From positions 8,759 through 72,758 of the forward strand of contig DYPH01000005.1 of the NCBI GenBank assembly GCA_020720045.1: a stretch of 64,000 nt of DNA, read 5' to 3'. Of this stretch, positions 1-64,000 are shown piece after piece. Position 1 is the stretch's first letter, and each line of letters begins with the position of its first letter. The position numbers were made by a program, and so were the translations under genes. This stretch comes from Sorangium cellulosum (GTDB lineage Bacteria; Myxococcota_A; Polyangia; Polyangiales; Polyangiaceae). A model generated the notes under the pieces. The model did not search any database. It had not been told where the DNA came from and saw only the letters and a list, made by a program, of their open reading frames with translations.

Positions 1-94
1 GCGCCGGATCGGAGAATGCATTTGTCTCCGCCCGGCGAGGCGCCGGATCGGAGAATGCATTTGTCTCCGCCCGGCGAGGCGCCGGATCGGAGAA
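1..94. repeat. Tandem 39-bp hairpin repeat, 2.4 units, cut by the left edge
   Basis: Two identical 39-bp units (1-39 and 40-78) are followed by the first 16 bases of a third (79-94). Each unit can fold on itself: CGCCGG pairs with CCGGCG and CGGAGA with TCTCCG, around the loop ATGCATTTG. The array may continue left of the window. It lies just beyond the 3' end of comF. No repeat-spacer alternation is present, so it is not a CRISPR array. It could be a palindromic intergenic repeat or a repeat inside a gene outside the window. Confidence 0.8.
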
Positions 95-98
95 CACG

Positions 99-153
99 TT
101 AGCGAAGAACTCCGCGCCGTCTTCCGCTTCGCGGGCGGACAGGTCGTTGCTAA
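99..153. repeat. Imperfect inverted repeat overlapping the comF stop codon
   Basis: The segment opens with TTAGCGAAGAACTCCGC and closes with an imperfect reverse complement ending in GTTGCTAA. The outer five bases pair exactly and the inner part with mismatches. The right arm covers the comF stop codon (150-152). There is no T-run, so it is not a typical intrinsic terminator. It could be a degenerate palindromic element or chance structure in GC-rich DNA. Confidence 0.35.
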
Positions 154-806
154 ATCGCCCGCGTGAGGGCGTATGCGTGCACTATGCACGCTCCCCCCGC
201 GTAGAGCGCTTCCGTGGCGGCGGCGAGGGTCGCACCGGTCGTGACGACGTCGTCGACGAGGAGGATGCGTGCGTTTTGCACCTTTGTCGTCGACGCTCGG
301 AAGACGCCAAGCATGCCGCGGCGCCGCTCCTGCCCGCTTCGTGTCGCCTGACGGGCCGTCTCTGTGCGGACGAGGGCGTCGACGACCATCGGCTTGTTGA
401 GGCGCTCGGCGATCGGGCGTGCGAGCTGGGCGGCTGGGTTTCGGCCGCGTTCGGCGAGACGCGCCGGTGTCGACGGGATCGGCACCACGAAATCGATCTC
501 GCTGGCGAAGCTCGCGGGCGCGGGCAGGAGCGCAGCGGCAAGGAGTTCGCCGAGCGGCGCGCCAAGATCCCCCCGTCCTTCGTATTTCAAGCGCTGGACG
601 GCGAGCGCGATAGCGCCCCCGTGCACGTAGGGGGCGTGGACGTCGGCGTCGTTTCGGTGACCGGGCACGCGCTCAATCGTGACGACACAGCCCGTGCAGA
701 ATACATGATTTTCCGGGACGGTGGCGTCGCAGCTCGCACACGTGCGCGGGGCGTAGACGGCGACGAGGTGGCGGAGAATCGCGAAAGGGGGGAACCAGGC
801 AGACAT
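150..806 (-). CDS. comF: ComF family phosphoribosyltransferase-like protein
   Basis: The 218-residue protein has the ComF layout. A cytoplasmic zinc-ribbon-like segment with two CxxC pairs lies at about residues 23-40 (CASC and CTGC). The C-terminal type I phosphoribosyltransferase fold carries the PRPP loop ILLVDDVVTTGAT at about 181-193. ComF proteins take part in DNA uptake and recombination in competent bacteria, but their chemistry is unsettled, and presence here does not prove competence. The ATG at 806 is the only start consistent with the family. The Coq4-like gene ends 42 bp upstream on the same strand, so the two may share a transcript. A TGCA-N3-TGCA palindrome lies in its 3' end (178-188). 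Confidence 0.88.
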   Translation of the reverse strand: MSAWFPPFAILRHLVAVYAPRTCASCDATVPENHVFCTGCVVTIERVPGHRNDADVHAPYVHGGAIALAVQRLKYEGRGDLGAPLGELLAAALLPAPASFASEIDFVVPIPSTPARLAERGRNPAAQLARPIAERLNKPMVVDALVRTETARQATRSGQERRRGMLGVFRASTTKVQNARILLVDDVVTTGATLAAATEALYAGGACIVHAYALTRAI

Positions 807-848
807 GGCGCTCTGGTCGTCCGCGGCGCGCTGTTTGTTGCGTGAAAA

Positions 849-1379
849 CTATCCACGTGGGGCGCGAGGATGCCGCTTTTGAGGTCCGATGGCGATGCCC
901 GACCGGGGAACGCCGAGGCGCTCGCGGAGCGTCTCCACGTCGCCATCGAGTAGCGCTTCGTACTCGTTGTCGTCGTGGACGTGAAAAAGTGTTGTTTTGG
1001 TTTGATTTTCCGGAGATGCAGCCGCTTTCCACGCCGCCAACGCCCGTCGCGGCGCGAAGACGGCCCCAAAGAGTGCCAAGCTCGTGACGATCGCCGACAC
1101 GTAGGCATCGCAGCCGGGGAGCACACCGAGCCGGGCGCCGTTCCTCCGCCACTCAAAGATCGAGATTTCCGCCTCGCCAACGAGGTCGGTCCCGTAGCCG
1201 GTTGCCACATGGTGGAGGTCGTGGGCACGGAGGGCGGTCCGATGACGGGGCGTGTTCGGGATTTTCAGCGGGATGAAGAAGAAGGACGCGTCGGTCCAAG
1301 GGGCGTCGTATTCTTCGACGCGGAAGCCATTTTCGGCGAGGTAGCGATCGCGGGCAGCACGGAGCGGGGATAGGCCCAT
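849..1379 (-). CDS. Coq4-like protein with HDxxH-x11-E motif
   Basis: I take the ATG at 1379 (176 residues, MGLSPLRAARDRYL) over an upstream in-frame start at 1505, because conservation-like sequence begins there. Residues 53-69 read HDLHHVATGYGTDLVGE, which fits exactly the metal-binding HDxxH-x11-E signature of the Coq4 family (H53, D54, H57, E69). Eukaryotic Coq4 acts in ubiquinone synthesis at ring carbon C1. Bacterial relatives are poorly characterised, so the substrate here is unknown. No other quinone gene is nearby. The gene precedes comF by 42 bp on the same strand and diverges from the Pro-rich gene, sharing a 191-bp upstream region with it. The C-terminal half has hydrophobic stretches. 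Confidence 0.7.
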   Translation of the reverse strand: MGLSPLRAARDRYLAENGFRVEEYDAPWTDASFFFIPLKIPNTPRHRTALRAHDLHHVATGYGTDLVGEAEISIFEWRRNGARLGVLPGCDAYVSAIVTSLALFGAVFAPRRALAAWKAAASPENQTKTTLFHVHDDNEYEALLDGDVETLRERLGVPRSGIAIGPQKRHPRAPRG

Positions 1380-1570
1380 GGCGGAAGAGTAAGGTCGCGC
1401 TTCCCCGCCGACCAGGCCGATTCGCTGTCGCATCCTGGAGTTCCCGCCACGGTTCGGATAAGCTCGCCGCGCCCGACGGCCCAAGGCTTTTGGTCGCCCC
1501 ACCACTCAGGCTTGGGACGAAATAACTCCTCGATTTTGCGATAACTTCGGCTGGAACAACGAGAGCGCCC

Positions 1571-3901
1571 GTGACCGACAAGCCTGCACCGCCGAAAGCG
1601 TCGACCGATCGCGGTCACGCCGACTCCCCGCTCGGCGCTCCGCCGGCGATGCGACCGAAGGCGCCGTCGATTCCCCCGCCGCTGCCGGCACGCATTCAAC
1701 CACCCGCCGCGAAGCCGGGGCCGCTCGTCGTGAGCCCGCACCCGCCGGCGGCGAAGCCGATGAACTCGACGGTCGGTACGAAGTCGGCGTCGCCGGTGAC
1801 CTCCCCGAATCGACCGGAGCCGCCTCGCGGCCGTGTGAGTACCCTCGTCGGGCAGGGGGAAGGAGTTACCTCCAAGGGGGCGCCGATCCCCGCGCCGACG
1901 GCACCCAACGGCGGCCGCCAAGCGATCACGCGGCCTCCGCCGTTCGATCCGGGGCGTGCGTCGGTTCACGATGAAATCGATGAGGATTTGCTCGCAACAA
2001 CCGAGCAGCGCTCGGTCGCTCTTGAAGACCTCGCCGCGACCGCGGAGCGCGTCTCGATCGACCTCGCTTCGACCGGCGAACTTCTGACGACGGGCGAATA
2101 TGTGGCGACGCCCGCGCCACCTATCCGCTCTGCCCGCCCGACGCTTATGGGAATCAAGGGGGAGACGCCCGCGCCGGCCCCCGTCGTCGCCAAGCCGGCG
2201 ACCCCGCCGCCGGGGAAGGTCGCGACGACGACGCGCCCTTCGTCGCCTTCGGCGATCGCGAAGGTGAACCTCGTCCAAAAGGCGGTGCCGGCGAAGAAGA
2301 CGCTCGTCCCCGCCGTTGAAGAGTCGCTCCCGTCGAACCTCCTCGTGACCGATTCGCTGCCGGCGCTCCCCGTCGGCTCTTCGGAGCTGCTCCCCGAGTC
2401 CCCCTCGGAGCCGGCGCTTGAGGTGGAGATCGTTGAAGAACTTCCGGCGAAGGCGCCGCCGGTGAAGCGCGCAACTGTGCAGACGCTCCCGCCGCCGTCG
2501 CTTCCGCCCCCGCCGGTCCGTCCTCGGGCGCCGAGCGTGCCTCCGCCGGCGATGCGGCCTCAAGTCGCCACGATCCCGCCGACGCCGTTGAAGCCGGTCG
2601 CCGCGACCCCACAAGTCCCGGCGCGGTCCTCGGCGCCGCCGGACGTTGCCATTCCGCGCCCGTCGAAATCGCCGCGCGATCTAGAAACCTGGCGACCGTC
2701 CCAGCCGATGAAGCGCGACGGAACCAGCCAAATGTCGACGTTTGCCATCGTCGGCGCGGTCCTCGTCGCTGCCGGCGGCGCCTACGTGCTCGGACGCCAG
2801 TCTTCGGACAGCGGCGTGAAGCCGCTCGTCTCGGCGACGGTCTCCGTGACGGCGCCCGCCTCGACGACCGCCGCTTCTGTTGCCGTCGCGAGCGCCGAGC
2901 CGGCGAAGGTCGCAAGTTACTCAAAGTGCCGCAAAGAAGGCGGCGCCAAAGCGATGGCGACCGGCGTATTTGCTAGAGTTCCTGCGGAGTTGCTCGTGGA
3001 GCCCTCCGGTGACCTCGCGGTCGCCTTTGCCGACAAGGCCCGCAACGCGAAGGTCTTCGGCCTCGGTGCAGATTTGTCGGTTGCGACCACCCAAGCGTCG
3101 CCAGCGACCTTCGACGTCAAGCGGGCGGTCCCGTTCCTCGATGCGGACGGGAAGCTCGCCGTCGCGGCAGAAGGGGCTGATGTTTCTGCCGATTTCGCCT
3201 CGCGCCGCCGCGTGCAAGGGGCACCGATCGACTTCGGGATTCAGAAGAAAGCGCTCGCCGTCGTGACGCGCGGCTCGTCGAACGTTGAGACCGTTCCCGG
3301 AACGGAAGGGGTCGGTGCCGATCTCGAAGCGCTCCGCGCCCACTCCTCGAACGGAACCCTCGTCGGGTACGCCTTCCGTCGACGCGGTGCGATCTGGGCA
3401 GGCGCCCTCACCGTCTCCAGCAGTGGCAAAGGGCCGCGCACCTTCCAAGGGCTCGGCGAGGTCGTCGGCGCGCCGTCGGTCGCCGCCTCGGACGGCAAAT
3501 TCGCGGTCGCCTGGGCCGATCGCGTCGGCGAAGACGATCCCTGGCAGGTCCGTCTCGCCTTCGGCGATGCCGAGGCGGTCGGTGCACCGGTCGCCTTCGC
3601 GCGCCCGGCCGGCGGACTTGGAACCGGAGCATTTTCGCCGTCTTTGGCCGCGCTCCCCGGCGGTCGCTTCCTCCTTGCCTGGACGGAAGAAGGGGAGGAC
3701 GGCAACCACCAGGTCCGCGGCGAAGTCCTCGACGCGACTGGTGCCGCCGTTTCGCCGCCGGTTGTCCTCTCGGAACCGAGCTTCAACGCCGGGCAGCCGG
3801 CCGCCGCCCTCGGCAAAGACGGGAAGGGGGGCGTCGCCTTCTTCCACGCCACCGAGGCTGGCGGCTTCGATCTCGTCGTGAGCCGCGTGCTCTGCGAGTG
3901 A
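1571..3901 (+). CDS. Pro-rich single-pass membrane protein with predicted extracytoplasmic propeller-like domain
   Basis: The 776-residue product has three parts. Residues 1-388 are Pro/Ala/Val-rich and probably disordered, with a short acidic stretch (DEIDEDLL) near residue 137. One membrane helix lies at about 390-408 (STFAIVGAVLVAAGGAYVLG). Residues 450-776 form a Cys-poor region of repeated beta-type segments resembling a WD40/TolB-type propeller. Topology is probably N-in, C-out. The start is GTG with GAGAG six bases upstream. The layout resembles signal-coupled scaffold proteins of Myxococcota but I recognise no family. It diverges from the Coq4-like gene; tex follows about 100 bp downstream. 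Confidence 0.72.
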   Translation: MTDKPAPPKASTDRGHADSPLGAPPAMRPKAPSIPPPLPARIQPPAAKPGPLVVSPHPPAAKPMNSTVGTKSASPVTSPNRPEPPRGRVSTLVGQGEGVTSKGAPIPAPTAPNGGRQAITRPPPFDPGRASVHDEIDEDLLATTEQRSVALEDLAATAERVSIDLASTGELLTTGEYVATPAPPIRSARPTLMGIKGETPAPAPVVAKPATPPPGKVATTTRPSSPSAIAKVNLVQKAVPAKKTLVPAVEESLPSNLLVTDSLPALPVGSSELLPESPSEPALEVEIVEELPAKAPPVKRATVQTLPPPSLPPPPVRPRAPSVPPPAMRPQVATIPPTPLKPVAATPQVPARSSAPPDVAIPRPSKSPRDLETWRPSQPMKRDGTSQMSTFAIVGAVLVAAGGAYVLGRQSSDSGVKPLVSATVSVTAPASTTAASVAVASAEPAKVASYSKCRKEGGAKAMATGVFARVPAELLVEPSGDLAVAFADKARNAKVFGLGADLSVATTQASPATFDVKRAVPFLDADGKLAVAAEGADVSADFASRRRVQGAPIDFGIQKKALAVVTRGSSNVETVPGTEGVGADLEALRAHSSNGTLVGYAFRRRGAIWAGALTVSSSGKGPRTFQGLGEVVGAPSVAASDGKFAVAWADRVGEDDPWQVRLAFGDAEAVGAPVAFARPAGGLGTGAFSPSLAALPGGRFLLAWTEEGEDGNHQVRGEVLDATGAAVSPPVVLSEPSFNAGQPAAALGKDGKGGVAFFHATEAGGFDLVVSRVLCE

Positions 3902-4000
3902 GGGCGGGCCACATCGACGAGCGTCGACTTCGCGAGGAAAAAAGAGCTCCTTGCAAGTCAAGACTTGTCGGAACGCGCGTTCAGTCTAAGGGTGCCGGCG

Positions 4001-6367
4001 ATGACCGAGCCCTACGACCTCGCCGCCGTTTCCACGCCCGCCAAGAAGCCGACATTCGACCCGGCACCGATGATCGCGCTGGAGCTCGCGCTTCCGCTTG
4101 CGGCGGTTCGGGTCGTCGCCGAGCTCCTCGAAGGGGGGGCGACCGTCCCCTTCATCGCGCGCTACCGGAAGGAGCAGACCCAGGGGCTCGACGAGGTCCA
4201 GATCCGCACCATCGAGGAGAAGCGCGCCTACTACATCGAGGTGGCCGAGCGCCGTGTCGCGATCCTCACCGAGATCGAGAGCCAGGGGAAGCTCACGCCG
4301 GAGCTTCGCAAAACCCTCGAAAATTGCTGGGTAAAGGCGACTCTCGAAGATCTCTACCTCCCCTACAAGCCGAAGCGCCGCACGCGCGCAATGATCGCCA
4401 AGGAGCGCGGCCTCGAGCCGCTCGCGCTCAAGATCCTCGGCATGGAGGCGGGCAATCCGGAGGCGGAGGCGCTCGCCTTCGTCGACGCCGCGAAGGAGGT
4501 CGCCGATGTAAAGGCGGCCCTCGCTGGCGCGAAGGACATCGTCGCCGAAATTGTGGCGGAAGACGCCGACGTCCGCGGCCTCGTCCGGCAGACCTTCGAG
4601 CAGGAGGGGGTCGTCGAGTGCAAGAAAGCCGACGACTCCACGGCGCCGACAAAATTTGAAATTTATTATGATTTCCAGGAGAAAGTCGCGACGATCCCCT
4701 CGCACCGCTACCTGGCGATTCGGCGTGGGGAGACGGAGAACGTCCTCCGCGGGAAAATCGTCGTCGATGAGCTCGCCCTCGCCGGCCGCATCGCCGAAAA
4801 GCGTGGCGTTCGTGGCGCAGCGACGCAAAACCTGACCTTCACCAACCTCTACCGGGATGCCATCGGCGAGGCGACGCGACGCCTCATCGTCCCGAGCATC
4901 GAGAGCGACGTCCGCATCGACATGAAGCTCAAGGCGGACCGGGATGCCGTCCAGATCTTCGCGGAAAACCTGCGGAAATTGCTGCTTGCGGCGCCGCTCG
5001 GTCGCCGAGTCGTCCTCGGGGTTGACCCCGGCCAGCGGACCGGCTGCAAGTGTGTCGTCGTCGACGACACCGGGAAGCTCCTCGAATACACGTTGATCAA
5101 CCTCGTGACCGGCAGCGCCGCTGTTGCTCACGCGGAGAAGACGATCGTCGAACTCGCGAAAAAGTATAACTTTTACGCGGTCGCCGTCGGCAACGGGACC
5201 CACGGCCGCGAGACCTACGAATTCGTCCGCGACGTGCTCAAGAAGGCGGGCCACAAGGATGCCGTCGTCGTCTCGGTCAGCGAGAGCGGCGCGTCGGTCT
5301 ACTCGGCGAGCGACCTCGCCCGCGAGGAATTCCCCGACCTCGACCTCACCGTCCGCGGCGCGATCTCCATCGCCCGCCGCCTCCAGGATCCGCTCGCCGA
5401 GCTCGTAAAAGTCGACCCGAAGGCGATCGGTGTTGGCCAGTACCAGCACGACGTCTTCCAGCCGCTCCTCAAGCGCAAGCTCGAGGAAGTCATTGAATCT
5501 TGTGTAAATACTGTCGGTGTCGAGCTCAACACCGCGAGCGCGCCGCTCCTCGCGAAGGTCGCCGGCATCGGGCCGACCCTCGCCAAGCGCATCGTGAAGC
5601 ACCGCGAAGAGACCGGCCCGTTCCCCTCGCGAGACGCGCTCAAGAAGGTCACCGGCCTCGGCCCGAAGACCTACGAGCAGGCGGCCGGCTTCGTCCGCGT
5701 CCGCAACGGCGCCCACCCCCTCGATGGCAGCGCCGTCCACCCGGAGCGCTACGCCCTCGTCGAGAAGATCGCGAGCGACGCCGGCATCCCGCTCACCGAC
5801 TTCGTCGGGAACGAAAAGGCTGTAAAATCGATTCGTTGGAACAGCTACGTTTCCGCGGACGTCGGCCTACCGACCCTCGAAGACATCCAGAAGGAGCTCA
5901 TGAAGCCGGGGCGCGATCCCCGCGACGCCTTCGAGCCGCCCGCCTTCCGCGACGACGTCCGGACGATGGAAGACCTGAAGCAGGACATGGTCCTGGAAGG
6001 GGTCGTCACGAACGTCACCGCATTTGGGGCGTTCGTCGACATCGGCGTCCACCAGGATGGGCTCGTCCACATCTCCCAGCTCTCCGATCGCTTCGTGAGC
6101 GACCCCCACCAAGTGGTGAAAGTCGGCGAAAAGCTTTCGGTTCGCGTCCTTGAGGTCGACCTCGTCCGCAAGCGCATCGCCCTCACCGCGAAGAGCGGCG
6201 TCACCGCGAAGAGCGAGGGGATCGCCCCGCAGGCGCCCCGCGGCCCCAACGACCGCGGTGGTCGTGCCCCCCAGGGGCGCCCCCAGAACCAGGCCAAGAT
6301 GCCGGCGCAAAAGGCCTTTGAGAACAACCCGTTCGCCGCCTTGAAGGGGCTCACGCTCAAGAACTGA
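4001..6367 (+). CDS. tex: Tex, S1-domain RNA-binding transcription accessory protein
   Basis: The 788-residue protein matches Tex over its full length. It has the N-terminal Tex domain with FIARYRKEQT, a YqgF/RNase H-like domain from about residue 335 (GVDPGQRTGCK near 340), tandem helix-hairpin-helix motifs around 515-570 (VAGIGPTLAKRIV, VTGLGPKTYEQ), and a C-terminal S1 domain from about 660 (GAFVDIGVHQDGLVH). A disordered basic tail follows. Tex binds nucleic acid and affects transcription and stress survival. I chose ATG 4001 over TTG 3965 because AAGGG lies eight bases upstream. A strong terminator follows. A cluster of AT-rich codons (4651-4675) encodes KFEIYYDF. Confidence 0.95.
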   Translation: MTEPYDLAAVSTPAKKPTFDPAPMIALELALPLAAVRVVAELLEGGATVPFIARYRKEQTQGLDEVQIRTIEEKRAYYIEVAERRVAILTEIESQGKLTPELRKTLENCWVKATLEDLYLPYKPKRRTRAMIAKERGLEPLALKILGMEAGNPEAEALAFVDAAKEVADVKAALAGAKDIVAEIVAEDADVRGLVRQTFEQEGVVECKKADDSTAPTKFEIYYDFQEKVATIPSHRYLAIRRGETENVLRGKIVVDELALAGRIAEKRGVRGAATQNLTFTNLYRDAIGEATRRLIVPSIESDVRIDMKLKADRDAVQIFAENLRKLLLAAPLGRRVVLGVDPGQRTGCKCVVVDDTGKLLEYTLINLVTGSAAVAHAEKTIVELAKKYNFYAVAVGNGTHGRETYEFVRDVLKKAGHKDAVVVSVSESGASVYSASDLAREEFPDLDLTVRGAISIARRLQDPLAELVKVDPKAIGVGQYQHDVFQPLLKRKLEEVIESCVNTVGVELNTASAPLLAKVAGIGPTLAKRIVKHREETGPFPSRDALKKVTGLGPKTYEQAAGFVRVRNGAHPLDGSAVHPERYALVEKIASDAGIPLTDFVGNEKAVKSIRWNSYVSADVGLPTLEDIQKELMKPGRDPRDAFEPPAFRDDVRTMEDLKQDMVLEGVVTNVTAFGAFVDIGVHQDGLVHISQLSDRFVSDPHQVVKVGEKLSVRVLEVDLVRKRIALTAKSGVTAKSEGIAPQAPRGPNDRGGRAPQGRPQNQAKMPAQKAFENNPFAALKGLTLKN

Positions 6368-6388
6368 GCCGCTGGGACCCTCCAAAAG

Positions 6389-6424
6389 AAACCCCGGGAA
6401 TCCGCTTGGATTTCCCGGGGTTTT
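6389..6424. terminator. Intrinsic terminator between convergent tex and dsbD
   Basis: A 15-bp stem with one bulged base pairs AAACCCCGGGAATCC with its complement around GCTT. A-runs and T-runs on the two sides make it usable in both directions. It separates tex (+) from dsbD (-). Confidence 0.9.
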
Positions 6425-6444
6425 GCATTCCAGTTGGTCGAACT

Positions 6445-7845
6445 CTAATGCACTTTCGCCATCGCGGCGGCGAAGGCCTCCGGCTTCACAAACTCGGTAA
6501 ACCGCGCCACCTCTTTGCCGGAAGAATCGAGAAGCACGACCGTCGGGAGCCCGCGAACATCATATTTCTTCTTCGCCGCGGCGACTTCCGGGAGATCGTC
6601 GTCGGTGGCGTCGACAGAAATCGGAACAAACCGGACCCCTTCCTTGCGCACCCGGGGATCGGGGAAGGTCTCGTGCTCAAGCTCTTTGCAGGCCTTGCAC
6701 CAGGAGGCGCCGAAGTCGATCAGGACCGGCTTCTTTTCGGCAGTCGCTTTGGCAATCCCAACTTTTTCGTCGGTCACAAAGACCATATTCGGGGGCGGCG
6801 GCTCGTCCTTCATCATGCGGAGCGCCTCCGTACGGGCCGCATCTGCTTTGCGGGCATCGGTCCAGCCGAGCAGGAGAAACAAACCGAGTACTGACGGCAG
6901 AATACTGCCCAACTTCGTCGGCTTTGAGAGGTGGGCGATCGGGCTCTTTCGGCGCTCCGCCGCAATGTGAACCCCGCCAAGGGCGATTCCGGCGATCACG
7001 AGAACGCCTGCGATCGCGCCAAATGTCGGGGAAGGGAGGATCATGCCGGCAAAGAGGTTCGGCCAGCGGTCCCGCGTGTACGAGAGGGCCATGTAGGCAA
7101 GGACGACGCCGCTCCCCCATTTGATCCCCATCATCCAGGCGCCCCCCTTTGGGAGATTGACGGCGAAGGCGCCCGCCAGAAAGAAGGGGATCCCGAGGCC
7201 GAGGGAAAATGCGAACATCGCGAGCGAACCGAAGAGGACATTCTTCGTCTCTCCGATCCAGATCAGCATCCCGGTCATGAAGGGGCCCGTGCACGGCGCG
7301 GCGACGAGACCCATTACTAACCCGAGGGAAAACGCCCCTTTGAAGCCGACGCCACCAACGGTGGAGAGCTTGTTGGTCATTCCCGAGGGGAGCGTCAGCT
7401 CAAAGGCGCCAAACATGCTCGCCGAGAGGGCGGCGAAAATCACCACGATCGCCCCGACGACGTAGGGGTTCGCGAGCGCCGACCCCATGACGCTCCCCGT
7501 GTAACCGGCGATGACGCCCATCGGCGTGAAAAGAGCTGCGATTCCAAGGACAAACGTCGCGGAGAGTGCCGACCCTCGTGCTCGCGAGCCGCCGTCGGTG
7601 GCGCCGAAAATAGAGACGGTGATCGGAACCATCGGCCACACACAGGGGGTGAGCGACGCGAGAAGCCCAAAGACGAGCGACATCGCGAGGGCCAGCGGCA
7701 TGCTCTTTTGCGCGTAGGCGGCGAACTGCGACGTGTTGGAGCCCTCCGCGTGCGCGAGCGCCGGAAGCAGCAGGAGTGCACCGGCGAGCGCGCTCGCAAC
7801 GGCCGCAGACCGACGGGGGATCGGAAGGAAGAGTTTCGAATTCAC
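6445..7845 (-). CDS. dsbD: DsbD-type thiol:disulfide interchange protein, no N-terminal alpha domain
   Basis: The 466-residue protein starts with a signal peptide (about 1-33). About eight hydrophobic helices of the DsbD/CcdA transporter domain follow, with the paired cysteines in LTPCVWPMVP and VAAPCTGPF. A C-terminal thioredoxin domain carries W382-C383-K-A-C386. The family moves electrons from cytoplasmic thioredoxin to periplasmic thiol proteins. The periplasmic N-terminal alpha domain of classical DsbD is missing, so a separate periplasmic acceptor is expected. The redoxin-like lipoprotein at 42 kb is a possible partner, but this is only inference. The gene is monocistronic and faces tex across a terminator. 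Confidence 0.9.
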   Translation of the reverse strand: MNSKLFLPIPRRSAAVASALAGALLLLPALAHAEGSNTSQFAAYAQKSMPLALAMSLVFGLLASLTPCVWPMVPITVSIFGATDGGSRARGSALSATFVLGIAALFTPMGVIAGYTGSVMGSALANPYVVGAIVVIFAALSASMFGAFELTLPSGMTNKLSTVGGVGFKGAFSLGLVMGLVAAPCTGPFMTGMLIWIGETKNVLFGSLAMFAFSLGLGIPFFLAGAFAVNLPKGGAWMMGIKWGSGVVLAYMALSYTRDRWPNLFAGMILPSPTFGAIAGVLVIAGIALGGVHIAAERRKSPIAHLSKPTKLGSILPSVLGLFLLLGWTDARKADAARTEALRMMKDEPPPPNMVFVTDEKVGIAKATAEKKPVLIDFGASWCKACKELEHETFPDPRVRKEGVRFVPISVDATDDDLPEVAAAKKKYDVRGLPTVVLLDSSGKEVARFTEFVKPEAFAAAMAKVH

Positions 7846-8039
7846 GGGCTTTTTCTCTGCGTCGTGGGGGAGCGGGCGCGTCTAGGAACGTCCAGCCGGC
7901 ATCGTAGTGCGAATCGGCGAGGGCTCCGAGCGGGGAATCACGCGACGTGATCGTCGGCGTCGCTGCCCGATGCTCCTCGCTAACTCCGCAAGGATGTGTG
8001 TGGTCCGCAAAAAATTCCGAATCTTTGCTCGCGCTTGGT

Positions 8040-8069
8040 CGAAATTCCTTGGTGTACCAAGGAATTTCG
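8040..8069. promoter_or_regulatory. 30-bp near-perfect palindrome upstream of TPR gene
   Basis: Two exact 13-base arms (CGAAATTCCTTGG and its reverse complement) flank a 4-base spacer, TGTA. The element is AT-rich for this genome and ends 44 bases before the chosen start of the TPR gene. It also lies about 195 bp upstream of the dsbD start. The size and symmetry fit an operator for a dimeric regulator. There is no T-run, so termination is unlikely. The regulator is unknown. Confidence 0.6.
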
Positions 8070-8113
8070 TTCGACTAGGTGACGGCATGATGTGTGGATG
8101 CTACACCCGTCGT

Positions 8114-8878
8114 ATGGCCAAAGCAGCGGTTCGGGAAGTACCTCCGCTCGGTCCCGAGGAGTGCCTTCAACAGGCTCTCGGGGCGACGACGGCGGTTGCG
8201 CGCGTCCGCCTCGCGCGGACCGGACTTGCGGCGCCAACCTTCGAAGACCTCGAAATTCAAGGTCTTCTTCTTCGCGAACTCCATCGGGGGCTCCTCGACC
8301 AGGGGCTCTTTGAGGCTGCGGAAGAAGCGGCGCTCCAAGGGGCGGCGGTGTTTTCGAAGAACCGCGATGAAGATGCGGAGCCGCTGGAAGATGTGCTCCT
8401 CCAATTGGCCGCCCGAGCGGCGCTTGCCCGAGGGGACGGGGAGACGGCGATCGCCCACGTCCAGCGCGCCGCACGAAAGGCGCCCAAGGGGCGTCGTGCC
8501 TTCCATCACTGGACGCTCGGTTCGCTGCAATTTCTCGCAAAGCGCTACAGCGAAGCGGCGACGTCGCTGGCCCGTGCGTCGCGACTTTCCGGCGGCGATG
8601 CTCCCGGAAAAGCCTTGTATCGCGGCCATTTGGCACTCGTAAAGACCGCCCAAGGCGAGCCCCCAGCCGACCTTCAAGCCATCGTGAACGCGCTCGCCGC
8701 GTCGCCGACGGCGGCCGGTTACGGGGGCTTTGTGCTTGGCCATCTTGCCTACGCGGCCGGGGAATTTCCCACGGCGGAGCGGTATCTGCGCCGCTTCCTC
8801 GCCGGCACCCAGGACGTCGCGCTCGCCGGCGAAATCGCGATGAGTCAGGCGACCTTGGCGAAGATCACCGAGGGGTGA
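8114..8878 (+). CDS. TPR-repeat protein
   Basis: The protein has 254 residues from ATG 8114 (MAKAAVREVPPLGPEE). It is almost entirely helical with Ala/Leu periodicity typical of tetratricopeptide repeats, for example RAFHHWTLGSLQFLAKRYSE and GFVLGHLAYAAGEFPTAERY. An in-frame extension to 7907 was rejected because it is Arg-rich and would run through the 30-bp palindrome. There is no signal peptide, so a cytoplasmic scaffold role is likely. The 3' end converges on the kinase gene with a 17-bp gap and no clear terminator. Partner proteins are unknown. Confidence 0.72.
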   Translation: MAKAAVREVPPLGPEECLQQALGATTAVARVRLARTGLAAPTFEDLEIQGLLLRELHRGLLDQGLFEAAEEAALQGAAVFSKNRDEDAEPLEDVLLQLAARAALARGDGETAIAHVQRAARKAPKGRRAFHHWTLGSLQFLAKRYSEAATSLARASRLSGGDAPGKALYRGHLALVKTAQGEPPADLQAIVNALAASPTAAGYGGFVLGHLAYAAGEFPTAERYLRRFLAGTQDVALAGEIAMSQATLAKITEG

Positions 8879-8895
8879 GTCCCGGCGTCCGGGTG

Positions 8896-10311
8896 CTAAC
8901 GGAGCGCCATTCGTACAAGGACCGCGACGACGATCCCCGCGGCGATCAGCCAGGCGAGGACCACGGCGCGTCGTGAGCCGTCGGCGGAGTGGTTCGGTGC
9001 GGTCACCGGTGCTGGCGGCCTGCTCCGAGAACCTCGCGAAGGGTGCCCGCCGTCTCCCGCCAGGTCTGTTTCTGCCAAAGCAGTGGAGTTTGCGAACGCC
9101 GGGGCGGCTTGGAGTTCGATGGTGGCCGCTTCGTCCGGAGCGTCGAATCGTTCCAGAATGGGGGCACTCGCGGCAGAGACGATCAGCCCGTCGAAGGCGG
9201 AGGGGCGCTCAAAGTCGCTCGGGAGCGAAGCGGATGAAAGCGCTTGAATTTGTTGAGTTGCGTCGCCGTCGTTGCTCCGTTGCATCGGCGCGGGTGCGTC
9301 CCGCTCGGGGAGCCCACGCGCGGCGCGGAGGGCTCGCTGCATCGAGCGCGCCGTCGGAAAACGCCGCCCGTGCTCGAAGGCGACGCCGCGGGCGAGCACC
9401 CGAAGGACGTCTCGCGATATCGGGAGCGCGAGATCTTCCAACGGGGGGAGCGGCACCGTCGCCGCGTCTTGGAGCTCCCGCCACGAGGGGCCCGCGCGCC
9501 GGATACGCTGGCCATGCACCGCCGAAAGCACGGTGAGAGTTGCCGCGAAAACGTCGCTCGTACCGTCAACTTCGTCAAAAAGTCCGCGTGCTTGCTCGGG
9601 TGCCATAAAGGCAGGAGTCCCGATGAGCGCCCCCGGTTGGGTGAGGCGGTCGATGTCTTCGTCCTCCGAGAAGAGGGAGTCGCCCCCAGGCTCGGTCCGC
9701 GCACGTGCGCCGGAGCCGCCCGCATACTCCGCGTCGAGAGCGATCCCGAAGTCCAAAAGGACCACTCGCCCGTTTTCGCAACAGAAAAGATTCGACGGCT
9801 TGATGTCGCGGTGGACGATTCCGGTGTCGTGGACGGCGCCGAGAATCTCAAGGATGCGGTCGAGAAACTCGAGCGCTGGCTCGACGGGAATCGGCCCAAG
9901 GCGCCGAATTCGCCCGAGAAGCGTCTCACCACGGAGACGCTCTTGCACGAAAAAGGGGACGCCGTCGACGGTGCCCAGATCGAGGAGCGCGCAGACGCCG
10001 CCGTGGTCCAGCTTTCCGAGGACCCGCACCTCGCGCTCGAAGCGGGCACGCAGCTCGGGGTCGGCTGCAGCCTCGAGCTTCATGATTTTTACCGCATAAA
10101 CTTCATCAGTTGCGCCGTTGAGGAGCGACGCCGCATAGACGACCGCCGCCCCCCCTTCACCAATCGGCTCTCCGACGCAGTAGCTCGCCTGGCCTCCGAC
10201 GAGAACGCGGCCGCTGACTCCGCTGGTCGTTCCCTCGGTCACGGGCGTTACGCGGGGGACTGGCGATCGGCGCACAATGTCATCGTCTACACGAAAACCG
10301 TCCTCAGGCAA
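8896..10311 (-). CDS. Hanks-type Ser/Thr protein kinase with C-terminal membrane anchor
   Basis: The 471-residue protein has a kinase domain at about residues 43-310 with all key residues: a glycine loop (IGEGGAAVVY), K75 in AVKIMK, E94, catalytic D169 and N174 in HRDIKPSN, D187 in DFG, and an activation segment ending GTPAFMAPEQ. A low-complexity linker (about 325-445) follows. A single hydrophobic helix ends the chain, placing the kinase in the cytoplasm as a tail-anchored protein. It is the last gene of an operon with two Hsp70-like genes; its start is 12 bp after the stop of the second Hsp70. The context suggests that the Hsp70s are substrates or regulators, but nothing in the sequence proves it. 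Confidence 0.93.
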   Translation of the reverse strand: MPEDGFRVDDDIVRRSPVPRVTPVTEGTTSGVSGRVLVGGQASYCVGEPIGEGGAAVVYAASLLNGATDEVYAVKIMKLEAAADPELRARFEREVRVLGKLDHGGVCALLDLGTVDGVPFFVQERLRGETLLGRIRRLGPIPVEPALEFLDRILEILGAVHDTGIVHRDIKPSNLFCCENGRVVLLDFGIALDAEYAGGSGARARTEPGGDSLFSEDEDIDRLTQPGALIGTPAFMAPEQARGLFDEVDGTSDVFAATLTVLSAVHGQRIRRAGPSWRELQDAATVPLPPLEDLALPISRDVLRVLARGVAFEHGRRFPTARSMQRALRAARGLPERDAPAPMQRSNDGDATQQIQALSSASLPSDFERPSAFDGLIVSAASAPILERFDAPDEAATIELQAAPAFANSTALAETDLAGDGGHPSRGSRSRPPAPVTAPNHSADGSRRAVVLAWLIAAGIVVAVLVRMALR

Positions 10312-10323
10312 CGAAAGTGGCGG

Positions 10324-12423
10324 TCAGCCGAAGACGGCCGCTGCGTTTTGCCGCGCCTGCATTTCGGCGAGCTCGGAGGCATCCTGGGCGACGCCGAGGA
10401 GCCGGATGGTTGCGGCGGCGACGAGCCCGGAACCGAGCTCCATGGCGCGGACGTTGAGGATGCCATCGGCATCGAGTTCAAACGTGACTTCCACGCGAAC
10501 TTCGCCGCGGACCCCCTGGGGCAGATTCGCGAGAACCAGTTCACCAAGATAGGCATTTTCAGCAAACTTGGGGAGTTCCCCCTGGGCGACGCGCACGACG
10601 ACGGACGTTTGATTGTCTCGTGCCGTCAAGAATACACGACTGCGATCGCAGGGCACCGGCGTGTTCGCACGAATGAGGACGTCGCTGTAGCCGCCCGCGG
10701 TTTCGACGCGCAGCGAAAGAGGCGTCACGTCGATCAAGAGCGCATTCCCGCTCCTGGGTGTAATCGTACTCGTCTCAGGGGTGTTCAAAAGCATCCGGCC
10801 GTCGGCCATCGCTTGCGGCGCAAACACTGGCGATCGCTGGATGAGCGTCGCTTCCGAAAACTCCATGCGGACCGGGCTCGTCGCGCTGAAGCTGCGCGGT
10901 TGAGCGGGCGCGCCAAAATCGGCGACCGGTGCATGGCCCTGCGAGGGGGGCGCTTCCGGGAAATCAATACGGAATCCGCCCGGTTGCACCTGGTTCGGCG
11001 GCTGCCCCTGGCCCTGTGGCTGCTCCGGGAGCGCACCGTATTCGTAGCTCGCAGGCTTCGGCTGCGAGGGGAGCGGTGGGGGCGACTGCGGCGCCTGCGG
11101 CGTCGAAACTCCGTACGGATTCGAAGACTTCGGCTGCTCGCTCGGCGAAAATCGGGGCGTCGCGGGCGCCTCCTCCTTGCGCGGGAGACGGGGCCCTGCG
11201 GCGACGCTGACGACGGGCGCCGTCTCGTAACTCCCTGCAGGAGCAATACTTTTGTTGACGACCGTCCTGCTCGGTCCCTTCGTGCGCGCGAGGGCGTGGG
11301 CCTGGATGGCAGCGCCGAGGGCGACGACTTCATCGGGATTGACCTTGAGCGTCGGTTGGCGTCCGAAGTAGGCACCAACCTGCTTTGTGACGAGCGGGAG
11401 GCGCGTCGAACCGCCGACGAGGAGAACCTGCCCGATGTCCGCGGGCGTCTTGCCGATCGCGTCGAGGGCACGCTGGGTCACGCCGAGCGTTCGGTCGATG
11501 AGCGGCTGAACGAGGGAATCGAGCTCCGCGCGCGTGTAGCGAAATTTCAACGAAAGCGGTCCGCCGTCGGGCCCGTAGCCGATGTCGTGGAGCGATTCCT
11601 CGACGAATTCCTTGGCGCTGAGGTCCTTCTTGATTTGCTCGGCGACCAGCCGCAAGCGGCCAAACATCGACGGGTCCGGCCGCGGATCGTAGCGATGTTT
11701 CTGTAGGTATTCTAGGGAGATACGGTCTGCGAGGGCGAGGTCGACGTCGTCGCCGCCAAGTTGGCTATCGCCAGCCGTCGAGAGCACTTCGAAGATCTGA
11801 CCGCTCAGATCGAGGATCGTGACGTCGAAGGTGCCGCCGCCGAGGTCGTAAATTGCGACGCGCTCGGAACCCTGCACCTGCTGGCCATAGGCGAGGGCTG
11901 CTGCCGTCGGTTCGTTAAGAATTCGGAGCACTTCCAGGCCAGCCAGGCGGCCGGCGACCTTCGTCGACGCGCGCTGGAGCTCGTTGAAGTTCGCCGGGAC
12001 GGTGATGACCGCCTTGTCGACCGTTTCGCTGAGGGCCGCCTCCGCCATCGCCTTTGCGCGGCGCAGAATAAACGCGGAAATTTCCGGCAAGCTGTACCGC
12101 TGGCCGCGCGCCTGCACCATGACGCTCTGTTTCGGCCCCTCGACGAGGGGGAAGGCGAATCGCTTCGCCGCCTCCTGAACCTCGGGCGACGAAAACGGAC
12201 GGCCGATCAGGCGTTTGACCGAATAGACAGTGCTTTCCGCGTCGACCATGCGCCGCTCGCGTCCGAGCTCGCCGACGAGAACCTTCCCTGAGGGGTGAAA
12301 CGAAACGACCGACGGCAAGAGGCGTCGCCCGTGCTCATCGGCAAGCGTGACCGCGACGCCGTCGGCGACGGCTGCAATTACTGTGTTTGTCGTCCCCAAA
12401 TCGATGCCGATGGCGAGTCCCAT
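10324..12423 (-). CDS. Atypical Hsp70 (DnaK-like) protein, lidless, long disordered linker (copy B)
   Basis: The 699-residue protein has a full Hsp70 nucleotide-binding domain (1-380) with IGIDLGTTNTV, IYDLGGGTFDVTI near 191-203, VLLVGGSTRLP near 333 and EVVALGAAIQAHA. A Pro/Gln/Ser-rich linker of about 180 residues (381-559) replaces the short allosteric linker. The beta-sandwich substrate-binding domain follows (560-675: LLIDVTPLSLRVETAGG, LDADGILNVRA). The helical lid and EEVD-type tail are missing. ATPase activity is likely, but coupling between domains must differ from DnaK. It is 91 bp downstream of a paralogue and 12 bp upstream of a kinase gene. Confidence 0.93.
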   Translation of the reverse strand: MGLAIGIDLGTTNTVIAAVADGVAVTLADEHGRRLLPSVVSFHPSGKVLVGELGRERRMVDAESTVYSVKRLIGRPFSSPEVQEAAKRFAFPLVEGPKQSVMVQARGQRYSLPEISAFILRRAKAMAEAALSETVDKAVITVPANFNELQRASTKVAGRLAGLEVLRILNEPTAAALAYGQQVQGSERVAIYDLGGGTFDVTILDLSGQIFEVLSTAGDSQLGGDDVDLALADRISLEYLQKHRYDPRPDPSMFGRLRLVAEQIKKDLSAKEFVEESLHDIGYGPDGGPLSLKFRYTRAELDSLVQPLIDRTLGVTQRALDAIGKTPADIGQVLLVGGSTRLPLVTKQVGAYFGRQPTLKVNPDEVVALGAAIQAHALARTKGPSRTVVNKSIAPAGSYETAPVVSVAAGPRLPRKEEAPATPRFSPSEQPKSSNPYGVSTPQAPQSPPPLPSQPKPASYEYGALPEQPQGQGQPPNQVQPGGFRIDFPEAPPSQGHAPVADFGAPAQPRSFSATSPVRMEFSEATLIQRSPVFAPQAMADGRMLLNTPETSTITPRSGNALLIDVTPLSLRVETAGGYSDVLIRANTPVPCDRSRVFLTARDNQTSVVVRVAQGELPKFAENAYLGELVLANLPQGVRGEVRVEVTFELDADGILNVRAMELGSGLVAAATIRLLGVAQDASELAEMQARQNAAAVFG

Positions 12424-12514
12424 GGTCCCCTCAACATACGGAGTTCTGCGGCGCGGCGCGTGAAGTTCGTCCTCGCCCGCTAGCGCGGATCGAGGAACAA
12501 GTTTCGCGAAATGC

Positions 12515-14791
12515 TCAACCGACGACGCGGCGAGAAGCCTGTCGCGCCGCCATGCTGGAAAGTTCTTCGAGGTCGTTGCTCATTCCGACGAGTCGGAGCC
12601 GCGCCGAGGCCTCGCGGCCGCTCTTTTGTTCAACGGCCTTCACTTCGAGGGTGCCGTCGGCGTCGAGAGCGAAGGTCACTTGGACGTTGGCTTCGCCGCG
12701 TGAAAGTGAAGGAATATCAGTTAGATGAACTTCGCCGAGGTACATGTTTGCTGCGAAGCTGCGCTCCTCCCCCTGGGCGACGCGCACGAGCACCGAGTCT
12801 TGCCCATCGCGGGTCGTCGAGAAGCCGCGCGTGCGGTCGCAAGGGACCTGCGTGTTGGCGCGAATGAGCACATCCGAAAAGCCTCCCGTCGTTTCCACAC
12901 GAAGCGATAGCGGCGTTACGTCGACGAGGAGCGCCCGTTCTTGCCGAAGGCCGACGCGGGCGGCTTCGACGGGAACGAACTCAAGTTCTGAAATTCCTAG
13001 AAGCTTATTGACGCTCTGGGAGGGCTCCGCCGGCCATTGTTCCGGATCTTGGGGGCGGGGACGCCAAACCTCCGGTTCGGTGCGCCCGTGAGGGCTCGGC
13101 GGAAGTCCGGGGCGTACCGGCGCGCCTGCGAAGGCGGCATCGGGGCGATCGGCAAAAGGATCTGTGGGGAGCGTGCGTACAACAGACTGAAAATTATCGA
13201 TTTTTTTCGGATCGAGCGTGCTCTCGTCCGCGATCGCCGCGACGCCGACGACCGGTGTCGAGGAAGCCGGCGCCGGGACCGGCTTTGCTGGTTTCGTCGC
13301 CCCCTTCGAAACCAGCGTCAGATTCGTCGTGAACGTCGATTCGCCGGGGTTGCCGGCCGCTTCCTGGGCGGCAAACGGGGAGGGGGTGGGCGGTGGCCGA
13401 TTCCCCTGGAGGAACGCTTCTCGCGCCGCAGCAATGGCCGGCTCATCGACGAGCATCGGTTTGGCGGTGATCGGTTCGTCTTTCCCGCGCTCGACGCTCG
13501 GAATAGCTTCTGTTTTCTTTTGAATCTGAGGGCGCGCCGCCGCCGGGGCGACCGGGCGGGCCGGCGGGATTCGCGGCGCGGCCGGGGCCACAGGAGCTGC
13601 CGCCGGCACGGTTGCCGCCGGAGACTGCCCCTGGGAATTCGGGGCACGCACACCGGCGAGGGCGTGCGCCTGAATCGCTGCCCCGAGAGCGACGACCTCA
13701 TCGGGGTTTACCTTCAGCGTAGGCGGGCGACCGAAGGTCTCGGCGACGCTCCGCGACACCACCGGCATCCGCGTCGCGCCACCGACGAGGAGCACCTGAG
13801 ACATGTGCGACGGCTCCAACCGATGGGCCTGCAGGGCGCTCCGGGTGAGCGCCATTGCGCGATCGAGCAGCGGTTTCGCGAGTGTTTCTAGGGCCAACCG
13901 CGTCATTTTGAAACGCAGCGACAGCGGCACACCGTCTTCGCCGAACCCGAGATCGTGGAGATCCTCGGCGATCTCCTCGCGCGCGGAAAGAAGCTTCTTG
14001 ATCTCCTCGCCGAGGAGTCGAAGTCGCCCAAATGAGATCGGATCGGTCCGCGGATCCCACCGAAATCGCGCCACATATTCCTGGGCGATCTGCTCTGCGA
14101 CGAGGTGATCGATGTCGTCGCCGCCAAGTTGGGTGTCTCCGGCGGTGCAAACGACCTCGAAAACGCGCCCGGAAAGATCGAGGACGGTCATGTCGAAGGT
14201 GCCACCGCCGAGGTCGAATACCGCAACGCGTTCCGACCCTTGCACCTGTTGACCGTAGGCGAGCGCCGCTGCCGTCGGCTCGTTGAGAATGCGGAGGACG
14301 TCCAGGCCCGCCAGGCGTCCCGCAACCTTCGTCGACGCGCGCTGAAGTTCGTTGAAGTTCGCCGGGACGGTGATGACCGCCTTGTCGACCGTGCCCCCGA
14401 GCGCGTACTCGGCAATGGCCTTCGCGCGTCGCAGGACAAACGCGGAAACTTCAGGAAGTGTGTAGCGTTGGCCACGCGCCTCCACGAGAACGGCGTCCCG
14501 GGGACCTTGCACGAGCGGAAACGGGAAGCGCGGCCGCGCCTGCTGGACTTCTGGAGTCCCGTAGGAGCGCCCCAGGAGGCGCTTCACAGAATATACGGTG
14601 TTTTCCGGATCGACGATCCGTCGCTCGCGGGCGAGATCCCCGACAAGAATGTTACCCGATGGGTGGAAGGAGACGACCGACGGAAGCAGGCGGCGGCCGT
14701 GCTCGTCTGCCAGTGTAGTCGCCACCCCATCGACGACCGCCGCAACGACCGTATTTGTGGTGCCGAGGTCGATGCCCACCGCGATTCCCAT
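12515..14791 (-). CDS. Atypical Hsp70 (DnaK-like) protein, lidless, long disordered linker (copy A)
   Basis: First gene of the operon, 758 residues. Its nucleotide-binding domain (about 1-380) is very close to that of the next gene: IGIDLGTTNTVVAAV, VFDLGGGTFDMTVLDLSG, VLLVGGATRMP. An Ala/Pro-rich linker of about 235 residues separates it from the beta-type substrate-binding domain, which begins near 615 with ALLVDVTPLSLRVETTGG. There is no lid. The two copies probably arose by tandem duplication. The linkers diverge far more than the folded domains. No DnaJ or GrpE gene is nearby. The 294-bp region upstream, shared with a divergent lipoprotein gene, shows no CIRCE-type element that I could find. 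Confidence 0.93.
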   Translation of the reverse strand: MGIAVGIDLGTTNTVVAAVVDGVATTLADEHGRRLLPSVVSFHPSGNILVGDLARERRIVDPENTVYSVKRLLGRSYGTPEVQQARPRFPFPLVQGPRDAVLVEARGQRYTLPEVSAFVLRRAKAIAEYALGGTVDKAVITVPANFNELQRASTKVAGRLAGLDVLRILNEPTAAALAYGQQVQGSERVAVFDLGGGTFDMTVLDLSGRVFEVVCTAGDTQLGGDDIDHLVAEQIAQEYVARFRWDPRTDPISFGRLRLLGEEIKKLLSAREEIAEDLHDLGFGEDGVPLSLRFKMTRLALETLAKPLLDRAMALTRSALQAHRLEPSHMSQVLLVGGATRMPVVSRSVAETFGRPPTLKVNPDEVVALGAAIQAHALAGVRAPNSQGQSPAATVPAAAPVAPAAPRIPPARPVAPAAARPQIQKKTEAIPSVERGKDEPITAKPMLVDEPAIAAAREAFLQGNRPPPTPSPFAAQEAAGNPGESTFTTNLTLVSKGATKPAKPVPAPASSTPVVGVAAIADESTLDPKKIDNFQSVVRTLPTDPFADRPDAAFAGAPVRPGLPPSPHGRTEPEVWRPRPQDPEQWPAEPSQSVNKLLGISELEFVPVEAARVGLRQERALLVDVTPLSLRVETTGGFSDVLIRANTQVPCDRTRGFSTTRDGQDSVLVRVAQGEERSFAANMYLGEVHLTDIPSLSRGEANVQVTFALDADGTLEVKAVEQKSGREASARLRLVGMSNDLEELSSMAARQASRRVVG

Positions 14792-15085
14792 GGTCGAAAC
14801 AGCCTACTTGGAACCACGTGCATTGTGGGGGGATTGTTCGCGAAGGTACCTCGGAAAGGTCGTGGATTTCCCTACCTTCCGGTGGTTGCAAGGGGACATC
14901 GAGCGGCGGCGGCCCCTCGCGCGCTCCCTAGCAAACGACCGGAGGCGGCCATTGAATTGGCATTCTGTGCCCGCGAAAAGTGACGCAACGCGCCGTCCTC
15001 GAAAAGCGCAACAGGCATTCGGAATGAGGTTTCCGCGATCCGAGGGGTGGGCGCCGGTCGCATCTTTCGCGTATGTTCTGCCGCG

Positions 15086-17107
15086 ATGAAACGTGCACCG
15101 CGCTTGCGTCTCCTCCCGGTCTTTCCCGTTCTCGCGGGACTCCTCGCTGCCTCGGTGACGGCGTGCTCGACGGAGGACACCGGCCCCTCCTACCCGGCCG
15201 GCTGCGAGCCCCTTCTCGGCGAAACCGACTGCGTCGCCCCGTTCCCTTCCGACTATTTCCGCGTGGCGGACGCGCGATCACGCACCGGCTTTGTCGTCGC
15301 GCCGAGCGGTCCCGGAAAGCTGCTCACGGCGGACGGACGGGACGGCGACGTCAACGCCTATGCGCCCGACGACGGGTTTTCGCGGCTCCCGTCGATCGTC
15401 GGCGCCCTCCACGGCGCGATCGTCGCCACCGGCCTCCCGACGGTGCTCGATGCCCCTGCCGTCTCGATGAGCGCGAAATCAGCCACGGTGATTCTACGGG
15501 CCGACACCGGCGAATTTGTAGCCCATTACAGCGATATTCCTACGAAAAACACTGTGACGGGGGCCCGTGCCATCGTCCTTCGACCCACCGTCGTGCTCGC
15601 CCCCAAGACACGGTACATCGTCGCCATCCACGGGGTGAGGACGGAAGCGGGCCCCCTCGCCGACGCCGGTGCCGGGTTTGCGCGACTTCGCGACAAGGCG
15701 ACCGCGTCGGCGTCGCTTGCTGCCTTGGGGCCCCACTACGAAAACGATATCTTTCCAGTGCTTGCAAAGGCGGGTGTCGACCGGGCGGGGCTCCAGCTGG
15801 CCTGGGACTTCACGACCGGGAGCGAAGAGGCGGTCACCGCCGATCTGCTCGCGATGCGCGAAAAGACGCTCGCCTGGCTCGATACGCACACGCCGCGGGT
15901 GTTTGACGTCGTCGAGGATCCCGCGGAAGAGAAAGGGGATCTCTGGAAGGTCTTCCGGGGCAAGATTGAGGGGCCGCGCTTCGTCGACAAGGACACCTCT
16001 GGCGCATTGATCGTGCGCGGTGAAGACGGACTTCCGAAGGAGAATGGCGTCACCGTCTTCGAGTTTGTTATCGCCATCCCGACGAGCGTTCGTGATCGCT
16101 TTGAGCCGGGGCGTTATCTCGCCCTCGGACACGGTTTTTTCGGGTCCCGCGACGAAGTGACCTACGGCGGCTCCCAGAAGCTCGCGATGCGCCTCGGTGC
16201 CGTCCTCGTTGGCATCGATTGGGCCGGCTTCGCGACCGCAGACGCCGCGAAAGTAGCCGGAGATATTCTCGGAAACCCGGGGCGAACGCCGAGTTTCCGC
16301 GAGCGAGTCGAGCAGGGGATGATGAACTGGCTCGTCACGTCGCGCGCCATGACAACCGTCTTTCCCACGATCGATCTCTTCAAGCGCCCCGCATCCGGGC
16401 CTGGCGTCGTCGTGAACGACAAAGGGGTTTCCAATGCGGGAAAGCTCCTCTTTGATACCGAAAAAATGGGATACTTTGGCGCGAGTCAGGGGCAAATTCT
16501 TGGGATGGTCATGGCGGCACTTAATCCGGATTTTACCCGCTATGGGGTGAACGTCGGTGGCGCCGCATACACACACATGATGCCGCGTGCTCGCCCCTTT
16601 GAGCCGCTGCTCGGCCTCGTCCGCAACAGCTTCGAGAGCGACACCGACCCGAACCCGATCGCGACTGAAGTCTTTATTGCGGGCCTCGCGCGAAAGATGG
16701 AGCCGATCGACCCTGGGATCTGGGCCCCGTTTGTTCTCGAACGGAAGCTCCCGAAATCCCCCCAGGATCGCCAGGTGCTCGCGCAGACCGGCCTCGCCGA
16801 CTCGGCGGTCCCCAACGTTGGCGCATTTCTCTTGGCCCGGGCCATGAAGCTCTCGCAGACGGGCCCTGCTGCCGTAGAAATTCCTGGAATTCCAACGACT
16901 ACCGATACGCTCGCCTCCGGGCTCACCACCTTCGACTTCGGCGTCGACCGAAACCAGACGCTCGCTTACGCGCCCGTCCCCACGAATGACGTCCACGAAG
17001 GGGTCCGCGTCGATCCGAACGCCCTTACCGAACTTGAGCGCTTCTACAACGGGGAGGGGGTCATCCACCCTTGCTCGGGAGCCTGCAAAGCAGGCACAAA
17101 CAAGTAA
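15086..17107 (+). CDS. Lipoprotein with alpha/beta-hydrolase signature
   Basis: The start is ATG 15086 (673 residues), chosen because a signal peptide and lipobox (ASVTAC) follow at once. The mature part has the hydrolase features GHGFFGSRDEV (oxyanion-type loop) and FGASQGQILG, a nucleophile elbow G-x-S-x-G with candidate Ser467. Candidate acid and His residues lie in the last 150 residues (NDVHEGVR near the end). It resembles large secreted lipases and esterases of Myxococcota. The substrate is unknown. It is probably outer-membrane attached. It stands alone: hsp70 copy A diverges upstream and slyX converges downstream with a 14-bp gap. Confidence 0.78.
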   Translation: MKRAPRLRLLPVFPVLAGLLAASVTACSTEDTGPSYPAGCEPLLGETDCVAPFPSDYFRVADARSRTGFVVAPSGPGKLLTADGRDGDVNAYAPDDGFSRLPSIVGALHGAIVATGLPTVLDAPAVSMSAKSATVILRADTGEFVAHYSDIPTKNTVTGARAIVLRPTVVLAPKTRYIVAIHGVRTEAGPLADAGAGFARLRDKATASASLAALGPHYENDIFPVLAKAGVDRAGLQLAWDFTTGSEEAVTADLLAMREKTLAWLDTHTPRVFDVVEDPAEEKGDLWKVFRGKIEGPRFVDKDTSGALIVRGEDGLPKENGVTVFEFVIAIPTSVRDRFEPGRYLALGHGFFGSRDEVTYGGSQKLAMRLGAVLVGIDWAGFATADAAKVAGDILGNPGRTPSFRERVEQGMMNWLVTSRAMTTVFPTIDLFKRPASGPGVVVNDKGVSNAGKLLFDTEKMGYFGASQGQILGMVMAALNPDFTRYGVNVGGAAYTHMMPRARPFEPLLGLVRNSFESDTDPNPIATEVFIAGLARKMEPIDPGIWAPFVLERKLPKSPQDRQVLAQTGLADSAVPNVGAFLLARAMKLSQTGPAAVEIPGIPTTTDTLASGLTTFDFGVDRNQTLAYAPVPTNDVHEGVRVDPNALTELERFYNGEGVIHPCSGACKAGTNK

Positions 17108-17121
17108 GCGAAATACCTGCG

Positions 17122-17349
17122 CTAATAGTGGGGGGGCCGGTCGCGCTCAAAGGCCTGGAGAGGGTCGAGGTCGCCGCCGTCCCCCTCGCCGCTTCCGAGC
17201 TGGCGGGCGGCGAGCGCGGCGAGGTCGGCGCGAAGGCGATCGATCAGCTTGGATTGATCGGCGACCACTGCGGAAAGCTCGTCCACCAACCGATCGAGCT
17301 GCATGTACCGAAGCTCAAGGTCGACGAACCGCGAGTCTTCTGTGCTCAT
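17122..17349 (-). CDS. slyX: SlyX family protein
   Basis: The 75-residue protein has a heptad coiled coil (LELRYMQLDRLVDELSAVV and onward) and the PPHY ending that marks SlyX. The function is unknown; in enterobacteria it lies next to fkpA/slyD, which is not so here. Its ATG overlaps the stop of the upstream lipoprotein gene by four bases (ATGA, 17346-17349), so translation is probably coupled. Confidence 0.85.
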   Translation of the reverse strand: MSTEDSRFVDLELRYMQLDRLVDELSAVVADQSKLIDRLRADLAALAARQLGSGEGDGGDLDPLQAFERDRPPHY

Positions 17350-18161
17350 TTGAGGACGAAGTTGCAGGCGGCCTTCTGTTGGGCGTTGTTCACATCAGGC
17401 GTCACGGCCTCGACCTTACCGTCTTTGTCCAGGGAAATGACTTGCTCATTTGCCGCTCCGCCCGTTTGACGGGCCCACTGCGACACGCCCGAAGTGGCCA
17501 CCGAAAGTCGTCTGACGGCGGGGTCTGGGTCGGAGGTCTTGGTTCCGGTTGCGCCGGATACGAAGCGATAATAAGTGCTTCCGGCAATGTTCGTGGCCCC
17601 CTCTTGAATCGTTGCCTTTGAGCAATGGTCGTCCACACCGAGGCCGCTCACGGTCGGCGTCGGCTGGAACAGACAAAGAACGATCCGTTTCTTCGTTGCC
17701 GCATCGCAGTAGGTCCCAACGGCGAATTGGGGGGCAAAATTTGCACCGTCGAAGATCCGATTTGTCAGTGCGTTGCAGCGGGCGAGGGCCGCATCGACGA
17801 TGGGCTGTTTTTCGTTGTCGCCGGCGATGCACGGTGCGGGGCCGCTGTCGACGGGCCCCGCGTCGGGCGGGCCTGCGTCGAAGCCGCTGTCGATGGGCCC
17901 TGCGTCGAGCGCTGCATCGCTAGAGGCAGCGTCGTCGGGGGCTGCATCGCTAGAGGCAGCGTCGTCGGCGACCCCAGTCTCGGCGACGCTGCTGTCTGCG
18001 GTGGTGGCATCGACCTCCGGCACCCGTGCGTCGGTAGGCGTCGTCGTCGCCGCGTCGCCGTCGGTCATTCCTTCCGGCAGCGTGATCCCGCACGCAACGA
18101 GAGCAAACAGCGGGAGCGGGAGAAATAAAGCGCGTGCGATGGAATGACGGAGAACGCCCAT
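17346..18161 (-). CDS. Lipoprotein with Asp/Ala/Pro-rich stalk
   Basis: The 271-residue product has a signal peptide with lipobox ALVAC at residues 20-24. A stalk rich in Asp, Ala, Ser and Pro follows (about 30-110), then a C-terminal globular domain (about 110-271) with four or five cysteines, for example [19 protein letters not shown] and DDHCSKAT. I recognise no family. Two exact 30-bp repeats in the stalk (17911-17970) encode DDAASSDAA twice. The stop codon overlaps the slyX start. Surface or periplasmic location is likely from the lipobox. Confidence 0.75.
17911..17970. repeat. Exact 30-bp tandem duplication in lipoprotein stalk
   Basis: 17911-17940 and 17941-17970 differ only in the last bases (GGGG against GGCG). 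In-frame length keeps the reading frame and repeats the Asp-Ala-Ser stalk motif. This suggests slippage-driven length change of the stalk. Confidence 0.85.
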
Positions 18162-18229
18162 GCTCCTCTGCTTACCACGAATCCTCGCGCCATCGACGCC
18201 GCGGTCGCCACCGTGATAGGGGACGCCCC

Positions 18230-19132
18230 ATGTACTTCCAGGAGCTGATTCTCACCCTGCAGGATTTCTGGACGAAGCGCGGCTGCGTGCTCGTGCAGCC
18301 CTACAACAGCGAAGTCGGCGCGGGGACGTACAACCCGACGACCTTCCTCCGGGCGATCGGGCCCGAGCCGTGGAACGTTGCCTACGTGGAGCCGTCGCGG
18401 CGCCCGACCGACGGCCGTTATGGGGACAACCCGAACCGTCTCCAACAGTTTCATCAATTCCAGGTGATCCTAAAGCCGGCACCCCTCGATATCCAAGATC
18501 AGTACGTCGAATCGCTCCTCGCCATTGGCACAAAGCCCGAGGATCATGACGTCCGTTTCGTCGAGGACGACTGGGAGTCGCCGACGCTTGGCGCTTGGGG
18601 CCTCGGCTGGCAGGTCTGGCTGGATGGCCTCGAGATCAGCCAGTTCACCTACTTCCAGCAGGTCGGCGGCATCGACTGCAAGCCGGTCGCGGGCGAGCTG
18701 ACTTACGGCCTCGAGCGCATCTGCCTTTACTTGCAGAACGCAGATAGTGTCTACGACCTCGCCTGGGCGCCCGGCGTTAGCTACGGCGAGGTCGCCAAGC
18801 GCGCCGAGTGGGAGTGGAGCACGTACAACTTCGAAGAAGCCGATGTTGCTGCTCATTTCGCTGCGTTTGACCAGTACGAGCGTGAGGCGAAGCGCCTCTT
18901 GGCCCGTTCCGACGACCCGACGAAGAAGCTTGTGCTTCCCGCCTACGACTTCGTCTGCAAGGCGGCCCATCAATTCAACGTCCTCGACGCGCGCGGCGCC
19001 ATCGGCGTGACCGAGCGAGCCCGTTTCATCGGGCGCGTGCGCGGCATCGCGAAGGGGGTCGCCGAGGCTTGGTACGCGCAGCGTGAGGCGCTCGGGTTTC
19101 CGCTCCTCGCGAAAGAGGCAGCCGCCGGCTGA
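18230..19132 (+). CDS. glyQ: Glycyl-tRNA synthetase alpha subunit
   Basis: The 300-residue protein is full length for GlyQ. Marks include [53 protein letters not shown] and [13 protein letters not shown]. It charges tRNA-Gly as an alpha2-beta2 enzyme and supplies the catalytic core. The start is ATG 18230 with AGGGG seven bases before it; an upstream in-frame ATG at 18134 gives an Arg-rich shadow extension. In most bacteria glyS follows directly. Here the next gene is a convergent lipoprotein remnant, so glyS must be elsewhere. Confidence 0.97.
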
Positions 19133-19167
19133 CTTTCGAGGTTTACCGAACCGCGCTTGTGCAATTG

Positions 19168-19208
19168 AAAAGTCCCCGGTTCGCTTGCAGCGAATCGGGG
19201 ACTTCGTT
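19168..19208 (+). terminator. Intrinsic terminator of glyQ
   Basis: A 15-bp stem (AAGTCCCCGGTTCGC, one G-T pair) with a short loop begins about 35 bases after the glyQ stop. A T-rich tail follows on the plus strand. Confidence 0.8.
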
Positions 19209-19213
19209 CTTTG

Positions 19214-20507
19214 TCATTCGTCGGGATCGGTCTCGCGGACGTTCGGAGTCACCACGAGCTGGTCCCGCTTTGCGTCGCGCGTGACGACGATTTCAAAGCG
19301 GCTCGTCTTGCCGTCGCCGTCGAGATCCCCCTCGGCGATCAGCGTACACGTCTGGCCGTCCTTCGAGGCGACGGCGCTGTACGCGTAGTACTGGGGCATC
19401 GTCATCTCGTAGCGGAGGCTCTGCCAGAACGGCGTGGCCCAATCCTTCGGGGTCGATTCGTACTTCTCCCCCTTGGGGACCACCGCCGGCGTCCGACTTT
19501 GCGAACCGATGCAGGCCGTCTTCCGTCGGGGCAAAATCTTGTTCGGATTCTTCGGGTCGAGGGTCTCGCGCTCGTAACTCATGACCACGTCGCGGGCCAT
19601 CTGGCCGAGGGCGTTCTTTGCCTCCGCCTGCTTGGTGGCGCCGACATACTTGGCGATCCCTTCGAGGACGGCCGCCTCGACGTCCTTTCCGAACTTTGCT
19701 GTAGCCGCGCGATCGCCGGGGAGGTTCAGCTCGCCATGGAGCCGGGCGCCTTCCGTCTTGAGGCTCGCCCCGGCGCGGAGCCGTTCGCCGAGGGCGCGGA
19801 CGCCAGGGACGTCGGGGAGTGGCTCGGTCATCGCGTGATCGAATTTGGCTTTGAGCAGCGGAACAAGTTCCGACTGAGCTGCCTCCGCATCGACGACAAG
19901 TCGCATCCCGCGATCGTCGATGGTGAGCGTGCCGCTGCCGACGACCGGGGTCTCTTCGCCGGGGACGTCTCCATAGCGTGCGGCGACGAAAGGTCGATGT
20001 GTCGACGCGGAGTGCTGAGGAATATTCAGTTTTTAGCCCATCAAGTGCTTCCGGCGACAGGGCGATCACAATCGTACCGCGGCGTAGATAGATCGCCCCG
20101 GTGCTCTCATCGACGGTCTTCTCGTCGGTCCCGCCGACGCAGGTGAATGCCTTTTTTGCCTCTTCTTCATTGGCAAATTCACCCGCCATGACAGCGGTTT
20201 TGTGGCCGAGGAGATTCCCGAAGGCAATGCGCTCGGCGGCGGCGAGTACGTCCCGGTAGCACGGGGTCTTCAGGCCGTTTTGGACCGCGCTGTAAAAGGG
20301 CGAGGCGCGCAGCCCAGCGCCATCGACCAAGACCTGCATACCGAAGCCCTTCTGAAACGCGTAGTTTTCCGCGTGGATGGGGGCGGCGACCCCCTTGGTC
20401 TTGCCGCCGTCGACGACGACGGCATCTTTCGGCGGTGGAGTTGCGGGCCCCCCGCACGCGGCAGTGAAGGGGACAAGGAGCGGGAGGAGTCGGAGGGCCG
20501 AACGCAT
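19214..20507 (-). pseudogene. Frameshifted lipoprotein gene
   Basis: The 5' part (20507 to about 20000) encodes a lipoprotein signal (FTAACGG) and coherent protein up to about ALRVDT. The sense then continues in the next frame (RPFVAARYGDVPGEET, then a region running to 19214). Moving between frames needs one surplus base to be skipped near 19988-20010. Restored, the product would be about 430 residues: a periplasmic lipoprotein with a Lys/Ala-rich helical middle and a C-terminal domain containing DGDGKTSRFE. I recognise no family. It is either a young pseudogene or a sequencing indel; both halves keep normal codon bias, which favours a recent event or an error. Confidence 0.75.
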
Positions 20508-20533
20508 GATCGCGCCAGGCTACAGGCTTCTCG

Positions 20534-22075
20534 CTAGAGGCGGGCGATGGTCCGACGGGAGAGGACGAGAAAGCGCCCGCTCATCGTAAGGGCGACCGTC
20601 ACAAGCCCCGCTGTGAGGCCGATCCAGAGGCCGCGTACGCCGAGTCCTTCATCAATATGAAGCAAAATAGCGATATATTTTGAAGGGTTGTAGCGGCTTA
20701 GATCGCCACTCCCGTAGGCGAGCGCCAGCGCGATCGGGTAGCCGACGCACCAGTGGGAGAACACATTGAGGAGGAAGGCGGCGTGCACATCGCCGACCCC
20801 GCGAAGGGCCCCGCCGGCGACCGCCTGCATGCCGTCGAAGAGTTGGAAAATCGCTGCAATATACAATAGTTGGCCCCCCAAGCGAATCACCGCGGGGTCT
20901 TGGGAGAACCGCGCCGCGAGGAACTCGGGGAAAAACGTGAAGATCAGCGCGCCGAAGAGTTGGACGCCGGCGCCGACGCCGATGCCGACGAGCCCGATTC
21001 GCCGTGGCGAGCGCCCTTCGCCGACGACGAGGCCGACGCGGACCGCCGTCCCGGCCGATACGCCGAGCGCCCCCATAAAGGTGAAGCTCGCGAGGCCAAG
21101 GGCGATCTGGTGGGCGCTCTCGGCGCGCGCCCCGAATTCCCCGGCGTGGAGGGCACACATGGAGAATACACCGATCTCCGCGAGCATCTGAAAGCCGATG
21201 GGGAGGCCGACGCCGAGGACCTTGCCAACGCCGAGCTCGTCGCTCGACGGCCGGTGTGGAAGTGGGCCCGCCGTCTCTCGCGACGCCGCTCCCAGCAAAT
21301 TCGCTGGCGGTCGCGAACGGACGGGCCCGTGTGACGTTGGGCCCGCATCGCTAACGTCGGTCGGGCGGAATCGGCGCGCCGCCATCCAAACGACGCCGAA
21401 GAGGGCGAGGCTCGCGACCGACGACGAGCAGCCAGCGCCGAAGGCGCCCAGCTTGGGGAGGCCGATGGCGGGAAGATGCAACGATCGCAGGGCGTCGTCT
21501 CCCCGCACAAAAAGCTGGCAAGCGATGAAATTGACGACGTTGGCCGTCCCCGTCGCGACGAGCGCGGGCGAGGTGTTCCCGTGGGCCTGGAGAAAGGTCT
21601 TTGCGACGAGAAATGCCAAGAACAGGAGCTGACCGGGCGCCTGGCCGAGGAGAAAAAGCCGCGCGCGATCGACGACGGTCGCCTCGACGCCGAAGCGCGG
21701 GAGCACGAAGGTGATTGCGAGCGAGCCGAGGACCATCAGTGGCCAGGCGATCGCGATGGCGGCGAAGGCGCTCGTTTGCGCTTTCCATGCGCGATTGGGC
21801 TGGCGGGCGCCGATCGCCTGGGCGGCGAGCGGCTCTAGCGCGGCGGCAATTCCAAGACCAAACGACAGCGCCGCAAAGCCGACCGAGCGCGCCAAGCCGG
21901 CGGCAGCGAGGTCGTCGACCGACTCGCGCCCGAGGATCGCGGTGTCGACGAGGCCCATCGCGACGAGGGCCACTTGCGCCAACGAAATTGGCGCGGAGAG
22001 CTTTGCAATAGCTCGGATTTCTTCGCGAATTGTCGGCTCAGTCAGCGTAAGAGAGGACGCGCTGCTCGCCGTCAT
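20534..22075 (-). CDS. MATE family efflux transporter
   Basis: The protein has 513 residues from ATG 22075, with twelve hydrophobic helices in two six-helix halves typical of MATE exporters (IAKLSAPISLAQVALVAMG, LVDTAILGRESVDDLAAAGL). MATE proteins export drugs or metabolites with Na+ or H+. A Pro/Arg-rich cytoplasmic loop of about 50 residues between the halves makes it longer than most members. The start overlaps the stop of the small lipoprotein gene by four bases (ATGA), so the two are translationally coupled. A patch of AT-rich codons lies at 20649-20690 (KYIAILLHIDEG). Confidence 0.92.
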   Translation of the reverse strand: MTASSASSLTLTEPTIREEIRAIAKLSAPISLAQVALVAMGLVDTAILGRESVDDLAAAGLARSVGFAALSFGLGIAAALEPLAAQAIGARQPNRAWKAQTSAFAAIAIAWPLMVLGSLAITFVLPRFGVEATVVDRARLFLLGQAPGQLLFLAFLVAKTFLQAHGNTSPALVATGTANVVNFIACQLFVRGDDALRSLHLPAIGLPKLGAFGAGCSSSVASLALFGVVWMAARRFRPTDVSDAGPTSHGPVRSRPPANLLGAASRETAGPLPHRPSSDELGVGKVLGVGLPIGFQMLAEIGVFSMCALHAGEFGARAESAHQIALGLASFTFMGALGVSAGTAVRVGLVVGEGRSPRRIGLVGIGVGAGVQLFGALIFTFFPEFLAARFSQDPAVIRLGGQLLYIAAIFQLFDGMQAVAGGALRGVGDVHAAFLLNVFSHWCVGYPIALALAYGSGDLSRYNPSKYIAILLHIDEGLGVRGLWIGLTAGLVTVALTMSGRFLVLSRRTIARL

Positions 22076-22365
22076 TTCCCGCAGTCGCGGATGTCCGCTT
22101 CCGTCTTCGCCGCCTTCACGCACTTCAAATACGATTCCGTCACGCGCTTGCCGACGCACGCCTTCACTTCCGCCTCGAGCTGCTTCTTGTAGCCGTCGAG
22201 CTTCTCTGTCCGCGTCTTCGCATCGAGCCCCGGATCGAGGGCGACCTCAATGTTCTTGTCGACGATGAGCTGGCAGTCGCTCTCCGTCGCCGGTCGGCCG
22301 CAACCGGTCGCAAACGCAACGAGCGCGGGCACCACGGCAAGGACGACAGCGGGGAGGCGAGCCAT
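22072..22365 (-). CDS. Small Cys-containing lipoprotein
   Basis: The protein has 97 residues from ATG 22365, with a signal peptide, a lipobox-like end (FATGC) and four further cysteines (SDCQ, KACVG, LKCVK, DCGK) that could make two disulfides. The mature part is helical and charged. I recognise no family, though small lipoproteins of this pattern recur in Polyangia. Its stop overlaps the MATE start, which links it to that exporter as a possible periplasmic accessory. An in-frame extension to 22716 was rejected because it overlaps the acetyltransferase gene. Confidence 0.75.
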   Translation of the reverse strand: MARLPAVVLAVVPALVAFATGCGRPATESDCQLIVDKNIEVALDPGLDAKTRTEKLDGYKKQLEAEVKACVGKRVTESYLKCVKAAKTEADIRDCGK

Positions 22366-22405
22366 GGGGGGCGACCTAGCAAAGTTCCCCGGTCGGGGCA
22401 CGCCC

Positions 22406-23413
22406 TCAGCGCTTAACGACCGGTGCAGGATGCACGGAATAGCCGCGTTTCTCGTAGAAGCCGAGCGCCGTCGGGCGCGCGTCCAGGTAGACGCTTGCCG
22501 CGGAAGTACTGAAAGTACGAGCGATTTCTTCGATGTGGCCGAGGAGCGCAGCGCCCGCCCCGGTGCCCCGGCGATCCTCGCGAACGACGAGGTCATCGAC
22601 GTGGATGTGCGAGCCCCGCGCCAACGTGGTGACCGGCCGAAAGCCGGCGTAGGCGATCGCGGCGCTGGTGGACGTTTCACGAAGGATGAGAATTCGATAG
22701 CCGATGCAACGTGCATGCTGCACGCGTTCGATGAAGCTCGGGAGATCGAGCGCTTCCCGGAGCTGGCGGACGAGCGGAAACAGTTCCTTCAGGAGATCCT
22801 CTCCGTCCGCCTCTTGAAGAGTCCATGTGTTCTGCACACGTGTGTTCTGCACGCGTTCTCCGAGCCGGCGTCGCATTTCCGTCGCGAGGCGGAAATTCCC
22901 TGCACGCCAGAGCGTTTCTGCGACGGCCTCCGCATCTTCCGGGGCGCGATTCTGGGAAAGCTTCGCCTTGCCGATCGGCGCCTCGGTGACCGTAAGACGG
23001 CCGCCGACGATGCCGGGGAGCAGCGCTTCGGTCACTTCGGCGGCGATGACGAGCGCCGGGTCGTAGGCGGCGAGGAGGGCTGCGAGCGAAGTCGGTGCAT
23101 CTTCCACGGAAAGCGTTCCCGTGTAGGATGCAGCAAGATAGTTCCAGGTCGGTACCTGCTTGGGACTTTTGTACCAAGAGGAGGAGACGTAGCCGTGGGG
23201 GCCGGTCACCAGCATTTTTGCACGCTTCCCCGCCGTGAGTGCTTCCGCGATCGGGTTATTCCGGGCGACGTGGAAGAGGAGGTCGCCTGGCGGGCCCATG
23301 ACGAAGGGGACCGGCGTCGGCGCGACTGCGGGATCGTCGCAGACGAGCCAACCGAAGCCTTCTTCCGTGGCGATGGTCGCAGCGTCGCTCGTGAAGGGGC
23401 GCGGGAGGTACAT
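22406..23413 (-). CDS. PaiB-like FMN-binding domain fused to GNAT acetyltransferase
   Basis: The 335-residue protein joins two domains. Residues 1-185 match the PaiB/FMN-binding family (GFGWLVCDDP, LLFHVARNNP, GYVSSSWYKSPKQVPTWNY). Residues about 195-335 are a GNAT acetyltransferase with the acetyl-CoA loop REDRRGTGAGAAL and the C-terminal FYEKRGYSVHP. In Bacillus, separate paiA (GNAT, polyamine acetylation) and paiB genes lie side by side; here they are apparently one chain. The junction holds a duplicated VQNTR VQNT. Substrate and any regulatory role are unknown. The pyrG terminator lies just upstream. Three TGCA-N3-TGCA type sites occur in the gene. Confidence 0.85.
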   Translation of the reverse strand: MYLPRPFTSDAATIATEEGFGWLVCDDPAVAPTPVPFVMGPPGDLLFHVARNNPIAEALTAGKRAKMLVTGPHGYVSSSWYKSPKQVPTWNYLAASYTGTLSVEDAPTSLAALLAAYDPALVIAAEVTEALLPGIVGGRLTVTEAPIGKAKLSQNRAPEDAEAVAETLWRAGNFRLATEMRRRLGERVQNTRVQNTWTLQEADGEDLLKELFPLVRQLREALDLPSFIERVQHARCIGYRILILRETSTSAAIAYAGFRPVTTLARGSHIHVDDLVVREDRRGTGAGAALLGHIEEIARTFSTSAASVYLDARPTALGFYEKRGYSVHPAPVVKR

Positions 23414-23443
23414 TTGGTTTCCTCAGGAAGGCGCTTCAAACGG

Positions 23444-23472
23444 AAAGAGCGACGAGAATCTCGCCGCTCTTT
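23444..23472 (-). terminator. Intrinsic terminator of pyrG
   Basis: A 13-bp stem with one mismatch (AAAGAGCGACGAG and CTCGCCGCTCTTT) with a 3-base loop sits about 20 bases after the pyrG stop and before the next minus-strand gene. Confidence 0.75.
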
Positions 23473-23493
23473 TCCGGTTTCAATGGGGATGAC

Positions 23494-25173
<1,680 letters not shown>

Positions 25174-25179
25174 TCACGG

Positions 25180-25220
25180 GCTCGGTCGACGGGGGGCTGA
25201 AGCTCCCAGGGCGACCGAGC
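25180..25220 (-). promoter_or_regulatory. Second hairpin in the pyrG leader, next to the ribosome-binding site
   Basis: GCTCGGTCG (25180-25188) and CGACCGAGC (25212-25220) form an exact 9-bp stem. It lies between the terminator-like hairpin and GAGGAG. It could influence ribosome access or simply protect the RNA. Confidence 0.45.
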
Positions 25221-25230
25221 GTCCGAAAAT

Positions 25231-25264
25231 GAAAAACCGCAGCGCGGAAAGCTCCGCGCTACGG
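25231..25264 (-). terminator. Terminator-like hairpin in the pyrG 5' leader (candidate attenuator)
   Basis: Read on the minus strand, a 12-bp stem with one mismatch (CCGTAGCGCGGA, loop GCTT) is followed at once by TTTTTCATTTT. It points toward pyrG. The gene upstream (hppD) runs the other way, so no other minus-strand gene is visible for it to terminate. That makes attenuation of pyrG the natural reading. No ligand-binding fold or clear anti-terminator was found. Confidence 0.6.
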
Positions 25265-25468
25265 GAAGGCCGCCCTACCAAACTGCGCCGGCTACGGGAA
25301 GCGGCAATCGGCGCGCGGCGAGGATTTCACCGGCCTGTAGGTGTAATTTGCATGCGAGTCACCGCCGTTGGCAAGACGCGTTGCGTCGTGTTTCGTCGCT
25401 CCCGCGCGAGGGATTTTCCAGGGGTTCCGCCCTTCTCCCCAGCAAGACGCTGTGGCATGGTCGGCCCC

Positions 25469-26644
25469 ATGGCCCTCCCCTCCATCGGTATCACCGGCTA
25501 CGACAACGTCCACTTCGCCGTCGAAAACATGGCGCGTTCGCGCGCGTTTTACCTGGAGAAGTTCGACTTTCAGGAGGTCGCCCGCGCTGGCGCCGACCTC
25601 GTCGCCAAGAGCGGCCAGGAAGCGGCCGTATTCGGCGCGGGGGGCGTGCGCGTGTGCGTCTCGTCGCCCCTCACGCAAACCTCTAAAGCTTCCCGCTACT
25701 TGCGCCGCCACCCCGCCGGCATCATGAGCCTCGGCTTCTCCGTCGCCGACCTCGACAAATCGATTGCCGCCCTTGAAGCGCGCGGCGCGACCTTCGTCGC
25801 CGACGTCGTCGAAGACAACGACGGCCACGGCACCTTCCGCGCGATTGAAATTGCGACGCCGCTCGGCGATGTGAACTTCCGCTTCGTCGAGCGGAAGGGG
25901 TACCGAAAATTTGCCCCCGGCTTCGAAGACTTCGGCACCGGTCACGTAAATGATCCGACGAATCGCTTCGGTATTTCGGCGATTGATCATATCACCTCGA
26001 ACGGCCTCACGATGAAGCCGATCGTCGATTGGTACGCCACCACGCTCGGGTTTGAGCAGTTCTGGGACATCGAATTCCACACCCAGGATGTGCTCGGCAA
26101 AGGTGCCTCCGGCACCGGCCTCAAGAGCATTGTGATGTGGGACCCGGAGAGCGGCGTGAAGTTCGCCACCAACGAGCCGAAGCGCCCCCAGTTCCGCGAC
26201 TCTCAGATCGCAAAGTTCATCGACGACAACCAGGGGAATGGCGTCCAGCATATCGCCTTCGCCGTGACCGACATCATCGAGACGGTCGAGGAGATGGCCC
26301 GCCGCGGCATCGACTTTATGAGCACGCCGAAGAGCTACTTCGACGACCTTCCGCGCCGCCTCGAAGCGCTAAAAATTACCAACGTTGTTCAGGATTTGAA
26401 GGAGCTTGAGCGCCTCCAGATCCTCGTCGACGGCGGCAACGACAAATACATGCTTCAGATCTTCTTGAAGGAAGCAGCGCTCCTCTACGGCGAGCGCAAG
26501 GCGGGCCCCTTCTTCTACGAGGTGATCCAGCGCGCGGGGGATCCCGGCTTCGGCTACGGCAACTTCCGCGCCCTCTTTGAGAGCATTGAGCGCGCCCAGA
26601 TGGCGAACGATCCGGCACGCCGCAACCCGGCAGGTGCCGCGTGA
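25469..26644 (+). CDS. hppD: 4-Hydroxyphenylpyruvate dioxygenase
   Basis: The protein has 391 residues from ATG 25469 (MALPSIGITGYDNVHFAVEN); ATG 25457 is an alternative. It has two glyoxalase/VOC domains. The Fe(II) ligands are visible as H174 (IDHITSN), H261 (VQHIAFAVTD) and E351 (FYEVIQRAG). The C-terminal GFGYGNFRALFESIE is diagnostic. It converts 4-hydroxyphenylpyruvate to homogentisate in tyrosine breakdown, or as precursor for pigment or tocopherol-type compounds. The stop overlaps the next gene's GTG start (GTGA), coupling it to hmgA, the next pathway step. Confidence 0.96.
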   Translation: MALPSIGITGYDNVHFAVENMARSRAFYLEKFDFQEVARAGADLVAKSGQEAAVFGAGGVRVCVSSPLTQTSKASRYLRRHPAGIMSLGFSVADLDKSIAALEARGATFVADVVEDNDGHGTFRAIEIATPLGDVNFRFVERKGYRKFAPGFEDFGTGHVNDPTNRFGISAIDHITSNGLTMKPIVDWYATTLGFEQFWDIEFHTQDVLGKGASGTGLKSIVMWDPESGVKFATNEPKRPQFRDSQIAKFIDDNQGNGVQHIAFAVTDIIETVEEMARRGIDFMSTPKSYFDDLPRRLEALKITNVVQDLKELERLQILVDGGNDKYMLQIFLKEAALLYGERKAGPFFYEVIQRAGDPGFGYGNFRALFESIERAQMANDPARRNPAGAA

Positions 26645-27816
26645 TCGATCGGATGGCGTTAGGGGCGTTGCCGCCGAAGCCCCACACCGTTTTCCGCGCT
26701 CCCGACGGCGCGATCGTCTACGAAGAGATGATTACGCGCCACGGGTTCGACGGGGAACATGGCTATTTCTATCACCGGTTTCCGACGACGGCGTCGACGG
26801 AGGTCAAAGCCTCCAAACGAGGTTTCGGCGTCGCGATTCCGGACGCTGAGGCCAATCATCCGCTCCGACGAAAGCTCTTTCTTTCCGACAAGCTCCCGGC
26901 GGAAGGGCAGGCCCTCGATGCACGTACCCCGATCCTCACGAACAAAGATCTAACGATCTGGTTCACCTGCCCGGTCGAGAGCGACGACGCCTTCTTCGCG
27001 AACGGCGACGGCGACGAGCTTTGGTACGTCCAGAGCGGCGACGCCGTCCTCGAGAGCGTTTGCGGGCGCCTTGCGGTGACTGCAGGGGACTATGTGTATA
27101 TTCCCCGCTCCCTGATCCATCGCTGGGAGATGAAGAGCCCGGTGCGCGCCCTCGTCTTCGAGGCTCACGGCGGCACCCACGTCCCGAAGCAGTTTCGCAA
27201 TCCGGTCGGTCAGCTGCGGATGGATGCGCCCTACACGCATCGCGACTTCAAACGCCCGGAGGGGCCGATCGCGACCTTCGATCAATTGCCGGAGGGGCCA
27301 CGCACACTCGTCGTCAAGAAGGGCGGACGCTACTCGGAATATGAGCTCGAGCGTTGCCCGCTCGACGTCGTCGGCTGGGACGGCTGCGTCTACCCCTGGG
27401 CCTTTCCGATTCGCGCCTTTCAGCCGAAAATCGGGCAGATCCACCTCCCGCCGACGATCCACGGCACCTTCGCCGGGCCGGGATTCCTCGTTTGTTCCTT
27501 CGTGCCGCGCACGACCGATTTCCACCCACACGCGATCCCGTGCCCGTACCCGCATTCGAGCGTCGATTGCGATGAGATGATCCTTTATCTCGAGGGGAAC
27601 TTCACCTCGCGAAAAGGGGTCGGCCCCGGCGCCATTTCGTTGCACCCTGCAGGCATCGCCCACGGCCCCCACCCGGGCGCCTACGAGCGGAGCATCGGCA
27701 CGACCAGCACCGACGAACTCGCCGTGATGATCGACAGCTACCTCCCGCTCATTCCGGCGACGGCGGCGAAGGCGATCGAGCACCTGCCCTACCACGAGAG
27801 CTGGAAGACGACCTGA
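26641..27816 (+). CDS. hmgA: Homogentisate 1,2-dioxygenase
   Basis: The 391-residue cupin enzyme is shorter than the 430-445 residues of many HmgA proteins. The metal site fits H306-x5-E312 (PHSSVDCDEM) plus His341 in HPAGIAHGPH. It opens the homogentisate ring to maleylacetoacetate. The start is GTG 26641 overlapping the hppD stop by four bases; ATG 26653 is an alternative. No maleylacetoacetate isomerase or fumarylacetoacetase follows, so the pathway must be finished by genes elsewhere. A TGCA-N3-TGCA palindrome lies at 27641-27651. Confidence 0.93.
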   Translation: MIDRMALGALPPKPHTVFRAPDGAIVYEEMITRHGFDGEHGYFYHRFPTTASTEVKASKRGFGVAIPDAEANHPLRRKLFLSDKLPAEGQALDARTPILTNKDLTIWFTCPVESDDAFFANGDGDELWYVQSGDAVLESVCGRLAVTAGDYVYIPRSLIHRWEMKSPVRALVFEAHGGTHVPKQFRNPVGQLRMDAPYTHRDFKRPEGPIATFDQLPEGPRTLVVKKGGRYSEYELERCPLDVVGWDGCVYPWAFPIRAFQPKIGQIHLPPTIHGTFAGPGFLVCSFVPRTTDFHPHAIPCPYPHSSVDCDEMILYLEGNFTSRKGVGPGAISLHPAGIAHGPHPGAYERSIGTTSTDELAVMIDSYLPLIPATAAKAIEHLPYHESWKTT

Positions 27817-27828
27817 CCGCCCCGATTC

Positions 27829-27872
27829 GCCCCGCCGCGCTGCCCTTTTTGGTGCATCCGGCGGGGCAGTTT
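27829..27872 (+). terminator. Possible weak terminator after hmgA
   Basis: GCCCCGCCG (27829-27837) and CGGCGGGGC (27859-27867) form a 9-bp stem around a 21-base loop, followed by AGTTTCG. The long loop and short T-tract make termination uncertain. Confidence 0.35.
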
Positions 27873-27888
27873 CGTAGCGTGACGTTCG

Positions 27889-29670
27889 ATGCGCCGCGTC
27901 GGATTTGCCCTCCTCCTCGCCCCCGTCCTTGCCGCTGTCCACTGCGCCGCCCCCGAGCCCGAGAGCGCCACCGACGATCACACCGAGGGGGAGTATATTC
28001 AGGAAAATTCGGTCTATGCGTGGGCGGAGCCCGACTACGCCGCCTTCGAAGCGATCAAGGAGGACCCGAAACGCGTCCTCGCCGCCGACCACCCGGTCAC
28101 CGTGCGCCTTCAGGCATGGATCGACCGTTTCGACGCCGTCGTTCGTGCGAAGGTGAAGGCGGAGAAGAAGCGAAACCTCCTGGCGCCGCGCCCACGCGCC
28201 GTCGTTTACGCCGATCCGGAGACGGTCAATGCGTGGGTCGCCTGGTTTCCGACCTGCCTGGGGACGCTCACCCCGCTCGGCACGTCGGTGCAAGATGCCG
28301 GTGTGGCGAGCACGGATGCCGGTGTTCCGGACGGATCTGTGCAGGATGCAGGCGGTTCCGACGGCGGCGCGGCCCCCTTGCGGAAGCTCCTCGTCGCCCG
28401 CAACGAAATCAAGGGATTTGACAGCTATCCCCAATGCCTCTCGCCAAAGAACTGGCCCGTTGTGTCGGGGGCTGCGGCCGGAATCGGTGATCAAAAATTC
28501 GCGAATTGGTTCAATCGAAGCGGCGGAAAATGCCAGTTGAAGGCCACCACCTCCGGGTACCAAGTCGGTGGAGAAGGGTGCGGAATCAGTAGCTATTCAG
28601 GGCTTCCCGGTACCGGTGTTCTCTGGTCGACCGGCAGTGGAATCCACATTACGACGCGTATCTTGACCGAGCTCTCTGAGCCGGCGATGGTCGTCGTTCT
28701 TGCCCATGAGTTGGGCCACTACTACCGGGCCCACGGCTCGGCGGCCTACGACGGCAAATACGATTTCTTCTACGAGCGGACCGCTCAGGAGCCCCAGCGC
28801 CCCATCCCGGCCGCCGACGCCGAGGCGCTCGGTGCCGCCGTGAAGCGCCTCGGTGAGAGTCGCGGTACGGCCCCCATCGATGGCCAGAAGCTCTCCCCGC
28901 GGACGACGAAGCTGCTGCTCGGCTGGAGCTTCAAGCAGACGCTCGGGAAGCTCGACGCCTGCAAGGATGCCCGCGCGATGCTTGATCAGGGGTGGGCCTC
29001 TTCGCTCGCGTACGCCGAAGCGCCGACCGCCGAGACGCGAGCCGCCTACCTCGCCTTCGAAGGGAAGCTCCTCGATTGCGCGGGGCGCACCGGCATCGAT
29101 GGCCAGGCGGAGACGCTCGTAACCGCTGCGCGGACGGCTCTCGGCGCCATCGACGAAAGTTCCCTCAAACTGCGCGGATCTTTGGGGGATTTTCTCACGT
29201 CCGTCGATGCCCTCGCCCGCTCCCGCGATGAGGAAGAGACGGCGCTCCGGGCACGCCTCGTGAAGAACCACATCGGTTGGTACACCAAGGAACAGGAGGC
29301 CGATGACCTCGCCATCGACCTCGCGACGAAGGCCGGGTTGACGGTCCCCGAGGTCCTTGACGGCTGGCTTGAGGCGATGCGCGCCTTCGATCGCATCTAC
29401 CCAAGCTTTGGGCCGTCGACGGACGTGATCCCCGTGGAGCGGTGCGCCACCCTCTATCAGGCAGGATTCATGGAGAAAAAGGCGGACGGCACCGAGGCGG
29501 AAGCCTACGTGCCGATCGGCCGCTTCTCGGATCCCCATCACTCCGACTGCTACCGCCTCTTCAATCTCTACCGAGAGGCGAAGGCGCATGGCTATGTGAG
29601 CGCCCCCGCACCGGCGCCCCTGCAGCCCGCGTGGGCGGACATTCAAGCGGCGGCGAAGGCAGAGAAGTAG
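27889..29670 (+). CDS. M48-like zinc metalloprotease, predicted lipoprotein
   Basis: The 593-residue protein has a signal peptide ending in AAVHC, an odd lipobox with His before the Cys. The zinc motif H273-E-L-G-H277 (VVVLAHELGHYYRAHGS) and a downstream Glu in KEQEADDLAID (about E470) match the M48-type HExxH plus E arrangement. Residues about 130-165 are a DAG-rich insertion (QDAGVASTDAG). A further helical region follows the third ligand. It probably acts in the periplasm or at the surface. The substrate is unknown. Two copies of a REP-like palindrome lie directly after the stop. Confidence 0.8.
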   Translation: MRRVGFALLLAPVLAAVHCAAPEPESATDDHTEGEYIQENSVYAWAEPDYAAFEAIKEDPKRVLAADHPVTVRLQAWIDRFDAVVRAKVKAEKKRNLLAPRPRAVVYADPETVNAWVAWFPTCLGTLTPLGTSVQDAGVASTDAGVPDGSVQDAGGSDGGAAPLRKLLVARNEIKGFDSYPQCLSPKNWPVVSGAAAGIGDQKFANWFNRSGGKCQLKATTSGYQVGGEGCGISSYSGLPGTGVLWSTGSGIHITTRILTELSEPAMVVVLAHELGHYYRAHGSAAYDGKYDFFYERTAQEPQRPIPAADAEALGAAVKRLGESRGTAPIDGQKLSPRTTKLLLGWSFKQTLGKLDACKDARAMLDQGWASSLAYAEAPTAETRAAYLAFEGKLLDCAGRTGIDGQAETLVTAARTALGAIDESSLKLRGSLGDFLTSVDALARSRDEEETALRARLVKNHIGWYTKEQEADDLAIDLATKAGLTVPEVLDGWLEAMRAFDRIYPSFGPSTDVIPVERCATLYQAGFMEKKADGTEAEAYVPIGRFSDPHHSDCYRLFNLYREAKAHGYVSAPAPAPLQPAWADIQAAAKAEK

Positions 29671-29674
29671 CCGC

Positions 29675-29792
29675 GTGCGTGCTCGCCGTTTCCTCACCGC
29701 CTACGGCGGTTCCGGGCGGACGAGCATGTCACTGTGCGTGCTCGCCGTTTCCTCACCGCCTACGGCGGTTCCGGGCGGACGAGCAGGTCACT
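29675..29792. repeat. REP-like palindromic repeat, two tandem copies
   Basis: Two 59-bp units each contain an identical 47-bp core (29680-29726 and 29739-29785). The core starts TGCTCG and ends CGAGCA, and holds an inner stem ACCGCC-TAC-GGCGGT. A third copy occurs at 38739-38785 with one substitution. Both sites lie between convergent genes. The right unit reaches the stop codon of the peptide-binding protein gene. Confidence 0.9.
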
Positions 29793-31346
29793 ATTCGAGC
29801 TTGGCGAGGCCGTTCAATCGCCCATCGGCGAGCGGAACAAACGCCGCGGCCCGCGGCCCGACGAGCGCGACTTGCTCCTCATGAAAGAGCGGAATCCACG
29901 GCACAAGGGCGCGAACCCTTCGTTCTACTTTGGAATAGATGGCTTTTCGCTCGGCTAGGCCGCTCGTTTGGTCCCCTTCGTCGAGGAGCGCGTCGAGCTC
30001 TCCGTCACGGACGCGCCCGCGGTTGGAGCCTAGCGGCGGGATAAATCCGCTATGAAGAAAGACCTGAAGCGCGTTTGGTTCGGTGAGCTCGGGCATTTGA
30101 AGGAGCGCGAGATCGAAGTCGCCGCGACCCAGGCGATCGAGGAGGACGCCGAGCTCAAGGACCTCGACGTGGAGGTCGACGCCGAAGGGGGCGAGCTCTT
30201 GCGCGAGGAAGCGGCCGAGCGTCCCTCGGAAGCGGTCGGTTGAGACGAGGAAGGAGAGCGCGACGCGATGCGTGGTATCTACACCTGCTTCCGCAAAGGC
30301 CATTTTTGCGCGTAAGGTGTCGAATTGAAACGGGGAATCCTCTGGGGACCGGCCCTCGTCATGGGCCCACAGTCGCGGAGGGAGGAGGCTCGTCGCCGGG
30401 ATCGCATGGCCGGCGAAGAAGGTCCGCGCCATCCGTTCGCGGTCGATGGCAAGGGCAAGGCCGCGGCGGAGCGGTGCGCTCATCAACGGGCCACGGTCGA
30501 TCCGTGGGACGAGGTAGGTGAGGTTTGCACCCATCGTACGCACGGTGTGTCCGCCGACGAACTTCGCCTCCAGCGGGGGGAGCAGGAGCGGGGAGAAGGC
30601 TTGCGGGGCGACGTCGACCCGCCCCGCGAGGAGGCGGAGCGCGCGCGCATTTTCGTCGCGGACCGCGCGCAGGGCGACCGAATAGATGGGCGGTTTTGCT
30701 TCGGAAATTCCGTACTTTGCCGGCCGAAGGATGGTGACGCCTGGCTCGCGCGTCGCCAGCTCGTAGGGGCCGAGACCGTCGAGGGAGCCGTCGGGGCGCG
30801 CCGGGGCGTCGGCTTCGTCGGCGCGAAGGATCGGCAGCTCAAGGTCGGAAAGGAGTGTCGCCCGGGGGCGCGACAAATGAATGCGTACTGCATGGATCCC
30901 ATCCGTCTCGATGGCGCCGATCGCGGCGACGACGTGCCGCTGCCGATTGCTCTTTGCCGGGTCGCCGATTGCGCGGATCGTGGCGACGACGTCGTCAGCG
31001 ACGAGCGGCTTACCGCCATGGAACCGTACGTCCTCACGCAGGGAAATACGAAGAGTTTTGGGATCTTCGAAGACCACTTCCCGAGCAAGGTTCGCGATCG
31101 GGTGCAGGTCGGTTTCGTCGAGTTTAAACAGCCCTGCGTGCATCAAGCGCGTCGTCCGCGCGGCGGTCGCATCGACGGCGAAGCGTGGGTCGAGGGTCTC
31201 GGCATCTTGGGCAACGAGGACTTCCAAGGGGCGATCTTTGGATGTAGGATCCAATCGGTGTGGAGTGCATCCAAAAGCGAGGCTCGCCGCGGCCGCCAGC
31301 GAGAGGACTTCTCGCCACCGACCGCTGCGGGTAGGGTCCTCGCCAT
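29791..31346 (-). CDS. Peptide/solute-binding lipoprotein of ABC transporter (SBP family 5), start unresolved
   Basis: The protein, about 515 residues, matches the extracellular solute-binding family 5 (peptides, nickel): DAETLDPRFAVDATAA, LRISLREDVRFHGG, RRGLALAIDRERMARTF and VPWIPLFHEEQVA. A signal peptide and lipobox (SLAFGC) precede it. No ATG, GTG or TTG exists in frame before the lipobox. An ATG at 31346 is well placed but one base out of frame (MARTLPAAVGG). A missing base near 31300-31345, real or an error, would join them. The remaining in-frame extension to 32388 is antisense to dacB and rejected. No permease genes are adjacent. Confidence 0.8.
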
Positions 31347-32892
31347 GCGCCGTCCTGTTGCCCGTGGCTCGGCTGAGTCGCTCCTCGGCCCGTTCCCCCG
31401 CCTTCTCCTTGCAGGCGCCGCCTCCGCCGTGATTTTCGCGCGCGCTCCGGTCGCAGCCAGCGACGACGCACCGGTCGCGCCGACCGCAGAACCGGCTGCT
31501 CCCAAAGAGGAAGCTGCCAAAGAGGCGGAGGCGACCGACCCCGCCTTCGTCGACGCCGTCGCCGCTCTCACCGGCAAATCGTTGCAGAATGCAAAGGTTT
31601 CCGCGGAGGTCGTCGACGTCGACACCGGGAAAGTCCTCGCTTCTCGCGACCCGCACGCTCTGCTCAATCCAGCGTCGAACGCGAAGGTCTACACGGCCGC
31701 GTGTGCCCTTGCCCTGCTCCACGGCAACCATCGCTACCAGACGACGCTCGCCGGAACCATGAAGGGGGGCGAAATCACCGGCGCTCTCGTCATCCGCGGC
31801 TACGGCGATCCGACGCTCCGCACCGCCGATTTCCTCGAAATGGCGCGTGATCTCCACCAGCACGGCGTCCGCCGTGTCGTCGGGGACATCCTTGTCGATC
31901 AGCGCTTCTTCGATGGCGAGCATACGCCCCCCGCCTTTGAGCAGCAGCCGAACGAGTGGGCCTACTTCCGTGCGCCGGTGAGCGCCCTCGCCGTAAACGA
32001 GAACACGGTCACGCTCCACGTGCGCCCCGGCGAAGAGGACGGAAACGCGAGTGCTTACTTTGATCCTCCGGGCTTTGTTGATCTGAAGGGATCGATCAAG
32101 ACCGCCGGCGAAGGGGCCGACACCGTCGGTTTGAAACTCACCCCGGCCGGCACGCGACTGGACGCAACCGTTAGTGGTTCCATCGGAAAACGCTCCGGTC
32201 TCGCGAGGTACACGCGCCGTGTAGAAGATCCGACGCTCCTCGGTGGCTACGTCCTCAAACAGACGTTGGAGCAGATCGGAATCAAAGTAGGCGGCGAAGT
32301 GAAAGCTGGTTCTCTCGAAAAAGGGAACGTCCTTGTTCGCCATGAGTCGGAGCCGCTTTCGACGGTGCTGTACGCGCTCGGCAAGCAAAGCGACAATTTC
32401 TATGCGGAAATGGTCATGAAATCGCTCGCCGGCGAGGTGAAGGGGAAGCCGGCGAAGACGAAAGAGGGGACCGAAGCGTGCACCGCGTGGCTGGAGAAGA
32501 ACGGCCTCTCAGACACCGGACTCGTCGTCAAGAACGGCTCTGGCCTCTTCGATGCAAACCGGGTCACCACGGCGAGCGTCACGAAATTGCTGCGTTTCGT
32601 CCATCGGGACGCCGCCCTCTCTAGCGAGTTCGTCGCCCAGCTCTCGATCGGCGGCGTCGACGGGACGCTCCACACCCGGTTCCAAAAGGTGCGTCATGCA
32701 CGCATCGTCCGCGCGAAGAGCGGCACTCTCGACGACACGATTGCGCTCTCTGGCTACGTCTATGGGCCGCCGGGCCGCTCGCCGCTCGCCTTTTCTGTGA
32801 TCTTCAACGGCGTCGCCGGGAAGGGCTCGAACGCGCGCCAGAGCATCGACGCCTTTGTCGAAAAGATCGCCGCCTATCAGTGGCGAAAGTAG
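31345..32892 (+). CDS. dacB: D-Ala-D-Ala carboxypeptidase/endopeptidase, PBP4 (S13) family
   Basis: The 515-residue protein begins at ATG 31345 with a signal peptide (LLLAGAASAVIFARAPVAA). The three penicillin-binding motifs are present: S111-N-A-K114, S349-D-N351 and K458-S-G460. The long insert between the first two matches class C PBP4-type enzymes. It trims or cleaves peptidoglycan cross-links in the periplasm. An acidic Ala/Glu segment follows the signal peptide. Its start codon overlaps a candidate start codon of the divergent peptide-binding gene. A TGCA-N3-TGCA site lies at 31583-31593. A terminator follows. Confidence 0.94.
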   Translation: MRRPVARGSAESLLGPFPRLLLAGAASAVIFARAPVAASDDAPVAPTAEPAAPKEEAAKEAEATDPAFVDAVAALTGKSLQNAKVSAEVVDVDTGKVLASRDPHALLNPASNAKVYTAACALALLHGNHRYQTTLAGTMKGGEITGALVIRGYGDPTLRTADFLEMARDLHQHGVRRVVGDILVDQRFFDGEHTPPAFEQQPNEWAYFRAPVSALAVNENTVTLHVRPGEEDGNASAYFDPPGFVDLKGSIKTAGEGADTVGLKLTPAGTRLDATVSGSIGKRSGLARYTRRVEDPTLLGGYVLKQTLEQIGIKVGGEVKAGSLEKGNVLVRHESEPLSTVLYALGKQSDNFYAEMVMKSLAGEVKGKPAKTKEGTEACTAWLEKNGLSDTGLVVKNGSGLFDANRVTTASVTKLLRFVHRDAALSSEFVAQLSIGGVDGTLHTRFQKVRHARIVRAKSGTLDDTIALSGYVYGPPGRSPLAFSVIFNGVAGKGSNARQSIDAFVEKIAAYQWRK

Positions 32893-32906
32893 CGAGCCAC
32901 AAACGC

Positions 32907-32940
32907 AAAAAGGGGCAGCCAGTTGGGCCACCCCTTTTTC
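32907..32940. terminator. Bidirectional terminator between dacB and the sigma factor gene
   Basis: AAAAAGGGGCAGCC pairs with GGCCACCCCTTTTT (two mismatches) around a 5-base loop. A-run and T-run at the ends suit both convergent genes. Confidence 0.85.
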
Positions 32941-32953
32941 TTCGTCTGCTACA

Positions 32954-34492
32954 TCAATCGCGGATGTGCTTCCGGATTTTGCCGAGCGCCTGCTCCTGAA
33001 GCTGGCGAATGCGTTCCCGGGAGAGATTGTATTTGTCACCGATCTCTTTGAGGGTGAGTTCCTCCTCGTCGTCGAGCCCGAAACGCCAGCGAATAATCCG
33101 CGATTCAATCGGCGTGAGGACCTGAAGCAGGCGCTGAACCTCGCCGCACCAACGGGCCGTCACGAGGCGATCGTGGGGGGAGGGCGTCGTCTCGTCGGGT
33201 AGGAAGTCCATGAACTTCCGGCCATCTTCGTCGCCGACGGGGCGATCCAGCGAGAACGGGGTGTCGGTCCAGGCACCGCGAACCTTTTCAAGCTTCTCGA
33301 CCGCCAAACCGGTTTCGTAGGCGAGTTCTTCATCGCTCGGTTCGCGCCCCATCCGGGAGACGAACCCTTGCGTCGCTCGCTGCACCCGATGGTGGGTATC
33401 GAGCATATGAACGGGGATTCGTACTGCGCGCCCCTTGTCGGCCAAGGCGCGACTGATCGCGTGGCGAATCCACCAGGAAGCGTACGTCGAGAAGCGATAG
33501 CCACGCGTATGGTCGAAGCGCTCAACCGCCTTCATAAGGCCGATATTGCCCTCTTGAATGAGGTCGCTCAGCGGGAGCCGCCCTCGATTGTAGCGCCGGG
33601 CGATGGAGACCACGAGGCGGAGATTCGCGCGCACGAAGCGGTTCTTCACGTTGCGACAGCCGGCCGCCGAGCGGGCGATCGACGCGAGGTATTCGCTGTA
33701 GGCGGGGTCTTCGTCGTCGAAGCTTGGCGGCTCGTCCGACAGGCGAACGCCACTCTCGAGGGCGCTCGGAAGTTCCTGTTTTTCGTCCTCTTCTTCGGCA
33801 ACGTCATCCGTCGGGGCCGGCGCGTCCAAGCGCTCACCGCGGACCAAGCGCTCGATTTCCAGCGTCCAGAGACGATCGGTGTCGAGGAGGCGAATGCGCC
33901 GTCCGAGGGCTTCCGAGAGCTGGCCCCAGCGCGCCTTCGCCTTCGCCGTCTTCTTGCCAAGCAGGCCGCGTAGCTCGTCGAGTTCAGGGACGACTTCGTC
34001 CGGTTGGGTGGCGAGGCCGCGCGCGATCACGTCGAGGACGTAAGGGGCGGCAGGCGGGTAGGAGAGGAGCGTAGCCCAGTGGGCGACTTCGCGGACTTCG
34101 ACCTCGGTCGCCGTGCGGAGCTCATCGTCGGGCCCCATCACCGAATGGGCAGCCATTTCACGGAAGTAGCGGGAAAGCATTGTGCCTTCGGTGCCGTCCT
34201 CGACCTTCTTGGCCTTTGCTGGCGGGGCGTCTTCGTCCTCCGCGTAGAGTTCCTCCGCTTCGACCTCCTCCTCACCGGCCGTGGCGAGCGGCGCGCTTTC
34301 ATCATCGTCGGTCGCCAACGCCGCTTTCACGTCGCTGATGGCATCTTCGCCAAGATCTTCAAGCGGTTCGACGTCATCCCCGTCGAGGAGCGGGTCGACC
34401 TTAGCCGCCGGCCCCGAGGGGGGCGCGCTGGAGTTCCGTCGGGAAGAAGTCGTCGTCGAGAGGGGGCGAGCGGCGGAGGGGACCTTGGGCAT
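32954..34492 (-). CDS. RNA polymerase sigma-70 family factor (RpoD-like, group 1/2)
   Basis: The protein has 512 residues from ATG 34492 ([11 protein letters not shown]). Residues 1-100 are Ala/Asp/Glu-rich. A region 1.2-like segment ([12 protein letters not shown]) lies near 104. An acidic non-conserved region of about 130 residues follows. Core region 2 ([38 protein letters not shown]), region 3 and region 4 ([21 protein letters not shown]) are intact. It directs RNA polymerase to -10/-35 promoters. It is shorter than the usual RpoD and lacks a clear region 1.1, so a stress or developmental group 2 factor is likely. In-frame sequence up to 34681 is Arg-rich shadow. Confidence 0.93.
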
Positions 34493-34993
34493 GACGACGC
34501 ATCCTTTCCCGGCACGCGGCCGGACACGACTTCGTGGAAGCGGCCGGGCGCCTGGCGGTTCGTCGGCGCCAAAGAAAGGGGCGATCGACAACAAATCAGG
34601 TGCACGAGCGGCTCGAAGCGGTAAGACGAACAGGCGTAAGAGTTCGGGCAGGAATGACGGTCTCGGCGGGCATCGACCCACGTCGCCAAAGATTCCGGTG
34701 CGAGCAAGTGGCGCCGCGTTCGACGCCGAGGGGCGCCGGCAGCGCCGGAAGTCGAGACTCGAAAGGTGCCAGGGCGTTCGCCTGGCCTGACTTCACCAGC
34801 AAGCCCCATACCTCTCTTCGAGGGGCGGGGGGACGCCGATCCGGAACGGACGCGCCGTACCCGATATGATTCACTTTAATTCCGATTTTGCCGACGGCAA
34901 CGTCGGCCGCGGGGCGCGCTCGCTCCGGTCGCCGTGCCGCTACTCCGCAACGCTTGCGGACCGGTGTGACTCGCGGCTCGCCGTCCGCCGCTC
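34493..34993. other. 501-bp gene-poor region between divergent sigma factor and ABC genes
   Basis: No convincing gene is seen; open frames here have shadow-like Arg/Ser/Pro composition. An AT-rich patch (34862-34890) is the likeliest promoter area. Next to it, TTGCCG-A-CGGCAA (34889-34901) is a 13-bp palindrome that could be an operator or overlap a -35 element on the minus strand. The long leader suggests complex control of the sigma gene. Confidence 0.5.
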
Positions 34994-36574
34994 GTGGTAG
35001 CACGCGCCGCTGTGGTGAGCGAACTCCGCCCAACGCTTGCGCCGGTCGCGAAAAAAGCGCTGCTCGCCCAGCTCGTTGCCGGCTTGAGTCATGCCGTGTT
35101 GGCGGGCGGGGCAGCGGCCGCTGTGCGTGCCTTCGTCGGCGGCGATGCGGTGCCTCCACGCAATCCGCTCCCGCCGCTTCTCCTTGCTGGGGTAGGTGCA
35201 TTATGCAAATTGTTTGCAACGGCTCTCGCCGTTCGTCGCGAGCGAACGTTTGCCGTTACGGCGGAGACGGAGCTTCGAGTCCGGCTGTTTCGTGGTGGTC
35301 TTGAGGCGCTTCGTCGCGGGGAAATCACCGCAGAGCGGCTCGCAGCGATGCTTGTCGAGGAGCCGCGGCTGCTCGTCGCGGAGGCCTATCTCCCGGGGCT
35401 TTTGGTCCCGCGCCGACTCGCCGCGCTCGTCCCGCTCTTGGTCGTTGGCGTCGCGTTTTTTCCGCGTGCGGTGCCGCTGGCGATCCTTCCGGTGGCGATG
35501 CTTGTCGGCGTCGTCGCCCTCTTTCGACGGGTGGTGCGGCGGCGCGCAGAAGATGCTGCAATCGTTCGAAGTAATCGCCTGGAAGCGACCTTGGACTGCG
35601 CGCGGCATGCCCTCCTCTTCGCTGCGTTCGGCCGGACGGCCGAGGCGGAGCAGGCCTTTCGAAAAGACGGTGACCGCCTCGCCACCGCGGAAGGGGGTGT
35701 CGACGCGATCGCTGCGGCACTGTCTGGCGCAAACGAGTTCCTGGCCATCGTTGTCGTCGCGGTGTTTGCCGGATTTGCAGGGGGGGCCGCCGTCCGTGGG
35801 CTGCTTCCGGCCCTCGTCCCGTTTGTGCTCGCCTATCGCCCCATCAAGGAACTTGCGGAGACCCGCCTCGACCTCGCCCGCGGGCGCCTTCGTGCCGAGC
35901 GATTGCGCCCCTGGCTTTCTGGGGCTGCCGCGCTCGTGACGCCCGTCGATGACGCCGTCTTGTCGGTGCAAGCTGCTCTAATCCTTGAAGATATTCGGCC
36001 GGCGCACGGCCGTTTTTCGCCGCTCTCTGGGGTGATCCCCTTTGGGCGCGTCGTTGCGCTATGCGGCCCGACCGGCATCGGGAAGTCTTCGCTCTTTGCC
36101 CAACTCCTCGGCTTCGCTGCGGGCGTAGGACGCGTGTCCTACGGGGCGAGGCGGGCGCCGCCAGCCGCGGTTTTTGCATGGATGCCGCAGGACGGCGCCG
36201 TCTTCGCAGGGTCAACCGCCGAGAACCTCTTCCACGAAACGTGGCCGAACGCCGTTCCAAGGCCGGAAGGGCTCACTCTCGACGCGGCCATCGGCGCCGG
36301 CGGGCGGACCCTCTCGGGCGGCGAACGCCAGTGGATCGCCTTCGCGCGCGCGGTCGCTTCCCGCGCCCCGGTACTGCTGCTTGATGAGCCTACCGCCGCC
36401 ATGGATCCGGTCGCTGAGCAGGCGTTCGTCGACGTCGTTGCGGCGCTTCGGGGGACTCGGACGATCGTCCTAATCACCCACCGAGGGGCGACGGCGGCAG
36501 TGGCGGATGAGGTCTGGAACCTCCGGTTGGACCCGGAAAATAGAGGGGATGCGCTTTTGGACGGGGGCGGGTAG
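34994..36574 (+). CDS. ABC transporter, fused membrane and ATPase domains (exporter type)
   Basis: The 526-residue protein has a membrane domain of about five or six helices (1-330) and a C-terminal ATPase. The ATPase has Walker A GPTGIGKSS near 358, signature LSGGERQW near 440, Walker B VLLLDEPTAAMD near 460 and a switch His in ITHRG. The order fits a half-size exporter of the CydCD/lipid type that works as a dimer. The substrate is unknown, and no second half is adjacent. The membrane domain is more degenerate than the ATPase. The start is GTG 34994 (GTG 35015 possible). The HEAT-like lipoprotein gene follows after 12 bp, so they are likely co-transcribed. Confidence 0.85.
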   Translation: MVARAAVVSELRPTLAPVAKKALLAQLVAGLSHAVLAGGAAAAVRAFVGGDAVPPRNPLPPLLLAGVGALCKLFATALAVRRERTFAVTAETELRVRLFRGGLEALRRGEITAERLAAMLVEEPRLLVAEAYLPGLLVPRRLAALVPLLVVGVAFFPRAVPLAILPVAMLVGVVALFRRVVRRRAEDAAIVRSNRLEATLDCARHALLFAAFGRTAEAEQAFRKDGDRLATAEGGVDAIAAALSGANEFLAIVVVAVFAGFAGGAAVRGLLPALVPFVLAYRPIKELAETRLDLARGRLRAERLRPWLSGAAALVTPVDDAVLSVQAALILEDIRPAHGRFSPLSGVIPFGRVVALCGPTGIGKSSLFAQLLGFAAGVGRVSYGARRAPPAAVFAWMPQDGAVFAGSTAENLFHETWPNAVPRPEGLTLDAAIGAGGRTLSGGERQWIAFARAVASRAPVLLLDEPTAAMDPVAEQAFVDVVAALRGTRTIVLITHRGATAAVADEVWNLRLDPENRGDALLDGGG

Positions 36575-36586
36575 CGTCCGTCGGCG

Positions 36587-37918
36587 ATGGGACCCATGCA
36601 ACGTTTGCCGCCGTACGCGCCAGGAATTCAGCGGATTCGGGCGCTTGCGATAGCCGTCTTTCTCGGGGGGACCGGGTGCGGATCGGCGCTTTCGGGGCTG
36701 GCGAGTCGTGGCGACTATCCCGCGCTCGCCCCGAAGCTCGGCGCCCGGCAAGCGGCCGGCGATTTGGGCGATCGGGAGGCGCGGGTCCTTGCGCACGCCG
36801 TCCTTCGTTACGAAGTCGGGGCCGCCCGAAAAGAAGCCGTTTCCGCACTCGCAAGCTGCGCCGCAGGGGCCGAGGAGGAACTCGAGACGATCGCGGCTGG
36901 CGATGACGACGCCGCCGCCGATGCGGCGATGCTTCTTCTGGAGCTCGACGCCTACGTGGTCGGGAAGGCCCGCGAACACCTGCAAGATACACGGGATGGT
37001 TTTCGTGCCGTTGCCGCGCGTACGCTCGAAAGCGATGGCGCCGGAGCCGACCGTCGGAAAGCGTTCGTCGATCCGGCGGGGCGGGTGCGTTTGGCGGCGT
37101 TTCGTGCAGCGATCGAAGCGGCCGACCCCGAAGACTATTTGGCGCTGAGCGAGGCGGTCCTTAAGGAGCCGTTGCCGCTCGCCCGTACGACTGCCCTACG
37201 GGCGCTGGTGCGCGGCCGTCACACCCCGGAAGCGACGGTGGCTTTGCTCCGCGACCTCGTGAAACGCGCTCAAAAGGCCGAAATTCCGCTTGCGGAAGAC
37301 GCCTACACCGCCTTCGCGCAGAGCCCCTTTTACGAGGCGGGCGGCCGCGAACTCTTGGAGCGCGGTTTCGCCAACGAGGTGACGCCGCCGACGATCGCCG
37401 GTGCCATCGCCGTGCTCCGCCTCGGCCGCGACGCCCTTCAAGCGCCCGCGACGGCGCTCCTCACGCGTGCGCTTCGCGATGGTTCGGAGCGGGAACAGCG
37501 TTTCGTCTACGCGGCGGCGCCACGGCCCTTTGCCGGCGAACTTTTCGCCGCGGCAAAAGTCCATGCAGTTTCCACCGATCGTCCGCTTGCGGTCCTCGCG
37601 CTCGGGGTGCTCGCCGATTCGGGCACCACCGCGGAGCGGGCCGACGCCCTCGATCGCCTCATCGCCTACGCGAAGCCGCTCCCGGAAGCGCCACGAGATC
37701 CGGTTGCACGCGCCGCGCGGGGGGACCTTGCGCGCCGAAAGGTGATGGCGGTTCAGCAATGGCTTGAGGGCGACTTGCACGGCGACACTGCTGCAAAATT
37801 TGCGGCGCTCTCCGGCCTCGTCAGCCTCGATCGGAGCGCCCGCGCGGCGCCGCTCCTCGCCGATGGTGAGCGGTCGGTGCGCCTCGCAACCGCCTGCGCG
37901 CTCGTCCGCGAGCACTGA
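36587..37918 (+). CDS. HEAT-repeat-like lipoprotein
   Basis: The 443-residue protein has a signal peptide and lipobox (GGTGC, Cys at about residue 31). The mature chain is Ala/Leu-rich helical pairs with the spacing of HEAT/Armadillo repeats (RVRLAAFRAAIEAADPEDYL, RSVRLATACALVREH). The expected role is protein binding at the inner face of the outer membrane or in the periplasm. No enzyme motif is visible. It lies 12 bp after the ABC transporter gene. Start is ATG 36587 or ATG 36596. Confidence 0.72.
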   Translation: MGPMQRLPPYAPGIQRIRALAIAVFLGGTGCGSALSGLASRGDYPALAPKLGARQAAGDLGDREARVLAHAVLRYEVGAARKEAVSALASCAAGAEEELETIAAGDDDAAADAAMLLLELDAYVVGKAREHLQDTRDGFRAVAARTLESDGAGADRRKAFVDPAGRVRLAAFRAAIEAADPEDYLALSEAVLKEPLPLARTTALRALVRGRHTPEATVALLRDLVKRAQKAEIPLAEDAYTAFAQSPFYEAGGRELLERGFANEVTPPTIAGAIAVLRLGRDALQAPATALLTRALRDGSEREQRFVYAAAPRPFAGELFAAAKVHAVSTDRPLAVLALGVLADSGTTAERADALDRLIAYAKPLPEAPRDPVARAARGDLARRKVMAVQQWLEGDLHGDTAAKFAALSGLVSLDRSARAAPLLADGERSVRLATACALVREH

Positions 37919-38016
37919 CCGCGCGACCGCCCGCCGCGCAGAAGTTGCGTGTGACGCAACGTGACGTGCGTCGTCGTTCGCTTTGCACGGGGCTGTCAAC
38001 GCCGTACGAAGGGCTC

Positions 38017-38667
38017 ATGAAGACGCACAACACGTTCCTCCTTCTTGGTGCCCTCTCCCTTTCAGCGACCGCGTTCGCGTGCAGCAAGGACGACACGAAG
38101 GCGAAGGCGACCGTCGATGAGGCGAAGGCGACCCCGGCGACGACAGGTGCCACAACGGCCAAGCGCGAGCAGCTCCTGGTGACTCAGGATGTCGGCAAAG
38201 TCGGCTTCGTCGGGCGCAAGGTGACCGGCCAGCACGAGGGGAAATTTGAGAAGTTCACCGGCACCCTCGACCTCGATCCGGCGGCGCCCGAGAAGAGCAA
38301 GATCGCCCTTGATATCGACCTTTCTTCAGCAAAGACTGACGATCCGAAGCTCGATAAGCACCTCGCGTCGCCCGACTTCTTTGACGCCGCCAAGTTCGCA
38401 AAGGCGACCTTTGAGAGCACAGAAATCAAGGTTGGCGGTGCAAATGGTGCGACCCATACCGTGACCGGAAATCTCGATTTCCACGGTGCCAAGAAGAGCC
38501 TCACGTTCCCGGTGACCGTCGCGGTGACGGGCGAGAAGGTGACCGTGAAGGGCGATTTTACGTTGAATTGCAAAGACTTCGGCGTGACGTTTCCGGGAAT
38601 GCCCGACAACCTGATCAAGGACGACGTCACCGTCGCGATCGATCTCAGCATCCCGCGCAAGAAGTAG
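38017..38667 (+). CDS. YceI family lipoprotein
   Basis: The protein has 216 residues from ATG 38017 (GAAGGG just upstream). A signal peptide ending TAFAC is followed by a Lys/Thr/Ala linker. The YceI lipocalin-like domain shows VGFVGRKVTGQHEGKFEKF, FFDAAKFAKATFES, GNLDFHGAKKSL and the ending FPGMPDNLIKDDV. YceI barrels bind isoprenoid or amphipathic ligands in the periplasm. Here the domain is anchored through a lipid, unlike soluble YceI. The upstream extension to 37945 was rejected. A perfect terminator and a REP-like repeat follow. Confidence 0.9.
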   Translation: MKTHNTFLLLGALSLSATAFACSKDDTKAKATVDEAKATPATTGATTAKREQLLVTQDVGKVGFVGRKVTGQHEGKFEKFTGTLDLDPAAPEKSKIALDIDLSSAKTDDPKLDKHLASPDFFDAAKFAKATFESTEIKVGGANGATHTVTGNLDFHGAKKSLTFPVTVAVTGEKVTVKGDFTLNCKDFGVTFPGMPDNLIKDDVTVAIDLSIPRKK

Positions 38668-38688
38668 TCTCGACGCTCGTGATGGCGA

Positions 38689-38728
38689 AAAGCCCCTTTC
38701 TGGGTTTCCAGAAAGGGGCTTTGTTTTA
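38689..38728 (+). terminator. Intrinsic terminator of the YceI gene
   Basis: A perfect 15-bp stem (AAAGCCCCTTTCTGG) with loop GTTT is followed by GTTTTA, 22 bases after the stop codon. Confidence 0.93.
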
Positions 38729-38738
38729 TCTCCATCCG

Positions 38739-38785
38739 TGCTCGCCGTTTCCTCACCGCCTACGGCGTTTCCGGGCGGACGAGCA
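38739..38785. repeat. REP-like palindromic repeat, third copy
   Basis: The 47-bp core is identical to the two copies at 29.7 kb except for one G-to-T change at 38768, which weakens one inner-stem pair. It sits between the YceI terminator and the convergent MATE gene. Confidence 0.9.
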
Positions 38786-38805
38786 GCTGCGGATCGGCGC
38801 GTGCG

Positions 38806-40230
38806 CTAGAGTCTGATCGCCTTCCAACTATCGCCGCGGAACTTCTGCGCCATGACCGCCGCCGCGCACACCGAATAGACGACGGCGGCCATCCACATGC
38901 CGGTGAGACCGAGAGGCGTCTTCAAGGACAGGTACCAGGAGAGCGGCACGAGGATCCCGAAGATGAGGACGAGCTGGGCCGCCGCGACGAACTTCGTCGA
39001 TCCGGCGCCGAACAGCGCTTCGCTCAGGATCAGCGCGACGGCGATGAGTGGGGTCGCCACGCCCATCATGCGGAGCGGCGTCAGCATCGCTGCGCGGACT
39101 GCCTCCGAATGCGTCATGATGGAAATGATCTGTTGGGGGAACAGGACCCCAACAAACAGTCCGACGACGCCGAAGACGACGAGACCGATGCGCACCGACG
39201 TCCAGCCGAAACGCGACGCGAGATCGGGGCGTTTTGCGCCGAGGGATTGAGAAACGAACGTCGCCGTCGCCGCCCCAAATGCGAGGCAGGCGGTGAAGAT
39301 CAGCTTCATGATGCCGACGATGTTGGTCGTCGCGGCGCCGTTGAGCGGCTCCTCGGCGCCGCAGCTTCCGTCGAATTTTTTGCCGCCGTCGAGGGTCGCC
39401 GAGAAGCTGTTGAAGAGTCCGAAACCGACCATCATCACGATGGTTGCAAGTGCCGCCGGAGCTGCCAACTTTACCATGTCCCAGATGAGAGATCGGCTCA
39501 CGTTCGAAAGACGGAACCAGCGGTATTTTCCTTGCTCGCGGGACGCGTAGAAGAGGACAATGAACAGCCCGATCCAGGTCGATGAAAATGCACCGACACC
39601 GGCGCCGGCCGCACCCATTGCAGGAGCACCGAACTTCCCGAAGATGAATATGTAACAAAAAGTTACATTAAAAATGTTCATCACGAGCGATGCGACAAGG
39701 TGGACGTAGGTCTTTCCGATTCCGTCGAAGAAGGCTTTGACACCGATCGTCGTCGCCATCGAGACGATCCCAAGAACTCGCCATTTTGAATAGGCATACG
39801 CCGTCTCGAGGACGTCCGGTCGCAGCTTCTGTGCGGAGAGGATCTTGTGCAGGGAGAGCGTCGCGATCCCCATCATGATGAGGCCGCCAACGACGCAGAA
39901 TAGCAGGGCGTTCATGACGACTTGCCCGGCCCCTTCGAAGTCTTTCTCTGCGGCACGGCGTGCCGTGTACGTCTGAGTACCGACGCTAATTGCGGAGAGG
40001 GTTCCGCCAAAGAGCCAGACGGTTAGCAGCGACGGGAGGAGCGCAGCCTGGGCGGTAGATGCATCGCAGGCAGGGAGCTTCGAAAAGAAGAGAATATCGA
40101 TTTCATTGACGAGGCTCTGCAGGAGCATCGCGCCCATCGTCGGGAGTGCCATCCTCAGCACGGCACGGATGGGGGTCTTGGAGAGTGCGTCTACATCGAG
40201 CGCACCTTGCATCGTCGGGGGGGCTGCCAC
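38806..40230 (-). CDS. MATE family efflux transporter (second)
   Basis: The 474-residue protein has twelve helices of the MATE fold (AVLRMALPTMGAMLLQSLVN, LLPSLLTVWLFGGTLSAISV, AATATFVSQSLGAKR). It is only distantly similar to the MATE protein at 20.5 kb and lacks that protein's long loop. A segment in the middle (39645-39680) is strongly AT-rich and encodes MNIFNVTFCYIFIFG; it includes the inverted repeat ATGTAAC-N5-GTTACAT. The gene stands alone, divergent from the coiled-coil lipoprotein gene 70 bp away. Substrate unknown. Confidence 0.92.
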   Translation of the reverse strand: MAAPPTMQGALDVDALSKTPIRAVLRMALPTMGAMLLQSLVNEIDILFFSKLPACDASTAQAALLPSLLTVWLFGGTLSAISVGTQTYTARRAAEKDFEGAGQVVMNALLFCVVGGLIMMGIATLSLHKILSAQKLRPDVLETAYAYSKWRVLGIVSMATTIGVKAFFDGIGKTYVHLVASLVMNIFNVTFCYIFIFGKFGAPAMGAAGAGVGAFSSTWIGLFIVLFYASREQGKYRWFRLSNVSRSLIWDMVKLAAPAALATIVMMVGFGLFNSFSATLDGGKKFDGSCGAEEPLNGAATTNIVGIMKLIFTACLAFGAATATFVSQSLGAKRPDLASRFGWTSVRIGLVVFGVVGLFVGVLFPQQIISIMTHSEAVRAAMLTPLRMMGVATPLIAVALILSEALFGAGSTKFVAAAQLVLIFGILVPLSWYLSLKTPLGLTGMWMAAVVYSVCAAAVMAQKFRGDSWKAIRL

Positions 40231-40300
40231 GGCCGTTCCTTAACAAGGTTCCCGGCTCGACGTCCGCGCTTCTTCGGCGGCTGTGGTATTCCAGCGGGCG

Positions 40301-41095
40301 ATGAAGTCGCGCGCGCTCCTCCTCCCCCTCCTTTTGACCCTCGGCACCGGCTGTTTTGTACGACAGAAGGAGTTTCAGGCGCTCGAAACCGAGACCCACG
40401 AGAAAGGGGTGATCCTCACGCGGGTCGCCAAGGAGAATGAGACCCTCCGCCAAGATCTGGAAGCGCTGCGCCAGCGCCTCGACAATGCGCTAAAGGCCAA
40501 TGCCGATAGTGGCTCCGGTCAATCGGCGATCAGTGATCAACTTGCGCAGGCCCGCGGCAAGAATGATGAACTCGCCCATCAGGTCGAGGAGCTCCACAAG
40601 GAACTCTCCCAGAGCCGCACCGAAGTGAGCGCCAGGCTCGATGAGCTGAAGCGGGGCCAAACGCCGGTCGGCCCGCCGCCCGTTTCGGTGCCGCAAGACA
40701 AGAAGGCCCACGCCGCCGTCGTCAAAGACGCCTGGGAGCGCAAAGACTGGAACGCCCTCCGCCAGCTCGGACCCGAGTACGCCGTGCGTTATGCGACCGA
40801 CGATTTCGCCGATGATGCATTGTATTATGTCGGAGATGGCGAATTGAAGGACAACCGGCCGGGCTCGGCGCTTGGCTGGTTCAATCGCGTCCTTCGCGGC
40901 TATTCAAAGTCGAACCTCCTCGGCCCGACGCTGCTCGGGATGGGGGATGGCTACCTCGCGCTCCACGACTGCGAGAACGGAAAGCTCGCCTTCAGTGCCG
41001 CCGAAAGCCGCTTCCCGAAGGACGCCGTCGGGAAAGAGGCGAAGGCGAGGCTCATCAAGATCGCGCAGAATCCGCCGGGCCTCTGCGCGAAGTAG
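40301..41095 (+). CDS. Coiled-coil/TPR lipoprotein, YbgF (CpoB)-like layout
   Basis: The protein has 264 residues from ATG 40301 (MKSRALLLPLLLTLGTGCF), with lipobox GTGC. A long coiled coil follows (about 22-115: ETETHEKGVILTRVAKENE, QVEELHKELSQSRTEVSA). TPR-like helices make up the C-terminal part (ALGWFNRVLRGYSKSNLLGP, LAFSAAESRFPKDAVGKEA). Coil plus TPR is the layout of CpoB/YbgF, which links cell-wall synthesis to the Tol-Pal system. No tol genes are adjacent, so this is only an analogy. Confidence 0.75.
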   Translation: MKSRALLLPLLLTLGTGCFVRQKEFQALETETHEKGVILTRVAKENETLRQDLEALRQRLDNALKANADSGSGQSAISDQLAQARGKNDELAHQVEELHKELSQSRTEVSARLDELKRGQTPVGPPPVSVPQDKKAHAAVVKDAWERKDWNALRQLGPEYAVRYATDDFADDALYYVGDGELKDNRPGSALGWFNRVLRGYSKSNLLGPTLLGMGDGYLALHDCENGKLAFSAAESRFPKDAVGKEAKARLIKIAQNPPGLCAK

Positions 41096-41105
41096 CGCCG
41101 GTTCC

Positions 41106-41981
41106 TCAGCGCGTTGCGCGCACTGCGAGCCACGTCAACCGATCGATGCCCGTGCCGTCGTCGGTCGTGACGGCGGTCCCAGCGCCGTTGGCGTGGCCGC
41201 TGGCGACCGTTCGAAAGCGGCCGGGCATTTCCTGGGAACCTTCGAAGACGTCTTCCATGACTGCAAATTCAACGGGCGTCCCGGGAGGGAATACTGTTGT
41301 TTGAATGGTGACCAAAATCGGCTTTGAAGGTTTCGCCTTGAAGGGCCCAAGCGCGACACGCAGGGGCGCCCCCGGAGCGATGTCGGCCGCCTGCCCGGGA
41401 GCGACGATCGCCTGGCGAAACATTCGCCCTTCCTGCTCGTCGGCGAAATCTTCGAAGGGGAGATCCCAGGACGTTCCTGAAGGAATACCGAGAGTAACGG
41501 CTCCGCTCGTGAGCGCGCCCCCAATGCCATCTTCCGGCAGCCGTACTGCACCGTCGGCAAAGCGCGGGAGCACGATCGGTGGGAGAGCCAGCACCGCCGA
41601 CGTGGGATCTTGACCGCTGAGCGGGACATACAATCCGGCAAAAAAGGGGCGCCCATTGGCAGAGACTGCGTACTTGTTGCGGGAAAGAAAGGCATTTACG
41701 GCGATGCGATAGTCGCCACTTGCCGCCGTTGTTCCGCCGAAACAGACGGTCCCGCACGCGGTGACGGCGGCCGCTTCGAGGGGCGCCGCAGTGCTGTCGA
41801 CCACCGTACCGGTCACCGCTTCCAAGCAGGTCGTCGCGGAAGTGCCGTCGCTCGACGGGGCTTCGGCGCAGGCGATCGGACCGGCGTCGCTGCCTCTTTT
41901 TTCGGGCGTCGCCTCCGCCCCCTCCGAGCAGGCGAAGAGGTCGAAGGCGAAGAAGAGCGCGCTGCGGGCGAAGCGTGGCAT
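41106..41981 (-). CDS. Secreted protein with carboxypeptidase-regulatory-like domain, probable lipoprotein
   Basis: The protein has 291 residues from ATG 41981. A hydrophobic signal ends LFACSEG (lipobox-like FAC). A short Cys-containing segment precedes a CarboxypepD_reg-like beta domain (VTGTVVDSTAAPLEAAAVTA, GDYRIAVNAFLSRNKYAV). The remainder is beta-rich without a known signature. An in-frame extension to 42353 overlaps the divergent lipoprotein gene and is rejected. Divergent starts are 70 bp apart. Probably envelope-located; function unknown. Confidence 0.7.
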   Translation of the reverse strand: MPRFARSALFFAFDLFACSEGAEATPEKRGSDAGPIACAEAPSSDGTSATTCLEAVTGTVVDSTAAPLEAAAVTACGTVCFGGTTAASGDYRIAVNAFLSRNKYAVSANGRPFFAGLYVPLSGQDPTSAVLALPPIVLPRFADGAVRLPEDGIGGALTSGAVTLGIPSGTSWDLPFEDFADEQEGRMFRQAIVAPGQAADIAPGAPLRVALGPFKAKPSKPILVTIQTTVFPPGTPVEFAVMEDVFEGSQEMPGRFRTVASGHANGAGTAVTTDDGTGIDRLTWLAVRATR

Positions 41982-42051
41982 TCCTCCCCTACGGAGCGCC
42001 GTCGGGCTGGTTTCATGAAACGACATCGCCCGCGAGGCCGTAGCGCCCTTC

Positions 42052-42726
42052 ATGCAGACACGCCTCGTCGCTCTCCCCCTTGCCGCGCTTGCGCTCGTCG
42101 TCGTCGCTTGCAGCGCAGAAAATCCTGAAATAGCAGACGAAGTTCCGGCACCGCCCCCCGTCGCGTCGTCGCCCGCCGTCGATGGCGGAGCTCCCCGCGA
42201 CGCGGCCTCAACGCCGACCCCTTCCCCGGCGACGCCGGACGGGTGGGGGGCCGCGGCGTGCCCCGCCGCGGCGGGCGACGGGTTTGCGGTCGGCGATGTG
42301 CTCGGGGAGGTGCCCGTGCGCGATTGTCTGACCGGAGAGACCGCCTCCCTCAAAGAGGTTTGTGGCGCATCGGCAACATGGATTTTCGCAGCCCATACCC
42401 ACTGTCCAACCTGCCAAGCGACGGCTGGCTACACCGATGACGTTGCGAACGCGCTTGCCAGCAAGAACGTGGCAACTGTCCAGCTCGTCTACGACGACAA
42501 TGGCACTTCCTGCGCGAAGTGGCGCGACGCCTACAAGCTTGGAGGCTCCCCTCACATCCGCGTCTACGAGGACAAGAACGGCCAAGCGTTCAACCTCCTC
42601 AAGAAGTCCAACTACACGGCAGCGCACGTATTTTTGAATAAGGATCGAAAGATCACCTTCAAGGAGCACGGGCTCTCCAAGGCGAATGTTCTCGCCCGCG
42701 TCGAAGAAGCGTTGGTCGCCCCCTAA
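42052..42726 (+). CDS. Thioredoxin-fold (redoxin-like) lipoprotein with CPTC motif
   Basis: The 224-residue protein has a lipobox (VVVAC), a Pro/Ala linker to about residue 65, and a thioredoxin-like domain. The redox pair is C-P-T-C in HTHCPTCQA, after WIFAAHTH. The domain continues with VQLVYDDNG, GSPHIRVYEDKNG and a C-terminal helix. It probably reduces or isomerises periplasmic disulfides or acts as a peroxidase. DsbD at 6.4 kb could recharge it, which is inference. A terminator follows. Confidence 0.83.
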   Translation: MQTRLVALPLAALALVVVACSAENPEIADEVPAPPPVASSPAVDGGAPRDAASTPTPSPATPDGWGAAACPAAAGDGFAVGDVLGEVPVRDCLTGETASLKEVCGASATWIFAAHTHCPTCQATAGYTDDVANALASKNVATVQLVYDDNGTSCAKWRDAYKLGGSPHIRVYEDKNGQAFNLLKKSNYTAAHVFLNKDRKITFKEHGLSKANVLARVEEALVAP

Positions 42727-42731
42727 ATGAC

Positions 42732-42768
42732 GAAAGCCTCCTGCATCGCTGCAGAGGGCTTTCATCAT
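42732..42768. terminator. Terminator between redoxin lipoprotein and papain-like lipoprotein genes
   Basis: GAAAGCCTCCTGCA pairs with TGCAGAGGGCTTTC (two mismatches) around a 4-base loop, then ATCATTT. It serves two convergent genes. Confidence 0.8.
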
Positions 42769-42784
42769 TTCGCCTTCTGAAGGA

Positions 42785-44551
42785 TCATTCTTCGTCCGCT
42801 TCGTCGATCTCGGAGACGACGGCCCCCTTGTTATCAAGGAAGGTCGTATGAAGTTTTGCGCCGTTCCCCTTCCAATTTGCGTAGTCGAAGGTCGCGCTCT
42901 GATCGCCGGAGAGGGCGACCCCTTTGTGCTTGAAGACCGTTTTGCCGTCGTGATCGTACTTCGTGAGCGTCACTGCGAGTTCCGGTTTGGCCTCGGCGGC
43001 GCCGTGAACCTTGACGGCGAACGTCCCCTTGGTCGGGTCGATGCCGAGCTCGACGGTCTGCCCGGCCGTCTCCCCTGTGACCTTCACTTCAAATTCGAAG
43101 TCCCCCTTCGAGGTGTTCACACCGATCACGAGCGTCGGCGTCTCCGCCTTCTTGGTCGTGTAGGTCACTTTGCTGAAGTCGGCGGAGAACTCGACCTCGT
43201 CTTTCTGTCCCGGGGCGAGTTCAATTCCTTCGACGTCGAGCGTGTACCCCTTCCCAAAGAGGTAGAGATCTGACTCGGATGCCTTTTTCAACGACGAGCC
43301 ATCAATGGAGACTTTAAGCTTCCGACCGGCAGGAATGTAGTAGGTCGGCTCGTCCATTTCGGCGACATCGGCCCCTGACTTCTCGGAGGCAAAGAAGGCG
43401 CCGGGAATCTCATTCACGAGCTTCTCACCGACGTAGCCGAGGCGTTTTCCTGCGTCATCGGTGATCAAGATATCGGCATTTCCGTCGTATTCGATCTCGC
43501 GGAAATCGGGGGCGGCGGCAACGGAGCCTTTCGCACCCTTGTCGGCCGTGGCCGCTTCATCAATCGAGCCACAGAAGTGACAGATGAGCTTGCTCGTGCG
43601 AACTGTCGTCGGTGCGATAGTGAGGGTCTTCGTTTCGGAATCCCCCTTGTACGCATGCGCACTTGCTGCCGGATCGGCCGCCGTGGTGTAGGACCACGTG
43701 TTGGCCTTCATGTTTACTTCAATGGACTTTTCTTCGCCGGGGTAGTTGTTGTCGTAGTGCATGATCCATACGACGTCATTTCCCTTGTCGACGACGGCGT
43801 AGGGGGTCGTTGCGTGCCCCATTTTGTAGCCGGGGGCGTAGATACCCAGCGTATACGTCTCGTTGCCGTGAAGAGATTCTTTGATTTTTTCAACAACTTG
43901 TGAGGGAGTGAGCGTCTTGTCCTCCGCCCGCGCCATCGGAAGGACCCCCTGCGTAATGAACCAGTAGGCGATCTCGCGCTGAAGCTTTTCGTTCCCTTTG
44001 AGTTCGAGCTCAGCGACCGAATTTGCGCCAAAGAGTTTGGGATCGATTTGGCCGCGCTCCATCAGGAGCGAAAGGGCCGCGAAACCCTCGCAGTGACCGC
44101 CGCCCATCGATTTATTGGAGGCTTGAACCCACCGCTCGGCGGCCGGCGTCAGGATGCACTTGTCGCCATCCATTGCCGCGCACACCTGGTCCCCGAACAT
44201 CCGGCGAACTTCCGTCGCCGTAAGGTTCGTCACCCCAGGCTCGTTGCCATAGTTTTGGAACTTGAAGCCGCTCGCCTTCGGCGTGAAGTCGGCCAAGGGC
44301 TTCGTCGCGGCGGGGAGTTCGTGGGATTTGAGCACGACGTCACCGGCAGCCGTCGGACCGCCGGCTCCTTCGCCACCGGCTGTGGCACCACCGGCTGAGC
44401 CTTTGAGTCCACCGGCTGCGGTCGTCGCCGATGCCGACGCTGGCGTCGCCGGAGCGGGGGTTGGGGCTTTGTCTTTGCTGCAGGCGACGCTTGCAAGGAC
44501 GGAGGTCGCGACGATCGAAGCGAGAACATTTCGGAGGTGGATTTTGCGCAT
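42785..44551 (-). CDS. Lipoprotein with papain/transglutaminase-like Cys-His arrangement
   Basis: The protein has 588 residues from ATG 44551. The signal peptide ends VLASVAC; a Gly/Ala/Pro linker runs to about 75. The core holds C154 in GGGHCEGFAALSLLM, H246 in GYKMGHATTPYAVV and Asp/Asn in MHYDNNYPGEE (about 266-270). That order and spacing suit a Cys-His-Asp/Asn protease or transglutaminase fold. The C-terminal 300 residues are beta-rich with repeated Thr/Val/Lys strands, probably Ig-like domains. I cannot name the family. Hydrolase or cross-linking activity at the cell surface is a hypothesis. It diverges from the dual-kinase gene, with 176 bp between starts. Confidence 0.72.
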   Translation of the reverse strand: MRKIHLRNVLASIVATSVLASVACSKDKAPTPAPATPASASATTAAGGLKGSAGGATAGGEGAGGPTAAGDVVLKSHELPAATKPLADFTPKASGFKFQNYGNEPGVTNLTATEVRRMFGDQVCAAMDGDKCILTPAAERWVQASNKSMGGGHCEGFAALSLLMERGQIDPKLFGANSVAELELKGNEKLQREIAYWFITQGVLPMARAEDKTLTPSQVVEKIKESLHGNETYTLGIYAPGYKMGHATTPYAVVDKGNDVVWIMHYDNNYPGEEKSIEVNMKANTWSYTTAADPAASAHAYKGDSETKTLTIAPTTVRTSKLICHFCGSIDEAATADKGAKGSVAAAPDFREIEYDGNADILITDDAGKRLGYVGEKLVNEIPGAFFASEKSGADVAEMDEPTYYIPAGRKLKVSIDGSSLKKASESDLYLFGKGYTLDVEGIELAPGQKDEVEFSADFSKVTYTTKKAETPTLVIGVNTSKGDFEFEVKVTGETAGQTVELGIDPTKGTFAVKVHGAAEAKPELAVTLTKYDHDGKTVFKHKGVALSGDQSATFDYANWKGNGAKLHTTFLDNKGAVVSEIDEADEE

Positions 44552-44727
44552 CACTCCGAGTGTTATCTGAGTACGTTTCCTGCGGTCTCCAAGAATCGTG
44601 TCGCGTCCATACAACACTCGGGTTTTGCAAGTGATGTCTCGTGACCGCAGGCATCCCCCTCGGGGCGCTTCGCCGGCGCGGCCACAAATTTGGCCCTCTT
44701 CCGCCGGCTCGGTACAGGCGTCCACCC

Positions 44728-47310
44728 ATGACGCAGGCCGTGGCCCCCTCTGAAGGCTTTCCGCTCCCCCGTGTGTTTGGGCGCTTGTTGCTGCTCAAGC
44801 AGTTGGCTCGAGGCGGGATGGGCGAGGTTTACCTTGCCGCCACGACCGGCATCGAAGGGGCCGAGCGCCCCTGCGTCGTGAAGACGATCCGTCGCGATCA
44901 CATCCACGACGGCTCCTTCCTCGCGCGCTTCCTCGATGAGGCGCGGGTTCAGGCCCAGCTCAATCACCCGGGCGTCGCCCAGGTCCTCGAGGCGACGACC
45001 GACGAGAATGGTGAGCCGTTTACGGTTGTAGAATACATCGAAGGGCGCTCGCTAGCCGAAGTCCGCCATCGGTCGATCCAGGTCGGTCATCGGATCGGCT
45101 GGGCCGATGCCGTGGCGATGGCGATCGAGATGGCCCAAGCGCTCGGGCACGTCCACGAACGGAAGGGGAGCGATGGTCATCCCCTTGGAATCGTTCACCG
45201 AGACCTCTCTCCGCAGAACGTGATGATCGGCTACGCGGGGGAGGTCAAGCTCATCGACTTCGGCACCGCGCGCGGCCAGAATCGCCGCTGCCATACCGTC
45301 GCTGGCGTCGTCTTCGCGAAGCCCGGCTACGTCGCCCCCGAGATCGCCCGCCACGAAGTCGGAGACGGCCGGATCGACGTCTACGCGCTCGGTGTCATGC
45401 TCTGGGAGCTGATCAAGAACCAGCGCCTCCTCGCCGGCGACCCCCAGAAACACATGGAAGATGTGGGGGCTGGCAAATTTCAAATCCCGAAGATCGCCGT
45501 CGCCTGCGGGGCGCCGACCGAGCTCGACGACGTCATCTATCGGCTCACCGCCAACGACCCGAACGACCGCTATGCCACGGCGTCGCTCGCCGCGGCCGAC
45601 CTCGCCAAGCTCCTCGCAAAGGCGCCGGCAGGGAAGGGGGGGCGCAGCGTTCGTGCTCGCGTCGAGGCGATGATGCAGAAGCTCTACTCCCACGAGCCTG
45701 CGAAGAGCCGCTCCGAATTCGCGAAGCTTCTCAAGGAGGCACGTGCGCTGCTCCCGGAGAGCTTCACGCCGCCGGCGAGCCGCGTCACCGAGGGGCGCGC
45801 CGCCCAGCTCTCCGACGATCCCCAGCGCCTCGAAGGCACCCCGTACCGACTCCTTGAGAAGATCGGCGAAGGGGCGAGCGGCGCCGTGTGGAAGGCGGAG
45901 CACGTCGAACTCGGCCGATCGTTGGCCCTCAAAGTATTGGCCCCCGAGCATTCCTCGGCCGTCGAAAGCATCGACCGGTTTCGCCGGGAAGCGCGCGCGG
46001 TTGCCAACGTCCGCCATCCGAACTTGGCCTACCTCCACGACTTCGGAAAATCGCTGGATGGGCGTTTGTTCCTCGCGATGGAGCTCCTTTCCGGGAAGAC
46101 GCTCGGCGCGCGTATCGACGAAGCGAATGCCTCGGGAATCAAGGGAATTCCGGCAGATGAGGCGATCTCTCACGCGATCGCGGCGTCGAAGGCGCTCTCG
46201 GCCGCCCACGAGGCGGGGATCGTTCATCGCGATCTCAAACCGGAAAACCTCTTCATTACCGATGACGGTGTGCTCAAGCTTCTCGACTTTGGCGTCGCCC
46301 TTGCAAAGAGCGACACCAAGCAGGATGAGACCCGCCAGAAGGGCTTCGCGATCTTCGGGACGCCCGCCTACATGGCGCCCGAGCAGGTCTCCGGCGATCC
46401 CGTCGATGCCCGTTGCGATCTCTACGCGCTCGGCTGCGTCCTCTACGAAATGCTCGCCGGCGATCCCCCCTTCGTCGGGGAGAGCGGCGTCGTCGTGATG
46501 GGGCAGCAGCTCCGTGACACCGCGAAGCCGATCCAGCTCCGCACGCCCAAGGGCAAAGTCAGCGATGAACTCGCTGCCATCGTCACGAAACTTCTCGAGA
46601 AAGACCCGGAGGCCCGCTACGGGAGCGCCGCAGAAGTCTGCCGCGCTCTTGAGCTTGCACGGAACGCAAAAGCGGCACCGAAGAGCCTCGCCCCCGTCGT
46701 CACCGAGCGGGACTCCTTCGCCGAAGTCTCCTCGCCGCTCCGTACGTTTGCCAAGAAGCCGGGGCGCCTCGCCCTGGTGGCCCTCGGCTTTGCCGCCTTC
46801 GCCGCCCTCGGCGTGAAGCTCGCGGCGCCAGCAGCACCACTCGCGAGTGCCCCCCCCGCGACCGACCCCTCGGCGGTCACCGCGGTGGCACCGGAAGTTC
46901 CCGTGCAGGCTGCACCCAATGCGGCGGTCGCCGAGAGCCCCGTCGCGAGCGCCGCTCCGTCGGTTGCCGCGGAGTCGGTCGCCCCGCCAAGTCCCGTCGC
47001 CCCGGCAAGTCCCGTCGCCACGGAAGCGACCCTCTCCAAGGCCGATCTCGAAGCCCAAGCTCGCAAGGCGCTGAAGGACGGAAATCTGAAGGAAGCTCGG
47101 CGTATTGGCGAGCTTTGGGCCCGCAAAGATGGCTCAAGCGCTCCGCGGATCTTCTTGGCATCGGTGTATGATGCACAGGGGCACCGCGCCGAAGCGACGC
47201 GCCTCCTGAGCGCCTGGGTCGACAAGCACCCGAAGGACGCCGAGGCGAAGAAGGCGCTCGCCCACTTTGGCGGCCTTGCAACCGTCGCGACGAAGCGCCC
47301 TATTCACTGA
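44728..47310 (+). CDS. Dual-domain Hanks-type Ser/Thr kinase with transmembrane segment
   Basis: The protein has 860 residues from ATG 44728. Kinase domain 1 (about 15-290) has K52 in CVVKTI, D159/N164 in HRDLSPQN and D177 in DFG. Kinase domain 2 (about 373-640) has IGEGASGAVW, ALKVLAPE, D502 in HRDLKPEN, DFGVAL and GTPAYMAPEQ. Both look catalytically complete. A hydrophobic segment near 681-700 is followed by an Ala/Pro/Ser-rich stretch and a C-terminal helical TPR-like domain (GNLKEARRIGELWARKDG), which would lie outside the cytoplasm. The domains differ enough to be old duplicates. No cognate phosphatase is adjacent. Confidence 0.93.
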   Translation: MTQAVAPSEGFPLPRVFGRLLLLKQLARGGMGEVYLAATTGIEGAERPCVVKTIRRDHIHDGSFLARFLDEARVQAQLNHPGVAQVLEATTDENGEPFTVVEYIEGRSLAEVRHRSIQVGHRIGWADAVAMAIEMAQALGHVHERKGSDGHPLGIVHRDLSPQNVMIGYAGEVKLIDFGTARGQNRRCHTVAGVVFAKPGYVAPEIARHEVGDGRIDVYALGVMLWELIKNQRLLAGDPQKHMEDVGAGKFQIPKIAVACGAPTELDDVIYRLTANDPNDRYATASLAAADLAKLLAKAPAGKGGRSVRARVEAMMQKLYSHEPAKSRSEFAKLLKEARALLPESFTPPASRVTEGRAAQLSDDPQRLEGTPYRLLEKIGEGASGAVWKAEHVELGRSLALKVLAPEHSSAVESIDRFRREARAVANVRHPNLAYLHDFGKSLDGRLFLAMELLSGKTLGARIDEANASGIKGIPADEAISHAIAASKALSAAHEAGIVHRDLKPENLFITDDGVLKLLDFGVALAKSDTKQDETRQKGFAIFGTPAYMAPEQVSGDPVDARCDLYALGCVLYEMLAGDPPFVGESGVVVMGQQLRDTAKPIQLRTPKGKVSDELAAIVTKLLEKDPEARYGSAAEVCRALELARNAKAAPKSLAPVVTERDSFAEVSSPLRTFAKKPGRLALVALGFAAFAALGVKLAAPAAPLASAPPATDPSAVTAVAPEVPVQAAPNAAVAESPVASAAPSVAAESVAPPSPVAPASPVATEATLSKADLEAQARKALKDGNLKEARRIGELWARKDGSSAPRIFLASVYDAQGHRAEATRLLSAWVDKHPKDAEAKKALAHFGGLATVATKRPIH

Positions 47311-47325
47311 GCTGGCACTGACAGG

Positions 47326-48612
47326 TCACGGACGGCGCGCGCGGCGCCCGCAAAGAGAGCGGGCCGCGTCGTCGTCACCACGGCTGAACGCATCGAGGAG
47401 GTCGGCCAGGCCTTCGTCGGCGACGGTCGCGCGTGCATCGGCGATGCGGCTTCGAAGCTCGGCGTCGTCGCGCGTGCTTGCGACTCGAAGAAGAATGCGC
47501 CCAGCGCCGGCCCGCGCGTCCCAGGATGCGTCCGGATTTTCGAGAACTCCGAGCAAATCTTGACGCGAAACGCCCCCTTGCCGGTAGTCGGCGCGGTCGG
47601 GATCGGCGCCGTCGAGGCGGGCAAGCCACCCTTCTGTGTCCCCTTCGAAGGCGAGGAGCGCCGGGCGGTCGTAGGCGGCACCCCCCTCTTCGCCACGCCG
47701 CGTCCGCGCCTCTTTTTCTATGTAGGATGCAAGGAATGCAAAGTCGAGCGGCGAGAGCCCGTCGCGGCCGTGGCGCTGGGGGACGGCACGAAAGAACATC
47801 GGCGGAAGACCGATACGTGTAAGCTGCAACCAGCTGTCGCGCTCGAAGGTGACCGCAGCGATCTCCGCCCAGGGGACGAGGCGCCCGTCGTGAGCGACCC
47901 CCTCGGCGCGAAACGCGAGCGAGCGTGCCGGCGTGCCGAAGAGGTTGATGAAGACCTCGATCAATGCGGCAAACCAGCAGGGAATCAATAGGCGTAGCCC
48001 CACCTGGGCCCAGGCGCCGCCGGCAAGGGCGGTGCAGGCAGCGAACAGGCAGCCAAGGACGAGGACGACGCGGCCGGCGACGGTTCCGCCACGGAGCGGC
48101 CAGCTAAAATCACTGGAAGACGAACGATTTACGCCGAGGGCGTTCCGGAGCGCTTCGACGGTTTCAAGATCGTCGACGACCAGCAGCGATGGGCGCACCG
48201 CCATCGTCCCTAGCCAGGAACGCCGTCGAATAGCGACGATAAATCGGGTGTCTTCCTCCCCTTCGGCAGACTCCAAAAAGCCAAAAGCCGACTGCTGGGA
48301 ACGGGCGAGCGGCGCGACGCCGAACGCGGCGACGTCGCGGGGGCGAAACGTCTGGTTTGCGAGGCCAGCGCCGCGCACACGGACCCGCCCCGGCTCGACG
48401 AGCAGCGTGGCGTTGGCGAGCGGAAATCGCCCAAGCAAGAAGGGCGAGGCGGCCGCCAAGGCAAAGCCGGCCCAGACGCCAGGTGCCGCTGCGCTTCCGG
48501 CAAGGGCGCGGGACGCGAGCGCCACCGCGACCCCAAAGAGCGGCACGGCGAGGCGTGCGGCGATAGGGCCGGAAGGGTCTTGAAAGGCAACGAAATAGCG
48601 TGTTTGTGCCAT
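47326..48612 (-). CDS. Membrane protein, paralogue of the upstream gene
   Basis: The 428-residue protein has two hydrophobic hairpins (about 22-65 and 180-230) with PH-like beta segments between and after them (TLLVEPGRVRVRGAGLANQT, SLAFRAEGVAHDGRLVPWAE). A helical C-terminal region follows (RQDLLGVLENPDASWDARAG). The order of domains matches its upstream neighbour, with low identity. The start codon follows the neighbour's stop directly (TAAATG), so translation is coupled. I recognise no family. It converges on the dual kinase with a 15-bp gap. Confidence 0.78.
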   Translation of the reverse strand: MAQTRYFVAFQDPSGPIAARLAVPLFGVAVALASRALAGSAAAPGVWAGFALAAASPFLLGRFPLANATLLVEPGRVRVRGAGLANQTFRPRDVAAFGVAPLARSQQSAFGFLESAEGEEDTRFIVAIRRRSWLGTMAVRPSLLVVDDLETVEALRNALGVNRSSSSDFSWPLRGGTVAGRVVLVLGCLFAACTALAGGAWAQVGLRLLIPCWFAALIEVFINLFGTPARSLAFRAEGVAHDGRLVPWAEIAAVTFERDSWLQLTRIGLPPMFFRAVPQRHGRDGLSPLDFAFLASYIEKEARTRRGEEGGAAYDRPALLAFEGDTEGWLARLDGADPDRADYRQGGVSRQDLLGVLENPDASWDARAGAGRILLRVASTRDDAELRSRIADARATVADEGLADLLDAFSRGDDDAARSLCGRRARRP

Positions 48613-49959
48613 TTATCGCGGGCCCCAGGGGAGGGCCTGGGCCCTCGGGGCCTCGGGGAAAAGCGCCTCGGCGCCGTCGGCCCCCGTCAACGCGACGCGG
48701 AGGCGGGCCGCTTCCGTCGGGTCGTGGGCCTTTGCGACGGCGTCATCGATTCGAACCCTCGCTTCGTCGAGATCCAGGTGGGCCAGGATGCGGCCGGCGG
48801 CGATCCGAAGCTCCCCATCGGCACCGGGGTCCGATAGCAGATCCTGAAGCAATTTCGTATCGATGGAACCTCCGCGGAAGGCACCCCCGGCGAGCGACGC
48901 CGCGACCCCATCCAGTCGGGCCAACCATTCACGGAGCGACTCGCCATTCCGGCGCAGGTGGGCGACCGCCGAGCCGTCGACGCGGTGAATATCCCCCTCG
49001 CCCATCGCCCGTCGGGCGGCCGCTTCCACGACGGCGGCGAGCACGCCTCGCTCGACCTTTCCGGCGCCAAACCAAGCGCGCGCGTCGTCGTCGAGGCCGA
49101 CACGGACGGCGGCCCAGGCGGTTTGTGGCGCACCACGCGGCCAAAAGACGAGGTCGGAGCCTTCGAGGCGCGGCGTATCGATGGCGGACCACGGGTACAC
49201 ACGGCGGTTGGCGCTCGTCCCGACGCCGACATCGCGAAGAGCGACCTCGCCGTCAGCGACCTTTTCGACAATTGCGAAAAGTCCCCAAATTCCCAGGAAA
49301 AATGCGCTTATTGTCGTCGCCAAGACGGCATCATCGAGGGCATCGGGGAGCAGGCGACCCAGCGCCGTCTCGACGAAGGCGATCGCCGCACTGACCGCGG
49401 TGACCGCACCGGCGAGCCCCGTCAACAGGCCCAGTACCCGTGGCGTCGTTCCGAAGCGGACGGTGCCGAAGCCGTCTTCGCCGACGCCGAGTGCATCCAG
49501 CACCGCGCGGAGTTCGGCAAGGGTGGCGACCGTCACGACGATCGGCCGTCGATCCTGGCTCTTTCTCGTCGCGACGAGGTGGAAGCCCTCGTCGGTACGG
49601 GCGGTCGTCACGCCGAGCAAATCCCGGGCGCGGAGCGTCTGCCCGAGGAGGCCGGCGCCACGAAGGGTGACCGTCCCGCGACCAAGCACCAAGCGCGCCT
49701 TCTTGGGGCGAAAGCGGGGGGGGAACGCCAGCGCGGTCACAAACGTGAACCACGCACCGATGGCGAAACTGCTCGCGAAGGGGGACGGCGCAACGAACGC
49801 GCCGACGAGCGCAACGAACGGCACGAGCCAGCGCGCGCGCGAGAGCCATCGGGGGCCCCGCCCGTCGACGAGCGTGATCGGCAGTTCCGTTGCCGCTGTC
49901 GCACTTGGGTCCTGCGCCGCGTCGCTCATCGGATCGGCAACGCTAGCATGGGTTTGCAT
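48613..49959 (-). CDS. Membrane protein, first of a paralogous pair
   Basis: The 448-residue protein (438 if ATG 49929 is used) repeats the plan of the next gene: a membrane hairpin near 45-85, a beta segment (ARLVLGRGTVTLRGAGLLGQ), a second hairpin near 170-230, a second beta segment (VALRDVGVGTSANRRVYPWS) and a C-terminal helical part (LLQDLLSDPGADGELRIAAG). The shared motif RGAGL.xQT before an R-x-D stretch supports paralogy. The pair is coupled by TAAATG. Function unknown; PH-like segments suggest lipid or protein binding at the membrane. Confidence 0.78.
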   Translation of the reverse strand: MQTHASVADPMSDAAQDPSATAATELPITLVDGRGPRWLSRARWLVPFVALVGAFVAPSPFASSFAIGAWFTFVTALAFPPRFRPKKARLVLGRGTVTLRGAGLLGQTLRARDLLGVTTARTDEGFHLVATRKSQDRRPIVVTVATLAELRAVLDALGVGEDGFGTVRFGTTPRVLGLLTGLAGAVTAVSAAIAFVETALGRLLPDALDDAVLATTISAFFLGIWGLFAIVEKVADGEVALRDVGVGTSANRRVYPWSAIDTPRLEGSDLVFWPRGAPQTAWAAVRVGLDDDARAWFGAGKVERGVLAAVVEAAARRAMGEGDIHRVDGSAVAHLRRNGESLREWLARLDGVAASLAGGAFRGGSIDTKLLQDLLSDPGADGELRIAAGRILAHLDLDEARVRIDDAVAKAHDPTEAARLRVALTGADGAEALFPEAPRAQALPWGPR

Positions 49960-49996
49960 TTGGCCCGCCGTCTCCCACGCCTGTACGGTCCGCGCC

Positions 49997-50452
49997 GTGG
50001 ACCTGTCCGACCTCCTCCTCGCCCAGCGCGTGGCTGCCCGTCACGCGGCGGTCACCGCTCTTGAAGTGGCCCAACAGGCTGAAAATAAAGCGGAAAAAGG
50101 TCGTGAGTGTGCTGAGGCGGCTCTGGTCGTCGCTCGGCAGAAGGCCGACATTGCACGTGGTGCGCCGGTCGACGGACTCACCGCAGAACAGTGCATGCTG
50201 CATGAAGCCGACCTTCGAGCGACGGCCCGGGACGTTGAGCGCACCGCACACCTCCTCGCGGCCGCCTCGGCGGAACATGCCTCCGCAAAGGCCGTCGTCG
50301 ACGCTGCGCGCGGGGCGCTCGCCGCGGCCCACCACGCCGTCGAAGCGCTCCGCCGCCACGGGGAAGAAAGCGCTGCCCGCGCGCGTAGCACCCATGAGCG
50401 GCGCGCCGCCGACCTTGCCGATGACTCTCCGCGAACGCTGAAAAAAATCTGA
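49997..50452 (+). CDS. Coiled-coil protein, FliJ/YscO-like
   Basis: The product has 151 residues from GTG 49997 (VDLSDLLLAQRVAARHAAV). It is almost wholly helical with Ala/Glu heptads, one long hairpin, and no signal peptide. Size and pattern resemble FliJ/YscO stalk proteins of export ATPases, but no flagellar or type III secretion gene is nearby, so this is weak. Its stop shares a base with the slt start (TGATG), which couples it to the lytic transglycosylase. A TGCA-N3-TGCA site encodes CMLH within it (50192-50202). Confidence 0.68.
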   Translation: MDLSDLLLAQRVAARHAAVTALEVAQQAENKAEKGRECAEAALVVARQKADIARGAPVDGLTAEQCMLHEADLRATARDVERTAHLLAAASAEHASAKAVVDAARGALAAAHHAVEALRRHGEESAARARSTHERRAADLADDSPRTLKKI

Positions 50453-52776
50453 TGCGAATCCCCTTCCTCCCGTTCTTCGCCCTGCTCGCCGCCTGCACAA
50501 ACTGCCACAGCGATGGCAAGCGCCCGCCGGTGGTCGAGGGGGCAACGACAAGCGCCGCGCCGGCGAACCCAGTCCCCGCGCCGGCCCCCCCGGAGGACCA
50601 TGCCTGGCTACCGGTCCCCTTCGACGAGGACCCACGCATCGCCAGCGCCCGGCAGAAGCTCCTCGCCGATCCCGCGGCGGCTGTCGCGCTGTTGCCCGAC
50701 CCTTCCGGGTTCACGCCGGTGGATGCATGCATGTTGCATTATTTAAAGGGGCAGTGGCTCCTGCGCGCCGGCGATCCACGCGGGGCGGCGGCGGCGTTCC
50801 AGGCTTCTCAGGCGGCCGATGGGGCTGCGCCACTCGGGTACTGGCCGACGGTACGCGCCGCGCAAGCATTCCTGATTGTGAAGGATTTTGCTGCCGCGAA
50901 GCCTCTGGCGCTCGCGGCCCGGGAGGAGGGGCGGCTAGGAAAGTCGCCGGAGGCACTTGTGGCTGCCATCGATGCCACGCTCGGCGCGAGCGATACTGGA
51001 GCGGCGCGCCCGCTCCTTGAAGAGTATTTGAAGGCGGTGCCGAAGGGGCCTCGCGCCGGTGCTGTTTCACTCGCCCTCGCGCGCCTGCTCGCGGGCGATT
51101 CCCCAAAAGAAGCATGCGGACTCGTACGAAAGACGATCCTCGAACGGCCCGGAGATGCGCGCAGGGAAGATGCGGAAAAACTCTCGCGGGATATCGCCGG
51201 GTGCGCCCCCAATTATACCCCGGAAGAGCGAGTTGCTCGACTGGAAGCGTTCGCGGACGTTGATGGAAAGGCTGCTGCTCGCGACGCAGAAAGTGCTTTG
51301 AAGGAACACGGCTACGACGACGCGCAAACATGCAGGCTTCTCGCCATTCGAGCACGCGGCGAAGGCAAGAAAGGCAAAGATGCAGGCGATGCTTGGCTCC
51401 GCGCGGCGGACGGCTGCACCGCAAACGAGCGTGCAAAAGCGCTCTGGAACGCCGGAAAGGCCTTTTCTGCCGGCAAGTTGACCGACGCGGCCGCTGGAGC
51501 CTACGCGCGAGTCGAGAATGAGCATAAAGGGTCTTCTCTTGCCGATGATGCGCGTCTCAAACGGGCTCTAATTCTCGCCGACGGGGGCCAGAGCGGCTCT
51601 GCGGAAGATCTCCTTGCCTCGATCGCGACCGATTTTCCGGACGGAGATATGGCGCAAGATGCGCTTTTTCGCGCCGCGCTCGCGAAGATGGACCGCAAAG
51701 ACGACACTGCTGCAAAGCCCCTTCTGACAAAAATTGTCGAGCTCGAGGCGCGTGGGGCGAAGAATCGCAATTGGAGTTCCCGCGGACGTGCTCGCTACTT
51801 CTTGGCGCGTATCGCGGAGTCCAGCGGCGATCGCGAGACGGCGCTCGCCACCTACGAAGCGATCCTCGCGAGCGATCCGCTCGCCTATTACATGCTCCTC
51901 GCCCACGCCCGACTGGCGGTCCTCGCCCCGGCGCGCGCGGCGGCGGCCCTCGCCGCGGGCAACAGCCTGGCCGAGAAGGTCGTCGTTCCACCGTTGGCCC
52001 CGGCCCTTCGTGAGACGGCGAATGTGAAGCGGGCGCTTGCACTGCTTCGCGTTGGCGAGGCGGGGCCCGCACGGAGCGCGCTCGGCGAAGAAGGGAAAAT
52101 CGGCGAAGATCCGGCGCTTTGGGCCCATATCGCGCCCGCCTTTGCCGCGGGGGGCGCCGGAGACGTCGCCCACAATCCGTTCCGTGGAAAGTTCCTTGAA
52201 AAGCTCGATGCCTACCCGAGCGGCGCCGAGCGCATCTATTGGGAAGCGGCATTTCCGCGGCCATTTGCCCAAAAAGTGAAGAATGAAGCGGCATTGAGAG
52301 GGGTGTCTCAAGCCCTCGTCTATGGGGTAATGCGGGAAGAGTCTACGTTTGTGCGTGATATCAAGAGTCCGACAGGGGCCGTTGGTCTTTTGCAATTGAT
52401 GCCAGAGACGGCGAAGACCGTCGCCCGCGGGACCGAGTATTCGCCGGATCCAAAAGCGCTCATCGATCCCGATACAAATATCCCCCTCGGAACCAAACTC
52501 CTCGGTGAGCTTCAAGTCCGTTATGGGCAACGATTTCCGCTCTCCGCGGGGGGCTACAATGCAGGGCCTGGCGCTGTCGACCGTTGGCTACGTAATCAAG
52601 GGCAGCTTCCGTTCGACCTTTGGGTCGAGACGATCCCCTACGACGAAACGCGCGGCTACATCAAACGCGTGATCGCGAGCATGGGGGCCTACGCGTGGCT
52701 TTATGAGCCGGATGTCTTGCCCAGTCTTCTTCATATTCCACTCGACCTTCCTGCCCAAGCGGCGGCAAAGCTCTAA
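50452..52776 (+). CDS. slt: Soluble lytic murein transglycosylase (Slt70-like), probable lipoprotein
   Basis: The 774-residue protein begins with a signal peptide and lipobox-like LLAAC. A long helical superhelix of TPR-like repeats fills about 60-580. The C-terminal lysozyme-like SLT domain (about 610-760) has the catalytic Glu630 in MREEST, then SPTGAVGLLQLMPETAK and GYNAGPGAVDRWL. It cleaves glycan strands to 1,6-anhydromuropeptides. A lipid anchor would make it MltE/MltC-like in location despite the Slt70 layout. It is coupled to the coiled-coil gene upstream. Its stop overlaps that of radC. Confidence 0.93.
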   Translation: MRIPFLPFFALLAACTNCHSDGKRPPVVEGATTSAAPANPVPAPAPPEDHAWLPVPFDEDPRIASARQKLLADPAAAVALLPDPSGFTPVDACMLHYLKGQWLLRAGDPRGAAAAFQASQAADGAAPLGYWPTVRAAQAFLIVKDFAAAKPLALAAREEGRLGKSPEALVAAIDATLGASDTGAARPLLEEYLKAVPKGPRAGAVSLALARLLAGDSPKEACGLVRKTILERPGDARREDAEKLSRDIAGCAPNYTPEERVARLEAFADVDGKAAARDAESALKEHGYDDAQTCRLLAIRARGEGKKGKDAGDAWLRAADGCTANERAKALWNAGKAFSAGKLTDAAAGAYARVENEHKGSSLADDARLKRALILADGGQSGSAEDLLASIATDFPDGDMAQDALFRAALAKMDRKDDTAAKPLLTKIVELEARGAKNRNWSSRGRARYFLARIAESSGDRETALATYEAILASDPLAYYMLLAHARLAVLAPARAAAALAAGNSLAEKVVVPPLAPALRETANVKRALALLRVGEAGPARSALGEEGKIGEDPALWAHIAPAFAAGGAGDVAHNPFRGKFLEKLDAYPSGAERIYWEAAFPRPFAQKVKNEAALRGVSQALVYGVMREESTFVRDIKSPTGAVGLLQLMPETAKTVARGTEYSPDPKALIDPDTNIPLGTKLLGELQVRYGQRFPLSAGGYNAGPGAVDRWLRNQGQLPFDLWVETIPYDETRGYIKRVIASMGAYAWLYEPDVLPSLLHIPLDLPAQAAAKL

Positions 52777-53438
52777 CGCTCAAGTACCCCCTCGGCGAGG
52801 AGGGAAATGTAACCATTTGCAGCGACGACGACGTGGTCGAGAAGCGGGACGTCTACGTTCCGCGCCGCCGCGGCGACCCGGCGCGTGAACAGGACGTCTT
52901 CCGCGCTCGGCGTCGCATCGCCGCTTGGGTGGTTGTGGCTCAGCAGAAAGCCATGGGCCCCTTCGCGGAGAGCAATTCGTAAAACATCTCGAATTTCCAC
53001 AGTAATCCGTGCAAGCCCCCCCTGGGCGACTCGCCGGGCTGCAAGGAGCTGTTGGCGACCGTCGAGGGCCAGCAGCCACAGCTCTTCATGCGGGAGCGGG
53101 ACGAGCCGGGAGGCGGCCCAGCGATGGACCGCCGCAGCGTCTGGGAACGCGGCCCGCGGCGCAAAGGTGCTTGCCGCCAAACGGCGGCCAAGGGCGACGC
53201 CGGCAAGCAGACGCAGCGCGCGCCCTTCACCGACCCCACGGCGCTTGGCCAATTCGCCGGGACCGACGGCCCCTAGCGCGCCAACCCCTCCAAGATCTTG
53301 CAAAAGTTCGTTGGCCAACGCCCGAGCGGAAGTCCCTCGCGCCCCCGTCCCCAGGATCAAAGCGATGAGGTCGCCGTCGGGGAGCCCGTCGACGCCGACC
53401 TCTCGTGCCCATTCTCGCGGTCCGTCCATGAACCGCAA
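52773..53438 (-). CDS. radC: RadC family JAB/MPN-domain protein
   Basis: The 221-residue protein has an N-terminal helix-hairpin-helix region (GDLIALILGTGARGTSA) and a C-terminal JAB metalloprotease-like domain. The zinc motif is HNHPSGD with the following Asp (SHNHPSGDATPSAEDVLFT). RadC was once linked to DNA repair; its true role is unclear. ATG 53438 or 53429 may start it. The stop (CTA on plus, 52773-52775) overlaps the slt stop TAA, a tail-to-tail overlap with no room for a terminator. Confidence 0.94.
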   Translation of the reverse strand: MRFMDGPREWAREVGVDGLPDGDLIALILGTGARGTSARALANELLQDLGGVGALGAVGPGELAKRRGVGEGRALRLLAGVALGRRLAASTFAPRAAFPDAAAVHRWAASRLVPLPHEELWLLALDGRQQLLAARRVAQGGLARITVEIRDVLRIALREGAHGFLLSHNHPSGDATPSAEDVLFTRRVAAAARNVDVPLLDHVVVAANGYISLLAEGVLER

Positions 53439-53535
53439 CCTTCAAGAGATATGCCGAAGGGAAAATCGAGGAAATTGAGCGCTGTCTGCGCCGATCCCCC
53501 CTGGCCCAAGCGAAATTTAGCTGGCCCGGGCCAGG

Positions 53536-54486
53536 CTATTTGCCGGCGACGAGGCCGGTCGTGCAGACGCCGAAACCCTCTTCGTCGAAGTAGGGGTAGC
53601 CGCCGACGCACTGGGCGCCGGTCGGGCAGGGGCGGAGCCCGTCGTGGCAGAGGCGCTTGCACTTGCGGGAGCCGGGCGCGCCGAGGCAGACGAAACCATC
53701 GGCGCAGTGGTCCTCGTCGCAGGACATCCCTTCCGTAGCCGTGCCGACCGCGACGCAAGAACTCGACCCCTGGATGACCGGGGAGCACGTCTCCGCCGCT
53801 TCGCAGGCCCCTTGCTGGAGCAGCCGGCAAGGCCGGACCGGCATACAGACGGGGGCCGGGGCGACGCCCTCCGTCTTTGCCTGAACGTCGCAGAAGAACT
53901 TCTTTCCGGTCCCATCGGCGGCGCAGCTCCCTGCACAGCAGTAGCGGCGGCATTGGCCACCTTTGGCGCCGGCCATCCCCGGAGCGCGGGTGCATGCAAA
54001 TCCGGCCGCACAATCGCTATCACGACCACACGAATCGCCGTCGGCCCCCGTTCCCGCCGCCTCGCAGCTCGTCGCGCGCGCATCGGCGGTGCAGCGAAGG
54101 GCGCCGAGATCCGTGCTCGCATCGGCATCGGCGCTGCTGCCATCGGTCGCGCTCGCATCGGCTGCCCCGACGTCCCGCTGCGTTGCGGCGTCCGCCACGC
54201 CTGCATCGTTCCCGCCGCCTCGTGGGCCGGCATCGGGGGCGTTTTCCGTGCACGTAACCGCGTCGAGCGCGCAATTCTCAACCGGTCGCTTGCAGAGGGG
54301 GCTGACCGCCGCACCGCCGCCCGTCCCGGAATCGCTGATGCTGAGACCCGCGTCGCTTGGCGGCGTCGCGTCGACACCCGCCCCGGCATCGGGTTCGAAA
54401 CTACTCGCTACCCCGACATCCGCACATGCGCCGACCGACGCGAGAAGCGCGGCGACAAGGGCGAAAGGGGCGAGGCTTCGGCGCAT
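53536..54486 (-). CDS. Cys-rich lipoprotein with Asp/Ala-rich stalk
   Basis: The protein has 316 residues from ATG 54486. The signal peptide ends SVGAC. A stalk rich in Asp, Ala, Gly and Ser spans about 25-130. The C-terminal half has about 20 cysteines in Dickkopf-like spacing (DSDCAAGFACTR, RRYCCAGSC, DEDHCADGFVCLG, CPTGAQCVGG). It is probably a disulfide-rich surface protein. Sequence upstream to 54621 was rejected since it precedes the signal peptide. Function unknown; such proteins are common in Myxococcota. Confidence 0.78.
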   Translation of the reverse strand: MRRSLAPFALVAALLASVGACADVGVASSFEPDAGAGVDATPPSDAGLSISDSGTGGGAAVSPLCKRPVENCALDAVTCTENAPDAGPRGGGNDAGVADAATQRDVGAADASATDGSSADADASTDLGALRCTADARATSCEAAGTGADGDSCGRDSDCAAGFACTRAPGMAGAKGGQCRRYCCAGSCAADGTGKKFFCDVQAKTEGVAPAPVCMPVRPCRLLQQGACEAAETCSPVIQGSSSCVAVGTATEGMSCDEDHCADGFVCLGAPGSRKCKRLCHDGLRPCPTGAQCVGGYPYFDEEGFGVCTTGLVAGK

Positions 54487-54629
54487 AGGAGTTCGTCGTG
54501 ATACACGACCCGTGCCGACGGCCCAGGCGGAGGGTTCGCTTCGCCTTTTTTCCAGGGAAAGGGGCGTCTCACCTGCGTCGCGATCGGCATTCGTCACGGC
54601 CCGCCGTGACATTCCTGTCACGGGCAGGC

Positions 54630-56645
54630 TTAGTGGGCATCGATTTCGCGGGTCGCTACATTGCCGACCGCATCCCAGACGCGGACGACGACCAGGTGGG
54701 CGCCGGGCGGCACGAGCGGGGCGAGATCGGCGTCAACGGCCTCCTCGGTGCTGTCAAAAAGGCCATCTCGTGCCGCCAGGGCTCGAAATTCAGGGCGTCC
54801 GTCGACGGCGACTTCGACGCGTGCGACCGGCGACGTGCCGTCCTTCGCGGTCACCCGGAGGCGGCGTCCGTCGAGGGTCAGTGCGGCGAGCGTCGGTGCC
54901 GTGTTGTCGAGCATCACCGCCTCCGAGACGAGTGAATGGCGAAGGCCGAGGCCGAGCGGGTTTGCCGCATCGTCGGAGGCGTCGACGCGGACCGTGTAGC
55001 GCCCCTCGGCGAGCGATGAGGTGTCCCAATCAAAGTCGGTTTTTGTGAGGAATTCTTCGGGCTTCTGAAGGTCGCGAAAGGCCGATTGCCCGTCTCGACG
55101 GAACGCGACCCGGTAACGGAGCGGGTCGTTGTCGAGGTTTTCGACTTTCCACGTGACGTGGACCGTCGCGTCCCGCTTTCCCGGTTCTGCGCCACTGGCG
55201 ACGAGACCGCTGCCGGCTTCACGGGTGAGGAGTCCCCCCTTTGCTGCGACGGTCACGTCGGTCACGATGGGGCGTGCATTTTCCGTTTGAAAACTGATGT
55301 TTACGCCGCGGAGCTCCCCGCGTCGATCGCCGCCGAAGCGCGCGCGGACCTGGAGGAAACGGCCGCCGGGGCTTGCTACCGAGCTTCCGTTCTTCGCGGC
55401 GCCCCAGCTGCTCCAGGTGCCGTCGGGGACCTGGGAATTTCCGCTGCGTGTTTCGACGGTTAGCGCGCCGCTTGCCTCCCAACGAATCGCACCAAAACGG
55501 GCGACGAGTCCGGCGTCGAGCGCTTTTGAGGTCCACGTCGGCTCTGACGTCCCGCTCGCGAGGCGTCGCCGGAAGAGTACCGGATCGCTGCCGATCACAA
55601 AGCCGTCGTTGCCCGGGAGAATCGCTGCGATTTGGCGTTCTTCGCCGTCGAAAAGCAGGCTCGTGGCGTGGTCATCGTCGACGCGGTAGACCCGCCCTTC
55701 CGCCGTCGTGCCGACGAGGAGTCGCCCGTCGGCTTCGCGCGTGAGGGCAGAGAAGCCGAAATCGTTGCTTTTCCAAAGTGTTTCGACGAGTCCGTTGCTA
55801 GCGACGCGGACGAGCGTCCCCTTGCCGGCGCGGGCGCGGGTGCCAGCGACGGGGCCGGGCGCGCGGTTCCCCGGGGATTTACGCGGGACCTCGGGGGCTT
55901 CGCCGTATTCGTTTCCGATGGCGTAGACGGCCCCTTTGCTCGCGACGATCGCCTTGACCTCTTCGCCGGGGAAATCGTGGACGACGGTCGCCCGCCCGGG
56001 GCCGCTGATTTTGTAGAGCAATCCCTTCCCTGAGGAGCCGGCATAGAGGGTGCCAGCGTCGTCGGCGGCGAGAGCGACGATCTGGGATTCCTCGGATTTC
56101 CAGTAACTTTCCGCCTTGCCGCGGTCGTCGATGCGGAAGACCTGCCCCGGCTCGCCGCCGGCGGCGAAGAGCCCCTGCTTCGTGGCGACCAACGCAAAGG
56201 CATTCTCGACGGGAAGTGTCGAAAACAGTTCTGCTTTCCCGCGCTCCAAGCGGAAGATTTTCCCCTCGGGGAGCGTCGCTGCGTAGACCTTGCCGTCGGC
56301 CCCTTTGGCGAGGGCGGTCACGGCGAGCGTCTTCGTCTCGGCGTAGAGGGAGACCGTATCCCCCTTGACGGAAAAGACTTTTCCGTCCGGGGCGGTCGCG
56401 ATGAGTGCTTCGCCGCCGCCGAGGTCGAGGGCGGCGAACGCGGTGGTTGCGTCCGGAAGAAGGACCTTCCCGAGCGGGAGCCCGGCGGTGACGGTGCCAT
56501 CGGCGGCGACGGTTACGTCTGTGAGATCGCCGCCTTGCATGCGGTCGAGCCCCTCCAGGGCGAAGGTGCGCGGCCCCACTGCGGAAGCCTCGCTGGCGAC
56601 GGCGAAGGCGAGGGCGAGGACGGCCGAAAAAGTCAGGCGACGCAT
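54630..56645 (-). CDS. Secreted beta-propeller protein with C-terminal Ig/FnIII-like domain
   Basis: The 671-residue protein has a cleavable signal peptide (AVASEASA) without a lipobox Cys. Repeated blades near 30-400 carry motifs such as GADGKVYAATLPEGKIFRL, DAGTLYAGSSGKGLLYKI and ADGRLLVGTTAEGRVYRV, typical of a WD40/NHL-type propeller of about seven blades. A beta region with FnIII-like strands ends the chain (GRYTVRVDASDDAANPLG). It binds protein or polysaccharide by analogy. The S55 peptidase gene ends 23 bp upstream on the same strand, so the two are probably one operon. Confidence 0.82.
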   Translation of the reverse strand: MRRLTFSAVLALAFAVASEASAVGPRTFALEGLDRMQGGDLTDVTVAADGTVTAGLPLGKVLLPDATTAFAALDLGGGEALIATAPDGKVFSVKGDTVSLYAETKTLAVTALAKGADGKVYAATLPEGKIFRLERGKAELFSTLPVENAFALVATKQGLFAAGGEPGQVFRIDDRGKAESYWKSEESQIVALAADDAGTLYAGSSGKGLLYKISGPGRATVVHDFPGEEVKAIVASKGAVYAIGNEYGEAPEVPRKSPGNRAPGPVAGTRARAGKGTLVRVASNGLVETLWKSNDFGFSALTREADGRLLVGTTAEGRVYRVDDDHATSLLFDGEERQIAAILPGNDGFVIGSDPVLFRRRLASGTSEPTWTSKALDAGLVARFGAIRWEASGALTVETRSGNSQVPDGTWSSWGAAKNGSSVASPGGRFLQVRARFGGDRRGELRGVNISFQTENARPIVTDVTVAAKGGLLTREAGSGLVASGAEPGKRDATVHVTWKVENLDNDPLRYRVAFRRDGQSAFRDLQKPEEFLTKTDFDWDTSSLAEGRYTVRVDASDDAANPLGLGLRHSLVSEAVMLDNTAPTLAALTLDGRRLRVTAKDGTSPVARVEVAVDGRPEFRALAARDGLFDSTEEAVDADLAPLVPPGAHLVVVRVWDAVGNVATREIDAH

Positions 56646-56668
56646 ACGAAGGGGCTGCTCCTAAGATT

Positions 56669-58651
56669 TCAACGCACAACCGAGCGAATTTTCACGCGGA
56701 CGCGGTCGCGCCCTTCCAGGTAGACGTCCATCGGGACCGGGACGCGGCGCACCGTCGGGATCGTCTCGGCGGCGACGTCGGTCCGCTGGGAACGCATCGC
56801 TTCCACGGCAAATGACGGGAGGCGGGTCGCGACGTGCCCCCGATAGGCGAGGCCGACGGCGGCGGGGAGTCGGTAGGAGACGACGATCCCCTTCGGCTCG
56901 AAGCTCGCGTTTTTTGCGTTCGCCAGCAGCTGGTCGAGGGTCTCCGGGGCGGCAACATCGCGGGCGACCTCCCAACCGGGCTGTACGTCCAAGTCTACAG
57001 TTTCTCCTGCAAATTCGGCAGGCAAGGTGACTTCGATCACCTTTGTGACTTCCGGCCCGAGCTGGGGGATCAAATGGAGCCGCAAGCGGACGCGGGCGCC
57101 CGGTTCTGGCTCGGGATCGAGGACGTCGACGCCGCGCAGCCGGAGTGAATCCCGCGTGTATCGCACATCCATCGTCGTCGCGATCGATTCGATGTGCGTG
57201 TTTTCCCAGGGGTTATTTAGGATATCCCCGACGAGGCGAACGACCTTCGCTCGCCCGATGTCGGCCGTCTCGGGCATGCCGCCGCTTGCGAGACCGACGT
57301 CCTCGAGGACGAGCGGCGCGCGACCACGGACCTTGATGGTCGACGTGAGGCGCCAGGTGACGTCTCGACGTTCTTGAATCGTCGCTTCGAGGGCGCCGCC
57401 GATCGCCGCCGCAAGGAAGCCGGGGCCGAGAAATCGCTCTTCGGCAACGTCCATCTTCCAGGAATTCTTGGGCGCGCCGGGTGCGCCGTTGACGACGACC
57501 GATAGCGCGAACATCGGTGGCGTGATCTTTTCGTCGACGACGACGGCGCTTTGACGATCCTGGATCAGCGAGCCAAGCGGTCGGATCGATTCGCCAATCT
57601 TCGAGCTGTGGTTTGAACTCGCGAAGATCCAGAGCACCCGGGCGAGATCGGCGGGCATCGCGCTTGTGCCCGCTTCGAACATCGGATGCCCGAAGCCGAC
57701 GACCCGTGAGCCATCGACGTGGGTGACGGTTCCGAGTCCAAAAAAGCTAACGTCTCCGCGAACAAAGCTTACTCCAAGCGAGCCACCGTCGACGAAGTGG
57801 GTCGGCGTCCCTTCCGCGATCGGCCCACCGCCACCGCCGCCTGCGTCCAAGGGATCGAGGCCGAGCGGCTCAAGGAGCGTCCGCGCAAACGCGCTGCTTC
57901 GTGGCCCCAACCCGCCGACCATGATCGGCGTCGCGACAGGGACCGCATCGGCGCCGGGCGGGGGCGCATGGGCGACGAGCTCAGCTCGGTGCGCTGCGAG
58001 GTCGTAGGAGCCGGGGGGCCCCGAATACGCTGTTTTTCCTGAGTTTTGTGCGTCTGCAGACTCGGTGGCCGTCGCTTTTGTCGTGAGCGCGCCCGGGAGC
58101 GGAGCCTGCCCCTCAAGGGGCCAGAAGCCTTTCGGGATCGGGCGACGCATCTCGGCGAGCATCGGCGCGATCGGTGTAACGCCTGCAATCGCTTCTACTT
58201 GGAAGGAATTCCACGAGTAGGCGTAGGCGCCGGCGAGCTTGCCGCCAAAGTAGATCGGGCTTCCGCTCATGCCCTTCACGTTCTTCGTGATCGCGAGGCG
58301 CGGATGCTCGGTCTTCACGAGGATGAGCGCCTGGCCTGGGCGAAAATTCTTCAGGACATCAACCACTTCGACGTCAAACCGCTCCGGCTCCGTCCCTCGA
58401 AATACCGAGAGCCCGTAGCCTTTCATGCCGGGCTTGATGTCTTCGACGGCGATGGTGTTGTCCTTCTTGGCGTCGCCATGGGCGCTCGGGAGGGCGGTCG
58501 CAAACGTCGCTGCGAAGGCGATTGCGAGCGCCGCAACGGGCACCCACTCTCGGCGAAGAAGCGCAAGCGGGATGCGAGACCGATCCCCGAGATGGCCGGA
58601 TGGGGAGGCTTCGCGGCGCGACGCAACAAGCAGACGGAGGTGACGGAGCAC
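56669..58651 (-). CDS. SpoIVB-like (S55 family) serine peptidase
   Basis: The protein has 660 residues if GTG 58651 is used; the start is uncertain, and an ATG at 58747 extends it over the divergent small gene. One hydrophobic helix (VPVAALAIAFAATFATALPS) lies near 33-55. KPGMKGYGLSVFRGTEPE and KGMSGSPIYFGGKLAGA (about 127-143) match the S55 core with its Ser in MSGSP. A long C-terminal beta region (about 250-660) is not in SpoIVB and includes GHPMFEAG and RLTSTIKV. S55 peptidases are best known in sporulation signalling of Firmicutes; this organism has none of that system here. It may process surface proteins. Confidence 0.82.
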   Translation of the reverse strand: MLRHLRLLVASRREASPSGHLGDRSRIPLALLRREWVPVAALAIAFAATFATALPSAHGDAKKDNTIAVEDIKPGMKGYGLSVFRGTEPERFDVEVVDVLKNFRPGQALILVKTEHPRLAITKNVKGMSGSPIYFGGKLAGAYAYSWNSFQVEAIAGVTPIAPMLAEMRRPIPKGFWPLEGQAPLPGALTTKATATESADAQNSGKTAYSGPPGSYDLAAHRAELVAHAPPPGADAVPVATPIMVGGLGPRSSAFARTLLEPLGLDPLDAGGGGGGPIAEGTPTHFVDGGSLGVSFVRGDVSFFGLGTVTHVDGSRVVGFGHPMFEAGTSAMPADLARVLWIFASSNHSSKIGESIRPLGSLIQDRQSAVVVDEKITPPMFALSVVVNGAPGAPKNSWKMDVAEERFLGPGFLAAAIGGALEATIQERRDVTWRLTSTIKVRGRAPLVLEDVGLASGGMPETADIGRAKVVRLVGDILNNPWENTHIESIATTMDVRYTRDSLRLRGVDVLDPEPEPGARVRLRLHLIPQLGPEVTKVIEVTLPAEFAGETVDLDVQPGWEVARDVAAPETLDQLLANAKNASFEPKGIVVSYRLPAAVGLAYRGHVATRLPSFAVEAMRSQRTDVAAETIPTVRRVPVPMDVYLEGRDRVRVKIRSVVR

Positions 58652-58745
58652 GGCGCCAGTGTCGCGCAGGCGGCCGATCTTCGGAATGCCTTTCGTGCGG
58701 TTGCGCGCTCTTTCGCGGCTCCCCCAGCGCGTGTACCTTCCCGCC

Positions 58746-59009
58746 ATGGACGTCGTATTCGCCCTGTACGTCGTCGTGCTTCTCGCCCACATCGGCGCCC
58801 ATGGGGCGTGTGTGTGGGTGGTATTTGCGTCACCGTCGTCTTCCCGTGACGGGCATTCCTGGGCTTCTCGCCTTGGGGCCGCCGCCGTGGCCGCGCTCGT
58901 ACCGCCCCTGGCGCCCTTTCAGGCGTGGCGCTTGGGGCATCGCAGGGCGGCGATGCTGTGGGGGGTGACCTTCGTCCTGTATGGCATCGTTCTCGCGTTG
59001 GTCGCCTGA
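58746..59009 (+). CDS. Small membrane protein
   Basis: The 87-residue protein from ATG 58746 has about three hydrophobic helices: MDVVFALYVVVLLAHIGAH, a middle segment (AAAVAALVPPLAPFQAW) and the C-terminal MLWGVTFVLYGIVLALVA. Composition and a clean start make it credible. The start diverges from the S55 peptidase gene. No family recognised. Confidence 0.65.
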   Translation: MDVVFALYVVVLLAHIGAHGACVWVVFASPSSSRDGHSWASRLGAAAVAALVPPLAPFQAWRLGHRRAAMLWGVTFVLYGIVLALVA

Positions 59010-59034
59010 CTTTGAAAAGCGGCACAAACGAGAA

Positions 59035-59060
59035 CGAGGCCCCCAAAAAGGGGACCTCGC
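59035..59060. terminator. Hairpin between small membrane and small basic protein genes
   Basis: CGAGGCCCCC and GGGGACCTCG pair with one mismatch around AAAAA. There is no good T-run on either strand, so it may be a weak or Rho-type stop. Confidence 0.5.
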
Positions 59061-59084
59061 CTGACCGCTTTCGCGGCGTGGGCT

Positions 59085-59225
59085 TCAGCCCTTGTTTTCC
59101 GTCGCCTCGATGTGGATCGGGAACTTCGGCGTGCCGTTGGCGCGGCGGGCGCGCTTGTTGGCTTTGCCGTTCGTGGAAACCTTGCGGCGGCGGATGCGGC
59201 TGGACTGCTGGGTGGCGGAAACCAT
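59085..59225 (-). CDS. Small basic protein (46 residues)
   Basis: The sequence from ATG 59225 starts MVSATQQSSRIRRRKVSTN and ends in HIEATENKG, with a very basic middle (KANKRARRANG). A GAGG lies eight bases before the start. It is too short for routine gene calling, but codon use and Shine-Dalgarno spacing support it. High Arg/Lys content suggests nucleic-acid or ribosome binding. I cannot assign a family. Confidence 0.6.
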   Translation of the reverse strand: MVSATQQSSRIRRRKVSTNGKANKRARRANGTPKFPIHIEATENKG

Positions 59226-59368
59226 CGTGAAAACCTCGCGTTGCGCGTTGGGCGACTCCGGCCGCGGGGGCCGGCACCGTGTCCGGCGGGAAACCCGGGC
59301 GACACGGAGGGAAAGGAGCGCGGGGTTTATGCCCCGCAGCTCGGTGTTGTCAAGCGGATCTGATCAGC

Positions 59369-61951
59369 TCAGCGCCCCTGACCGTCGTAGGAGCAGCTGT
59401 TGCCGAGGCAGCGGTCTTCGGGATTGCAGCAATCGGCGTCCGTGACGCAGCGCTCAAACTCGTCCGAGCAGGAGCCGGCCGGAATCGGCTGGCAGGTGAG
59501 TGCTCCGCCAGCGCCATTCGCGCGGCAGCCGCCGCCGCAGCACTCGTCACCGCTCTCGCAGGTCGAGCCGTCGTTCTTGCAGGGATCGACGACCCAGAAG
59601 CCGCGGGCGTTGCCGGAACCGAGCTCCTGGCCGGGCATGTAGAAGGCCGGCGAAGCCGACTTCACGGTGCCGTCCCCATTGAGCGAAATCGCCGAAACCC
59701 ATAGCTTCTTCTGCGTCGAGCCGTAACCGAACGTGCGGGCTCCCCGCGGATCGAGGCCGTCGAACGGGTGGGTGTCGAGGACGTTGCCGTAACGGCGCCG
59801 CGACGTGAAGACGACCCAGTAGTAGCCGCCGGACGCGATCGGGTTGACCGTCGGCATAAAGTTGAGCTGGCACTGGGTCGGGAGCTGACGCATCGCATCA
59901 GCCTGGGCGTTCCCCGTCGGGAGGTTCGGGGCGGCCGAGGCGGGGAGGGTACAGGCGCCGGCGTCGTCGTAGCCGTTGAGGGCGTTCATGACGGCGGCCG
60001 CCGAGCCCTGCGTGTCCTTCGCGAGCCAGATTTCGCTGGCCGAGAAGTACCAGGTCGACGTCTGGCAATTGTCGTTGTCGGTCATCGCCCCGGTGTACGG
60101 AGCGCCCCCGGGGGCGATGGCCGGCGACGGGCAGAAGAACGGCGACCGGCTCGTCGGGTTTGCGCGCTGGAAGACGACGGCGCTCGCATCGGGAACGAAG
60201 CTCGGCCACGCGACGAACGTGTTCGCATCCCCTCGATAAAGCTCGCGAAGTCCCGAGAACGTCTTTGCGCCGCCCGCGCATGCCGGGGAGCCGGGGGCCT
60301 GACCGCAGTTGAAGTCGAGGAGGGCGAGCGAGTGGCCCGCCCCCGCGGTGACGTTACCGGCGCCGTTTCCGCTCCAGAAGTTGAAGGCGAGCTTCTTGCC
60401 ATTCGCGGAGAAGGCCGGCGTGACGGCGTCCTTGATGACGTTTGCGAGGCCGTCGACGGGGACTTCCGCGCCAGTGCCGCGGGCGAAGGCGCGTGTGCGG
60501 TCCTTCGTGCGGGCCTCACGCGTGTAGCCGTTCGAAGTGATCGCGAAGGAGCCGTCCGGGTAGACGCCGCTCCAGGCGAACTTGTGGGCGTTGTCGTCGG
60601 TGGCGTTCGGGTCGTTCGGCGTGTTCGCGTAGACCTTCGTCGGGTAGTCGGTCTTCGCGCCGTTGTTGCGGAGGTCGTAGCTGACGCTCCACGGGTAGAC
60701 CGTGTGGTCAAGCGGAGCCTTTTCGTAATTAAATACAGGGTCTTGGTCGCCGGCGATCGGGCTCGCCATGCTCGTGCCGCCGAACTGGGCGAACATCGTC
60801 GAGCCGTCGGCGGAGAGCGAGTGGCAGCCGAAGCACTTCCCCGATTCGGCCGGGATCGCGAGGACCGGGTTCGCCGATTTCGGCTGGATCGCGAGGACGC
60901 CGCCGAGTTCCTTCGGAGCGCCCGCGGCGCCGCCCGTGAACTTCGAATTGTAGCTCGAGTAGTAGACGGTCCCCTTGAGCTGTCCCGGCGCAACTCGCAG
61001 ATTTCGCTGCGGAAGTGCGTAGACATTCCCGTCGACGCCCAAGATCCGGACGTCGACCTTGATCGGGTCGTTCGGGTCGCCGTTGTTGCCGTTTGTGAAC
61101 TGGCGCCAGACCTCCTGCTCGATCTTCGCGCGCTGGGCGCTCACGTTGGTCGTGTTGTCGAGCTCGTACACGCCCTCGAAGCTGCCGCCGGAGGCGTAGG
61201 CAAGCTTGATGTAGACGGCGTCGGCCGCCCTATCGAACTTCCACTGGAGCATTGGCGCGAGGATTCCGCGCGGGAAGACGGTATCGGCGTACGGATAGAG
61301 CCAGCTCAGCGTCGGCGATGCCGCCGGGGCAGCCGTCTTGATCTTGGTGGTGCGCGTTGCGTCGACGGCGCCGCCGAGCGGCTCGCCACCGACGCCCGCA
61401 TAGCCGCCCTGGCCCGTCTGCGTCGCTTCCGACGCCGGTCGCCCGTTCTGCGTGCGGAGCACCTTCACGCGCGCCTTCGCGAAGCCGATGCTGCCGGCGT
61501 AGGTCGCGGTGACCTTCGTCTCGCCGATCTCGGCGCCGTTCGCCGAGAAGGTGCCGTTCGCGAGGATCTGCCCGAGCTCACCGCGATCGATAAACCAGGT
61601 AACGGGGACGTCGGCCCCAGAGCGCTTGGCCGTGAACTGAACGGTCGGGCTCGGCTTGATCACGCCATCTTCAACGGTGACGGTGATTTCCCCGATCGCT
61701 GGCGTGATGACAATGTCCTCAACGGCAGCGTCTGTACGCCCTCCGTCCCGGCGGCCGGGGCCGCCGTCGCCGGTCGACGTTTCCGGCACTTCAAAGGACG
61801 AATCGGTCCCAGTGTCGACGGTGCCGTCCGGGGCCCCAGCCTCGAAGGTGGATTCCGGACCGGGTTCGGTTCCGCAGCCGGGACCGAGGGCGGCAATCAC
61901 GGAAAAGACGGAGGCCCCAAGGAGCATGTGCGTGAGAAGCGTACGGCGCAT
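59369..61951 (-). CDS. Mono-haem c-type lipoprotein with TolB-like repeats and Cys-rich tail
   Basis: The 860-residue protein has a signal peptide ending ALGPGC. An acidic DAG/T-rich stalk (about 28-80) and an Ig-like domain (ITVTVEDGVIKPSPTVQFTA) follow. A haem-attachment motif C373-F-G-C376-H377 (SGKCFGCHSLSADGS) sits before TolB/PD40-like propeller blades (VTPAFSANGKKLAFNFWSG, WPSFVPDASAVVFQRA). The last 70 residues are Dickkopf-like (CESGDECCGGGCRANG, CVTDADCCNPEDRC). It may carry electrons or sense redox at the cell surface. The next gene upstream is an unrelated kinase. Confidence 0.8.
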   Translation of the reverse strand: MRRTLLTHMLLGASVFSVIAALGPGCGTEPGPESTFEAGAPDGTVDTGTDSSFEVPETSTGDGGPGRRDGGRTDAAVEDIVITPAIGEITVTVEDGVIKPSPTVQFTAKRSGADVPVTWFIDRGELGQILANGTFSANGAEIGETKVTATYAGSIGFAKARVKVLRTQNGRPASEATQTGQGGYAGVGGEPLGGAVDATRTTKIKTAAPAASPTLSWLYPYADTVFPRGILAPMLQWKFDRAADAVYIKLAYASGGSFEGVYELDNTTNVSAQRAKIEQEVWRQFTNGNNGDPNDPIKVDVRILGVDGNVYALPQRNLRVAPGQLKGTVYYSSYNSKFTGGAAGAPKELGGVLAIQPKSANPVLAIPAESGKCFGCHSLSADGSTMFAQFGGTSMASPIAGDQDPVFNYEKAPLDHTVYPWSVSYDLRNNGAKTDYPTKVYANTPNDPNATDDNAHKFAWSGVYPDGSFAITSNGYTREARTKDRTRAFARGTGAEVPVDGLANVIKDAVTPAFSANGKKLAFNFWSGNGAGNVTAGAGHSLALLDFNCGQAPGSPACAGGAKTFSGLRELYRGDANTFVAWPSFVPDASAVVFQRANPTSRSPFFCPSPAIAPGGAPYTGAMTDNDNCQTSTWYFSASEIWLAKDTQGSAAAVMNALNGYDDAGACTLPASAAPNLPTGNAQADAMRQLPTQCQLNFMPTVNPIASGGYYWVVFTSRRRYGNVLDTHPFDGLDPRGARTFGYGSTQKKLWVSAISLNGDGTVKSASPAFYMPGQELGSGNARGFWVVDPCKNDGSTCESGDECCGGGCRANGAGGALTCQPIPAGSCSDEFERCVTDADCCNPEDRCLGNSCSYDGQGR

Positions 61952-62068
61952 AACTCTAGGCTACCGGAACCATTCCCCGATGCCAGAACGGATCTTCGCC
62001 GCGAGGGGGTGCGTCGCAAGATAGGTGGGCGAAGGTATGACGAAGCAGTAGGCGAGTCTGCCGGCGCG

Positions 62069-63355
62069 TCAAAGGGGTTTTGGATCTGCAAAGGCTCGAA
62101 GACGCTCAATTAATTCGGGAATTGGCGGCGCAAGCATCTCCCCCGGCCTTGGGAGGGTGAAGCCGGCTGGCGCCGTTCGAGCGAGAGTACGCACCCGCGT
62201 GCCAAAGAGTGTTGCCAGCGCTGTGAGCACGTGGGCCGCGCTTTCGCCGTCATCGGGGACGAGCGCGAGCCAAACGCGCCTATCGAGGTCGGCCGCCGTG
62301 CCGTTCGGCACGAGGGCCGAAAGAGGAGCGCGCTCCGCCGGAACGGTTAGGATTCCTGCAGAAAAGCGTGCCACAATCAGCAGTTGGCTCGCGCACGTTG
62401 TCGGTGCAGGAGGCATTGCCAGTGTACGCGTCCGGACGGCGACCAAATTCGCCACGCTCTTTCGTTCTTCGGGTTCAAGACGAAGCGTGCCGGAAGTTTC
62501 CGTCGGATTCTCTCCGTGGGCGAGGCGGAGACAGAACCCAAGGGCGCCGGAAAATTCCCGCGCCGATGACGGGCGCCCGGCGACGCGCGGCGCGAGCGAT
62601 TGAATCACCAATTGGGAAAGCATATCGGGCACTTTTGGGAAGCGCGCCGGCGCGACCGGTGGCGGGATTGCCTCGAAAATGCGGCGCGTAATCGCCGCTT
62701 CACCGAGCGTCCCAAAGGGGACATCCCCCGTGAGGAGTTCGTAGAGCATGATCCCCGCCGAGTAGAGATCGGAACGAATTTCAGGAGTTCCGGCGAATTG
62801 CTCCGGGGCCATATAGGCTGGTGTGCCGACGGTCGTCCCGGACTGCGTGAGTCGTGTCCCGCGGGCGGTCCCCGCGAAAGCCTTCGCGATGCCGAAATCG
62901 AGCACCTTGATGGCGCCCGTTTCCGCTTCTTCCATCACGTTCGCCGGCTTCAAGTCGCGGTGAAGCACACCCGCGGTATGGATCGCGTCGAGGCCATCGA
63001 GCACCGCGCGAAGGATCGCCACCGCCTCCGGCCACGGCAGCGCTCGGGAATCGCGGAGTCGTTCCTCCAAGGAGCGCCCGTCGACCCGCTCCATGACGAT
63101 GCACGGCGTCTCATCGTCGAGCGTCCCAAAGTCCAAAATTTGTACGACATTTGGGTGCTTGATGCGCGCCATGAACGTCGCTTCCCGAACGAAGCGCGCA
63201 GCGACCGAGGACTCCTGAAGCGCGAGCAACTTCACCGCGACGGGGGCGCCGTTTTCGCGGTCGACGGCGGCGAACACCTCCCCAATGGCGCCACGCCCCA
63301 GGCGACCGGTCACCTGGTAGCGCCCAAGCGCAACGGTTCCGATCGCAAGACTCAC
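62069..63355 (-). CDS. Hanks-type Ser/Thr protein kinase, soluble
   Basis: The protein has 428 residues from GTG 63355 (VSLAIGTVALGRYQV); an extension to 63460 runs into the terminator of the next gene and is rejected. The kinase domain (about 10-275) has K42, E58, D134/N139 in HRDLKPAN, D153 in DFG and GTPAYMAPEQFAG. The C-terminal 150 residues form a mixed domain (SQLLIVARFSAGILTV, VWLALVPDDGESAAHVLTAL) without a membrane helix. It may sense a ligand. It lies downstream of a gene running off the window, but a terminator separates them. Confidence 0.92.
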   Translation of the reverse strand: MSLAIGTVALGRYQVTGRLGRGAIGEVFAAVDRENGAPVAVKLLALQESSVAARFVREATFMARIKHPNVVQILDFGTLDDETPCIVMERVDGRSLEERLRDSRALPWPEAVAILRAVLDGLDAIHTAGVLHRDLKPANVMEEAETGAIKVLDFGIAKAFAGTARGTRLTQSGTTVGTPAYMAPEQFAGTPEIRSDLYSAGIMLYELLTGDVPFGTLGEAAITRRIFEAIPPPVAPARFPKVPDMLSQLVIQSLAPRVAGRPSSAREFSGALGFCLRLAHGENPTETSGTLRLEPEERKSVANLVAVRTRTLAMPPAPTTCASQLLIVARFSAGILTVPAERAPLSALVPNGTAADLDRRVWLALVPDDGESAAHVLTALATLFGTRVRTLARTAPAGFTLPRPGEMLAPPIPELIERLRAFADPKPL

Positions 63356-63435
63356 AAGAGATAGCCTACCGCGATTTCGAGCTTTTCCGCAGCGGGATGC
63401 ACCGTCTTTCCCAGCAGCGCGCCTTCCGACACAAA

Positions 63436-63471
63436 AAAACAGGCTCGGCCGTGAGGCCAAGCCTGTTTTGT
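63436..63471 (-). terminator. Intrinsic terminator of the right-edge gene
   Basis: AAAACAGGCTCGGCC pairs with GGCCAAGCCTGTTTT (one mismatch) around GTGA. On the minus strand it ends in TTTTTTTGTG, 15 bases after the stop of the partial gene. Confidence 0.9.
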
Positions 63472-63485
63472 GCCCTCCAAACGCC

Positions 63486-64000
63486 TCAGTGACGAATCGT
63501 CACCGTGGTGGAGTAGGTCGACTCGGCGAAGGCGCCGACGTTTGCACGCATGAGTGCAGATTTGATGCAGCTTTCCGCGCCGGTCCCGGCCGCCGGCCCC
63601 GAAACGGAGACGCCGCTTGCCGCACCGGACGGGGCGAACGTTACGGTCGCCTTCGAGGCAGAGTCGTCGGTGACGCAGGCACGCGCCGCCGAGAGGACCT
63701 TCCCCATCGCGCCCGTGACCGCGCCTTGCGAGGGGCGCTGCGGGACGTTGCCAACGGGGCCCGTCTGGGCCGTTGCCGCCGTCTTCGAGGTGTCGATGGG
63801 GCCTGCCGCCTGCGCCATCGCCGCCGTCAACGAACCCGGCTCGCCAACAGGGATTTCGGGCTTCTTCTCTTCCGGCTTTGCCGTCGTCGCAGCGGTTCCG
63901 GCGGTCGCGCCACCGGTCGCAGCGGCGGGCGTTCCACCGGCGGCAGGGCTCGTCGTTTTCGCCTTTTCGGCGGCGGCGAGCGCTTCCGGCGAAAGCGTTG
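63486..64000 (-). CDS. Ala/Pro-rich protein, 3' part only (runs off the right edge)
   Basis: The frame is open to the window end, so the start is outside. The visible 171 residues begin with an Ala/Thr/Pro/Lys linker (LSPEALAAAEKAKTTSPAAG). A compact C-terminal domain of about 95 residues follows (RPSQGAVTGAMGKVLSAARA, then SCIKSALMRANVGAFAESTY). It resembles the conserved C-terminal modules found on some Myxococcota kinases and TonB-like proteins, where two cysteines (ARACV, ESCIK) recur. An internal TTG at 63830 is not the natural start. Function unknown. Confidence 0.7.
   Translation of the reverse strand, partial: TLSPEALAAAEKAKTTSPAAGGTPAAATGGATAGTAATTAKPEEKKPEIPVGEPGSLTAAMAQAAGPIDTSKTAATAQTGPVGNVPQRPSQGAVTGAMGKVLSAARACVTDDSASKATVTFAPSGAASGVSVSGPAAGTGAESCIKSALMRANVGAFAESTYSTTVTIRH

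Follow-up and report, generated by a model that had tools for sequence, protein, structure and literature searches.

Organization of the locus

In the window, that is, the whole stretch of 64,000 nucleotides of Sorangium cellulosum DNA that was analysed, an open reading frame of 335 codons runs without interruption on the minus strand, starting 80 bases past pyrG, and encodes a PaiB-type domain joined to a GNAT acetyltransferase domain (Table 1). The ATG of this fusion gene is preceded, about 6 bases upstream and at good spacing, by a GAGGA Shine-Dalgarno sequence. A Pfam search of the encoded protein returned an N-terminal FMN_bind_2 domain (PF04299, residues 1-143, E 7.9e-26) and a C-terminal Acetyltransf_1 domain (PF00583, residues 242-325, E 9.7e-11). 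The respective scores, 91.2 bits against a curated cut-off of 22.4 and 42.4 bits against 20.7, place the two parts in the PaiB family and in the GNAT superfamily.

A terminator-like hairpin lies between pyrG and the fusion gene. Downstream, a small lipoprotein-like gene, a gene for a MATE efflux pump and a second lipoprotein-like gene follow in the same direction, and this order is also found in the sister species of the genus. The small gene and the MATE pump gene are probably in the same operon. In none of 27 other genera of the family does the fusion come after pyrG. A T run near position 19990, within the second lipoprotein-like gene, differs by one base from that of the sister species, whose gene is intact at about 430 codons; the frame is thereby broken, through either a sequencing error or a real frameshift.

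Table 1. Features of the fusion gene and its surroundings, with positions in the window
Feature	Position	Strand	Basis
pyrG (CTP synthase), upstream neighbour	23494..25161	minus	Pfam
Terminator-like hairpin between pyrG and fusion gene	23442..23475	minus	MFE -24.1 kcal/mol for 51 nt, z -3.1
Shine-Dalgarno GAGGA of fusion gene	23420..23424	minus	sequence
PaiB-GNAT fusion gene, 335 aa	22406..23413	minus	single ORF; Pfam; intact in sister species
PaiB-type split-barrel domain, residues 1-186	22856..23413	minus	PF04299; structural matches
His48, predicted heme-iron ligand (His-61 of SbPZS)	23270..23272	minus	24/24 PaiB rows
Asn53 (Asn-66 of SbPZS, heme propionate contact)	23255..23257	minus	24/24 PaiB rows
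Thr89 in PTWNY (Thr-102 of SbPZS, T98 of NohD)	23147..23149	minus	24/24 PaiB rows
Lys151 in KLSQN (Lys-173 of SbPZS, K167 of NohD)	22961..22963	minus	24/24 PaiB rows
Tandem pair of 15-base units, linker-encoding	22825..22854	minus	both copies also in sister species
Inter-domain linker VQNTRVQNT, residues 188-196	22826..22852	minus	AlphaFold2 pLDDT <50 for 188-194
GNAT acetyltransferase domain, residues 197-335	22409..22825	minus	PF00583; structural matches
Acetyl-CoA binding motif RRGTGAG, residues 281-287	22553..22573	minus	alignment
GNAT motif B GFYEKRGY, residues 318-325, invariant Tyr320	22439..22462	minus	alignment
Small Cys-containing lipoprotein-like gene, 40 bases downstream of fusion	22072..22365	minus	kept in sister species
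MATE efflux pump gene	20534..22075	minus	PF01554 E 5.5e-45; ATGA overlap with small gene
Another lipoprotein-like gene, downstream	19214-20507	minus	kept in sister species

The fusion is a single chain under selection

The sister species (G001/L046; contig JAAFHJ010000162 of a Myxococcales MAG), which comes from a separate assembly, encodes the same 335-residue fusion chain at 92% identity and without indels. Substitutions between the two genes number 18, 12 and 46 at codon positions 1, 2 and 3, and dN/dS is 0.24 overall, 0.14 for the PaiB part and 0.26 for the GNAT part. The codon-structured substitutions and the overall dN/dS indicate that both domains are under purifying selection as one frame.

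A preliminary description of this DNA had proposed a single-chain PaiB-GNAT fusion, and the uninterrupted reading frame, the two Pfam domains and the identical chain in the sister species all confirm that the fusion is genuine. No frameshift between the two parts was found, and the unbroken chain of the sister species rules out split or frameshifted genes. An internal start separating the parts is not supported either, as the nearest in-frame internal ATG, M179, falls within the last PaiB helix of the structural model and lacks a well-spaced Shine-Dalgarno sequence. The genome assembly is fragmented and the frame of a neighbouring gene is off by one base when compared with the sister species, but an artefact that joined two separate genes is in practice refuted by the identical junction, with codon-structured substitutions, in the other assembly. 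Together, these sequence comparisons support a fusion of a complete PaiB-type split barrel with a complete GNAT domain, maintained by selection in both of the species compared, which belong to one myxobacterial genus.

The AlphaFold2 model (mean pLDDT 86) contains two confident domains, PaiB ending near residue 186 and GNAT starting near residue 197; their placement relative to each other is uncertain (pTM 0.57). Residues 188-194 are the sole internal stretch with pLDDT below 50. This linker region is encoded by two tandem units, GCGTGCAGAACACAC and GTGTGCAGAACACAT. The repeat of VQNTR at the junction had been described as a recent duplication; the two 15-base copies are real, but both are already present in the sister species, and the duplication is therefore older than the species split. 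It encodes, and perhaps lengthened, a floppy linker between the domains. A derivation of the linker from a dispersed TGCA motif was suggestive but not supported, GTGCAGAACAC being found solely at the junction within 450 kb.

The dispersed motif itself, the palindromic dyad TGCA-N3-TGCA, occurs at 777 sites genome-wide (G000), against 49 for the reversed control. It is strictly spacing-specific, with 100 sites at N3 and 1-9 at other spacings in 450 kb, and lies mostly within ORFs; sites in the window include 22424, 22712, 28340, 31583 and 50192, among others. The sister species has 713 sites, and the distribution in other genera of the family is patchy (796 in a genome of 3.5 Mb, then 469, 341 and 209, with background levels elsewhere). 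This dispersal resembles the HIP1 phenomenon of cyanobacteria. Another repeat, at C92:685-758 of G000, consists of four TGCAGGATGCA copies with an exact 21-base period.

The PaiB part retains the residues of a heme site

In classical work PaiB is a regulator and not an enzyme. It was named a flavin-binding repressor, and its cellular role is unsettled. The top 32 Foldseek matches of the PaiB part are all PaiB, piperazate synthase (PZS) or NohD entries, nearly all of them heme-bound, and VIA-align of residues 1-188 against PaiB, PZS and NohD gave Z 17-19. By sequence, the N-hydroxylamine dehydratase NohD is the closest relative with a solved structure (E 5e-14), followed by PaiB and the piperazate synthases.

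PaiB has been reported to bind heme (9VYC), yet without N-N bond-forming activity, and proteins of this fold are homodimers with antiparallel split barrels (PMC13274692, 2026). The same study names His-61, which is the heme-iron ligand, Asn-66, Thr-102 and Lys-173 as key residues in SbPZS (PMC13274692). Their counterparts in the fusion, H48, N53, T89 and K151, are all invariant in our alignment (24 of 24 PaiB rows). Given that almost every one of the best structural matches contains heme and that the residues of the heme site are present, heme is a likelier cofactor of the PaiB part than flavin. FMN or redox control, as suggested in the preliminary description, is at odds with the heme complexes that make up most of the top matches, with heme binding by PaiB (PMC13274692) and with the conserved heme site; the suggestion traces to the Pfam name rather than to structures.

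A search of the 6.3 Mb genome gave the fusion gene as its sole PF04299 gene. The fused PaiB domain lacks a segment of about 11 residues, HExxxxPW, that is present in nearly all other aligned PaiB proteins. Its pocket may therefore be altered or inactive. Known PaiB proteins (Geobacillus stearothermophilus 2OL5 and 9VYC; B. subtilis paiB) share the fold, the Pfam family and the His/Asn/Thr/Lys set with the fusion, but they stand alone and carry the HExxxxPW segment. NohD (9OQS series) ranks first in Foldseek for the PaiB part, and the equivalents of its T98 and K167 are kept; T98A is among the NohD mutants with solved structures. Unlike the fusion, NohD is a stand-alone protein, and in the alignment its R144 appears to correspond to Val127.

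The piperazate synthases KtzT, PipS, SbPZS and LnzB likewise have the fold, the heme-ligand His, and the Asn, Thr and Lys in common with the fusion. However, the Asp-177/Lys-178 pair that follows their KLSQ motif is Asn155/Arg156 in the fusion, and the best match in the genome to lysine/ornithine N-hydroxylase (PF13434) is weak and partial, at 28 bits. On these two grounds, and because the HExxxxPW segment is missing, the fusion is not filed as a piperazate synthase, an identity that we disfavour. In known PZS fusions the partner is the hydroxylase rather than a GNAT (PMC11705231).

The GNAT part is not PaiA

Residues 190-335 match GNAT structures with Z 15-18, and the RRGTGAG sequence fits the R/QxxGxG/A acetyl-CoA motif of this superfamily. 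For assignment as PaiA we used the NCBIfam equivalog NF053587 with a threshold of >250 bits. The GNAT part had no match to this model at E 0.1, whereas a genuine PaiA that adjoins paiB on a Metabacillus plasmid, taken as a control, scored 331 bits; identity between the two proteins is 23% over 79 residues. PaiA identity of the GNAT part is thus rejected. The analogy drawn earlier with the adjacent paiA and paiB genes of Bacillus is a fair one, given the confirmed pair on the Metabacillus plasmid, but the GNAT gene that adjoins paiB in Bacillus relatives is PaiA, which belongs to another GNAT subfamily than that of the fusion. By sequence, then, the protein does not combine PaiA with PaiB.

Across 284 sampled genomes of the phylum, the closest relatives of the GNAT part are stand-alone GNATs of about 139 residues from a neighbouring genus, L159 and L160, with 43% and 40% identity over nearly the whole length. 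Polyamine acetylation, the activity proposed at first, loses support both from the missed PaiA model and from this nearest relative, a stand-alone GNAT of another kind. The neighbouring genus has PaiB genes of its own, on other contigs than L159 and L160. With the GNAT kin encoded as separate genes and PaiB elsewhere in that genus, the fusion probably arose from two genes that relatives carry apart.

Distribution of the fusion and of related architectures

Apart from the present fusion, the strong PF04299 genes in the 284-genome sample are stand-alone, and no other PaiB-GNAT fusion was found in this sample or among the 73 nearest PaiB homologues. These homologues were parsed from the 80 nearest loci in a collection of genome contigs, with the protein of the sister species as the one extended member; the C-terminus lies 95-118 residues past PTWNY in the parsed homologues versus 249 in the fusion. 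No plasmid record covered 80% of the fusion query, and a literature search returned no paper on PaiB-GNAT fusions. The rarity of the fusion applies to the sampled set, with Bacillota and Actinomycetota chromosomes outside the survey.

Nine weak PF04299 matches in the phylum were considered as further PaiB-GNAT fusions and rejected, since these proteins, 340-500 residues long, combine a Nim-like split barrel (PF12900) with a GNAT. These Myxococcota proteins have the same order as the fusion, an N-terminal split barrel and a C-terminal GNAT, but the split barrel is of another family and full-length similarity to the fusion is very weak. As this distinct family recurs in the phylum, the sequences indicate that the combination of split barrel and GNAT arose at least twice. 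L040, L041, L042, L045, L206-L209 and L211 make up a homogeneous PF12900-GNAT fusion family in Myxococcota.

Among 127 neighbours of the nearest PaiB homologues, MocR-type regulators dominate (24/127), and GNAT is absent from the 25 commonest families. Tandem PaiB genes beside a MocR-type regulator were seen at L055:4001-5298 (the alphaproteobacterium Dongia) and at L214:2501-3748 (Cytobacillus, on a Bacillus-type plasmid), the latter pair followed by a LysE exporter. In the record of a linear 'plasmid' from Staphylococcus aureus (L216), msaC and PaiB occur twice in inverted orientation, which may be a palindrome created by the assembly.

Proposed function

Intact heme-binding and acetyl-transfer motifs and folds, as seen in the sequence and the model, reside on one selected chain. 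On this basis we tentatively favour a dimeric enzyme that would have both of its activities on one chain and act on a small amine- or hydroxylamine-type molecule. The PaiB part would bind heme b and form dimers in the manner of PaiB, piperazate synthase and NohD; His48 would hold the iron, and the heme would sit where the two subunits meet. This domain would perform Lewis-acid heme chemistry on such a molecule, or at least bind it, and the attached non-PaiA GNAT would acetylate the same or the resulting amine. Product or toxicant may leave the cell through the MATE pump, whose gene is the second one downstream of the fusion. The two activities would be coupled through the chain itself and not by flavin redox control. 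Points against this reading are the missing HExxxxPW segment, the uncertain placement of the domains in the model, the classical view of PaiB as a regulator, and the weak N-hydroxylase match in the genome, given which an N-hydroxylamine substrate would need an outside source.

Less likely is a switch in which a chemically inactive PaiB domain gates the GNAT allosterically in response to heme status or to a ligand such as NO. Such a switch would fit the short linker, the conservation of every heme-binding residue and the report that PaiB binds heme but has no N-N bond-forming activity (PMC13274692). However, the catalytic-type Thr89 and Lys151 are also kept and are not obviously needed by a pure sensor, although PaiB itself keeps both, and a sensor role of PaiB was not found in the literature examined. 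Retention of the catalytic-type Thr and Lys favours the two-activity enzyme over a heme-gated acetyltransferase, but not strongly.

We consider it doubtful that the protein is a two-step enzyme in which the heme domain acts on a toxic or biosynthetic hydroxylamine, by removal or rearrangement of its N-hydroxyl group, after which the GNAT caps the amine by acetylation and the MATE pump exports it. Equally improbable is a PaiB domain that is catalytically dead and serves as a dimerisation scaffold for the GNAT. A scaffold would agree with the missing HExxxxPW segment and with the homodimeric, antiparallel split barrels of the fold (PMC13274692), but the PaiB part has the lower dN/dS of the two and has lost none of the heme-site residues examined. 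Finally, an FMN- or redox-controlled polyamine acetyltransferase made by fusion of PaiA and PaiB is very unlikely, for although Pfam labels PF04299 'putative FMN-binding' and paiA and paiB adjoin in Bacillus relatives, the structural neighbours carry heme and the GNAT part misses a model on which real PaiA scores high.

Significance

PaiB is now seen as heme-binding and as related to hydroxylamine-processing enzymes, and the database label 'FMN-binding negative transcriptional regulator' may mislead. Should the two-step reading prove true, the pairing of the PaiA and PaiB genes in Bacillus would gain a chemical explanation. The effect of the fusion is limited because it is seen in one genus only, which makes it a modest novelty, open to testing, and not a new type of system. 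As a natural fusion, it physically ties a heme-type PaiB domain to acetyl transfer and provides one protein in which both activities may be assayed.
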